Positions 1 through 64,000 of a DNA stretch of 64,000 bases are shown here, piece by piece. Source of the DNA: Centroberyx gerrardi (lineage: Eukaryota; Chordata; Actinopteri; Beryciformes; Berycidae); NCBI RefSeq assembly GCF_048128805.1, contig NC_136012.1, positions 11,841,725-11,905,724 of the forward strand. Reading direction: 5' to 3'. How positions within the stretch are numbered: the stretch's first letter is position 1; the number at the start of each line of letters is the position of its first letter. The notes below the pieces were generated by a model that made no database searches, had not been told where the DNA came from, and saw nothing but the letters and a program-made list of their open reading frames with translations. The translations under genes and the position numbers were made by a program.

Positions 1-2956
1 CAGAGAGCAACAGTTATGCCGAGCAGTGTCCAGGCCCACAGTATTGAGTGTCTCTGAGTCACTGGCCTGCGTAATTCAGTCTAGGGAATTATGACAGTGG
101 AAAATCATTTCCCTGGGCTGGGGATAGGAGGCCATGGCTAATCGTTCAGTAATCTGATCTGCCTGCATACTGTAGCATTCAGCCGCGCCGCTAGCTCAGC
201 CAGCCAGTCACACATGTGGACACCCCCAGTGACTGCCAACTATCTGATGGAGGCTAGCACTATTCAAAACAACTCTCCAGGTTTTCCCGAGGATTACAGA
301 TGCTATCGGATCATTTGCTAATACTCAGTTGTGCTGTGCTGTTTGAAAATGTATTTACTCTGCTCCCACTCTCGCAGTCCAATATCACTCACGATATCAC
401 GGCCTAAGCCAAAAATGCTACAGCTACATTCCAGGCAGAACGAGGCACTTACAACAGAAACGACTTCCTCTCAAATACCGACTTTACAGGCTAAAATAGT
501 ACAATCTGCCTCTTGCATTCTGGCATATTAAACCGAAAGCTAGGCTTAATGAAGAACATTTGAGTTTGTTTGTCCAATAGCGGGCTATTTTGGACACAGT
601 TTCCATTATAGATTCCAGTATCTAGTGTAGCCAGTGGTGTTGTAGTAGTGTATGAATAAGAACCATAGGGAGCAGTATTGTCGCACAAAGCCGTGCTTAT
701 ACCCAGCAGAGAGGGTTGGGGGGCTGGTGTTTTGGAAAGATGCCTGGCTTCAGCCCCACTCTAAAGAGAGGTCTGCCCCCCACACACTGAGTGTGGCTCC
801 AAGGGGCACTGACATGGAAAAATACAAGAGCTGGCATGTTGTTGGGCACTGCAGTTCCCATCAGCCTACAGTTACCTTGCATAACATTACATGCGAAGGG
901 ATACCTACTGCTGCACGATCAGATTCTCATCAAAATGCCTTGTAATGTATGTAGGGATGGTGTAATGGTAGCAATAAAAAAACAAAACAACTCAAGTTAT
1001 AATGACTGACAGCAAACAACAATACCTTACTGTTCGCCATACAGACCTAAATCTAAAATGATGAATCGTCTGTGATCATGTCTCCTACTGATAAACGGCC
1101 AAACACTGATCGGTGACACAAGCTGTCATACACTGTCAGGCCTATATTATCAACCTCAAAGTATATGTCGCGGCAATGTAACCTAGTCACGGCATTCCAG
1201 AGGCATATCTAAGTGAAGAGATGCTGATATATGATCAAATGGCGGCGGCGGCAGTGGCAGCCTTCATCAACTCAAAGCACTAGATCACAGCATGTTTGGC
1301 AGCCAGTGGGAGCAGTCAGATGGAGGGTTAGAACAACCAGACAAACAGTTGGCACAGACAAATACAACGCAAGGGAAGATTCAACTCTCCACAAATTTGA
1401 TAGAGAAAAACAACAGCAATCACACTCTTCTTTATATCTAATCTGCAAATGGAATAAGCCCTGCTTTTTTTCCCCAAATGCACAGGACAACATGTGATGA
1501 ACAACACATGGCTTGGGGACAACAAAAATGTGAAGCAATGGTCAAATAACTTTCTCATGATACATAAACAAGGAGCACAGCGCTCTTTAGTTACAAGAAT
1601 GTTTTCTGCAGCTGAGGCTAAAATGCAGGGAAAGTCCTTACCACTTTGCCAAACACGATCTGAGTGTGAGTCATTCTCTTTTACTAATCTCTTACTCACG
1701 TATGTGCACGCATGCACGCGCACACACCCCGAGGCAATAGATTTCGGGCAGGTCTGGACTGCCCCTTTTCCTACCGAGGGGAGTCAAATGTTTATAGTAT
1801 TTAATAGATGCAGCTATCTTGGTGGAGAAGGACATTTGCTCCATATTACACCACAAACAGCAACAGACAGACTGATACAGTGAAGACATGGACCACATTA
1901 AAAAGGCACTGCATCATTGGTGCATTATGCAACAGCCACCAAGACACGCATGAACAACAAATTAAAACAATTAAAGCTGAATGCATGCATTGTGATGTCT
2001 TTTGAAGTCTGTGCACCCAAACTGCCCTACTTTCTCAAAACCTAATTTGGGGAATGGTACGTCACAGTCAGCGTTACAAATCTTTTTCAACAATGGAGTT
2101 TTTATGGTTGAGAGCAGCTGGTTTTAAAATATTACTGAGGAGGACTATTATACAATTTGTACTTTGTAATAACTAGTCTACAGCTGATTTCTACAGGTAG
2201 ACACATAATGGCTTGATGTGTCACTATCAAAACACAGTCAGTGCCCGTCTATTGTGCTAATAATTAACCCAAGTTCCCCCAAATCATTTGGACTCATTGA
2301 GTACAACAATCGTTGAATTCCCCTAGTGATCATTTTCCACCACTGTCATGTGAGACGTTATTAGATTAGGCTACAGACAGTCGTATTGGCCTTTAATGAT
2401 AGTTTGCACACAGAATCTCTCGGCCTTTTCCTGTCCTTCATTGTAAGGGACAGATAACTTCACGAATGGTAACTTCGACCATAACGGTTGTTGGTAAATT
2501 GCTACAATGTTGCCAAATTGTTAAAGCTAACTTGGCACGAGCATTCGATGAAGCCCTATACATCGCAGCTGTTACAAAGTTACAAAAACAAGTTACTTGG
2601 CTCTCGCTCGTACTGGGCTGCATTACGGGATTTGGCTAGATAAAGGAATTCCGACATTAAATCACAGACCAGCACGGACGGACACAACGTTATCCAGAGC
2701 CACAACTTCGACAGGAGCCGCTTCAACAATAGCCTTGCCTGCTGCCACGGGCGAGCAGAAAGCTGCACGGAGACTCAACTATATCCCGGGGCTTGTGTTT
2801 CCAGCCAGGGGAGAGTCAGGCCGAAAACTGGCCGCATTCTCCGTCTGCGCCAGACAGCGTTCACTAGCCCGGCCTGGGAGACCGAGCGGTGCTCTCGGTC
2901 GTCTAGATAGCAACGTGCGCTAAACACCACGATGTTACTTGCATCGATGCACTCAC
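1..2956. other. gene-poor stretch, probable intron of a leftward gene
   Basis: I see no convincing coding exon here. The open frames are short and carry no recognisable domain. If the CpG-rich exon ending at 2957 is the first exon of a minus-strand gene, this stretch would be its first intron. Composition is A+T-rich until about 2.6 kb, where CpG density rises. Confidence 0.4.
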
Positions 2957-3200
2957 CTTTTCCGAGTCTAGGTGAAATTGGGACAACGGAGGCCGGCTGA
3001 AATGAAAGCGGGATTCAAGCACGCTGGGCGCATGTCGTCGTCTTGCTTTTCCATCGGCCCCGATGTGGAAGCGGCACAGCGGACTCGTCTGGGAGAAATC
3101 TGAGAATGCCCCTCTCTTTCTGCAGCTCTGTGCTCCGGCAGTAGCCCATAACTGTCGATAGGAGGCACCAGCGCAGCGTTTTTTGTCTCTGATAATATGC
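2957..3200 (-). promoter_or_regulatory. CpG-rich promoter and putative first non-coding exon of a leftward gene
   Basis: The 2.6-3.2 kb block is rich in CpG, unlike its A+T-rich surroundings. Read on the minus strand it ends in a strong donor, GGAAAAG followed by gtgagtg, so the exon edge is 2957. The exon holds only a short upstream-type ATG frame, so it is more likely 5' UTR than coding. In human, DCTN4 lies next to RBM22, but nothing here identifies this gene. The transcription start is a guess. Confidence 0.4.
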
Positions 3201-3246
3201 GCATAAATTAATGCTAAAACAACAACTCAAAAATCACTCGAACATT

Positions 3247-3800
3247 CCTATGATATTCCTATAGGGATTTATCTGTATATGTGCTCTTCAATAGGCCTAC
3301 TGAGTTTAGAACTGGTCTTCAGTATTTTGTGGTATTTTTAATCTCCTATACAACTATACAATTACAATAATATTTCTATAAGGACTTAGTTTTGCTGTGA
3401 TATTTGTAAACCATTGCTCTGAAATGTATTACAGGATTACTGTAGTTCTTTTGTAATTAGGGACAAGAGCTCAGGTACAGATAATAGACATGATTATCTA
3501 CTAAGACAAGATTTGGTGTTTATTTGTGTAATAAGCTTTGCATCAGGAGAGATGAGTAGGCTACCAAACAATAGTGGGCCTTCAAGTTCAAATTACATTC
3601 CCTAATGAAGAATCACTTAAATATTCTTATAATATTTCTATAGGGACTTTGGTAGCCTACTTAATAGTGAGTTATAGTTTTTATCGCCTATATTATCACT
3701 ATAATCCTATAATATTTCTCTAGGGACATATAGTTTTGCTCTGATATTTGTATAGCAGGCCTATTCATCTACTATACAATTATTACTATAATACTATACT
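3247..3800. repeat. diverged ~350-bp tandem duplication
   Basis: Two segments about 340-380 bp apart share words. The phrase 'ATATTTCTATAGGGA' and close variants occur near 3250, 3370, 3630 and 3710. The phrase 'TTTTGCT(G/C)TGATATTTGTA' follows near 3390 and 3735. Both copies are A+T-rich and non-coding. Confidence 0.5.
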
Positions 3801-4099
3801 TTTACTCCAGTTTTTTTCGTTAGGGTTTGGGGAGGCATAAAATAGAATGTTTCCAATATTTATGGTGCTAATCATTGCTGTAAAGAATGAAAGACAAACA
3901 CCATCAACCTGGAACCACAAAGAATCTGATAGCATATATTCCAAAAACATTGAGTGGGCAGCAACTTCTGGACTTTACCAATCACAGTTTCAGGGTGGAA
4001 TGGGTTGAATGCTACAAAGAAATATGAATAAAACACTTACATGATAATAAATACATGCTGAGTTTTTAAGAGGCATCACTGTCCCACTGTCTCTCACAG

Positions 4100-4459
4100 T
4101 CCATCACTAGGAACAGATGTCACCAACTCACCACTGTTAGAATAAAAAACTTCCGAAATAGGCTCAAAAATGTGGAGCAGCTGTCAGGAGAGGGGAAGTG
4201 CACCTACACCTCCTCTGACCTTGTGACACATGAGGTTGGTGATTTTGATTATGGAAGGGCTAAACCCAAGACAAAGCCGCCCTTCAAAACAGCTTTGGCT
4301 GTCTCATCCAGATCACATGACAGGGGAGACAGGGTCACACGACTCATTAAAGACAGAGGAGTCAACGCCCAGAGAGTTTACTTTGGTGTCCCACTGAACA
4401 CAAAGCAGACAGACAGTCTGTGTGTCCTGTGTGGGGGGATAAGGGGTGGAGGCCTATAG
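4100..4459 (+). CDS. unidentified terminal coding exon or gene fragment (119 codons)
   Basis: A pyrimidine-rich acceptor ending in CTCTCACAG opens a frame that stays open from 4100 to a TAG at 4457-4459, about 119 residues. The product is basic with mixed composition. It contains the motifs DFDYGRAKPKTKPP, SHDRGDRVTRLIKDRGV and RVYFGVPL, and a C-terminal CVLCGG. It is not low-complexity, which argues for real coding ancestry. An AATAAA lies about 280 bp downstream, fitting a last exon. I do not recognise the family and see no upstream exon nearby. It could be the 3' end of a rightward gene, an exon fragment, or a decaying retrocopy. Confidence 0.35.
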   Translation, partial: SITRNRCHQLTTVRIKNFRNRLKNVEQLSGEGKCTYTSSDLVTHEVGDFDYGRAKPKTKPPFKTALAVSSRSHDRGDRVTRLIKDRGVNAQRVYFGVPLNTKQTDSLCVLCGGIRGGGL

Positions 4460-4740
4460 AGTCTTCAACTAACCTTTCTCTTCTCATTGCACTATAGCCA
4501 CAGCAGCAAAATGATCAATAAGCAATGTCACCTGATGAGCACAGTCCAAAATATAATTACCTTGAAGTAATCTTAATTAGACTCTTGACTCAATCGTAGT
4601 CCCCTCCAGAATGACAACACAAACATATTTAGGTCTTCCTGTTTGACCTCCTCAATGGCAGGTACACTATAATAAAAATGACAGCTCTTTAGGTTTGTAT
4701 CTAACCCCTATTGACTCATACAGTCTCTTCCCAGACCTTA

Positions 4741-4746
4741 AATAAA
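4741..4746 (+). terminator. candidate polyadenylation signal AATAAA
   Basis: This AATAAA lies about 280 bp past the stop of the unidentified exon ending at 4459. It is the first canonical signal downstream of that stop. Confidence 0.3.
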
Positions 4747-4907
4747 CATTAGGGGCTTACACCTCCATTAGTGCTGATTCGTAATCTCAAACATCCGTCA
4801 CCCCACTAATTGGAGTTTTTCACAACAAAGACATCCTGACCTGAACGGGAACAGGTGGATAGCTAAACTCTAAATGGACTAGGCCCACAGAATTGGCTTA
4901 CATGAGC

Positions 4908-4979
<72 letters not shown>

Positions 4980-5034
4980 AATCTCTCTCTCTCCCTCCCT
5001 CTCACACACACAAACACACACACGCACACGCAGA
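4908..5034. repeat. compound (CT)n/(CA)n microsatellite
   Basis: Alternating blocks of CT and CA dinucleotides run over about 125 bp, with a few interruptions. The repeat-encoded frame through it ([10 protein letters not shown]-like) is not a gene. Confidence 0.9.
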
Positions 5035-5363
5035 CAGGACAAACACCATTTATTTTCTCCCTTTCCCTCTATTTGCTCTGATGCTTCTTTCTTTTCCAAG
5101 GTATATTACACAAACATAGCCAGGCAAAGCAATAAATAACACTATGCTGCAGTTGATACAGTCACTTCATAATACAGCATAGGCTATTTGTCAGCCAGTA
5201 CGTTATTTTACCTGTAATTTTCATAATTAGGCCAAGTGTTTTACAAAATTGATAATTTCTTGAAATAGGGCGACACCCCAAGGTGAAACGTGGCTGGTTC
5301 GCGCGTTGCATTGTGGGTTGACAACTCTTGGTTGACGCTGTTGTTTGGCCCGCACTCTGCAAA

Positions 5364-8300
5364 ATGGCGACGTCCCTAGGAGCTAACACCTACAATAGAC
5401 AGAACTGGGAAGACGCGGTACGTTTTAATGAACATCAAAGTTATTACATATGGCAGTGAGGGACGACTAAAACCTGGCGATTTTCAATTACACGCCACAA
5501 AATCGATATTGTTAGAAAATATGGTTCAGCAAGCAACTGATCGATTTGCTTTGTACCTAGCTAACGTGACGTTAGCTAGCGGAAGCGTGGTTGCTACCTT
5601 TACAATGTCTATGTAAATTACCGTTAACTAGCTATAAACAGTAACTTATCTAACATTCAAGCTTCTTTTGGTCTCAATGGAACTGGGGAAGAATATATTT
5701 GCTTAGGTTTCCAACAAACTATCCTAGCTAACCCAACCATTTATTGTTTGACCTAAGCTAACGTTAGCACTAGCTAACTAACGTTATTTAAACTAGATTA
5801 ACATTAATTAACAGCTTGTGATTTGTGAAAGCTGCCAGTTACTCACATCATTGTCTTGCGACAAGTTGGTAGTATTAGCTTGTACGACGTTTACTATCGA
5901 AAAATTCATATAAAAGGTAACTAAGTTTTGGTTAGCATGCATAGCAAATGAATAAGCCCGCTTGCCAGATAGGTCACACCTTAAATATAGCTTTTAATTT
6001 CTTCTGTTGAAGTGCCTGCGGGTCATTCTCTGCGTTGTAAACAGCTCCCAGCTCTGCACACAGTCAATTGTTTATTACCTCAGCTGTGGTTGCTGCAAAC
6101 ACTTCAAAGCTCAGGGGACTGACAAACTAGGCTAATCCAATGATGCATAATTTTAGCTAAAGTTAAGGCATCTGGTATGTTTGCCATGTGGTTTTTATTC
6201 TCCATAAAATACCTGAGCAGCACTTTGGAGGGCTATGGCTCCACTAGTCTACCATAAAAGGCCATGAATCAAGTTATTCTCTTGAGCCATGAGACAAGAG
6301 GGTCTTTGGTCAATGTTGGTTTTATAGAGACACTTGAGTGTAAACTTTGCAACCCTAGACAGGCTATGCAGTCTAAGTTTGTGCCGTAAGAGCTGCTTAT
6401 ATTTAGTTTGCTGTGATGGTGATGAGGTAGGTGGAATGGAAGAAGGCAAGGTCTCTTTCAGCAACTAACACTTGGACTGAAACTGCATCTTCCAACAGAT
6501 GGCAAAGTTGGAGCTAGTAAGCCTCATAACACTCCCTGTATTCACACTTGTAATTTGGCCAGGGTGCCAACAATAAAATGTGAAACAGAGAATGTAGGCT
6601 AGGAGCATGGCTTCAGAGAAGTCACAGCACAGGATGAGGAATTGATATGGTGTTTGTTTTTTTAACAAAATTAGCCTTTTCCCTTTCCTCTCAGGACTTC
6701 CCAATTCTGTGTCAGACATGTTTGGGAGAAAACCCTTACATCCGTATGGTGAGTGAGCATTAACTTCACTTAAATTCATATCTAAATTCAACACAAATTA
6801 TCCTTTTGGTAAGACACAAGTGGATGTGTGGGTTTAAATTTGTTCATGCTTTCTGTCACAGACCAAGGAGAAGTACGGGAAAGAATGCAAGGTATGTTTT
6901 GCTCTAATACTTAATGCACCACATATCATAACTTAGCTTGAACACACTAAGGCATGTTACAGAAGTAAGGATATTGATCTGTAATTCTGTGGTTCTTGTC
7001 TCATTAGATCTGTGCCCGACCCTTCACCGTGTTCCGCTGGTGTCCAGGGACACGCATGCGTTTCAAGAAGACAGAAGTCTGTCAGACCTGCAGTAAGATG
7101 AAGAATGTCTGTCAGACATGCCTGCTTGACCTGGAGTATGGTGAGTCTTTCTGACCGTTGCATCACTCTCTCTTCTCCATCTGTCTCTACATGTTTTCTG
7201 GCCTACTGTAACAGATAGATTAGTTGAACCCCTTGTCACCCTTGTGTTTGACAGGTTTGCCTATCCAGGTCCGAGACACCGGACTGGCTATCAAAGATGA
7301 TGTTCCGAAGTCAGATGTAAACAAAGAGTACTACACACAGAACATGGAGAGAGAGGTATGTTTGCAGGTTCTGTTAACACATAACTGCTGCTTTTTTTTG
7401 TTTTTCATACAACCACAACAGAGAAGACTAATTGATATTCCTAGCTCTCATCGATCCCTCATGCCAACTTGCACCCCTGTGTCCTCAGATAGCCAATTCT
7501 GATGGGACACGGCCGGTGGGCCTGCTGGGTAAGGCCCCTAGCTCTAGTGACATGTTGCTGAAACTGGCCCGAACCACGCCATACTACAAGAGGAACCGGC
7601 CACACATCTGCTCCTTCTGGGTGAAGGGAGAGTGTAAGAGAGGCGAGGAGTGCCCCTACAGGTGAGTGGCACGTCACATAAGAGCCGACAGTTGCAGTGT
7701 CTCAGGGGTCAAACTTGGTGGTGCTGTGGTGCCAGTAATGTACATACAGTTTGTACCTAGTGGCTGTTGGATATTGATCTTTTTTGTTTTCATTTGTCTG
7801 TCTTTTACATTTCCCTCCCCAGTAACCACTACCATAGACAGAACTAAAACCTGTTCGATTTTACAGTAAATTCCCCTGATGTGTTACAATTTTTATATTG
7901 TGAATATAATTTTCTCATTCTGGTTCTCTTTTTCACACAGGCACGAGAAGCCCACAGATCCAGATGACCCCCTAGCTGACCAGAACATAAAGGACCGTTA
8001 CTACGGTATCAACGACCCAGTAGCTGACAAGCTGCTGAAGCGGGCCTCAACCATGCCCCGTCTGGACCCACCAGATGACAAGTCCATCACCACCCTCTAC
8101 ATAGGGGGTCTGGGCGATACCGTCACAGATGCAGATCTCAAGTAGGGATTTCTATTTTATCATGAGGAGTTCTTTTACAACTTGCTTTGGCCATTTAGAT
8201 TAGCTTTTACTCTATTTTGTAACAATCATAGTTTTTCATTCTCATAAAAGGAATATTGTTCAAGGTGTTGGGACTTGGATTCTAAAGTTTTGGGGCCCTT

Positions 8301-9652
8301 GGTATGTATCTGTATTGTTGCAGGAATCATTTCTACCAGTTTGGAGAGATTCGCACCATTACCATAGTGCAGAGGCAGCAGTGTGCCTTCATCCAGTTTG
8401 CCACACGACCGGCAGCAGAAATGGCTGCTGAGAAGTCCTTCAACAAGCTCATCATCAACGGACGGAGGCTCACCGTCAAGTGGGGCAGGTGAGTGACTGA
8501 TCTAGACGGTTAAGGCCGAGCATCAGGGTGTCGGCTTCCGATGTGAGTTTTGAAAGCCTTTTACTCCCTGCTGTATCCTCAGTGCCATGTGTCTAATTTA
8601 TTGATGTCATTAATTTGTGACTCTAATATGCTGTATCTGTCTAGGTCTCAGGCAGCCAGAGGGAAGGAGGCCATCAAGGATGGGGTCAGTGAGATGGGCA
8701 CCAGACTTGACCCTGTGCCTGGACTGCCTGGAGGTGAGTCTGCCAACCCAGGTGGAGTTAGGACTGTGTGTATGTTGGAGTTAGCCATGTGACATTTAAT
8801 CTCTTGTTGAAGTAGTACTTGATGTCGACATGCTATCTTTCTCTGTCAATATCATTATATTGACTATCATTAAATTTTGGGACTGACAGTGCTATGGAGA
8901 ACCAAAGATGGACAGATTTTAACCCCATTGGTAGAATGTTTCAAAAGCTTTTTTTTAAAGAGAAATAGCCAATTGATTGACCATTGTAAGATTGGAAAGA
9001 AATTAAATTAGAATAATTCTTGGAATTTTTACCTTGTACACCTTAATACATAAAGTCTAACTCTGTTTCCATTTGTGCTATAGCTCTACCTCCACCACCA
9101 GCTCTAGATGAAGAGGCTCCTACAAACTACTTCAACCTGGACCCTAGTACTTCTCCTGCTGTCATGAACATTGCTCTGCCCCCACCCCCTGGCATCAACC
9201 CACCCCCTCCAGGTAGAATCTTAACCTTGGTTTCATAGATGCAGCTTTCTTATGAAATGTTTGAATTACTGACTGATTAAATGTAATTTCTGTTGACATT
9301 TCTGTTGACGTACAGTTTTAATGCTGGAAAGTACATTGTGGAATCTAAAAATCATGATATGCTATTATGCAGTTGTGCAGCCCTACTGTGAAAAAGTAAT
9401 GTTTATCATGTAGTTAGGCGTATATGTAATTTAAACAGTGAGAATAAGAAGCAACTAGATGCTACAATAATCTCTCCCTGTTCTTCTGCTCCTTCAGGCT
9501 TTGGCCCTCCGATGTTCCACCCCATGGGTCCCATGGCCCCTCCTATGCCTCCTCCCATGAGCATGAGACCTCCTGGTCACATCCACTACCCCTCCCAGGA
9601 CCCACAGCGCATGGGTGCCCACGCTGCACACGGCTCACGCCACGGCGATTAG
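5364..9652 (+). CDS. rbm22: RNA-binding motif protein 22 (spliceosomal, Cwc2 homologue)
   Basis: RBM22 contacts the U6 snRNA stem-loop and the pre-mRNA in the activated spliceosome and helps shape the catalytic core; it is nuclear. Eleven exons join in phase: 5364-5417, 6695-6748, 6862-6891, 7008-7140, 7255-7355, 7489-7661, 7941-8141, 8324-8488, 8645-8733, 9084-9212, 9498-9652. The product is 427 residues (human 420). It starts [20 protein letters not shown]. The N-terminal part carries CxxC pairs ([22 protein letters not shown]) of the Torus zinc region. A C-x7-C-x5-C-x3-H zinc finger begins at HICSFW (about residue 160). An RRM follows (TTLYIGGL about residue 235, then CAFIQFATR). The tail is Pro/Gly/Met-rich. 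All key residues are present and the gene looks intact. The promoter is just upstream in a CpG-containing segment. Confidence 0.98.
5555..5830. repeat. cluster of AACGTTAGC / GCTAGCTAAC words in rbm22 intron 1
   Basis: The first intron starts with repeated self-complementary words: GCTAACGTGACGTTAGCTAGC-like strings near 5562, CTAGCTA near 5627 and 5725, and CTAACGTTAGCACTAGCTAACTAACGTTA-like strings near 5757. They are interspersed, not tandem. Confidence 0.5.
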
Positions 9653-10301
9653 CAGCTAGAGTGAAATTATACTGTGATTAGGCGTCATTCCTGTGCTTTG
9701 CTTCCCCATGTCAAACCTAGTGAGGAGGTTTCACTTAAGTTACTGTGGGTGGGACTGAAATCTACAGATTACTTCTGGTAGAAATACACTGCATAGAAAA
9801 GACAGCTATCTTTGACAAGATCATGTCTGATTTGTTATGCTACATGCAGTGCTCTGAATGGACTGAACAAGCACCAGCTGTGTGTCTGGAAAGGCCACTA
9901 CCAGGATCTTACAAGACGACTTCCTAACTACTCAGTTCACTCACTCAAGTACTAGAACAGCTTCTTGGCAGTGGAACTTAAAATGGTAAACAACTTAAAT
10001 ATCAAACATTAGCATACTGCCCAGTGTGACCAGGTATTTACCTTGGATCCCTATGGTTTTAAAGGGATCCTGTGGTTGGTGCCATTGTATATTCTGTATG
10101 GCAGTGTATACTCAAGATAAAACTTGTACTTGTCACATCATGCAAAGAATCCAATGGAGATGATCTCTGAGGAGCATTTTTTTAGACATGTTAATTTTCA
10201 GTTACATTGACTTTTTTTAATTTGATATAATCTTAATATTCCACAACATGATGACTTAGTTTATTGTAAGGTTTTCTTTAAATGTTGTATTAATTTGTGT
10301 C

Positions 10302-10307
10302 ATTAAA
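10302..10307 (+). terminator. candidate rbm22 polyadenylation signal ATTAAA
   Basis: ATTAAA lies about 650 bp after the rbm22 stop, followed by a GT-rich stretch. It would give a 3' UTR ending near 10.32 kb, about 470 bp short of the convergent myoz3 stop codon. Confidence 0.4.
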
Positions 10308-10793
10308 ACAATGCCATCTTGTCATTCATCATCTCTGAGTGCATATTATTCATAAATATTCATGTTTACTATTGTGTAAGAACACAGTCTAGTTAGGGAG
10401 AGCCACAGTGTGAGGATGGCTAAGACAGATGAAGGGAGAAAAAAGGGGGGGTGTTGCGGCAGTGAGAGAGTGATGATAAGGCAGCGGGAGAAGGAGGGAT
10501 AAGACTGATCATCTGTCCTAAGAAGCGGCCTGGGGTGGCCTTGTCCCGGACACAGCATTGGTAATTAACTGTTGATTGATTCAGATGTCCTCAGTTGGGC
10601 TCCGCTGGGTTTCCAGTAGCAAACCATTATATCGTGGACAAGTCTTTTTTTTCCCTACAGCGCCTGTTGACTAACAGAGGCAGCGTCTTTGGAGGAGGGG
10701 AGGAGCAAGCATAGGTCAGTGCCTCAGTCTTTAGCCTGTGGCCTTCCAAAGATCACAGGAGGTTGAGGGTCATAGGTCAGCTGTAGGCCTTCT

Positions 10794-13700
10794 TCACAGT
10801 TCATTAGATTCAGGGCAGTAGCCAACACCCCATCCCTTGGGTGCTCTGTTGAAGTTGGGCCGTCGAGACATGCGGTCCAGGTTGATGCTGGGCAGATTCT
10901 GGGGTTCCACTGCCTCAAAGCTGATCACCTGGGTCACCCTCTTGCTGGCCATGGGACCCCCAAATGGCATGGCAGATCTGAGAGAGAAAGAGAAGAGACC
11001 TTATTTTTACTCAGTTTTACTTAGATCTGACTGTTGGGGTATAGCTGAAGTGGGGAGGGATATGCCTTGTGTTTAAAGTTGCTTGTGGAACATTACCCTG
11101 CGTATCATATATCTCACACTCCCTCCTAAAAAGGGGGAAGCTTTTAGATGATACACGATATCCAATGCAATGCAAAGTCTAGTAATCACTCTAACTTATC
11201 TCACGCTCCTGTTAATAGCAGAAACCCACCGGGGATTCAGGATGACTCAAACTGGGTGTGGGCTAAGAGGTTAGAGCGCGTGGTGAGCGCAACCTCGTCT
11301 ATTTGGCATGTGTGGTCTGGTCTGCCTGACCATCAGTTGAGCTCAGACTTAATTAAGGCTTCATAATTTCATAATGATAATCTTCAGCGGGTAAATTGAT
11401 CCATCCATGGGGGGTACAGTTACTGACTAGCTGGTACAGACAGAGTGATTGACAGTGACCTAATTAAGTTATGTCCGAGTCTCTCTTTCACAGACACACA
11501 CGCTCTCTCTGTTTCTCCGCCTGCCCAAGTTTAACCTTTGTTCTGCACAGCGCCTCATTGGTATGATGCAATCCCTTGTGTGCCATGGGAAAAGTGATTC
11601 CCCTTCGTGCGCAATCTGTCTTGTGGGGGCTGAAAGGCACGCAGACCCCCAGTAGATCATCTTTCTAGAGCTGGGGTTAAAATAGCCATCGTACAGCCAT
11701 AGTCCAAGGAGGTGCAAGCCAGAGACGGGATTAATTTTCAAACGCCGTGGAAACATGGATTGGAGCCGAGGGAACTTAATTTAAGAGATGATTGTGATAG
11801 ATGACATGGTTTGGTCATCTGAGGGTCTATTTGAAGATGGATGGTCTCACAGCCTGTGCTTATAAGTGATCAGGCTGTGATAACTGGTGGAGAGATCAGT
11901 TCTCTTTAACCATCGATGGACCGTTGGCATCTGTAGACTGTTATATTCCCTAGGCTTCTTGTGGTAGTTTCTGTGATCCTGCAGCCTCATCTGAACTATT
12001 TGGATGAACTGAGTAGTGAAGGAAGAAGCAGATCCGCAAAGGCAGATTTGAAGACCGGGTTTTACCTGTTGAAGCACCTGTAGTTGGCAGGCTGTAGTCT
12101 TTCTGGGGGCTGGGGCAGCTGGGCGCTGAGGGAGGTGAAGAGCTCTTCATTGTCTGCCAGAGCTTCCCTCCAGGGGGAACAGTAGGATTTGGGGATCACT
12201 GTTGCATTGAACCTCTCATGAGGAATCTGCTTCAGAGGGCCAGAATACCCTGGCAGAAAAAAAGTCACGTTTTAAATTCAATTTAAGGATTACATGGTCT
12301 TCTACGGGTTGAGAAAATTTCACAACCCTTGGGTTTTTGAAACCCTTTAAAAACCCCATTGGATAACCTCAAAAATGTTATACCATCAAGCTAAAAACAA
12401 GGCAATGCCTTTCATAACCAAGCCTAACAAAGCACACACAGGACTAATATGCAAATACTTGTTTTCATGTCACTCTTGGAAGCAATAGCAGCTACAGTAA
12501 TTAGATCTCAGTGTGAATCCAATATAATAAACATAGCTTAGCTCACTGTCAATCAGACTCAACATAGTCTACTGTCAGGACAGGCAGGTAACAGCATTCA
12601 ACAAAGGTAGATAATTGCTTTCTACATACTTCCAGACAAGTTACACAATTTTAGAAAATCCTCCTGGGACTGCTAATCATAAAGTCAGTTTATTTGACAG
12701 TACATGAGGTCAATACCAGCAGATGAAAATGAGATGCAATGCCCAAGCATTGCTCAAGCATTGGCCTTGTCCAGGCATTGGCATTGCCCAAGCAGTGGTT
12801 TTGCGGTGAACTATTGCGGTGCTTTGTGGCAGCCTGTGACAATCCTTCCCTCACTGAATTATCATTTACCTGGAGCGAGGACGTCGGGACTGCCCTTCTT
12901 TGCTACAGTCTTCTGTAGGTTGATGACCAGGCTATGCTTACCCGGGAAAGAGAAAGCCTGATTCTCCTTTCCTCTCTGTGGCTGTGGGATGGTCTGAGGG
13001 GGAGGGATGGCCTCTGGATGCACCTGGGGAAGGGACAGAGTTAGACTCTGAATTTGCTCGGCAATAAGCACAACAGTTTATTAACAGCTCTTCTTGTGGG
13101 TTTCATTGTGTGGTAATGGATAGTGCTGTCTGGTGACACTTGGTCAGTGTTTATCTGTGGTTCGTTCATCAAGGTGGGAAGTATTTGCAACTCTGCGATG
13201 CAACAACACATTTTGCAGATACAATTACTAAGATGTTCCACTTTCTACTGCTTGTTGTACTCCAAAGAAACAGCACAGCAGAATTTTTTTTTATTATTAT
13301 TGTTATTAAACCTTTATTTAGACAGGTAATCTCATTGAGACACGGGGTCTCATTCACAAGAGAGACCTGGAAAATGAGAAGTGACACTCCAGATTTCATT
13401 GGGCCATCAATCACAGCCCTCTCATAAATCCAGCACCCTAACAAGCCGTTAATATGCATTGCCTACATATCAGGGAGACAGATTAATGATTTTCAGGGTG
13501 TAGGCTGCAGCTAGTTCAGTGGATGTGCAGAGTCGGTATGTGCTGTGTGTGCTTGCCTGTCTGTCTGTTCCTTACGTTGTTGTTGTTGTAAGTGCTGTTG
13601 GCGGCGTTCTCCAGGGTGAACCTCTCCACCCTCCTCTGCCTCTCCTGGAACATGCGAGAGCCCCGGTTAGATGGAAGGTTAAGCTCCTCCATCATCACGT

Positions 13701-14928
13701 CCTTTGGAACGCTGATCTTCTTCCCCAGGTTGAAACCCTCTGGCACATAAATGGAGGTACCTTGATAAGCCATTACACTGAACATCCCTTCTCAAAATGG
13801 TAATGTCAAAGTAGAGAAATCTATTTGCCTCTGAGTTTACATGACTACTACACTGATATGGACTGACAGTTTGTTGATGGAGTTAAGATTCTCTTGCTGT
13901 GTGGCCTCAGGTGACTCTATGCACTATGCACAGAGAGAATGATATATCGTGACATTCAGTTATAGATAGAAAGACAATGACAGCAACAAGCTTCAAATGT
14001 TTGGAAACATATGGAAGCTAACAGACTATTAAAGACCTGTTTTGGCAGCGTATCACATCTCTCTAATCTGTTTTTATGTATTCAGAGATGATCAAGATTT
14101 CTTGTTACTGTCAACTGGGGACAACTGATATAATAAAACCCACCCTTAAGCATCATCACTTAGCTGGAATCCGCACAGCCTTGAGTCAGGGTCTCTGTGT
14201 CTCTGCTTGTGTTGTGGCCTGAAATAGCCTCGGAGATGATGTAGAGAGGTGTGTAATGTTTGTTGTGGTCCAGGGTTGCATGGGTAACTGGCCGTATAAA
14301 TAGGATCTTTGGATGAAAGAGCTCATGTAAGAACGGATGGTCTTCTTTCTCGCAGATGATAAGGGTTAGGAGAAGTCCGGGCATATGCCGGCCTTTAGGA
14401 GCTGCCTTTGATGGGCCTGTGTAAAATTCACTGGTGGGGGTCACATTTTGCTGAGTTAAGGGGACCTTGTTTCAAAGCCTAGCTGGCAGACAGCAGTGGA
14501 AAACAAACAGAGCAACTGGGGTTGTCCCTAGTGGAATGTTTGGAGAAATTCAACAACATTGGCACTCTGGGGATTTGGGTGTACTACACTCCCATGTGTC
14601 CTCAGGCAGCGGTCTAGCACACTTTGATGTTTGGCTCAATTACATCTGACAGCCCCGGCTGGGATGACAAGCTATGCCAGTTTGAATATCAGTGTAAATA
14701 CACACACATGGGGGGACCAAGTCGTTGACGTAATATCGTATATTAGTTTACTTCCAAACATTTTGTACCCCGTTCTGTGCCCCTAATGTGGGACCAAAAA
14801 AATCAATGCAGTTTATCCGATCCAAATGGAGTCGACTTACCTCCCCTGACCTCCTTGCACAGAGCCTTAGCTTGCAGCATCCTCTGCTTGGCCAGGTCAT
14901 CCACCCCTGACTGCATCATCATCATCAT
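10794..14928 (-). CDS. myoz3: myozenin-3 (calsarcin-3), Z-disc protein
   Basis: Myozenins sit at the sarcomere Z-disc of striated muscle and bind alpha-actinin, filamin-C, telethonin and calcineurin. Five coding exons in minus-strand order are 14841-14928, 13576-13760, 12870-13023, 12066-12249 and 10794-10977, all in phase. The product is 264 residues (human MYOZ3 251). The family signature NLGKKISVPKDVMMEELNLP is at about residues 40-59, followed by NRGSRMFQERQRRVERFT. The C-terminal half has ERFNATVIPKSYCSPW, the repeated FNR motif with FGGP, and the terminal PESNEL, close to human MYOZ3's PESEEL. I chose the first of five tandem ATGs at 14928 because all are in frame; the true start could be any of them. 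The second exon's acceptor reads TTATCAAG, which is weak; the better TTCAG at 13776-13780 would run into a stop. The gene converges on rbm22, as the two are neighbours in human. Confidence 0.93.
13300..13372. repeat. teleost interspersed-repeat fragment in myoz3 intron
   Basis: The phrase around 'AAACCTTTATTTAGACAGG', then 'CATTGAGACACGGGGTCTC', then 'GAGAGACCTGG', matches from memory a dispersed repeat common in fish genomes. It is preceded by a T-rich ATT run. I cannot assign its class without a library search. Confidence 0.4.
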
Positions 14929-15512
14929 CTTCCTCTGATGGACACAGTTGTTTTTTATATTAATTATTATGGAGATTAGTTAAAATTAGATTAGATTATT
15001 GTACAACACTACTGCCACCTAATACAGGATTTATTTCAGCAAATCAGTTTCAGGTTTACACATGTTTTAACAAAGAATATGACCTATCGACGGAAATAAG
15101 CTGTACAAAAAAAAACTTCTGTCAACTACTGTCAGCTTCCCAATGCATTTTAAACTTTTATATTTAGCTATCACATACTGCCAATCCTGGTATTAAGAGC
15201 TCTGTCATTTTCACTGAGTGTGACAAAATGACACCAGTCCAACCCTGTGTTTTGGCTCTATGGGACAAATCAAACCTTTTGTTTATATTTTGATTAAGTC
15301 TCTCACATTAAAATGCTTTGTTGGCATCATTTTCATTCATAACTAGAAAACCAAAAGTGCCACGCCACAGCAAAACCAGAATTAACTATTAAACCTAATA
15401 ACTATCCATATAAGGCCCACTGCCTTCCACTCCAACACAGTCTAATTTTACCATAGCAAGTACCACAGATTGCACCTAAATAGCCCATGCTTCCCCACAC
15501 CTCGCTCCTTAC

Positions 15513-15600
15513 CTGTCTCCCCTGGCTGTCTAGATGACGGGTGGCGGAGCTGGTATGAAGGGCTGTGTGGTTTATCCTGTACTGGAGCTGAGATGCTTCC
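15513..15600 (-). other. candidate 5' UTR exon of myoz3
   Basis: On the minus strand a strong donor (GGAGACAG followed by gtaagg) sits at 15513. The first myoz3 coding exon has an acceptor-like GTCCATCAG (exon edge 14934) six bases ahead of its first ATG. Together they suggest a spliced leader exon upstream. The 5' edge is not visible. A weak TATA-like ATTATAC lies near 15.64 kb. Confidence 0.35.
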
Positions 15601-15834
15601 CTGGTGTGACTCTGACGCTCCTCAGCAGAGAGGGAACAGTCTGTATAATACTCATCCCAGGATGCCTTGGGTGCTTACCTCACTGGATTATTTTAGCAGG
15701 GGTAAGAGGGTGAGGATGGACGGAGGGAGTGTCTGGGGGGGTATAAAATGGGATTAAGGGGGAAGGGGCAAGTATAAAGATTTACATCCCTGCCCTCCAG
15801 GGTCCGTGATAATAAAAATCTGATCCCTGCTCTG

Positions 15835-15848
15835 TATGTGTGTGTGTG

Positions 15849-15887
<39 letters not shown>

Positions 15888-16020
15888 ATAATAACAGCTG
15901 CTGACTCTGTCCAGACAGTGACACCGAGCCCTCAGAGAGGCCAAACATCCAGCCTCTGCACTGCACTCACTCACACACACACTAACACACATCTATATAG
16001 ACATACACATGCACACACAG
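15835..16020. repeat. (TG)n and (CA)n microsatellites
   Basis: A TG tract of about 55 bp at 15835-15888 and a looser CA tract near 15970-16018 flank about 80 bp of unique sequence. Being opposite in sense, they could pair in a transcript. The reading frames through them are repeat artefacts. Confidence 0.9.
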
Positions 16021-16029
16021 TGGCAGGGT

Positions 16030-17481
16030 TCCCGCTTGTGTTTCTCACTTACAGACAGTGGCTGTCAAAGTGATGAGGTCACTGCGATCAAGAGGTCCTG
16101 GTTCCGCTTCCAGTCGAGGGTCAAAGGTCAAAGTCCATGGCAGATTGCTATGCCATTTTTGACTGTGTGAGATCTGCCTTGATACCCATTCTGTTAGACT
16201 GCTGCGTGTTACTTTCAGCTATTCAGTAGTCCAGAAACACTGTACTGAATAACAATGCATTCCTAAGTTTTGTCATTGTGTTGTCAGTCATCAGCCTCCT
16301 CACCAACCGCTGAGAAACTTCAGATGTGAATTCTACATAAACCCACAACTGGTTGTGTTACACCAGGGGTGATTGCCCTTTACTTTCGTATTGGTTGCCC
16401 TTTTTGAACCGAAGTTAGACTTGATCCAGAATTTTTTTTTTCCACAAATTGATTCATTGAGCTCAGCAGGAGCCTAGAGGAAAAAGACATTTTCTTTATC
16501 CCTGTTGAGATTGGATATCGATTTCTCAACTGCACTGCTCCAAAACACCACACTCTGCTGGTGGGAAGCCTCCCGGCCTCCGGCAGAAAATATGGAGCCG
16601 TCCTGACTCACAGAAAAGCATCTGCAGAGACACAATGGAAGTTCAATAGTTGCTGCACAGTACGTATATATTTAAGTGTGCTTGGGTTTAGAAAAAAGAA
16701 AGTGAAGTGCAAGTGAAAGTCTATTGCATTATGAACAGAAGCCAGAGTAAGTTAGTCGTTTCTTTTTAATAGAGTCGACTCCCTTCTAGCTCTTGTGTGG
16801 CTCTATAAGAATATACAGCACATTCTAACACTGAGAACCGGCAGTGAATATTAATAGAACTGCAATGGATCTGTGTAGCGTCCAATTAATCTTTCCAAAC
16901 CCATAGCTTTGAACAATTCAGTATAAACAAAGGAGTTATAATGACCAGTATCTATCTGCTATGTGAAAACTACAACTTGGTGACTTTAACATCCATTGCC
17001 TTGAACCAGACAATAAAGCCCCTGGCTGGAGTCATCTGTGTTTGAGAGGTGGCCTCCGCAGTGTGTTCATGTCACATGGAGAGAGGTGCAGGACCACCAG
17101 GCAGTGACAGCTGACAGTGGGACAATAGAGGCCCGTTCAGACTCAAGGGTTTGTGGAATGAGTGCACCTTTAAAACTGATTGCCCTGTCAGCCTGCAGAT
17201 GAAGCCTTGTTTGGCTGGCTAGTTAGAGGGAACAACACTCCACAGGTAGCGTACAGGGCAGGGGGAAAGTAAAAGCAACACTACGCTATGCAGAACATTA
17301 TTGTAGCTTCACGCGGAGAGCTAAATGAAAATCAGCTTGCAGCACTGACATCATTCTGAACGCTTCTGGTTTCTGTGGTTTATCTACTTGCAGCTACCTT
17401 TGGGAGGACTTGTTGGAAGTGAATCAGTTGGGGGAATTGTCTCGACAGTGCTCAGTCTGAGCCTCCAACCAGAGAGACATT
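16030..17481. other. intergenic, upstream of gucy1b2
   Basis: No coding exon is seen. It should hold the 5' UTR and promoter of the guanylate cyclase gene, but I cannot place a transcription start or any TATA box with confidence. Confidence 0.4.
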
Positions 17482-17866
17482 ATGTACGGGCTGCTGTGTG
17501 AGAGCCTTCACGACTTCATCAAGGAGTCCTACGGAGATGACGTGTGGAAGCTAGTCAGAGAGAGAGCCGATGTCAGACTGCACTCTTTTGTCACCCATCA
17601 GGTATAGTGTCACTGCTCCTGTAGTAAACAGGGGGCATATTTTCACTATACACCAATATGTGTCTTACTGCAATGTTAGTATACACTTTGAGAATATGTA
17701 TGCATGGAATAGTAAAAACATAATTTGTGAGGGTCTATGGGTGTGTATGCATGGAGGGAGGGGAGGGTTGGGCATGTCAACCTGTCTGTCAGCCTATTTA
17801 TCTGTCAGTCTGCCTGCTTGTGTCTGAAGCTCCATGGTTCCAAAGGGGAAAATGTGTGTGTGCATA

Positions 17867-17901
<35 letters not shown>

Positions 17902-19143
17902 GTGTACAGTGAGAGTGTGATTCCCCGCATTGCAAAGGCAGCCAGTGGAGTGACAGGTACGCCCTACAATGAGCTGATGAACTCCTGGGGTGTCTATTTC
18001 CTGGGCTTCGTGGGGAAGTATGGCTATGACAGGATCCTCAAGGTGAGAAAAGCACCCAGACTCCAAACTGTCAAAACTGCACTGTGGTAGATATGTGAGA
18101 AAATTATTAAATACACAGTGACCTCGGTGTCCTCCGTGCTGCGAGTTTGCTAGTAAAATGTGATTTCTTTTTACATGTAATTGCATTTGCTTTTCCTATT
18201 GTTGTTTGTTGACATTTGCAAACACAATCCATTGATCCGGTCTAAAGCGATTACTGTGAGCGTTATTGTTCTGAATAGTGGGCTTTGCTCTTTACGTCTC
18301 TGTGCTCCTCAGACAAAGACTGCTGAAATATTTAACTCAAGTAGAAGTGCTGCGGTTACATTTTATTATAGTCAGTCTAGAAAATAAGAGCAACTCACAA
18401 AAAAGTACACATGCACTTAGTAACCTTCAAGCAAAAACATCATTATGATTTTATGCATCTTCCAAAATTGGCCCTCTAAAAATCAATGGACTACCTGTTT
18501 GGAATGGTCCATGCAAACATTGTAGTGTTGTACATTATCAACATTACAATGTCTTTCTAGCTCATAAAACTATAGTATCTGTTATGGAAGATAATGTCAA
18601 GAACAACTGTTTTACTGCACTTAATACTAACTTTAAAGAATATTAAAGTAGCACTATTTTAAAGAGCTACTCAAGCAAAGTAACTAGAGTCATAACCTGT
18701 TATGTTCCACCTCTGCCTCCAGGTGTTGGGTCGTCATGTGCGTGACTTTGTCAACGGGCTAGACAACCTGCATGAGTACCTTCGCTTCAGCTACCCCAAG
18801 GTCCAGCCCCCAACCTTCTTCTGCCAGGAGGAGTCGGCCACTGGAGTCACCCTCCACTACAGGTCTGGAAGAGGGGAGGGTGGAGGGAGGGGGGGGGGGC
18901 TGCTTATAATATCAGACTAACAGAAAAGTAGAAGAATAGCTGCGGCATTTATCACCTTGGAGACGTTACTAGATGTGCTCCTCTGTGCCCTGCAGGAGTA
19001 AACGTAAGGGATACCTGCACTATGCCATGGGTCAGCTGAGGCAGATGGGGAAGCAGTTCTACGACACAGACATCCATGTAGAGGTGCTGTCTGAGCAGCT
19101 GGTGGGAGACTACTCCCATGTCACCATGCGGTACGGTGGCAGC

Positions 19144-19229
<86 letters not shown>

Positions 19230-22200
19230 CATGATGAGATTTCATATTAATAAAATAAAATGAGAGGAAAATGTTGTTTCCTCTCACTTGCCATGACAAT
19301 TTAATTGCCTCCAGAAGATAATAACATGCTTTTAAATTTTATCTACACAGGCTGAACTTTGACAACTCAGCCTACCGCTACATCATGAAGGAGGATGAGG
19401 AAGAGCAGGAGATCCTGCCCATCACCTCAGACTTCTTCTTTGAGGTCTTCCCCTTCAACGTTGTCTTCAGACAGGTAATGGTTGTGCATGACATTCCCAA
19501 ACTCACCAAAGGCAGTTAATGAATAAAGTCTTTTTTTTTTTTTTTTTTTACAGAGTGATTCTTTGTTTGATTCTCTAGGACATGGTGGTGCACAACGTAG
19601 GTTCAGGCCTGGCTACAGTCTTCCCTGACCTGGATGGGAAGAAGATCAATGATGCCTTCCTATTGGCTCGCCCCCTAGTGGAGTTCACCTGGAACATGGT
19701 GAGACTTTTCCTTTAAATGTCTCTATTCCGTATATAGGAATAATATTACTGGATATTACCAGCCTTCCTGAAACTACATCTCATTCTACATAAAGAACAA
19801 TGATATCTTAATAGACCAGCAGCACCGATGGGTGCTGAGAATAGCCCCAGCTCATGTTCTAGTGCATACAGTGTGTGACCGTGTGAATCCGTACGCAGAT
19901 TATCTCCCACCCCAACAACCTGTTTGAGATCATGTCCAAGGAGCCTGTGAAGAGAGAGAGGAACCTCCACAACCGAGTCCAGAGTAAGAGTGGGAGCCAT
20001 TTAAACACTCACAGGGGTGTGTGTCTGGTGGACCAGGAGTCACTGGGTTGGGTCAAATCCATTTTACTCCAGTCAGTTCCAAAACACACATCCAATTTCA
20101 GTTTCATTAAAAAGAAAAAAAAAAAAAAAAGGTTCCTCAACTTGTATGAAAAATTGAGCATCAACATCTAACTTTGAGAATATTAGCTGAATTTGAAAAA
20201 TTTCGTTTTGGATTTCTTGTAGTTATTCGACTTGAATCGACTGATTTCTCGACTCAACTTGAATTGACTGAACTGAATGGAAGTGATCCCAGCCCTGGTA
20301 GTCATGGGGGGGATTAATATGAATGTTAGTGGTTCTGATATTTGACCCTCTTTACCACAGATTCTGACTACGAGAATGCCAACCGCTCTGCTGACGTAGA
20401 TGTGGAACTCATGGCTTTCCAGTCCATCATTGGAGACGATTACAAAGGTAATTGAAAAACACATAGACCTATACCAAGACCTGAGTACAGAGACACTGAA
20501 CTAGTCAGACTAACACTGACAACATGAAAACTACTAAAGATACATTAAAAACTACTAAAGAAACTCATTTATGTAATCTGTTGAACTACTAAACACATTA
20601 AGATGACATTGGAAACACAGGGGAAATAATCATCTACTGTACAATGTTAAAATCCTACCTATTTTAGGTACAATAACAGTAGATATAGATAGATTGATAT
20701 AGATAGGTAGATATAAATGCTTTATATGTTTTTTCTTGGTATTTGATGGCTGCGCCCCTCTTTCAGATGGTAATAGTGCTAATGCTATGGAGAGCTGGGG
20801 CGATGGCAGCCGCTGTCTGAAACTAAAGGGACAGATGAGATACATGCCGGAGTGGGAGTCCATCATCTTCCTGGGAACCCCTGTGTAAGGCCCACACACA
20901 CACACATGAACACACACATTTTATTAAAACCGAATACTGCAGTTTAAAAGTAAAACATTCTGAAAAGCAGCCAGAGCTAAACTGAAATACAAGGCTGGAA
21001 ATAGAAGTCTGGGCAGTGAATCAAATCAGGGGCCCATTCTAACGGCACTTACCATGCATGAAATGAGCTGCTAATTAGCTTGTAATCAGACAGTGCAGCT
21101 CTTGTAAGCCTAATGGGAGCCTATTTGCAACTGAGAGTGTTTTCCGCAGAGTACATTACAAAAACATCTCCCTCCTCTTCCAAAACATTTTGTTTCGCAA
21201 ATAAATGCCCTTATGTCTGTATTGACGCAACTGCTGAAATGTTAAATGTTGTATCTCACTACTTGCATCGTTCATATACTGTGGTAAAATCAAAGAATAG
21301 TTTATTCCTTAATTACTGTCTTCTGTCTTTTCATGTGTCTGTCTTGTCAAAGTTTGAATGCTTTCTCTCTCCTCTGTCTCTGTGTGTGTGTGTGTGTGTG
21401 CAGGATGGAGAGTCTGAGTGCCATGTTTAAGACAGGCTTGTACATCAATGACCTGAGTATGCACGACTCCAGCAGAGACCTGGTGCTGGCAGGCACGCAG
21501 CAGTCAGAGGAGCTGAAGAGAGCTCTCATACAGGTACGCATGTGTGCAGCTGCATGTCATCTGCATGTAGATCAGCTCGCTTGTCACTCTGCATTACGCA
21601 AAGTTCCCCCAGAAGCACATAACACCTACAGCTTGTGGACTTTAGGTGAAGGAAATTCTAGACACACAAACCACCTCTTCTTCTATCTATTATTGTGAGT
21701 GCAGGAGCAGAAGAAGTCCAGTAAGCTGGAGGAGAGCATGAAGATGTTGGACTATGAGATGAAGAAGACTGATGACCTTCTGTACAGGATGATTCCCAAG
21801 CCGGTGGCCAAGAGGCTGCGCAAAGGAGAGCCTGCTGTGAATACCTGCGAGGTCAGGACTGGAGACTGGAGTATGAGAGAGTGTGTGTGGCCCTTTATGT
21901 CACTGTACAAGAATCAAAAGTAGAGCAACAACCCGTGCACCGTCTATCTCGGGCAAAAAGGCCTCAATGAATCCTTCTGTGTGCTGAAATAGATGCAAAA
22001 TCCATCTCTTAATGAGACACACTGTAGGCGCCAAAAACAAACAAAAAACTCATTTGCTGCTTTTTAACTCACATTTGTGTACCCAAGCATTTTTTTTTGC
22101 ATCTATCTCAGCATTATAGCTTTTTTGCCCAATTTGGATGTTGTGCAGGTTGCTCTACTTTTGATTCTTGCATGTTGAATTCCTCAACCCCCGCACCCAA

Positions 22201-24957
22201 GGAAACCCTCTGAATTCTTACTACTACTATAGGTGCAGTATCAAAGTCTTTTTGCTCCTGCCCTATATGACGGAGTCTAGTGATAGTGACATCCTGATGG
22301 TGAATAACAGTATAGACACTACAGTGCAAACCTGTCTCCCTTCATCATCTCTCTTATCACTTGTCTCCCTGCCCCCCCTATCCAGGTCTTCCCCGATGTG
22401 ACCATTCTCTTCAGCGACGTGGTGGGATTCACCCGCATTTGCAGCCACATCACTCCCATGCAGGTGGTGTCCATGCTCAACACCATGTACACTCTCTTTG
22501 ACACGCTCAGCGAGAAGCACCGCGTCTTCAAGGTTTGTGTGGACGCTGTTCCCTCTGCGTAAAATCCATTTTCCATAAGTGCTGCAGAGTTAAGTGCTGC
22601 GGTCCCTGTCCCTTTCCAGGTTGAGACCATTGGAGATGCCTACATGGTGGTGGCCGGGGCTCCGGAGAAGACCAAGTACCACGCCCATAACATCTGTGAC
22701 ATGGCGCTGGACATGGTCCGCTCCATAGACCACCTCAAAGACCCCTCCAACGGCAACAACATACAGATTCGTGTTGGTGAGTAGGGAGCATGTAGGCCTG
22801 TGTTATATACATGATGTGGGTGTTTGACTGAACGGACCGACCTTTGGCCTGGCTGCAGGGATCCACTCTGGGATGGTGGTCGCAGGTGTGGTGGGTCATA
22901 AGATGCCGCGGTACGGTCTCCACGGTGACACGGTCCACACTGCATCTGCCATGGAGAGCAACGGCAAGGTACGGAGAGAGAGAATGATGACAACTAAGAG
23001 TGAGAAAGAAAACAGGACCGACGAGCGAAGGAGAAGCTAAATCAACATGACTGAAGTGATTGAAGTGATGCATCAGTTTTCTGACTGTGATTTTGCTGTG
23101 ATCGATCACTCTCTGTCCCAATCAGGAGATGCACATCCAGCTCAGCAGCGCCACCTATGAGCACCTGAAAGGAAGTCACTTTATTTTCGAAAGGAGGGGC
23201 ACCATCACCATCAAGGTCAGGGGTCAACAAATAGCTGTCACATCATTAGCACAGTTGCTATAGCAACGACTGATTAATCATCATTTGCGGGTCTGGAACA
23301 GATGTTAGCGGCACACCATGCATGACCTACCTGAGACCCAATGCTACGGCTGTAATTGATGGTGTTATTTTCAGTTAGAGTAACATTTGTGTTTGCCAAT
23401 TGAAACATTCTTTCAGCAATCAGATGTTATTTGTTCTCCCCAGATAAAAATTGGAATAACAAAAAAATAACACAGAGAAAGCCAACTTTTTGATATAAAC
23501 ATTTCTGAATCTTTAAAAGACTGCAACCGTGTTTTGGCTCTGGGGAGCCAGCACACTTAGTATTCAGGGCTGGTAATTGCATTTTGTCGGTTGATTTGCC
23601 AGTCTACATTATGAATGGGTCTGACTTTGAGTCTGTAGATTCAATGATAGTGCCCGCGTCTCCTAAAGGTCTCTGAGGCAGCTGATTACAGGTGCTAATC
23701 TTAAGAGAGCAGGAGTGACTCACCTTTTCATCAAGGGGTTTTTGATTGTCGAAGCCCTGCCAGCTGCCATTTTACTCTCCTCCATACTAGAAATTGTGCC
23801 TGTGAGCATGTGTTCGGGTATATGCGAGTGTGCATATGTGAATGTGTTATGTATATTTATCAGGGCTATCATATTTCAAAATCCCTCTTTTGATTTTCTC
23901 TGTGCATTCCACTCTCCTTTTTTCTCACTGCAATTCTCCACCTCCGTCTGTTAGGGGAATGTGGAGATTGAGACGTACTGGCTGAAGGGGAAGAGGGACA
24001 AGGATGGGAATGCTCAGGCAGCGTGTCCCCAGTTTGAGACCCAGACCATCAGCAAGACCATCAGCAAGGCCACCATCTTGGTCCCCGAGACCACAGGGGA
24101 TGAGGAGGGACTGGTAAGGCTGCAGCCAAGACCTCTTTGGGTACTTCAAAACTGCTTCAAACACCATCAACCTGTGCAATGTCAAGTATTAGTGAAGTAG
24201 TGAACAGGTATCAGGTGATGCCAATCAATCATGTGATTAATGAGATAATCCCTGAGAAGAAACTCAACCATTAAAATAATCATTTTAGTGCATATATGTG
24301 CTTTCCTGGCTCCCCCACATTCTCCATCTCTACCCATCATCCTCTCTGATTTCCCTCACGCTGCCTCTGTCCTGCCCCCAGGCTTTCCCACTGGTAGCAG
24401 GGGGGGACGAGGACGACGTCAAGTCTATTCGCTCCCATCGTATCAAGATGGAGATCTCAGGCCATTCTCTGGAGGAGTCGATGGAGGAGTGCCGGGTGGA
24501 GGAGATGTCTGTTCACAAGGTGAGAGGGAGGGAGCCTCTGCAGAGATGTAAGGTTGACAAAACTAGTGGCAAAATTGGCTGATTATGCTCCCTTAAAGTT
24601 CAAACACCTCATCTAATTACACAGATTTAATTACACCCCCCATTTCTTGTCTTCATCCCATCACTATCCCTTTTCTAGTTCCCTCTTTGCTTCCCTTCCT
24701 GTGTTATTTTTAGCCGCCAGTGTTGTGCGCCTGCCATTTTTTATTAATGTGGATGCTTCATTAAAAAACACGACAAGTAAAATGAGCTGCTCCTTCCCCA
24801 GTCCCACTACAAGGATGCTCTGCAGGACAGCCTGCAGGACCCCCACCTGGAGCTGGACTCTCCGGAGTTTGACGGCAGGGACTCCATCATGGAGTCGCCC
24901 GACGGCTCCAGTGACTCCCACTGTTCTGAGAAGAGCGCCATGTGCTCCTTGTCATGA
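17482..24957 (+). CDS. gucy1b2: soluble guanylate cyclase beta-2-type subunit with CaaX box
   Basis: Makes cyclic GMP from GTP under control of a haem-bound gas. Eighteen exons join in phase: 17482-17601, 17902-18042, 18723-18862, 18996-19130, 19351-19474, 19579-19698, 19899-19983, 20361-20447, 20767-20884, 21404-21533, 21705-21851, 22386-22532, 22620-22776, 22859-22968, 23126-23215, 23955-24113, 24382-24519, 24802-24957; 767 residues. Domains: H-NOX haem domain (1-180) with proximal His104 and the haem-propionate motif Tyr133/Ser135/Arg137; H-NOXA/PAS (about 210-335); signalling helix (about 385-440); cyclase domain (about 450-640); acidic tail ending in CSLS, a CaaX box as in rat beta-2. 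The distal haem pocket has Tyr143 where beta-1 has Ile145. The cyclase domain keeps Asp460, Glu500 and Asp504 but has Gly570, His577 and Ala581 in place of the beta-1 Cys541, Asn548 and Arg552. Human GUCY1B2 is a pseudogene; this copy looks intact. Middle-domain wording also recalls insect atypical Gyc-88E/89D cyclases. Confidence 0.92.
19142..19228. repeat. (AC)n microsatellite just after a gucy1b2 donor
   Basis: About 85 bp of AC dinucleotide with one interruption (ACCTAC). It begins 11 bases after the donor of gucy1b2 exon 4 at 19131. Confidence 0.95.
21908..22170. repeat. 263-bp inverted repeat (MITE-like) in gucy1b2 intron 11
   Basis: The left end CAAGAATCAAAAGTAGAGC (21908 onward) is matched perfectly, in reverse complement, by the right end finishing at 22170; identity continues to 22 bp. 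Further in, GGGCAAAAAG (left) pairs with the reverse complement GGGCAAAAAAG (right), and GAGATAGATGCAAAA pairs with GAAATAGATGCAAAA. The arms are therefore about 80 bp with small loops and gaps. There is no coding capacity. It is either a hairpin-type non-autonomous DNA transposon or a fold-back element. Confidence 0.75.
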
Positions 24958-25511
24958 ACCATTAGACGGTAGTGACGCCCAACCCAGACACTATCTGACG
25001 CTACAGCCAAATGATTCATATCACTGTTTCTAAAGCTCTTCTCCTATAACTCACTCAAAGCACTGAACGCTTGGCCAAATACTAGGAACTTTTGTTGTTA
25101 TTGTGCCTTTTGGTTATCTCAGCATGACTTTTGATGCTAGAGGTGATCAGGCTGTAATGCCATGATAATGCCTAATCATGCGTTATTTGTGACTGGACTA
25201 GCCTGACATGCTTGAAGGTTCACTTAAGTCTGAGAGTCTAAAAATCAACACCATCCAATGACTATATAAATCCACACCCAACAGAGTTAATGTAGCACTT
25301 TTTATGCCATATCAGCTCTGAGTGAACAAACAGCTTTCCAATCAACTCAAAATAATTGTCACTGAAAAGTCAACAGCAGAAAATGTGCTGTATTAACCCA
25401 ATCTTGTACCAACTGTGTGATACCTTTTAGTACCAAAAAGTGTCCACTGCCATGCGGTTTAGCTGGACACAAGCTCACCACCTCCATTACTAAAGCGTCT
25501 CAAAACAACGG

Positions 25512-26020
25512 CCTCTCTAGATTGTAATTACCTGCACTGTTTATTCCGCTGCACCTTGTAGATTTGAAATCTTGCTTTGCCTTGTGGGGAAATCACTGTA
25601 AATCCCTCCTCTCTCCCTCTTCCTCTCAAATCCTCTCCCTCTCCCACCTCTCTCCCTCTCCCACCTCTCTCCCTCTCCCACCTCTCTCCCTCTTCCTGCG
25701 TGGCTGACTCCATTGTTCTACATCAGTCTTGTCAAATACCCAGCCACTGCACAATGTAAGCGCTTGTCAGCTCAGTGAGGAAATAAAGCAAGATGACAGC
25801 TGAGCCAGAGTGGACCAGTTTGTTATTGTTTCTCTTGTCACTCAGGAAAGCGTTGACATTTACAGACACATATACATTTACACATATTTCTTTCATGGAC
25901 CACATTTGTATCATTATTTGACCATGGATAAGGATTTGCATGTTTTAATTGGGTGTGTCTGTGTGCATGTGGCATGCATACATGTGTGTCTGTGTGTTTG
26001 GAACTTTCTTAACTAAACTC
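25512..26020. repeat. direct duplication, copy A (overlaps gucy1b2 3' UTR)
   Basis: This block shares ordered phrases with 29062-29490: GTTTATTC(C/T)GCTG near its start, CACAATGTAAGCGCTTGTCAG, AATAAAGCAAGATGACAGC, AGTTTGTTATTGTTTCTC, AAGCGTTGACATTTACAG, and a final TTTGGAACTTTCTTAACTAA. Copy A contains a 17-bp minisatellite (CTCTCCCTCTCCCACCT, about three units, 25630-25690). Similarity by eye is roughly 75-85% in the aligned blocks. Confidence 0.7.
25782..25787 (+). terminator. candidate gucy1b2 polyadenylation signal AATAAA
   Basis: It lies about 825 bp after the gucy1b2 stop and is followed within 50 bp by GT-rich sequence. The same signal is present in copy B of the duplication at about 29237. 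Confidence 0.4.
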
Positions 26021-26055
26021 AAATAAACTCATCAACAAACCTTTTAAACAAACCT

Positions 26056-26061
26056 TTTATT
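26056..26061 (-). terminator. candidate polyadenylation signal for the small membrane protein gene
   Basis: TTTATT on the plus strand is AATAAA on the minus strand, about 310 bp beyond the stop at 26373. It lies just outside duplication copy A. Confidence 0.4.
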
Positions 26062-26372
26062 TCCATGTATTTTAGTTTCAAAATACATGGAAAATGTATT
26101 TCTGTTGATTGTCTACTGTTCTAAAATGATGTCCCTGCTAATCCATTAATGCATTAATGCTAATGCATTAATCAATCTGAGAATAAAACAAATGTCTCAA
26201 ATCTCATGTTTTGGTTTTAGGAGACTGGGATTACCCTTTGCATTTGGCTACAGCTGCACAGATCTAAATTTTATCCATAGTCCAGTGCACCAATGATGGT
26301 GTATTCATAACACAGATACAGTGACAGGACACCTTACAGTCAAATATCAGTTATTCTGGTCCAATGTCCCAG

Positions 26373-26714
26373 TCAGACCACGTTCCCCACTGACTGGCCA
26401 TCAGAAGAACTGCACCTAAAGGTGGCATCCTCGCGTTCCAGGCTGCACCCATGGGCCATGCGTGAGTCTTTTGGGGACGGATCGATGGAGCAACGGAAAC
26501 AGAAGGCGTAGAAGAAGGCCACGAGCAGCAGGAAGCAGACCACGCAGAAGATGATGACGATCAGCACCGTGTGCACTTGCATATGCTCCTCTTCCCATGG
26601 GAGGAGGGTGGTGGTGGTCAGGAGGCCCGAGGTCGCCCTAGGGGTGACACTGGGGTCGGGAGTCACTGCGGGTGACTGTGGGTTCATGGAGGCCAGGGAG
26701 GGGACGTCCGGCAT
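26373..26714 (-). CDS. unnamed small single-pass membrane protein (113 aa)
   Basis: A single coding exon gives 113 residues. Residues 1-45 are Pro/Ser/Thr-rich and carry no signal peptide. A strong hydrophobic segment (VLIVIIFCVVCFLLLVAFF) spans about 50-71, and a Cys-containing tail follows (CFRCSID, then CSLEREDATFRCSSSDGQS). The layout suggests an extracellular N-terminus and a cytosolic C-terminus. The ATG at 26714 is preceded in frame by a stop near 26.77 kb. An acceptor (CTTCCTCCCTTAAG, exon edge 26776) joins well to a donor at 27174, so this is a spliced gene with a non-coding first exon. A minus-strand AATAAA is at 26056-26061. I do not recognise the family; it resembles the SMIM class only in architecture. 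Confidence 0.65.
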   Translation of the reverse strand: MPDVPSLASMNPQSPAVTPDPSVTPRATSGLLTTTTLLPWEEEHMQVHTVLIVIIFCVVCFLLLVAFFYAFCFRCSIDPSPKDSRMAHGCSLEREDATFRCSSSDGQSVGNVV

Positions 26715-27173
26715 GACGGCAGGATTTATGCCCTCTTCCAGTGACTTGTTGGGTTCTTTGTCAGCTCAGTTGCAGCCTTAAGGGAGGAAGACATCATTTG
26801 TAATTTGGAACAGTTAATTAATTAATTAAGTGAATTAATAGGATATTAGAGTAATATTAACATATATAATATTATTAATTCAAGTGGAGTTAAAAGCAAG
26901 ATATTAAGATATACAAATCAGCCTGCTGATAACAACAGGTGAAAAACGACAGTGTCAAACATAGTGACTTGTACCATGCTGTTATTATAACAATGATAAT
27001 CATAATATTATAATAAGTTATTATAATAAGCCGGTGGGCAGTGCTAAGCCTCGGTTACGAAGAAGTCCTGCCATTGTTCAGTTTGCTACATCACCTCCAT
27101 CTCTTTAAACGCAGCAGCAGCTTAACTTCCCTCCGAGCAGACGACCAAACACAGACATTTTCTTTGTTCTTAC

Positions 27174-27260
27174 CAGCAATGTCTTTGTGCAAAGGTGTCC
27201 AGCCTCTTTGTGCCGGACTCAGGGTTTCTTTTGATGAGCAGAGCAGAGCAGAGGGAAATA
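27174..27260 (-). other. candidate 5' UTR exon of the small membrane protein gene
   Basis: On the minus strand the sequence ends ACATTGCTG followed by gtaagaac, a near-perfect donor at 27174. Splicing to the acceptor at 26776 would place the 113-residue frame 62 nt into exon 2. The 5' edge is unknown; a CTCTG repeat lies at about 27239-27255. Confidence 0.45.
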
Positions 27261-27319
27261 AAAGAAGTAGAGGACAAGAGAGGGAGGGCTGGACTAAAGG
27301 AGAGAGGTGGCTGGAGGAC

Positions 27320-28200
27320 CAAGAATAACAGGCAGGGTTGCCATGGTAACCCTTACTGAGGGGCCACGAGCATGAGAGTGACATCATTTCACACAGGAGG
27401 GAAGGAAAACCTTTGAGGCTCACACACCAGCAAATAATCAGCAACACCTTGAGATTTGGTATTTTCCCATTTGGAGATTTGAATGAGTTTATAATACAAG
27501 CACTGCTGATGCTATCTGTGCTTCCATGTAGCCCATATGAGAGAGAGTGGGGATGATTTGCTGATTATAGCAGGACGTGCTTCTGAAGCTAAAGGGGACT
27601 GTGCAGGAATGAAAAAAATATGTGCCGGATCAATCCCGAGCTTCGGAAAAGCAAACAGAGCAGCTGAAATCAGTGTGTGTCAAATCACTCATTGGTAAAG
27701 AGAAGAGCCTCCTTGTCAGCGATGAGATTAAGGCTGTCAGGCTCTCTAACACTGCCACCTGTTGGTAAAACAAGGAGCAGTTAACACCACTTTGGAAAAT
27801 GTAAACTCGTCTCGCTCATGTCTGGACTCCTTCAAACAGCTATAATGATCCTTGGGTACAGTTTGTAATTGGGCTCACACCCCCTGCTGTGCTCCCTCAA
27901 CAGGAGCTAGAGCCTGGGTAAAGGAAAATGTTTTAGGATTCTCTCCATATTTTAGTTGCTATGGAAATTATTCAGTTTTTCCACAGATATTTCAATTCAA
28001 TCGCTATAGTAACACTTTGCATGCAAACCAGAAAGCTGTTTTGTTTTTTTTTACCCCCCAACCACTTATAAACAGCAGATGACAACAAAACACAAAAGTA
28101 TTCATTAGCAGAATTTCATGTAGAGGAGGACACAGACAATAGCCTGCCAGTGGCTGTGATTTTAGAGTGCTTTCAGATGGTTAATTACAGCTCCAGACAA
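27320..28200. other. intergenic
   Basis: No exon is recognised. Near 28200 a TATAAA sits about 50 bp upstream of the profilin-like ATG and may be the remains of its promoter. Confidence 0.4.
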
Positions 28201-28373
28201 TATAAACAAAAGATCCATTAAATCCAACTGCAGCTGAGCAGAGCCAAAATGGCTGAGTGGAGGGACTACATCAAGGTCGCTCTCAGGGACAACTATGTGG
28301 AGGATGCAGCCATTGTTCTCTGTAACAACAGGGCTGTCCAGGCCCGCGAGCCTGGGGACGGGGCGTGGAGGGG

Positions 28374-28389
28374 AGGGGGGGGGGGGGGG
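28374..28389. repeat. poly-G run inside the profilin-3 remnant
   Basis: About 15 uninterrupted G residues (following GGGGA) coincide with the first change of reading frame in the profilin remnant. Slippage here is a plausible first lesion. Length may also be a sequencing artefact. Confidence 0.8.
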
Positions 28390-28563
28390 ATTGTTTCTGG
28401 CAGCTATCGCCCCAGGAGAGCTGGAACATTTAGTGGGTGAGGAGGACCGAGGAAGTCTCCTGAAAAAGAGAATCATGGCTGGACATTCACTTTGTGGAGA
28501 ATGAATGCTGCCCAGACCAACAAGGTGCTGGTATCTCTGCTGGGAGAACAAGGCGGGGCAGTA

Positions 28564-28923
28564 CACTACCAGTCAAAAGTTTGGACACACCTGATTGAAT
28601 GTGCTATGTTTTTCATTCTCTTAAAGCCATTTTGATCTAAAGGCTTATGCTTAAATGCTTGAAATTTGTTTCTTGGACAAATATAAATAGTGAAGTTGAT
28701 GCCTATGTATGAATTTCTTTCCTTTGTCTTTCCATCAAGGCAAAGGGCAGCTACTTTAAAGAATCTAAAATATAAGATAGTTTTGATTTGTTTAACACTT
28801 TTTTGGTCACTGCATAATTCCATTTGTGTTATTTCATAGTTTTGATGCCTTTACTATTATTCTAAAATGTGGAAAATAGTAAAAATAAAGAAAAATTCCT
28901 GTGTCCAAACTTGACTGGCAGTG
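28564..28923. mobile_element. ~360-bp non-autonomous Tc1/mariner-like element (MITE)
   Basis: The left end CACTACCAGTCAAAAGTTTG is mirrored at the right end (reverse complement CACTGCCAGTCAAGTTTGG), followed by ACAC on both sides. The left terminus with flanking TA matches from memory the end of a Tc1-like transposon widespread in fish. Internal sequence (TTTGATTTGTTTAACACTTTTTTGG and the TTTCATAGTTTTGATGCC block) also matches that family. There is no transposase. The left flank is TA; the right flank has mutated to GT. It sits inside the profilin-3 coding sequence. Confidence 0.75.
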
Positions 28924-29061
28924 GTTGACAAAGGGATCCTGACGAGCTCCATCAAAGGTACATATTGTTGCAAGAGAGAGACATTGCATTTATATCATTC
29001 CCAGTATTCACACATGAAGTAAACATTTGGAGAAAAAGTCTCCCACCACAAATTAGTCAGC

Positions 29062-29418
29062 CTCTCGGCATGTAATTTCCTGCTCCGTTTATTCTGCTGT
29101 GCCTTGTAGATTTGATATCTTGTTCAGCCCTGTGAGCGCATCATTGTAAATTCCCCCCTCTGCCGCTCCTTCTTCCTTTCAATTAGTCTCTCACTCTCCC
29201 ACTGTACAATGTAAGCACTTGTCAGTTCAGTGTGAAAATAAAGCAAGATGACAGCAGAGCAGGAGCGGATCAGTTTGTTATTGTTTCTCTTGTCACTCAG
29301 CAAAGCGTTGACATTTACAGTCACATTTACATGTACGCACGTTTGTTTTTTGCATATTTTTTCATTGGCCATTTTTGTTTTACCATTATTAGACCATTAA
29401 TATGCATGTATTTATCAT

Positions 29419-29469
<51 letters not shown>

Positions 29470-29490
29470 GAGCTTTCTTAACTAACACAA
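29062..29490. repeat. direct duplication, copy B
   Basis: Same phrases in the same order as 25512-26020, with a TG microsatellite (29421-29466) in place of the imperfect TG region of copy A. It contains AATAAAGCAAGATGACAGC at about 29237. The copies lie 3.5 kb apart in the same orientation and bracket the small membrane protein gene and the profilin-3 remnant. Confidence 0.7.
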
Positions 29491-30099
29491 ACCACCCAGG
29501 CTTTCCCTCAACCTCCAGCAGAATTTGGTCACTGAAACTATTGATGGTTTCATCAGGTTTGAAAACAAGAAGGCAACATAGCAGAAATGGCTAATGATTT
29601 TAATGTCAAAAATCTCAAAACACATAAAACACAACACACACATACTTTACACTCGCACTGGACTGGTGTCTATATCACTGCCTAACCCCAACAGCTCCAC
29701 ATGGCTACACACTCAGCTCGGTTCTCTCGTTGTGTGAGATAAGAAAGAAAGCAAACAGATTCTCCAGAAGATGAGCTTTGGGACAAGGAGAAAAAATTAC
29801 ATCCATTTTGATCAATAAGTGCCTCGTTCACTTACGGTAGCTACAGAATTTCATTAATTTGGCTATATTTGCAAATGTCCATAAAAATAAAACAAACTGC
29901 GAAAACAAAGATCAACAACAACAGATCATTGGAGTCTGCGAGGGGAGTGGGATCTTCTTTCATTGAAGCTTCATAGTTGTTTTGACGAGGTGAAACGTTT
30001 CCTCAATTCCTCACAGAAACATTAAAAAGCATCGCAAGGAAAATGACGGTCACACAGATTCTCTGTTTCACTCCGGTCGATGTCGTCACGGATGCTGGT

Positions 30100-30585
30100 T
30101 CATTTCTTCTTATTTACAATGTTGTTGCAAATCCAGTTCATGCCGTCCTGTTGGGCAGGTGAAAATAAAACTGTCAAAATCAGATAGATCAGGCATTTTG
30201 GAGATGGGAAATAGTTCAAAACATCAAACAGAACAAGTCAAAGCAATAAAAACATAAGATTGATGTTAAGTACCATACAGCTTAGTTACTATATTGCTGT
30301 TGAGAGGCTGGGTGCATTTCTAATACAGTGAATTGGTGTTGTATCTGAGGAGATATGAATGAATGTAATTTGGGACCGGGTCGGACCTGAACTCCCTCCC
30401 CGGACACAGCGGAGCACGCCTGGATCTGCCACTCGCGGTCGCGGTACGTATGCAGGTTCAGTCCCTCAGCTATCTCACTGGCCGGTGATGCTGTGGCCAG
30501 ATCCTGCTTATTGGCAAAGATGAGCACCGGAACACCCTTAAGGTTCTCCTCATCAATCAGCTCGGACAGCTCCTGCACATGCACG

Positions 30586-30616
<31 letters not shown>

Positions 30617-33600
30617 ACACATACACAGACACACACAATTTGGTTTAGTTATTCATTTTCAGTTTTCTAAAGGGGAAAAAAAGCAATCTGAACATGACAT
30701 TCACATATTAATTCTGTTAAGGGTGAATTTTCACTTTAAGGTAGTGTAATTGTGATTATTGTCAGCGCCCATTTGCATGCAGGGATTCAAACTGTACATC
30801 AATCTTACCAGTCCCGTCTCCTCAAACCGCTTCTTGTCTGCACTGTCTATAACATAGATCTGAAAGAGCAAACACATAAGAATGGAATCATACTCTTATT
30901 TATTGATTTATTATTTATTGAAATAGGGGGAATTCACTGAAGGAAGTGTTTTGTTCCATCAACATGCATCAGTATTTACTGTATTGTGTGTGTGTGTGTG
31001 TGTACATTTCTAAAGGTGTCAGTGACTCTTGGGCTTAAGATTCAGCTGCTGATACACAGCAGTGGAACTCAGTGGGAATTAAAAATAGAAATTCAGTTTG
31101 CACATTTGTTGAAAATTCCACAACACTGATGTTTCAATAACAAGTGCCTTCATCAAGATACAATTCATCTGCACATGAAATGATGTGGTGTCCTGATGCA
31201 TGACCTTGTATTGCACTGTATCAAATGAGTGAGTGTGTTATCTTGTCAGCTCATGTTTGTGTGGTATATGCTGTGATAATTTGTTATGTGTTTGGCTGTG
31301 CTTTTATGTTATGTGTTTTCATTGCTTATCTCAAGTGTTTTATTGTCTATTTTCAATGAGAACCCTCTCTGCGAACCATATTTCCCTCAGGAGACAATTA
31401 AATTTGAATTGAATTGAAAGGGATACACGTTTTCTCACTCACCAATAGGTCTGTGTTTTCCAGGTACTTTTTCCAGAAGGGCCTGATCTTCCTCTGTCCT
31501 CCGATGTCCCATACATTTAGTTTCATGCCGTGAGAGGCCACGCTCTTTATGTTAAAGCCCTAAGTTAGATACAAAGCTGGGGTTACTGCATATCAGTGCT
31601 GTTATCACACCTTTTCAAGAAAACAATGCCAAAATTAGATCTTGACTTTGAACAAAATGTGGGCCACAGAAACACCGAGATGTGCTGTGATGGTTAAATA
31701 CAGCTCAATGTTTGACAACTCTATATTCTGCCCTGCTTTTCTGTCAGCAGGATGTACTTTAGGTGTTTATAAGGAACAGGACTATCCTGGTCAATTGGTC
31801 AATGTGTTAAGCCTCAACCTTTTTTCATAACGCAGCCCTTTCTGGTTCAGCCGGGTGAGGTTGTGTAACAACATTATCCTGGAGGCCAGCTGAGGAGCAA
31901 ATCTGAGGATAAGGCTGGAAGGATCAACCGCGGTGTATGTGTTTATGTGTCAAGTCTGATTTAGCTTTGCTGTGACTATTGCCTTCTTTCACTGCGCTGC
32001 ATCCTCTCTCCCTGGCGTCTGATGAGCCGTCACACTTGCCCAGGACCTGGCAGTATGTCTGCTGTATGTCAAGGGTATTAGATAATCATATTAGAGGTTA
32101 GATAATCTCATCGGAAGGAGGATGATAAAAAAGCGGCCTCACCGCACCGTTAGGGTCTTCTCTGAGAAAATGTGTTGTGAGAGCGTGCGAGTCTGAGCTA
32201 TGGTTTATCTCCTCCTAATAAAAGGTTATTCAACATTTAACAGGATGATCTAACATCCTCACATCAGTATCTTTCTTACTGCTGAGACTTAAAGCAGGTG
32301 TTCTGCAGGGGCAATCATTTCATTTGACTACACGCCAGGAAAGGAAAGGTCATCTGAATCTCATTTCTTTGAACAGGAGCGTGCAAAGTCCACCTGGTCT
32401 CACAAGCTTAGATAAAATCCCTCTGCCTTTTATAATGACTGTCTTATGGCACAGTATATAGCAAATACGCATACAATGTAGCATTTGAAGAGTTTCACTC
32501 CAATAACAGAAATCCACAATTTGAAAATGTGGCACCTATTCTAACAAAATGATTGATAGCAGAAAATTAAAGCAAATTGTGTCAGTCTTTAAAGGACAGG
32601 TGGTAACTTGAGTTGTTAATTGACAGTAACACCTCCAGACTGCATCCTGTATATTTTAGAGATACTTCATATGAACATCAGGTAATGATACAAGAGCATT
32701 TTGGAATAGAACTCCAATAGAACTTCATGGTGGGATAAATTAAGTAAAATGAAGGACACAAAAGAGACATGCATGCTTTAGACATTACTTTCCTCGAGGT
32801 TATGGTGTGTAGTTTTGCGTGTGTGTGTGTGTGTGTGTGAGAGAGGGAGAGGTTGGGTGTGTTGTACCTGCGTAGGTGTGATGGTGTTGACGTCCTCGGA
32901 GGCGAGGCTCTTCAGCAGGGTGGTTTTGCCGGCGTTGTCCAGGCCCAGGAGCACTATCCTCAGCTCCTGCTCCGTGGATCCCTTCAGTTTCTGAATGACT
33001 GAGAGTAAGCCCTGCATGGGGGGGGGGGGGGGGACGACAACTTGATACAGTGCCATCCAGACCATAAACCCACATTCCCAGCATGCTTCCTCATCTGTGG
33101 TTGGCTAATATACAGGATGCCTACCCTTTCTTTTATGTATAGAAAAGCTAATTTAATATGCTGGCAGTGGTGCCATTAGAAACATGAGTGGTCAAAGGTA
33201 AGAAATTACAGTTTTATAGTATTTCTGTTTAGAGTTTTGGCAATACAATAAAAAAGCATGTAGGTTGTTACAAAAAGACTATAATGGTGATCAGCATCAA
33301 ATCAAACTACGGGCTCAGCTTATTTTGATGTCATGTTCTTGGAAAACCAGAGACAATATATTATTTCGCAATAAATAACAAGCCCCTATTTTCCTTTTCA
33401 TGTTACTATGGCATGTTACTATGTTATAACCTGGCAGATCCAAAATCAGACAGTGTACAAACAAACTCTCCAGCCATTGAAAACGTTATTGAGAATCACA
33501 CTGACCTCCTTCTGATTTGAGGTCAACTTTGTCACTGTTAAGAACACACACTTTTGCGCCATCTTGCTCCACCCACCCATCACCCTCCAGCCCTCCTTCC

Positions 33601-34113
33601 TCTCTCCAACACCCCCCCCTCCCGCCTTCTATCTGTAACAACTAATCTGTTGCTTCATTTAGAAAAGCACTACAGTTTATTAGAACCCCATTCATATAAT
33701 GGCGTGCTGATTAATGTGATTAGTGTGAAGCAAGGTTGCACAAACGCACACAGTACAAGTCAGACACGCTGATGACAAAAGGACCACCGCTACTTAACAT
33801 ATACAAATATTAGATTCTAGGTAACAGATGCTACGCTGTTTGTCTGATTACAGCTTCCCTTTAGATGTATAGGTGCACATATAGTAAAAATGTCATTGCT
33901 TTGTTCAACACAAGCCAAGGAATTTAGATAATCCAACCATCACAGCTGAGAGGTGCCTCTAGATACAGCAACATCGTTAAACACTTGATGGTATACAGGT
34001 TTGGCGTAATAGCAACCTATGAGCAACTCTCTGGATCAAACAAATAGGTTCACATTTGGTTCCATAAGGCCTCTACTCCTGATCAGGTCACCTACCTTTT
34101 GAGCTTCTCCCAT
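30100..34113 (-). CDS. arl3: ADP-ribosylation factor-like protein 3
   Basis: ARL3 is a ciliary small GTPase; GTP-bound ARL3 releases lipidated cargo from PDE6D and UNC119 and is activated by ARL13B. Six exons on the minus strand are 34096-34113, 32868-33011, 31443-31559, 30809-30859, 30387-30572 and 30100-30147, giving 187 residues. Motifs in order: P-loop GLDNAGKT, switch I with ITPTQGFN, switch [19 protein letters not shown], and SCSA-type ACSAVSG. It ends NNIVNKKK. The N-terminus MGEAQK is longer than human ARL3 (MGLLS...), as in the teleost-type arl3-like paralogues; which paralogue (arl3a/b or arl3l) I cannot decide. The start has a GCCACC Kozak context. The exon 2 acceptor tract is a run of 16 C, and the exon 5 donor is a poor GTCCGA. 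Confidence 0.95.
33018..33033. repeat. G16 tract (C16 on the arl3 strand) at a splice acceptor
   Basis: Sixteen G on the plus strand are sixteen C in the arl3 transcript. They end four bases before the CAG of the exon 2 acceptor (exon edge 33011) and so serve as its whole polypyrimidine tract. Confidence 0.9.
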
Positions 34114-34119
34114 GGTGGC

Positions 34120-35080
34120 GTGTGTCCTGTGGCTTGGCTGGAGGGGCTGCAGCTACATTCTCCAGTGAAGCTCGCAGGTACGTTATCCGGTTATCCAGGG
34201 GACAGAGAGGTACCAGGGGTGCCTGCTTCTCTTCCTCTTCCTCTCCAATAAACTTGTAGGTGGGTAAGTGTGTATGTGTGTATGGGATAGTAATGTCTAC
34301 CTGGGCGTCAATTGCCGCTCACCACCGTGGAGTTAGCAAGTAGGAAGAGGGGGAGGGTGGATGGGCCCGGGATTAGGAGGCCAGAATTAGCCCTGGTCAT
34401 CCATGCAAAGGCCACCCCACCCCACCCCCCCCGCCCCTCCCCCTGCCCATCCCTCCAACTCCACTTTGCAGTGGAGCTTTACCTGGATTATCCCTTAGCC
34501 ACCTGCTATGGAGGAAACCAAAGAAACAGCCCTTCCTGACACAGTCACACACACAAATCATGAGGGGAAAAAAAAACACAGTTCAGACATTTTAACATAT
34601 GGTGGAGGGGCATGGATGCTGTTACTGCAGAAAAACAGAGACATTCAGGGCCACCCTATGTATAGAGAACATCTTAACGCATAAACTTCAAAGGATTATA
34701 TCACATTGTTGAAGCAGGGAACTCATTTCTGTGTTCATAAGTCAACTCTCAAATCCCACATCCCTCCCTCTGTCGGCTGGAGGGGAGTGGATGGCATATC
34801 ATCCCATATATCCGTTACATGCTAGCTACTGTAAAGCTGCTCTGTGGGAGTGGTGCGTGTCTGTGTGTTCCTGTGAGCGGAGCATTCAGCGGGATTAGTT
34901 TTAGCATGCCTGTGCTACGCCTGGATTAAAACATTTCTAGGCTCTTTTCCTCAACTGGACAGGCTTTCTGGGCAGTGGGTGTGGCTAACGTGGTTGCTAA
35001 GTTACACAATGGAACCACCCTGGTCTGGAAATGGCCTCTTATAAAACCACACACACACTTTACCTCAAATACATAGTTAA
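34120..35080. other. intergenic between arl3 and the Ig-domain gene
   Basis: This should hold the arl3 promoter and 5' UTR (CpG-poor) and the 3' flank of the Ig-domain gene. A C-rich stretch (CCACCCCACCCCCCCCGCCCC-like) is at 34415-34443. No coding exon is recognised. Confidence 0.5.
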
Positions 35081-35087
35081 AACAGTT

Positions 35088-35093
35088 TTTATT
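35088..35093 (-). terminator. candidate polyadenylation signal for the Ig-domain gene
   Basis: AATAAA on the minus strand lies about 100 bp beyond the TAA stop of the Ig-domain gene. Confidence 0.4.
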
Positions 35094-35189
35094 TCTATAT
35101 CAAATACACTAATTGGCATTATACTAGCCAACAGCAATTGTATACTAGCATTTATTACTATTCATATATATATTCATATAGAAGAGTTG

Positions 35190-35273
35190 TTAGTTAGCAT
35201 CGCTGGGTCTCATCTGATGTGGATCCCTCTGCTGTTGCTGTGCCCTCTGCTCCTTCCTCCTCTGATGTTCAGC

Positions 35274-35307
<34 letters not shown>

Positions 35308-36971
35308 AAAATGTCACACTTGATGATGTACATAAAGGTCCAATCCGTAATTCAAATATCACCACAGCACACTCGGTGCTGTTAATGTATGCATTCATTG
35401 AAAAATGTATTGCTTTCTTTAAAAGGGATACTGTAAGCCTACAGTATATCTTATGTTGCTATTACAACAGTAAAGAAGTATGTAAGGAAAAAAAACCTGC
35501 AGCGAGGGAAAGTGCATTATGTGAATTTTCTGTGGATGTGGCCGTTGATAAGAGTTATTCAGCCCAAACTGAGCTCTCACCATTCTCTTTTTTCAGCTTG
35601 CACTTCATGGCCACAGCCAGGACCAGGACCAGCACCACAGCTGAAACACCACAGATCACCAGCACCACCACGATGCTGTCTGAATGACAGAACAGACACA
35701 CAGACGGAGACAGACAGACAGTTGCAGAGGCAGAGAGACAGACAGACAGACAGACATGCACCAGAGACACAGATTGCTATTGAGGGTTATTGAGGTATTG
35801 TAGCATTTTATTATTAATAGCTAGAACGTCATGAAATCTTTCTGCTCATTCATTCTAATTCAGAAACTGTAAAATGCACTTTCCTCATGCCTGTAGCTTC
35901 TAATAAGATTAAAAGCCAATCTAAATGACAAAGACAACAGGTATCTGAAACTCTATAGAATAAGCAGAGAAATGTCTGGCTACCGTTTACAGTGACCTCG
36001 TGTGGCGAAGACGTGCAATTGCCACACGGGCTCCTGACACTGCAGCGATAGTGGCCCGCGTGATGTGTTAACACTTTGAGCGTCAGCTTGCTGGTATTCT
36101 GGCCTTCCAGGGTCTCCCCGTCCTTCTGCCACTCAAACTCCACAACCAATGGGAGCAGGTTATGGAAACATTCTATGGTGACGACATCGCCCTCCTGCAA
36201 GCTTTCTGAAGTGCTGCCGTTGAGAGACACCTGCAACTCTGATGGGTCGAGCAAATGTTTTAGGGATGGACGGATACTCCAACAGCATCAAGAAATCACA
36301 TAAGTGTGTCGCTTCATGTAGTTAATTGCACTGCCATTGATATTCATACAGTTGCAGCTTTCCTGTTTTGCACTTTTCTGGAATATCTGCACATATTAAT
36401 ACAGTATAGTTAATGTGGAGAGGAAGGAATACAATCATAGTCAGCATTTAAGTAGGATATACATAAATCATTCATTTTGAGGGGAGAATTCAGAGGAAAC
36501 TGGGTACTGACCATTGATGCACTTAGAATTATTCTTTGAGCAGAGCTGACAAAAATCTGTGGGGAGACAGAGAGACGGGAAGAAGAATACTCAGAGCTGT
36601 TTTCTTGTGTATCGTACCAAGCAATACACTAAGTGGCAGAGAATGTTCTGGCACATTAGCTGGGTACATTGTATTGAGTGATGAAGTCTATATATAGCCT
36701 TATAGAGAATAAACAGTGAGGGGTACCGGCTGATCTGTCCCCTGCCAGAGTTTCTCCTGTGACGTTACACCTCAGACACTCGGCAAAAACACAGGCAGAG
36801 CAAACCCCAGCTACCATGAAAGAGGAGAGAGTGAGTGGCAGACGTGTGGAGATGAACAAGCATAAATATTCAGAGAAAGAGAAAACAGGTCCGTAAAATT
36901 CAAAGGAGTGGTTGCTTACTTATGAGGAGATTACCAAGCAAAGGATATAGGAACATCTCCCTCACAGCCAT
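35190..36971 (-). CDS. unnamed type I membrane protein: Cys-rich stalk, one Ig domain, TM, basic tail
   Basis: Six minus-strand exons join in phase: 36920-36971, 36727-36810, 36512-36556, 35984-36238, 35581-35679 and 35190-35272, giving 205 residues. The signal peptide (MAVREMFLYPLLGNLLI and on) is cleaved about residue 25. A Cys-rich segment (ECLRCNV ... DFCQLCSKNNSKC) covers about 26-59. An Ig-like C2 domain covers 61-145, with IEC and YRCSV cysteines, a core Trp in FEWQKDG, and an extra Cys pair (SPCGNC). A transmembrane helix (VVVLVICGVSAVVLVLVLAV) covers about 147-169. The tail is short, basic and Gln-rich, with no ITAM, ITIM or other tyrosine motif. Five N-glycosylation sequons are present. 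A donor at 37284 suggests a non-coding first exon. The family is unknown to me; immune or adhesion function is inference only. Confidence 0.8.
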
Positions 36972-37283
36972 ACTCTGTTAGACCAAAGGCTCATATCATT
37001 ATGTTATATTCAGAATTCCTCAGACAAGAAGTGCCATACAGAAGTATATCCACATCTTCTTGACACATAAGTGACAAGGTGCCGAAGCATTGTAGACACA
37101 GAATAAGACAAAACATTCTTTACTAGTCGATAAACATAAAAATCCCTTTAAGAAACTGCAACATAGATAATTTAAACAGATGATGAGTAGCAATTTTGAT
37201 GACACTGACACATTATAATACTGTGGTTGTCATTATACTGAGAATTATAGTGAGAAATCCTATTTTAATGGTTAATTTCTTAC

Positions 37284-37370
37284 CTGCTGTGGTGGCAGAG
37301 TGTCCTCGCACACTGAGGTCAGTGGATGACGAGCGAGTGCGGCTCTCTGCTTTGCCTAACCTACAGAATG
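37284..37370 (-). other. candidate 5' UTR exon of the Ig-domain gene
   Basis: On the minus strand CACCACAGCAG followed by gtaagaaa is a strong donor at 37284, about 310 bp upstream of the coding start. The coding exon would need an acceptor between 36972 and about 37020; TTTGGTCTAACAG (ending about 36975) is one. The 5' edge is unknown. Confidence 0.35.
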
Positions 37371-37491
37371 GTCTTTGTGCTGGAGAAGGCACACTGAAAC
37401 TGATCATAAACACTGATATCAATGCAAATTCATTCATTCCTGGAACTCCGTGCAAACAATGTGGCTGTTTGTATGTTTTCAAGGGTTTGTG

Positions 37492-37501
37492 ATGGTGATG
37501 G

Positions 37502-37539
<38 letters not shown>

Positions 37540-37700
37540 GTGATGATTATACTGGCTGCTGTTCATGTTGGTGTTGATGATGATGATGATGATGATGATA
37601 TTCAGATTGAAATGATGGGAGGGTTACACTGGTTACACAGTCACATGCATGACAGGGGGAGAACAAGAGAGGGAGAGAGAGAGAGAGAGAGAGAGAGTGT
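37492..37700. repeat. (GAT)n tracts and (GA)n/(GT)n microsatellite
   Basis: GATGAT-type repeats at 37492-37547 and 37570-37600 are followed by GA repeats (37668-37697) running into GT repeats (37698-37712). Open frames through them (Met- or Asp-runs, His-runs on the other strand) are artefacts. Confidence 0.9.
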
Positions 37701-38729
37701 GTGTGTGTGTGTTATGGAGACAGCCTGCTATCAACAAAACAAACTTGTGTACCCATGCAAACTATCCACTGGCTTCCCACACACCATCCAATATCAAACA
37801 TACTAAGAACATTGCTGAGGATTTTAGCCACATTGGCAATGAATCTATGTTTACAGCTTACAGAGGTATAGGCTATTTACCCTTTAAGACTTAGAGTGCA
37901 GGCCCTTTACTAGTTTATTTGCAAAATGGCCAGTAGAGAGTGCTGCTGGTTATTCAAATATAATTCTCTCTTTACCTTCTTCAACTCAATATGCTTTATT
38001 GGCATGAAAGTTAAATGAACAGTATCTACATACAGCCGAATAAAAATACAAAGACATATCTAGTGGATAACAATCAACATCTGTTCCACTTGCATGACTG
38101 TCACGTGTACCTTGTTAATTGAGAATCTGGATTGCAGTGTATTCAGCTGTGCTCTCTCTCTCTGTAAGAACTAGTACTAGGCTACTAACACTTTATTTCA
38201 GAGACATGTAGGCTAGGCCTTATTTTTCAACAACCCAGGTTAAAATGTAATTTCAGGGTTGTTGTTTTTTGCCATTTTGACATGCAGCAGGCAAGTGGCC
38301 TATGGTATTTGTGTAGAGGTTTTGATAGCCACTGTGCAAAATGCAATTTGTTCAATCACCAGCAAAAGTAAACAAGCTGACACGCAACGAATTTGTATAG
38401 ATATGACAACGGTTCACAGTTCAGTTGTGTTTGAAAGCCAAATATAAAGTAAACGCCATATTGAGACTCGACAGCCATGACAACAGTGCGCGAGACAAAT
38501 CAAGCCATTAAGATTCACCTGGTCCAAATGGTCGTCAGCTTCTGCGCATGTCAGGACTGAGTGATTTCAACTGACTGCAATCATGAAAGATCAAAGACCA
38601 GTGTTAATTTAGTCGAACCTCTTTTGCCTCTAGCAAAGCGCATTCCCCACGGTGTGTTTTGTCAAGTGTCTTGTCTTGACTCGCAGAGCATCCGACCGCT
38701 CAGCTCAGCTCAGTCCAGTTTCCCTGAAG

Positions 38730-38855
38730 ATGGTAGCCTTACTCAGCGGACTTCATCACACTTTCTACCGTTTGGCCAAAGTTGCAGCACAAAAGCACTA
38801 CAGAAAATATGACAAACGGTGCGCCAGTAACACTGGTATCATGACTGACGATAAG
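38730..38855 (+). CDS. orphan candidate first coding exon (42 codons)
   Basis: An ATG at 38730 opens 42 codons that end exactly at a good donor (GATAAG followed by gtatga). The peptide starts MVALLSGLHHTFYRLAKVAA and is basic and free of acid residues for its first 26 positions, like a mitochondrial presequence. The block has more CpG than its flanks, as expected of a promoter. I find no matching second exon before rgs14 begins at 40.74 kb. It could be an alternative leader of a gene whose next exon is unrecognised, or chance. Confidence 0.3.
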
Positions 38856-39689
38856 GTATGACTAGCATTTCATGCACAAACTTATTTGGAGCGTCTGTGT
38901 CCTTAGCCGTGTTGGAGATGCTACTTTGAAAGTAGGCTATAGTTTTAGCTACAGGTTACCAGTCGCTTTCAGTAGACACTGGAAGAGGTTGAACTTCACC
39001 AAGAGAAATATAGCCTACTTTCTTAGAAAAAGTAGTTCAAACTACTGTGTAAAGAAAAAGTGGCCAAGAGACTGCAGTCTGGACCTAAACGCAACCAAAC
39101 AACTAAATCTGGGTTATACACAAAAAAGTGGAAGGGATGTTAACTTTATGTTGTAGGCCTATGTACTTTAAAGTAAAGAAACACAAGAGTCTTTGTAACA
39201 TCTGATATGTCATAACATGACATGACACAAAACATGACACAAAAAAAGGATGAAAAATGCAGTATACTTATTTTCTTTTACAGCCAGAAATGGTTTGGTA
39301 GCTGTAGTATTTAACTGCAAAATGTCCAAAAAGTAATAAGCTACAATCCAAATCTGAATTTAGTTGAACTACTTAAAAACTAGGAATGCAACTACTCCCA
39401 CACTGGTTCTTCAGTGGCTTGTATTAGCAGGCCTGAATTGATGCCTGATTGCCTGCAGTAGGTTAATTTCCAATACCTGTGAAAATATTAGATTTTTTAA
39501 TGATTAGTGGAACACAACTGTGTTTGTTTACCCCTAATGAAAAAATGACTCATATCCTCTTTCCATTGGAGCGTGTCTGTGGTATTCAATAGTGACCTTA
39601 TGGTGACCTTTTCGCACATTGTGGTATTTTATTTTAATAACGGAAACACCTAACAATATATGAATGTCAAGTACCAAACTAGAAGGCAC

Positions 39690-40150
39690 TCAGAGAGCAC
39701 AGACCTCTGCCAACACTGAATTCTCCAACTTACTGTTACAACCAAAGACATGATTCTTACCACTTAGATTGGTTGCTTGACCCTGCAAACATACCCTTAG
39801 GATTTGGAATCAAGTCTCTTATCTCCATTAAATTCATAGTTATGGCTAAAAATAGATAATCGTCTAATGGAGGAAAACTTAGGTCCGGATCCCCACCATA
39901 ATCTAACAACCCAACAGTAAACATATCTTCCCCCACGAATGATAAAGTCTCTGTCTGGGGCCAATCCGTAAAACAAACATGTCACCTTCACCTTGTTTGA
40001 GCTGTGACTGGACCAGTCTGTACTTCTGAATGCTGGCATGCAGCGGAAGAGATGCATCATTTCCCCAAGTTTTGTCCAAATTGGATCAGTGGTGTCTGAG
40101 ATATTGCGCGTGACACATGGATGAGTGAACAAATGATGTTGTCATCTTGG
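39690..40150. repeat. suspected interspersed repeat
   Basis: Phrases such as TTTTGTCCAAATTGGATCAG followed by GGTGTCTGAGATATTGCG recall dispersed fish repeats with 'TCCAAATCGG...GAGATATCGCG' wording. A 111-codon minus frame spans it but shows no recognisable domain. Class unknown. Confidence 0.35.
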
Positions 40151-40597
40151 AATATATGAACATCATGAGGGAACAGTGGATTTTACTACTCTTATGTAAA
40201 ACTTTTTAAATAAAAGGAACTTCACAATGCTGAAGAAAGAGGTGCAGACTCTTAAACGTACTCAAGTAAAACACAGCATTACTTTGACAGTACAGTAGCT
40301 GCAGAAGTGGAATCTAGTTACACTGTGGCTTTGCTGGTATTACAGTTGCAGCGCTTTATAACAGCTGTTAGTTGCATCAAGTTAACACGTTGCACTACAG
40401 CAGTACAGTGATGTTAGATCAAAAGCACCAAGTAAGTGTGTGTGTCTTGTCTGTGTGCCCACATCAGAGGGTTTCTCAAGAGGCACTCTGAGAACAGTTT
40501 GATCGTGGTAACCATACTTCCTCTTTTGTGGCTCGTTGCCATGGCGAGACTTCCCTTCCAGGCAGGAAGTGACAGGAAGTCCCAAGTGATGAGGTCC

Positions 40598-40628
<31 letters not shown>

Positions 40629-40736
40629 GTGAGAGAGTGTGCATCAGCTTTGGGTGGAGCACTCACAACACTGTGACCCCCTGACTGAGTGCACATCGCG
40701 AAGGACTCCAGCTTTTAGTCTGGTGCGTGAGCCACC

Positions 40737-43652
40737 ATGGCGAAGAACTCTAATTCTCTAGGGATTTCTGTTGGCCACATGGTGAGTTGGCAGCAACCTT
40801 ATTAGGCTTGGCTTGATTCTGCAGTTGTCTTTTGGATCCAACAAGTTGTTCAGGGATGTATGTAAAGCACTGTAACGATGCTACTGCTGGTGAATATATG
40901 TGTAATGGCAGGTTTCACTAGCCGTTACATAATGGGATTCCTAGACTGTGCATTTTCTTTTCTATGAAGGACGATAAGGTGGAGAGTTGTGGCTGTTGAA
41001 TGTCTCTAAGTTGTGTGTCCTTGTAATGATTTACTAAGCAGTGATTTCTTTTGAAACATTGGAATTGTTTTTTGGCGTACATCCTGATACTAATATGGCC
41101 ACAGTTGACATCCAGGTCGATAACTTTTGTGCCCTTCTCTCTCTCTCTATCTCTCTCTCTGTCTCTTGGGAGTGCATTATAGCACTTTCTTGCACTGGGT
41201 TGTATTTTCTGTCTCCACTCCTCCAGATGAAATCCTCGGCACTGCCAGAACTAATCAGGCTGTGCGGCTACAGTTGGTCGCTACTGAAACAGACTGGCCC
41301 TGCTTGAGTCAGAAGCGGAAACTGAGCCATGCCTGTTTGCCAATCTGTTGTGTGTAGGCTGAGCTGGCCTCGGTCTACTGTCTGTGAGACCGTAACGTTT
41401 CCTATATTGGTTTGGTTCTGCTGAAGGTGTGAATGCCGATCTAAAGATGTACTTCGTAGATGCTGAAAGGCCCCCGGTTGTTTCTGTGGTTTTTAAAAAA
41501 GCAAATAGGCTTAGCCACCCGCTTTTCTGTGCTGCATTAGACTCTTTGCTGCCATTTGTTTGCTTCCATATCTTGTCTGTACTTCTTAAAAGGATTTTCA
41601 GAAAATCTTAACACATGCTCCCCTTGGATATTGGTCTCTGTTGCAGTGTGAAGGCAAGATGGGCGAGCAACTTCTAAATAAGGGATAGATGAATCATTTG
41701 CGTTTTTGCCATAGACACTAGAAAGCCATGGACAAAGTGACTGTAGTGTCACCCACTGACTTTCTACTGGCCTGACTGGAGCCCAGGAGGTGGGTTACTA
41801 GGTGCTGACACATTGTGTTTTAGGAGTCAGAGTTTGCACAGGGTGGAGAGGTGGAGTTAAGGGTGAAGCCAGCCCATATTACCTTATATGGTCATGAAGC
41901 CCATGTGCAGCCCAGAGCCGTTGTCTTTGCCAAGAACAGAATTATGCTGACATGTGTCTTCCTTATGGCACAATTGTTTAATAAATCACCATAAGGAGGG
42001 ACATTAGAGGAAATTAAATCAGCTGTTGTAACTGTTGACTGCATGTTTCTACATAGAAGATGGGCTTTGGTCCCACTGACTGAGTTGTTCTGCAGCCAGC
42101 CAGTAGAGGGTAATAGAGGGACCGTCTCTCCCAGGACTTCTGCATTGGCCTCTAAAGCCAAGGCCAGGTTTAGCCCCTTGGTTTTAGCCTGGATTTTTAT
42201 TGTCACATCAGAGGATGCTGGGAAAAGGGTCCCGCCTGCACACCATACGTACAGGTCTGCCCGTATGCCTCAGCAGCAGCTGGTTCTTGGGAGACCTTGA
42301 CTGTGAGTCACTTTTGACTCACAGTCAAGGTCTAAGAGGCCTAAGAGACCCGTGGAGGACAAGTTGTTTTTCTCTTCTTATCAATCAATCTCCGGTTTCA
42401 TCTTTTGTTCAAGAGTGTGGTTATTATATTTCTCTCCCCCCCCCAAGCTTTAAAAGGCTCCTTTGGCCTTGAAAAAGATTACAGTGTATTTCACTGTCAC
42501 TGAAAACACAGTTTAGAGCCTTGGACATGATAAACCCAGCTTGTGTGCACACAATCTGCAAAGTTTAGTGACAGTCTTCATTTGTCTCTGAGGAAGCTCC
42601 TGAAATGGAACAGAAAGGAGTTTGACAAGATGTGAATTAGGTTTTGTGTGAGCTGTGAAAAGTGAATGAGAGCGTCGTCATCAGTGGCACAACCACTTCC
42701 TGTGAAAGCCTCGCCTGATTGCACCACCGTTACACAGAGAGGTGGCGGAAAAAAACAAAAACACGCAGCTGGTCTTCACATTTCACTTCCTAAATGTGTG
42801 CCTGTGTGCTTTTGAATGCATGTATGTAGCTTCCATAACTGGGGTGGCAACACATTACTTATTACTTACTTATTCTAAAGGTTTTACTGTAATTTTTGAT
42901 GTTGTGGAACAGCTCCGTATTTTCATTAAGTTAGGAGCTAAGTTTTAGTTCTCTGGTTCCTCGCTTTGGAAGAGAGTTATTGATCACAAATATTGATTGT
43001 ACTTTCCTAGACAATAGTAATGATGTGAATTCCATTTCACCTTTGTATGAATATGATTTTTCTGATAATCCTAACCCTAACAACAGAAGATAGATTTGAA
43101 GTTGGTCTTAAATTTGGGGTTGCATTTCTCTTAAAACTATGAATTATGTATGGCTTTTACCAATACAGATACTATTGCCATAGGTTACTAGACTATGACA
43201 ACCCCGGTGATGTGTATTCCATCTTATTAGCTGTCTTTCCAAGTTTTAGTTTGTTTTAGTATTGTTGTAAAATACCTTCTCTCTCTCTCTGCAGAGCCAG
43301 GCAGTGTCAGATGGAGGTAAGCGTGAAGAGCCCGTGTTCTGCTGCCAATCCTGTACACCTCATATTTCTAAGCACTGAACATGTCTGTACATGACAGAAC
43401 AAAGCATCAGATTCAGTTTCCTTCTTGGTCATACTTACTTTGTGCGCTGCTAAATGTGTGTGTTTCAGAGTTGAACATGACCGCGCGGGGCTGCGGAGGC
43501 AGCAGCTCCAGCCTGCCAGGGACTCAGGGCGGAGCGGCCGGCCAGGCGAACAGCGTGCTGAGCTGGGCCGTCTCCTTTGAAAAGCTGCTGGAGGATCCCG
43601 CCGGAGTCTGCTTCTTCACGGTGAGGCGTACACGCACACGCACACGCACACG

Positions 43653-43694
<42 letters not shown>

Positions 43695-45039
43695 TACACA
43701 CAGAGTACAACTTGGCCTGCGTCATGTTGTCGTCATTATACACCAACTTCATAGATAGTTCAAGTGTTGATTTTTATCAAAGTTTACTCATTTCCTCTCA
43801 CTATAGGTGCGTCAAACCTCTTCATGAAGTGTGTGTGCTGTTTGTCTTTCTCCACAGGCCTTTTTGAGGTCTGAGGTCAGTGCAGAGAACATTTTATTCT
43901 GGCAGGCGTGTGAAAAGTTCCGGAAGATTCCAGCCACCCATTTAGCAGAGGTATGCCGGCATTCCTCCCCTCTCTATTTAGTGTATCTGACAGGGGTGTG
44001 ACGGATATCTGTCATTGTGCTGTTGGCTGTGCATTTCTTGACATAAGCTCCCTCCGCGGTCTCTTATAGATCTGTAAAACCTCCACTAAGCACTAAGTAA
44101 CAGGATGGTAATGGAGGCAGACAGGAAGTTGAACATTCACACTGAGAGCAATTTGGTTGATGTGTCGCTCTGTTCTGACCCACTGTGGGCGAAGCGAGAG
44201 GCTCCAATTGTATCTGTGTACTGGTCTGCCGTTACAAAGCTTTGAACAGTCAAATCATGTATTTTTCAGTTAAAATAACACAATTAACAAGCGCTAATTA
44301 GGTAGCGTTAATCGAAAATAAACAGAAAAACTCTTAACATACTTCAGAACTCACCATCAACCACAATAATGGATGCAACCATTGTCCAAGCATCGTTTTT
44401 GTGAGTGAGATATTTGTCGTGTCTTTCTCATAGTCTTTCAAATAAAAGTTGTAGAGAACTGGGATGCTTTGATTGGCTGTAATCAACTTCTCATCCATTT
44501 TGCATAAGCTATTGATAAGACATGAAATGAAACACTGATAGGGAAACAAGGAAGCGTGGGAATCTGATTGGCTGTTGACGATTGGCTGTTGATGGCCATG
44601 AAAAGTTCAGGCATGGCCAACTTTTCTTGATGGGTACTGAAATCTATCTAGCATCAGATAAATATTCAGATAAAACTCAATGGGCAGCTGCTTGCAATAT
44701 GTTATAGTGGTTGTATCTGTCCTTGTAAAAAGGAAAACAAAACAAGGAAAAACACGCCTCATCTTTTTCCCATTGAGTTTAGGAAGAAACACAGATTATT
44801 ATTGCTCATGCATATGGGAAGTGTAGACCAGGTCCCAGTCTGCAGTAGGTCTCAGTGTGACGGTGCTGTTTGTGTTTGTAGCTGAAGGAAGCGGCTCGCT
44901 CCATCTACCAGACCTACCTGGCTGACAGCGCTTCCTACTCAGTCAACATTGATGACACAGCCAAGACAGAGGAGAAAGACCTGGAACATCCCACAGCTGA
45001 TATGTTCAACAAGGCCCAGGCTCAGGTCTGCTTGTAGTC

Positions 45040-45083
<44 letters not shown>

Positions 45084-47071
45084 TCTGTCAACACCCTCTA
45101 ATACATTCGATGTTGTTGTTGCTGTAACTGACTGTGTGTCTCGCTGTCCTGCTCCGTGTCAGATATTTAAGCTGATGAAGATGGACAGCTACAGGCGCTT
45201 TGTGCGCTCCCCTCTCTACCAGAGCTGCACCTTGGCCAGCGTAGAGGGCAAGCATCTGCCCCGGCTCTTTTCTGAGCCGGCCCGCATGGGGTCCTGGGAG
45301 GACATGGGCAACAGAAGCCCCTCCCTTGGTGACAGCAAGAAGGTAGAGCAAGAGGGAGGAAATGGACAGAGGGACGGGAAAGAAAGATGATGGGAGGAAG
45401 AGATAGATAGAAGAATGAACTGATAAAATGCCCTGATTTTCTCTTTTGTGTTAATTATATTGTAATGGCTTGTGATAACTTTCTCAAACAGAACAGGAAG
45501 CCAGACTCTAACAGCAGTCCAGGCGGGAAGAGTGCGGCAGAGAAACAGCGACAGAAAAGAGGATCCTGGGGAGGTAGTGCCTGTCGAATGATGGCAGCTC
45601 TGTTTAACTTGTCCTGTGCTTCTGAATCAGTTATGCTTCAAGGTAAATCCTTTGACTTTATTGAAAAATTCCTCCCTTGCTCTTCTTCCCATCTGTAGCA
45701 GTAGATATGTCCACCACCCATGCCATAGTGGTCCGGAAAGAGTCCCAGATGTCAGTCAAGTCCACCAGCAGTGTGGAGCTCGGCTCCCTCTACAGGCAGA
45801 CAGAGGTCAGTGCACCTGTCAACGGGCTGTGTAGCTGGAGCCGGCTCCCCGTAATTGAATGATGATTTAATGAGTCTTAATTAGGAGGCGGGTGTGATAA
45901 TGACACCCCTTCAACATGTAGTCTACAATGTGACAAGTCGTATGGCTTAGAGGAAAATCTACTGTAAATTGAATTACTCTGAAAATTTAGAGTATTATTT
46001 CTCCCCTCGCTCCATCTCTGATTCAGAATGGCTCCAGTCCTCGCTCCCCAGAGCAGGGTGGGGGAGCTGGGAGTCGCTTGGAGGGGGGCTACTGCTGCGT
46101 CTACCTCCCCGACGGCAGCGCCTCGCTGGCCCCGACGCGGCCCGGCCTGCTTGTCAGAGACATGCTGGCCGGCCTGTGTGAGAAGAGAGGTTTCCCGCTA
46201 AAAGATGTCGTCATCTACCTTTACGGCAAAGACAAGGTGAGCGCTCAGCCCCGGTCCTTGAAAACCTGAATGGAAAAAGAGCTTTGAATCAAGAATTTGT
46301 TTTTAAAATGCCCACTGTGCCACACTGTATTGTAATAATATGACAAAGATGACTCTCCTCTCTATATTTTTAAACCTTTTTTCCTCAAAGTTAATGCTTA
46401 CATCTTTGAAAATTGTCTCTCATTGTATGATAAACTGTGCTCTCCCCCACAGCAACCCTTATCGCTGGACCAGGACTGCTCCGTGCTGAGAGACCAGCAG
46501 GTCTCCTTAGAGCTTAGGGTGACGTTTGCGTGAGTCAACTGTGGCACTTCCTCCAGTCCTTCCTCTCTGTCTTTCTCACCCAAGCAGCGTTTCACACACA
46601 CACCCCCTTACTACAGCATGCCACTTCTCACCATCCTAGAGGGAACTCCTCGTGTTAACCCCAGACTGGGAGATGGGCTTTCTAATCATCATTTCAGTCG
46701 TCATTGTCATTTGCAATGAATGAATTAGCAATTTGAATCAGTTAGGTAGAAGGTCAATTTTGGATTGTCTGCTAAGAATTGATTCTCTGGGTGACAGATT
46801 CCTCTGTGGCTTTAGGCTTCAGCTGTCTGGACCTTAATTATGCGCTACTGCTGAGTCCACTGCATGTGATAGGGTTGTGACTTGCAACTGTGTGATGGAG
46901 TGTATTGAAGTGTCTGTGTGTGTTTCAGGCTGGAGGTCGTCTTCACTGGTAAGACAGGGGGGATCGTGGTGAAGTCCAGCAAGACGCTGCAGGACGCCCT
47001 CTCTGCGGTGCTGCAGAAACACCAACTCAGACCACAGGACGTCCTGGTCACCATGGTGAGCACTGTCCGAT

Positions 47072-47121
<50 letters not shown>

Positions 47122-49512
47122 TGTGTGAGTGTGTGTGAGAATGAGACCATATGTAACTGATTTTGTGTCTGTGTGTGTGTCAGTATCTCTCTGGTTGCAA
47201 TCCTTCACGCCTCACTTTCTGTGATTTCAGGTTGGGAGTGACGAGTCCCTGAACATGAGCACCAATGTGTTCAGACTGGCCAATAAGATGCTGAGGCTTG
47301 ACAAGATCAAAGGTGAATATACTTGACCCTTGAAAGCTTGACGTTTACTTTTGTGTGAGCAAGAGGAATCAAATTTATAATATAATGTTGTGGTACAGTA
47401 CAACAATGTTGAATGTTGCTGCATTGCACCTTTTTTTGGGTGGTAGATGACCTAGTGTCAAGTAATGAAAACAACATTTCTCCTTGGGTGATGAATACAG
47501 TATATCAAATCAATCAAATCAAATAAAGGCACATACTAGCCTTCTATCATCTGCTACATGTCTGTGATGCATTGTGTGTCTTCATCCGAATGCTGCCTGC
47601 ACCCTGCCGCTCTCCTCCTGGGTTTGAGGTTTCTCTCCATGGGTCCCAGGGAATGTTTCTGCATTTTTTGGCTCTCACTTGCACTTTGACGGCAGCGAGG
47701 AGAGAGTCTTCCTTTTCACCGTCCACTTTAATGCCCTCGTTTTCTATGTCATTGTCTGCTTATTCCACTTTCCCTACCCCAGCTCCTTTGTCTCTCGCTC
47801 GCTCGCTCTCCTCCTCCCTTTCTGTGGGGTCTTGATGTCCGAGTCCATTTGGCTTGTTGAGTGCTGTGTCACTTTGAGTTCACTCACCTCTTCTCCCTAC
47901 TGCTGCGAGACCAGAACCAACTTCACTTTGGATCAGCGCTCCCACGCCTCAGCTCCACTTACTCCGTTTAGAAAGAGCGGATAGATTGGATTAGAGTGGC
48001 CGTATCCCAAGAGGACCAGTTTAATTCTTGTCAAGGATATTTTATCTGGCTGACTTCGGTGTTTAGCACAATGGAGCACTTACATTCTGTAACATCATCA
48101 GCCGACCTCCACCCTCTGTGTTAACAGAAAAAGTTTCTGTCTGTGGCACATAGTAATTACTCATCTTTCCAGAATGGACGTGTTGTTCCCCGCAGTAGAA
48201 ACTGATTTATATCTTTGTGTGGTGTGAGTAGGAAGAGACCAGAACAGCAGTTCCAGACCCAGTGGCCATTCTCCAGCCACACAGGTGAGGCATTGCTCAC
48301 AGACTGCTTAACACACCTTATTGTAGGACCTTGCAATGAGTTGAGACATAAAGAAACAAAAATCTAAACGTATTTTTCCCCCAATGTGTGTTGAGATATG
48401 ATTGATTGGCTGATTTATTGGAGGAAAATAAATCAATATACAGTATCTCAGCTAATAACATAAAATGAAAACCAGTTTTTAAGGTGTTCTCTATTCAGTG
48501 GGATAAATGTTCATACAGCTGTTTACCTAACTGCTTCTTCAGCACTTGAGAAAATGTTAAAAGAAAAATCGCAAGAGGATGAGCTGTTATTGGTTATGAT
48601 TTTCTCAATATGAATATAATGAAGGTTATTCTTTGATGTGTAACTTCAGTGGGCTGTTGAAGGTCAATGATTAGGCACAGCACTTGTTTCAAAAGCTGCT
48701 TACAACATTTTTCCCTCTAATGAAAAGTTGGAGCCTCGTGTGATTTGTAAATTTTGCAGCCAATACTGTGATTGAGATTTTAAGAAACTGCATATCGATA
48801 AGGCTGTACTTCGTGTGATTTGTCGTCTGCCTCGGTCCCAGGGGCGAGCGGCAGGTCCAGGTGGTGTGGAGGCCCGGTCGTCGCCCCAGGCAGAGAGAGC
48901 CAGGACTCAGCCCAAGCCCAGTAAGAACCACGACATGGATGGTAGGACTCCCCCAGCAGTATCCAGCCAGGATAGGGGGACTACTTAGGGTGGATCGACA
49001 CCACAAGACTCTTTGCAGATGTCTTGAACCAGTTGCCATCCTATCCAAAATTCCTAGATCTGTTTTTCAACCCTTTCTTTCAAGGCTTTTTAGAATTACT
49101 TGAATATAAATGTATAGTCTTTACCCAGGACGAAAAATCAATTGCCCTAGATGACTAAACATAACCTCAGCCATTTAAATGCCCTAGGTAACTAAAAAAT
49201 ACACAGCAGAATGTATTTGAAACAATGCAAAAATGAACATGATCCTTTCTGTGTGTGTCAGGGCTGCTGGACATGTTGAGCAGGGCTCAGGGCAACAGGG
49301 TTGATGACCAGCGAGGTCTTCTGACCAAAGAGCAGCTAGAGGTTCCCCAGTTCCTGCAGCTGCCCTCAGACCAGCAGCAGGACGCAGCGGGAGGAGGGCC
49401 CGTTCCCACCGGCTCAGAAGCATCATCTACTTCAAGTTCAGTTGAAGGAGCAAAGAAATCCAATGACTCTGCTGGCTCTGAACCTAAAGACTTAAAGGAA
49501 ACAACAGTTTGA
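40737..49512 (+). CDS. rgs14: regulator of G-protein signalling 14
   Basis: RGS14 is a GAP for Galpha-i/o, binds activated Ras/Rap, and blocks nucleotide release from Galpha-i through its GoLoco motif. Fifteen exons join in phase: 40737-40781, 43295-43316, 43469-43620, 43858-43950, 44882-45025, 45163-45342, 45492-45573, 45699-45805, 46027-46236, 46453-46529, 46929-47055, 47231-47312, 48232-48284, 48842-48941, 49262-49512; 574 residues (human 566). The RGS domain is about 50-180 ([37 protein letters not shown]). Tandem Ras-binding domains are about 293-370 ([13 protein letters not shown]) and 372-440. The GoLoco motif is about 491-513 ([10 protein letters not shown]...DDQRG) and keeps the key Arg. 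The start has GCCACC context. Human RGS14 is the neighbour of SLC34A1, as here. Confidence 0.97.
42292..42333. repeat. perfect 19-bp-arm palindrome with 4-nt loop in rgs14 intron 1
   Basis: The arm AGACCTTGACTGTGAGTCA (42292-42310), loop CTTT, and its exact reverse complement (42315-42333) form a 42-nt hairpin without mismatch. Each arm carries the AP-1/TRE heptamer TGAGTCA / TGACTCA. Confidence 0.95.
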
Positions 49513-49514
49513 AT

Positions 49515-49517
<3 letters not shown>

Positions 49518-49557
<40 letters not shown>

Positions 49558-49586
49558 GGGTGGGGGGGGGGGGGGGGGGGGGGGGG
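49518..49586. repeat. (TG)n followed by a G25 run in the rgs14 3' UTR
   Basis: TG repeats start five bases after the rgs14 stop codon (49512) and run to about 49557. A GGGTGGG step leads into about 25 G (49562-49586). Both lie on the sense strand of the transcript. Confidence 0.9.
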
Positions 49587-49728
49587 TCGGTGGACCAGAA
49601 CTAATTGTTAGGCGAAAAGAAAACTGGTCAAGCACTTTTTATGATTGACTATGAATAAGCTCTGAAACAGCGGTATGCTGCCATCTCTTGTACTAATAAT
49701 GGGCCTCATCAGGCAATATGGTGAAAGA

Positions 49729-49734
49729 AATAAA
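49729..49734 (+). terminator. candidate rgs14 polyadenylation signal AATAAA
   Basis: First canonical AATAAA after the rgs14 stop, about 215 bp downstream. A second, weaker ATTAAA is near 50575, so alternative 3' ends are possible. Confidence 0.45.
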
Positions 49735-50599
49735 ATCATGGCAAGAATTTAAAGTGTCATTTCAAAACACTACACATCCATTATGGAAAAAAATGTTACT
49801 TGATGTGTATTGTTCAACGTTTCAAAAATCCATGTGATTCCATTAGCATCAATGTAGCTATTTTATAAAAAGATTGCAAAATAGTTACCAATAGTTATCA
49901 ATAATATTCACTTTCACTTTCAAAGAAAATTTTTTTTTTGGACTGTAGAAGATGTCAACTTGTTGCCTTTTTTTTTATGGTGGATATTAAATTGGAATGA
50001 AACTTGTTTTTTAATCTATGCAAAGTAAATTAAACAGTACCTAACCTTTTTCAGAAAGCATTTGGCCTGTATAATTTAAATTTTAGCTCAACATTTCACC
50101 CTAAAGCCGACTTGTTGCTCTATTTTTTCCATGATGCCATACATTATGAATTGCAGTTCAAATTGCTTTTGTTTCTAATGTCACATTCCAGCCGTTTCTC
50201 CTCTGAACTCTGAGCAAAAGCATGTTTTTGTACAGGAACTAGTGACTATCCAAAAAGTGTCTTTGAAGTGTATTGCACTATTGATTTTTTCTATGTTTCA
50301 TTTGAGAATATTGAATATTTTTACTGTAACTGTTTTAGATATTTTAGAATAGTAATTTGCATTTTGTGTGCTTACTCACTGTTTTGTCCATATGTGTGTT
50401 CATGGTACTTCTCTAGCACATTTTGTTTGCTGTGTCGGCACTTTGACGAGCCCTTAGTGACTGGTCGAGTCCTCTTCTCCTGTCACCTCAGACTAAATCT
50501 CAGGGTCCAGATCTACAGTATTAGCGATATGAAATTACTAGTATTATAGAGAGTGAATCGGGTTCTGTGTTCATTAAAATATCCCACATGGTGTATGCG

Positions 50600-51461
50600 C
50601 AGAATTAAATAGTGTTTTTATGATGAAATGTAATCCCTTGTCTCAGAAGTTTGTTTGTGGAAATGGAAGTCAGATTCCAGGTGTTTTCCCTGGGTCAAGA
50701 AATGTTTACATGGTTCACTAAGGTCAGTTTCTGGCTTGACTAATGGTTGAAGTTAATTATCCTCAATCTGTTTTTATGTTTGATGTGGGAAGACCTTCAA
50801 CCAGCCTGAGGATTGGATGTATGACTCATGCAAGTCCAGTCCGGATCTGTGTGTGTGTGTTTGACTAACTCTGATTATCTTATTGACTATCTGTGATTAT
50901 ATTATCTTCTCCTGTATTTCTGGTGTGGCCTTTAAGAGAAACCTGTCTCTGAGATGATGTCACATAATGATGTCATTTTTGCACAGTGACGGGGATCGGG
51001 GGCAGTGCTGCGATTGGCTCTCTATCAACGCTTGCCAGCCAATGACGTGCGACGTCTGTCTAGAGACTTGTTGCTGGAAGGTGTTTTCCAATTGAGGTGC
51101 AGCCTGAGAGGAATAATATGGGATATATTTGGCTATTGTATGGGTTACAAAACAAATTAGATGAGTCATAGATGGATTCATCCACTCATGTTGATGACAG
51201 CAGCAGCATACATTATTATCTCAGAGGGGCTGACAATATGAGGTTTGGTAAGCAGCCTAAAGCTATCTCCTCTGCCCACCTTGTCTATATAATATTACAG
51301 ATATAATTATTATTGCATTGTGTTCACTAAACCTGTGGCAATGCATAGACCTGTATTAGGAAGTATACAATTCCTGTTTATTATCACACCCCCAGCCTCA
51401 GACTCTCTCAAGCTGGACACATTAGCATACACAGCTATGATTGGTTGGACTTGGCACACCT

Positions 51462-51502
<41 letters not shown>

Positions 51503-51540
51503 CCAGCAGTGCATGACTGGTGCGTCGGCGGAGCTCTGAA
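50600..51540. other. intergenic between rgs14 and the next transcript
   Basis: No exon seen. A (TG)n tract with a CG-alternating end lies at 51464-51502, just upstream of the candidate promoter exon. Confidence 0.4.
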
Positions 51541-51544
51541 TGGG

Positions 51545-51663
51545 CAGAGAGGGGTGTGCTCTGAGACACTATAGCGGCACCACAGCAGTGAAATGAGGAG
51601 TGCCATCTACCCTCCTGCACGTCTTCACTGAGAGAAGGAAAGGAGGGAGAAGGAGAAAAGGAG
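51545..51663 (+). other. candidate 5' UTR exon 1 (promoter-proximal)
   Basis: A purine-rich segment ends AGGAGAAAAGGAG followed by gtgagtg, a consensus donor with exon edge 51663. It is followed 224 bp later by an acceptor-donor bounded exon at 51888. No long ATG frame crosses it. It probably starts the transcript of the small gene at 57.3-58.2 kb, but nothing in the sequence proves the link. Confidence 0.4.
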
Positions 51664-51887
51664 GTGAGTGTCTGAATTTCCCCCAGGCATTGTACTAATC
51701 TCATTTTTTTTTGGGAGGGGGGGGGAGGTGATCGCTGTGCTTGTACAGTCATTAGATGTGTCTGCCTGCCCTTTCTCTCTGTCACTCTCATTATTCTCTC
51801 TCTCTCTCTCTCTCTCTGCCTTACTGTCTCTTTCTCACTTTGTGCATGCCTGTGTCTTGATTAAATGTCTCGTGCTGTCTTCCTCAG

Positions 51888-51971
51888 AAAGGAGCTAAAC
51901 CTCTTTATCTCTTCGCTCACATAAAAAAAACCTCACATTTTCAAAGAGTCAGGTGTCAGAGAAGTGCCAAG
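51888..51971 (+). other. candidate 5' UTR exon 2
   Basis: Bounded by CTGTCTTCCTCAG and by GTGCCAAG followed by gtaagg, both strong sites, giving an 84-nt exon without a useful ATG. It pairs naturally with the donor at 51663. Confidence 0.45.
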
Positions 51972-51999
51972 GTAAGGTTATAGTGTCTCCTATTCTCTG

Positions 52000-53129
52000 C
52001 TTTGTTATTGGAAAGGCATATTTACTGCTTTGAACTATGTTTGAGCTCAGTTGCATGCTGTATCTACCGTACGTCGGGATAGATTACTTTGAATAGGTGG
52101 AAGTCTTTATTTTCTGAACTCAATCCTTTGCTAATGGGTGCTGAGAAAGGAACTCTCTGTGCCAGTGAGTGTTCTGCAGAGGAATACCTAAGTGGTGTAA
52201 AACTAAACCCATCCAGTAGATCAATGCTGGCATATTACTTTGTATTGTGGCTCACTATCCATTGAGAGATTCTGCCTGGCTGCTGAAGGACAAAGAGTGT
52301 GTGTTCTGTGTGGTAAAAAATGAATAGGGGCTTCACTCGCTCTGACTCAGTATCAGGTGAGACGCACAACGGCCGAGCTGTGATTCAGTAGCAGGCAGGC
52401 AGGGAGCAGCTGTGTCGACCGCTGACGACACTGAGACTGTGTGTGTGTGTGTGTGTGTGTGTGTGGGAGGGGTGGGGTGGGGGTGAGGGGGCTTCCACCT
52501 GAGTGTGGCAGCACAGACAGCCCATCATCATCATCATCATCAATTACAGGACATGATGTCCTTGCTACTGTACGCGAGCGGTCTTGATGTGTTCCTCTCC
52601 TGTCTTCCTGTGCAATTACTGCCTACATGCTCACCTTGGTGCGCTAACCTCCTCCTCCTCCTCTGTGTGTGTGTGTGTGTGCACGTTCCTGCTATAGCGG
52701 TTTCTATAATTACAAATGTTCCTGTGAGCCTGTGTCGCCTCTGCCTCTGATCAGCATGTTCGGCAGCGCAGATGTGGCCAGGCGACACCCCGCCCTCGGA
52801 CCAGGGTTTGAGTTCCCCCTCTGAGCTGATTTGTGCTGGTTAGTTGACTGTAAAGAGTGGAAACCATCACACACACACACACACACAACTGTGGATCATT
52901 CAACCCACGGCCTGAAGGGATATTTTCTCTCATCCTCATCGTTGCTAAATGTCTGTAAGGGGCCGGCGTGGGCAGAGACAATCAGAAGTGATTATGTGTC
53001 TCCAACAGGTAGTCATTTGACAGATGGATGGACCAGTCTGCTCTTGAAATGCTCGAAGGCAGCTGGGAGTGATTATGTACATGCAACTTGACTCTCTTTT
53101 TCTCTTTTATATCTTTTCCCTTTTTCTGA

Positions 53130-53165
<36 letters not shown>

Positions 53166-55402
53166 TTAAGCTCAAGAAGCTCTTGTCATGCTCTGCTGCT
53201 CAGTCAGGAAGTTAATTACAGTGATGACCCTACACTGAAGGATTTGAGCTATAGGCTAAACTCACTCTTCAGTGTTGTGGATTCAAATCTCCATAGCTCC
53301 ATGCGCTTCTTATGCAAGGCAGAGGTTCACATTAGCGTTTTACTCAGGATTGTAAAGGCTAATTACTCCATTACTACTTTATTAAAAGCATTTTTTTCCC
53401 CCTCAGATTCATCCTCCTCATCCTCAGGTCTCTCAGTCAAGTGATGGCAGGATGAAACAGGGATGGAAGAGGAGAGACTGTGAGCCAAAATATTCTATTT
53501 GCCCATCCTTGCAGAAAGAGGTCTTGAGTGGCTCTTAAGGCAATATTCACTTTGCATCGCTATTGTGTGTGTGTGTGCCTGTGTGCGTGTGCCTATGCCC
53601 ACGTAATAATCTCATTTAATGTATGAGCCCGTTTCGTGTGTTTGTATGCAGACCACAAAGAGGCGGCAGGCATCGTCGTATTCGGACGTGTCACCTTGGC
53701 TGTCGTCGTTCTCGCTCATGTGGATTAATCGATGGGGAAGTGTTTCTCCGAGTCACGGGGCTTTTCCACCCCGGGTACAAAGGAGATGCACTCCCGCCTG
53801 CCTCAATCTAGCCTGTACAGTCTTCCATCCCTGTGCCTCTGTCTCCTCTAAAATGGATGGAGTCCTCGTCTACCCGAAGACTGACAGAGAGAGGCGGAGG
53901 AGAGCAGGGGGAGAGGCAGGGTGAGGCAAGCAGTCAAATCACTCTCATTTAGGTCATATCCCTCAGCATCCCTCAGACTCGCTGAATGCCTGTCCTCCCA
54001 TCAAGGCTGAGATTATCCTGCCCAGGAACACAGCCTCTCAAAGAGATATAATGCACGATAGTTTAGAGTAAGTGCAGGGAGGACAACAGTAAACCCATGG
54101 CTCACCCAGCCGGGCCTCCCGATCATGTATGAGCTTAACAGGCGAACCACCGGGTCGGTCACTCAGCTATAGATCATTCAACTGCATTAGCACGTATTGG
54201 CTAGTACTGCAGCCAGAGATGAGGGTTTGAATATCACATTGATTCTAGTCCTGCTCGCTTTACTAATGGAGTTCCCAGCAGCATGTGATGTGGCGCTGTC
54301 GTGACTGCTGACGTCAGCCGCCACAGTTGGTGAGTGAACTTCTGTCGATCGGCTCCCATTCATTGTTAATGAGCCCCGGGCTGATGCTTCCTGTAGAGCA
54401 GCAGACTGAAGCGGAGATCAGGGTGGGAGTCGGTCCACTTTCAGTTCAGTCAAATCGGGAAGTGAGTTTGAATTTCTGTTTTTCATTTTATTTTGTTAGA
54501 TTCCTACGCTCTATAAATTCTAAAGGGAAATTATTGAGAATGAGAGATTTATAATCATGTGAATTGCATTAATAACTACCACTACTTAAAAGGGGCGGGT
54601 TGTTACTTTAAAAATGTATTCTATTACATGTGCTAGTTACCTCATCAAAATTGTAATCGGTAAGATAAACCAAGTGATTACCCAAACTCAGTAATGAATT
54701 CTGATTACTTTCAGTTGCTTTGCCATATTTAAGGTATAAAGGCACCGATACAGATAAGAAAAAATGAAAAATTACAAAGTTCAGGAAATGTATCTAAGGT
54801 TTTTGTACAAACATACATTTTCTTCTGTGCCATATTTGAAATGGCTTTCTGAGTTTCTCACTTTCACTTTAAACGTATTCCCAGAAGTAAACTTAATTTA
54901 GTATCTGTAATCAGAATTCCTTATTGTTTTAGGTGACATAACAGAATACAGTTAAATTTTTTTGTGTTTAAAATACATAGCACACATTATAACAAGTATT
55001 CCATAACTCCCCAACCCTGCTACTTATACTAGCTTAATTGAACTTTATTTATACCTGTTTAAAGGAAGGATCCACATCAGACTGAGAAGAGCCTGGGATA
55101 GTGCATGTTTAAAATAAGAGCAAGTCTTTAAGAAGTGTACTGGGAATAACACAACAACAATAATAGAGGCATGGTGATCATCAACATCTCCATCAGTGTT
55201 ATCATCATCTTTATGTTTATCATGCTTATTTTGACTAACAATATAATCATCGTCAGCATCACCACCACTGCTGCCACCACCATGTATAATATCAGCTTTG
55301 CACTGTTCCAGTGTTGCATACAGTAGACTTTGATTGATAAGATTCTCATGGGTAAGAGAGCACAATCTCTAACAACTGACACTGAAACTGTGTGTGTGCG
55401 CG

Positions 55403-55437
<35 letters not shown>

Positions 55438-55600
55438 GTGTGTCGGCGTCGGGACCAGAGAGTGACAGCTTGTTTTTGTCCCAGTCGGATCCCTCTGGCT
55501 TTGAGTGTAACTGGGAGCAGAGCGGCCCGTTCTAGAGAGGCCGGTGCTTTGTGAGCAGCAACATTATAGAACCACATCTTCAAAACTCTGTCCTGTGTGT
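52000..55600. other. gene-poor stretch, probable large intron
   Basis: Contains TG tracts (52438-52463, 52666-52682, 55403-55434), CA tracts (52868-52887, 53131-53161), a CAT run (52524-52542) and C/T-rich stretches. No coding exon recognised. It would be intron if the exons at 51.5-52.0 kb belong to the gene at 57.3 kb. Confidence 0.4.
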
Positions 55601-55619
55601 ATTGCGTCCTCCTTGCAGA

Positions 55620-56425
55620 TCCTGCTGCCTCCAGTCACCAGAATATATTGTCTTCTCTTCCCTCAACATCCCAGCTGTGTGTCCAGGGAGTCCACTAAAC
55701 CACCAGGTTGCTAGGAAGTGTTTTGATCTGATCCAACTCGTCAGACAGAATCAGAAATCTGCAGCCAGTGTTGAGGTCCAGAATCACAGAAGTATAAGAT
55801 TTCATCTCCTGCATGTTGACCCAGACTGTGAAGGTCTGGCTTCCCAAGTGTTTCAGTGTTTCCTGAGACCAGCTGTGGATCTGGCAGTGTGTGCCGGCCG
55901 TTATTCATTGTGGCCTTTTTAGCTCTGCAGGAATGAGATGTCGTCAATCCTCAGCTCCTCCAGTAAGGCTCAGATTGTGCGTGATGAGAGTGTTGATCTC
56001 CTTCCACTTCATCCCTTGTTCTTCCTCATTATTTGACTCCCCTAACCCTCCTAGCCTTCTCTTCCTCTTGTAGAAGCTTGTCTGTTGGGAATGCCATTTA
56101 TTCTGCTGTTTGATCACTGTTTTATTTAATTTAACAACCTTCAGTTTCCAATATAAAGATGTCAGTGCATTCTGGGAGTGTATCAGTGGGTCTGAATTCA
56201 TGGCTTTCTCAATCCTGACACATGACACACACAGGATCCTTATCTTCCCAACAGGGAAAGCTTGAGCAGACTGCGGAGCATCTCTGCTTTCTGACCTCTC
56301 TCCTGTTACTACAAAGCGGACATTGTTTTGTTTGCGCCATGGTCGGGATGACAGGACAACGGGATCTTTTAAGATGTGTAAGGACACAGCATAGGAGACA
56401 TCCTCTTCCAGCAGAGACGAAGACG
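55620..56425 (-). pseudogene. TRIM-family (TRIM35/39-like) E3 ligase pseudogene
   Basis: Read on the minus strand across frames, the order matches teleost TRIM proteins. A RING start reads LHILKDPVVLSS. A B-box follows (RCSAVCSSFPCWEDKDPVCV then MCQD). A coiled-coil piece has KLKVVKLNKTVIKQQ and NEEEQGMKWKEINTL. The linker reads EELRIDDISFLQS, then KATMNNGRHTLPDPQLVSG (family: KATMERAQCTLPDPQLVSG). PRY pieces are SYTSVILDLNTG, LILSDELDQIK and HSWDVEG. Frame changes, at least two in-frame stops and lost segments (most RING cysteines, most of SPRY) show it is dead. No intron is visible where several exons are expected, so a processed or compact copy is likely. It lies antisense within the probable intron of the small gene at 57.3 kb. 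Confidence 0.7.
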
Positions 56426-57315
56426 TTCTCTCTCCTAATTATATTCTGGTCCCTGAACTGTTCCCTGCTTTGAATTACAGTTTTAATGAAACTCACTTAA
56501 GAGTTCATCCAGTCAGCTGCAGCTTGAAGTCCCAGGATTCCCTCCTGTAGTTCAGTAACAGCAGTCTGCTCTCCCTTGGTGTAAGTGTGGTGTTTAGTCT
56601 CAAGGCCCTCAGACAGATGAAGGGCAGCGTCTGTTTCTGTGATAATTCCCGCCAGCAACGATAGAAAACAACTTTGTAACCAAGTTAACTTGCAGTTGGC
56701 TGAGTCAGGTAAGAGTGGGCTCAGATGGGCTGCACTGATTTACAGTATGCGCCCTCATTTCTTTCTCTTTACAAATCTTAAATTGGAAAACAACAATGTG
56801 AGCTGTTTGTGCACCGTGAAGAGCAGATTCATCACAGTGTGATATTGAGGACAAAACCGCCAGGGAATATTCCCTCAGGAAACTCACCTAGCAAGACATT
56901 CAGATCAGTAAAGTGGAAGCAACAGCGGGTCCCTGAGTCAGAGTCGCCATCTAGTGAAATAAGGCCATAACTGCAGGTTTCTCAGCATGCCAGTGTTCAC
57001 TCATTGGCTGGTATTCATTAGGCCTCTCAGAGTAGCAGCGCTCATCAGGGATCAGTTTTGCCTATCATTCATACTGGAAAAACAAAGAGGGCCTAGCTGA
57101 TGACTTTATATCAGTATTCCCACTCTGAGAGGCAATATAAGTATTGGCAAAAAATCATTCATCATTCAATGCATTCAACAACCATGCGGCTGTAAAGTTT
57201 TCCTTATCCTCTCTCCCAGATATCCAGTGACGCAGCCTGACTTTTCCAAAGGACATCATCCATCTCAGACCTGCGTCAGCACCGACTTCCTCCAGAGAAA
57301 ACGCTCGACTCAGCC

Positions 57316-57404
57316 ATGGAGCAGAAGATGAATGAGGTATGTAGAAGAGCGATATGCAAAACCTTTGCATTCAGTCATTCTGGTCCCGTCTAATGTGATA
57401 TCTA

Positions 57405-57445
<41 letters not shown>

Positions 57446-58240
57446 AGTGCCCCACTACCACCTCTCCTCAGAAGCACATGAAGAACAGGTCCAAATCCAC
57501 AGAGGAGATCCAACAGACAAAGAGGGTGAGCAGCAGTCTTGGACTCGAGGGATTTCATATCTCCTGTTTCATCCCTCACTCCCTCCCTCTGTCACTCATC
57601 ACATATCCAGTCTAATCTGCCTGTCCTACCTTTCTCCTTACAGGCTTTTTCCTCACAGAAATCACTCCCAGGTAGACCGGAGCTGGACAAGGTGAAGGTG
57701 AGCTGTGTGTGTGTTCTTGTATGTCTGTACTTATGAGGACCACATGTTCTCAGAAGGTTAGAAGGAGGAGGAAAATCCTCAAAAATGAGGACATTTTACT
57801 GGACTTCACCTCTTTTAGGGGCTATTTAAGGGTTAGGATTTGGGTTTCAAGGTTAACAATTAGGATTAGGTATTGGTTAGGTTAAGGTTAAGATGGTTAG
57901 AGATGGTTAGGATTAGGGAATAAATGTAATCAATGGAAGGTCCTCACAAGTATAGTAATATAAACCTGTGTGTGTGTTTATGTACGTACATGTGTGTGCT
58001 TTCATGGATTTTCTATACAATAGAAATACAAATAGTAGAGTGCTGTAATGTATTTATGCAAATCATACTCTCCCCATTTAGAATCCTCTGGATCAGTAAT
58101 GGAAATAAATAAATATGTATTTCCTACATGGTAATGTCCACATGCAGGCTGAATCAGCAAGTTTTTCTCTTCTGCCTGTGTTGCAGGAGGGTCCCGATGG
58201 CTTGGAGACGCCATCGTCCTCCATCGAGGAGCTGAAGTGA
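57316..58240 (+). CDS. unnamed small hydrophilic protein (68 aa)
   Basis: Four short exons join in phase: 57316-57336, 57448-57525, 57644-57697 and 58187-58240, each with clean splice sites. The product is 68 residues, charged and Ser/Thr/Lys-rich, with no signal peptide or membrane segment. It begins MEQKMNECPTTTSPQK, has a basic Ser-rich centre (KNRSKSTEEIQQTKRAFSSQ) and ends in an acidic SSSIEELK. An RSKS site could be a basophilic-kinase target. An AATAAA lies at 58619-58624. An acceptor (TCTCTCCCAG, edge 57222) opens the first coding exon, so a non-coding leader lies upstream, perhaps at 51.5-52.0 kb. I do not recognise the family. Clean phase across three introns is the main evidence that it is real. 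Confidence 0.6.
57729..57951. mobile_element. short teleost interspersed element with inverted ends
   Basis: The left end ACTTATGAGGACC and the right end (reverse complement ACTTGTGAGGACC) are inverted copies with one mismatch. The interior is rich in GGTTAG/GGTTAAGG words. This matches from memory a very common fish element found near TG repeats. It lies in the third coding-region intron of the 68-residue gene. Confidence 0.6.
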
Positions 58241-58438
58241 CGGTGGGACGGGACGAGCCGTCCGCATCCAACCACCTGATCGTCATTATACCAACATGCA
58301 TAAAAAAATGTACATACCTACACAGGGACACACACATAACACATAGTACTAAACTAGATTAGAAAACACACAAGCAATGAATTTGTGGTCTGTGGAAAGA
58401 AACTGGATAAACGCTGACAAATTGAACATGGGCCGACA

Positions 58439-58476
58439 CACGCACAGACACACACACACACACACACACACACACC

Positions 58477-58522
<46 letters not shown>
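58439..58522. repeat. (CA)n microsatellite in 3' UTR
   Basis: About 80 bp of CA repeat with two short interruptions, between the stop at 58240 and the AATAAA at 58619. Confidence 0.95.
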
Positions 58523-58524
<2 letters not shown>

Positions 58525-58618
58525 GAGACAATCACACGTGAACAAAGAGACACCCATGATGATGCTGTTCCATTGTACTGTGAGCATTGTATACATACCA
58601 AACTGAATGTGCAATGAC

Positions 58619-58624
58619 AATAAA
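58619..58624 (+). terminator. polyadenylation signal AATAAA of the 68-residue gene
   Basis: It lies about 380 bp past the stop and is followed by TGATGCTGTTGAGTC, a GT-containing downstream region. Confidence 0.5.
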
Positions 58625-58773
58625 GTGATGCTGTTGAGTCTATCCATCTTTCTCTCCTCTCTTATTCACACCCACATACCTGACTAATGATGTAGCCTTG
58701 ACATATCTATAATACACAACTTCATCTGGGATCTATTGAATATGTTGATTTAACGGGAGAAAGGGAATAAAAG

Positions 58774-59321
58774 CTTAAAGATCCAGTGCAATGATTTCAA
58801 CTCAGTCAGGGAAAGTTTGATGTTGATGAACACAATGAGCATCTTTTTTTTTTTTTTTTTCAATTTCTGATGGTGAGATGGTTCAAAGCTTGTAGGACTG
58901 AGTGAGAACCAAACCTTCCTCTGCAGCCAATATTTCTATCTTTGGGGAACAAATATCCAGTGTTGGAACTTCGGCACCCAGCAACACTGGAGGCACAGAG
59001 ATTTTGGCTAGTTTGGCAAGTAGCTGGCTGGCTATTGTCTGACAGACTATGGGACAGCTCATTAGCTATGCATACTATTGACCAATCAGAGCATTCAGTA
59101 AAACCTGAGTGTAGCTGACATCATTTACACCAGGAAGTAGACTGGAATTCAGAATTTGTTTGATTCTGTTGCAACCAGAGGGAAAGTTTTTCAAAGGGCT
59201 GTTAGTCAAATTTCTACATTGCTCACAGTTATAATAATTTGGGTAACTTTACATGAACTGGTCCTTTGTTAGATTATGCCATGAAATTGAAATGCAATTC
59301 ACATTGCACTGGACCTTTAAG
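58774..59321. mobile_element. 548-bp non-autonomous DNA transposon (MITE) with 20-bp inverted ends
   Basis: The left end CTTAAAGATCCAGTGCAATG and the right end (reverse complement CTTAAAGGTCCAGTGCAATG) differ at one base. The phrase AAAGGTCCAGTG is typical of abundant hAT-like fish MITEs. No coding capacity. A clear target-site duplication is not visible. A T18 run lies inside at about 58845-58860. Confidence 0.7.
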
Positions 59322-59329
59322 GTGAGGAG

Positions 59330-60790
59330 AAGTGCGTCTTATCAAACTACCTACTTATATCCTCTATGATGTTTGTGAGTGTGTCTGTGTGTATATGACA
59401 AACAGTATTCAACCATATGTCAAGGGGACCAAGGCGAAAACTTACATCTGCCATATGCCTTGGGGACAATTAACTGAAATGTTTCTACTGTGATCCAGCA
59501 TGTGGCATGTACTGAGACTATTACCTGACTGGAAGGATTACTGCATGCCTCAATATGGCATTCCTCTGTGTAAGATTAACGCGGGATAACACCGCCTACT
59601 GACGGGCAGATGAGGACTAATGCCTTGCACTTACACAACATTAACTGGCAGGTATTTTGACCGGCAGAGAGGTGCATGATAACCAGGTAGCCCCTGTTCC
59701 GTTTATCTGAGCCGTGGCAGCAGCCTCCCTCTGACTGGCACATCTGGAGAGAGGATTAGCAGTATGGAGGGCTTTACGTGTGTGTTCATCTCACTGAATC
59801 TCTCCCTCTGCCTAATGCTATACCAAATCTCAAGGATTTCTCTCAGCTCTGGCACACAGTATAGCCTCTGCTGCTCTCCCGGTCCAGCTGACTGCACAAT
59901 AACACAGCTGACGTTATCTCTCCGACTCCCAGTTCTCATAACGTTCTCTCCTCTTTGGAAAGTAACAACCGAGTCCAAGGGGGTTCATTATTATGTGCTG
60001 CTCCTGTTTGTTCCTGGATATCAGTCTGAGGTCAGCAGGTTTAGCGGCTTTGGGTGGGAGCATTGCTGATGTGACAGAAGTGTAGCTGGAGTAATTATTA
60101 ACAGCAACTATTTTTCTCAGACTATCACGGCCTTCACCCATGGAGAGGACATTAGTTGTGGGTGGGTGGGTGTGTCCAGAGGTGTGTATGTGTGTATGTA
60201 GATGTGTATGCTCACGTGTATGATAAGAGGATCTTCATTTCCAATCACAACACGTTTGATCTTGAGGCATCACTATGTACCTGAACATTCTGCACAAGCT
60301 AACTAGATTAGACATATTTGAAATGCTTCCACTGACTTCTTATCTCATGGGAAAAATGATAATGTAATTCCCGGCCTTCAACTGTTGCCAGACCTTGTGC
60401 TGAAAACAGCTGCATGGGAGCGGTGATACGGTTCTTCCATCGTTTTACCACTAGATGTCAGATTTCTCCTGCACTCGTGAACCTGAAGCCGAACGTGAAC
60501 CTGAACCTGAAGGATCATTAATCAAATGAAACACAATCCTCTTCGTCTTGGAATCTAATCTGGCCACAAATCAGGTGAAAAATGGTTGGTTGAACAAACA
60601 TCTTTCATCACCTCATACACCCAAGTGCAGTCCTGACTTCCCCATGTGTGTGCATCATGAAGTTAGCGCTCAGGCTTTGTGTTATTGATTAACAGTGAGG
60701 TACCTGATGATGGAGCAAGTTAATCAACAAGAGATGAGGTGTCCTCCCAGACACCTCCAAACCTGGTAGCTGATAAATAGTCAAGATGCT
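59330..60790. other. intergenic, upstream of slc34a1
   Basis: No exon recognised. Short direct repeats GAACCTGAAGC / GAACGTGAACC / GAACCTGAAGG lie at 60479-60512. Confidence 0.4.
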
Positions 60791-60799
60791 TTACTCTTC

Positions 60800-60857
60800 C
60801 TCTTGAAATGTATCCATCCAGGAGGCCATGCACAACATCTGAGACAGTTCAAACAAG
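60800..60857 (+). other. candidate 5' UTR exon of slc34a1
   Basis: CAGTTCAAACAAG followed by gtaaga is a strong donor at 60857. A TATA-like GATAAATAG at about 60773 lies upstream at a plausible distance. An acceptor CTGCACTGCAG (edge 62131) stands 10 bases ahead of the slc34a1 start codon, so a leader exon is required somewhere upstream. Confidence 0.4.
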
Positions 60858-61404
60858 GTAAGATTTAATAAACTATACTGAATATACCAGGAATCAAATA
60901 TTTAAGATAAACAACTTCTTCATATGAACGCCATGTGTTGGAAGCCTGCATCATCAATATTAAAGTTTTCTGTTATTATTTGACATGAATAATTTAGTTT
61001 AGATTGAATGCTGGCCTTTTATCCAGGGCCCTGGGACGCAGAGCTCATGCATCCTTTAGAATATGCTGGCATGTCAACTATCAGTCATCGACAACAGGCA
61101 CTAAATGTTTCATTAATGCTTGATATTTTTTTTGTACTTCAAGTAAACCTCAATTATTAACATTTTGGTGAAAGATAAACGGCATAAAAAATATAAATGC
61201 GGGTCATGCAGATAGACTTACGGGCAAATAATGAGACAGACAGAGAGACAGTTAGATGGAATTACTGAGAGACACAAGCAGACTGGCAAGCAGTTGAGCA
61301 CGTGACAGGTAGATAAGCAGACACACACACACACAGATTGAATTTAGAGTTTGTTCAGCTGCAGTCTGTGGAACTTTTGTAAGTGTTTCACATATGCATG
61401 CCAT

Positions 61405-61407
61405 GCA

Positions 61408-61460
<53 letters not shown>
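61405..61460. repeat. (AC)n microsatellite
   Basis: About 50 bp of AC repeat in the candidate first intron of slc34a1. The minus-strand frames through it are not genes. Confidence 0.95.
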
Positions 61461-61462
<2 letters not shown>

Positions 61463-62140
61463 GGTGCGGATCACAACCTGCAGGAGGATGCCACAGAGAA
61501 TCGGAATGATGCAGTGACTGTAATTACTGTAATTTAGGATACTATAATTGCTGAACTCACTTCCATCCTCTGCTTTTAAGAGACACATTAGTACTCCCTC
61601 CTCTACTGGAGTCCCCAAAAATATGGCAAAGTGGCTGACTTGAAAAGGGAAAAACGGTCTCTTTAAACGGAGAGCATCAAAACCTTTGAAGTGAGTTGCT
61701 TTTCTATAGCTGGTGGAGAGTCCCTTTAAGAGCTGACTTGCAGCTGCAGGAAATGGAGGACAAGACAAGTTACATGGATACTGATGTTTCCTTATTAATT
61801 CTGACAAGGCGTTCATTTGTTGGAGGAGCGAGTAGACGCAGCCTCCCTGTGTAGGCTATGTGATTTAAGCAGTAAACCTATTGACCCTCAAATCAAGGAC
61901 AGCTGCCAATTACACACAATGCGGGCTGCCTTTGTTCTCTGCTAATTGCTTGTCTGTTGATCTCAGTAGCGTGGTGAAAGACTTTGCAGACAGGCTTAAA
62001 GACATCTTGGTCTCCCTCGGCTGTTTTTTACAACTGCAGGTGGCTAGTAAACATATTCACTCTCACACTCATTCTCTCTCTGATGGTGTCACCCTGTGAT
62101 TTTAATTAACTCCATCTCTCTGCACTGCAGTCAAACCACC

Positions 62141-64000
<1,860 letters not shown>

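Follow-up and report, generated by a model that had tools for sequence, protein, structure and literature searches.

An 88E-like soluble guanylate cyclase gene of the fish Centroberyx gerrardi with a distal haem-pocket tyrosine and altered substrate-side catalytic residues

The window analysed here, a stretch of 64 000 nucleotides of Centroberyx gerrardi DNA, contains a gene for a subunit of soluble guanylate cyclase (sGC). The gene has 18 coding exons (17482–24957, + strand) that splice to a protein of 767 amino acids with no internal stops, and all 17 introns are of the GT-AG type. Three Pfam domains, all far above the cut-off, follow one another in the single chain: HNOB (residues 2–164), HNOBA (202–438) and Guanylate_cyc (451–629). 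This is the layout of the atypical sGC. An NCBIfam scan of a 664-residue part of the protein gave two weak cyclase matches, far under the cut-off. The features discussed in the text, including related genes found on other contigs of the same genome, are as follows (basis in parentheses).

17482–24957, + strand: 88E-like soluble guanylate cyclase subunit gene, exons 1–18 (splicing, Pfam)
18010–18012, + strand: Val77; Cys in beta-1 and in both beta-2-type genes of the genome (alignment; codon counted)
18771–18773, + strand: His104, proximal haem ligand (aligned with the invariant H-NOX His; codon counted)
18858–19005, + strand: YxSxR haem-propionate motif (Tyr133/Ser135/Arg137), interrupted by intron 3 at 18863–18995 (splicing)
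19021–19023, + strand: Tyr143, distal haem-pocket column, corresponding to beta-1 Ile145 and Tt Tyr140 (splicing, alignments)
19033–19035, + strand: Gln147, corresponding to beta-1 Ile149 (splicing, PDB alignment)
19439–19441, + strand: Phe209; Cys in beta-1 and in both beta-2-type genes of the genome (alignment; codon counted)
22416–22418, + strand: Asp460, first metal ligand, kept (splicing, alignment)
22623–22637, + strand: span from Glu500 (base) to Asp504 (second metal ligand), each of them retained (alignment; codon counted)
22915–22917, + strand: Gly570, replacing the base-recognition Cys (alignment; codon counted)
22936–22938, + strand: His577, replacing the ribose-orienting Asn (alignment; codon counted)
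22948–22950, + strand: Ala581, replacing the transition-state Arg (alignment; codon counted)
C6:19433001–19453000: beta-2-type gene
C21:17013001–17043000: beta-2-type gene
C12:4532001–4552000: second 88E-like gene

Several other coding features surround the cyclase gene. Upstream of it lies a calsarcin/myozenin exon (PF05556; 13519–13791, − strand), which we take to be MYOZ3. A peptide encoded at 7870–8142 (+ strand), for which Pfam gave no match, is presumably RBM22-like. Two exons of an Arf-family GTPase (PF00025; 30285–30644 and 32781–33104, − strand) presumably belong to an ARL3-like gene. There is also an immunoglobulin-domain exon (Ig_2; 35853–36287, − strand) and an open frame of 130 residues (26376–26765, − strand) that includes a transmembrane-like segment and has Pfam matches below the cut-off only. 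Within the cyclase gene, a long CA repeat (19145–19227) is located about 15 bases past the donor site of the Tyr143-encoding exon 4; variation in the length of this repeat might affect splicing.

A preliminary description of this DNA named the gene gucy1b2 and proposed, on the basis of Tyr143, that its haem domain might bind oxygen. The residues it pointed to are present: the spliced translation has Tyr at position 143 (19021–19023) and the complete haem motif Tyr133/Ser135/Arg137. The proposed equivalence of Tyr143 and beta-1 Ile145 also holds, as the PDB alignment with human beta-1 (6jt0_B) is ungapped from YxSxR to the conserved Gly; the 18-residue stretch of the window protein faces human beta-1 LHYYSEREGLQDIVIGII without a gap. 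The same alignment places Gln147 on beta-1 Ile149, which supports the predicted polar Gln beside the Tyr. Tyr140 of the Thermoanaerobacter (Caldanaerobacter) Tt H-NOX shares the column of Tyr143 in a MAFFT alignment of seven sequences, with a preceding one-residue gap in Tt, at 21 per cent identity between the two proteins.

In the other three readable H-NOX genes of the genome (C3, C6 and C21), both the Tyr143 column and the Gln147 column are occupied by Ile. The solved H-NOX nearest by sequence is a cyanobacterial Nostoc protein with Met at the Tyr143 column, and Met is present in 80 of 80 cyanobacterial domains (the best 80 of 211 matches, a set biased towards the Nostoc query). Tyr143 is thus not a default residue, given Ile in the three genes of the genome and Met in the cyanobacterial set. 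Inheritance of Tyr143 from a cyanobacterial-type H-NOX was considered and rejected on the same 80 domains.

The partners of Tt Tyr140 are missing from the window protein: there is no Trp among its residues 1–21, where Trp9 is expected, and the place of Asn74 is taken by Phe73, by an ungapped count from the shared Gly. Both places were counted by hand, MAFFT having misplaced Tt in this region. The window protein has only the Tyr of the triad Trp9-Asn74-Tyr140. Full-length beta-1 with the I145Y change reportedly does not hold O2 stably; in a literature search for I145Y, the term was absent among the matches listed. Bacterial H-NOX proteins can share the residues nearest the ligand and still bind O2 with affinities about 1000-fold apart, as is reported for two of them (PMC7356049), so that the Tyr by itself does not set affinity. 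Judged from its residues, O2 binding by the window H-NOX is plausible, and Tyr143 makes it likely, not certain.

The name gucy1b2 was not confirmed. Searches of the 779-Mb genome with the H-NOX family gave at least eight exon matches on four contigs (that of the window, C16, and C3, C6 and C21), and searches with HNOBA gave at least 17 matches, adding two alpha-type genes (C3 and C6) and a gene on C12. The genes of C3, C6 and C21 were rebuilt with a purpose-written spliced aligner: the C3 gene is beta-1, and those of C6 and C21 are two separate beta-2-type genes, giving a genome total of at least two of this type. The zebrafish gucy1b2 primers of PMC4480006, translated by hand, correspond to WMESLN and NQLKEG. 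The peptide NQLKEG is exact in the C6 gene and reads NQLKDG in the C21 gene and KRLRKG in the window protein; WMESLN is near the WMSSLG / WMGSLG of the C6 and C21 genes, and the window protein has YMPEWES. The beta-2 label of the C6 and C21 genes is provisional and is based on this one exact match and some near ones. Since the genome's own beta-2-type genes match the zebrafish primers exactly or nearly and the window gene does not, the window gene is not gucy1b2, and the comparison that the preliminary description drew with mouse Gucy1b2 and its olfactory cells does not carry over.

The window gene shares domain order and the haem motif with vertebrate beta-2. Unlike it, the C6 and C21 genes have Ile at both haem-pocket columns, both Cys (also found in the C3 gene) at the positions of Val77 and Phe209 of the window protein, and the full catalytic set. 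The cyclase region of the window gene is 44 and 47 per cent identical to those of the two beta-2-type genes. A tree built from 11 sequences of the cyclase region, covering alpha, beta-1 and beta-2-type genes besides those of the window and C12, pairs the window gene with the C12 gene (support 100/99), apart from the other three types; the beta-2-type genes form the next group (93/91, not starred). The distal Ile, the two Cys and the beta-2 grouping that mark vertebrate beta-2 are all absent from the window gene.

Several characters of the window protein are those reported for the atypical sGC of invertebrates, namely Gyc-88E and Gyc-89Da,b of Drosophila, MsGC-beta3 of Manduca and GCY-31/33 of C. 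elegans, with which it shares the HNOB-HNOBA-cyclase layout. At the place of the Tyr, Drosophila Gyc-88E reads YYTMGQ and 89D reads KYLIGQ; 89D reportedly has no metal Asp. Mammals are not known to have an 88E-type gene. The two Cys associated with the NO response are presumably beta-1 Cys78 and Cys214. PMC1435932 reports Tyr at the distal place for the O2-regulated atypical (basal) clade, Ile at this place for all beta-1 and beta-2, and a gain of O2 binding when Tyr is put at beta-1 position 145; on the Tt scale it gives the clade Tyr the number 141, which differs by one from Tyr140. The same source describes beta-3 and nematode members as being without two Cys that matter for the response to NO. 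The window protein likewise has the distal Tyr reported for these proteins, and has Val77 and Phe209 at the positions of the two Cys, if these are Cys78 and Cys214 of beta-1. Since Tyr is reported for the atypical clade, it is expected in a clade member, and Tyr143 is probably an inherited mark of the clade.

The larval 88E/89D heterodimers of Drosophila are reported as O2 sensors activated by hypoxia (PMC9075734, PMC11344882), a table in PMC10248080 classes Gyc88E as an oxygen sensor insensitive to NO and, according to the title of Nighorn 1999, MsGC-beta3 is active without a second subunit. A 2006 survey lists the atypical branch from insects and nematodes only. A phrase search of the open-access literature gave, besides a diatom paper, a single fish match for 88E, a pikeperch brain study (PMC12673963) in which one gene bears the name soluble guanylate cyclase 88E-like and is given with transcript levels and database terms; the name alone may denote the window type or the C12 type.

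The cyclase domain has lost part of its catalytic site, a new observation that the preliminary description did not mention. With residue roles taken from the related CYG12 cyclase (PMC2576301), the base-recognition Cys, the ribose-orienting Asn and the transition-state Arg are replaced by Gly570, His577 and Ala581. There are four changed residues (570, 572, 577 and 581), all in one 110-base exon. Asp460 and Asp504, Glu500, Arg549 and the substrate-side Lys617 are retained. The Cys, Asn and Arg are all present in four of the four other genes compared (C12, beta-1 and both beta-2-type genes), and the two beta-2-type genes also have both metal Asp. The possibility that the window holds another version of exon 14, one in which the catalytic residues are canonical, was rejected: apart from exon 14 itself, no match within the window scored better than E 3. 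The full set needed for activity without a partner, as in the Gyc-88E / MsGC-beta3 type, is absent from the window protein, which is without the substrate-side Cys, Asn and Arg. Because these three residues are lost, a homodimer of the window protein should be catalytically inactive.

This pattern recalls sGC alpha-1, which is not known to bind haem and is an active half of the sGC heterodimer. The alpha-1 proteins of C. gerrardi, human and Manduca keep the metal Asp pair and the Cys and are without the Asn and Arg; lacking these two residues of the other side, alpha-1 works only as a heterodimer half. The window protein resembles alpha-1 in its metal Asp pair and missing Asn and Arg, and differs from it in that alpha-1 keeps the Cys and in that the haem ligands of the window protein are intact. 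To judge from these residues, the window subunit could be the metal-giving half of a heterodimer and the C12 product the other half.

The C12 paralogue is 68 per cent identical to the window gene in the cyclase region. From exon 10 to exon 15 the two genes agree in exon length (130, 147, 147, 157, 110 and 90), and window exons 5 and 6 correspond to a single exon in C12. Exons 2–4 of C12, which include the region of the Tyr column, were not found; the sequence from exon 1 to the first exon recovered after it includes a long stretch of N. The C12 protein has two peculiarities near the metal ligands: the Gly that precedes the second metal Asp is replaced by Arg (VETIRDAY), and a Lys is present three places past the first metal Asp (SDVVKF), a position with Gly in the window protein and Thr in the beta-2-type genes.

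We infer that the window gene encodes a fish sGC of the atypical type (88E / Manduca beta-3) that binds O2 and acts as the alpha-like, metal-side half of a heterodimer, and we give this reading a probability of about 60 per cent. Other readings accept the gene and question its function. The protein may belong to the atypical clade without sensing O2 in the cell, the O2 complex formed with a lone Tyr being too weak or too oxidisable, so that the haem would report NO, CO or redox state, or be only structural. The missing Trp9 and Asn74 partners (by hand count) and the roughly 1000-fold spread of affinities among proteins with the same closest residues (PMC7356049) are in its favour, but Drosophila 88E and 89D, which reportedly have the Tyr, are O2 sensors according to published descriptions (PMC1435932, PMC9075734), and the window protein is without the two Cys found in the beta-1 and beta-2-type genes; we consider this doubtful, though a serious alternative. 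It is also conceivable, but rather unlikely, that the protein is a catalytically dead pseudo-cyclase with no functional half-site, which would dimerise with an active subunit and damp it, or signal by contact. The joint loss of Cys, Asn and Arg, with no canonical second exon copy within the window, would be explained in this way. However, all three losses are on the substrate side while both metal Asp, Glu500, Arg549 and Lys617 of the substrate side remain, and alpha-1 of C. gerrardi, human and Manduca, an active half, misses the same Asn and Arg.

The two remaining explanations concern the gene itself. The concentration of the changes at 570, 572, 577 and 581 in one 110-base exon might reflect an assembly fault or a decaying pseudogene. 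The reading frame is nevertheless intact across 18 exons, and the end branch of the window gene (0.27) is close to that of the C12 paralogue (0.24), which argues against general decay; this explanation is very improbable. As for a true gucy1b2 with a fish-specific Ile-to-Tyr change, it would fit the identical domain order and the position of the beta-2-type genes as nearest group after C12 (93/91, not starred). We regard it as already refuted by the genome's own two beta-2-type genes, which have Ile at the two columns and retain the two Cys, to which the window gene is only 44–47 per cent identical and one of which (C6) contains one zebrafish primer exactly, neither primer fitting the window gene; we give it practically no weight.

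If the window protein is an O2-binding half of a heterodimer, it may function as follows. The H-NOX domain would hold its haem by His104 and the YxSxR motif, and Tyr143 would donate a hydrogen bond to haem-bound O2, with Gln147 perhaps helping. Through this bond the haem would be occupied by O2 in normoxia and emptied in hypoxia, when the departure of O2 would free the cyclase of the heterodimer. The cyclase domain of the window subunit would supply the metal-binding side of the active site, as alpha subunits do; having the metal side without the substrate side, it would need a partner that brings the Cys, Asn and Arg. The first candidate for this partner is the C12 paralogue, although it has unusual changes of its own beside both metal Asp; beta-1 or beta-2 would come next. 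If the response resembles that of Drosophila, a fall in O2 would raise cGMP.

In the mouse, the beta-2 subunit has been linked to low-O2 responses of olfactory cells (PMC12755159). As a vertebrate gene that resembles the oxygen cyclases of invertebrates and is not beta-2, the window gene is a concrete candidate for acute O2 sensing in the gill, nose and brain of fish. It also carries two warnings: 88E-like genes of fish should not be read as gucy1b2, and, with its substrate side missing, the subunit expressed alone is predicted to produce no cGMP, so that a negative result with the single protein would mislead. More tentatively, and with the odds against it, fish may retain an O2-sensing cyclase formed by two 88E-type paralogues, in which the active site has been split anew, the window subunit giving the metal side and the O2 pocket and the C12 subunit the substrate side. 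If this is true, the division of labour between alpha and beta subunits would have evolved a second time, within the oxygen-sensing branch of vertebrates.
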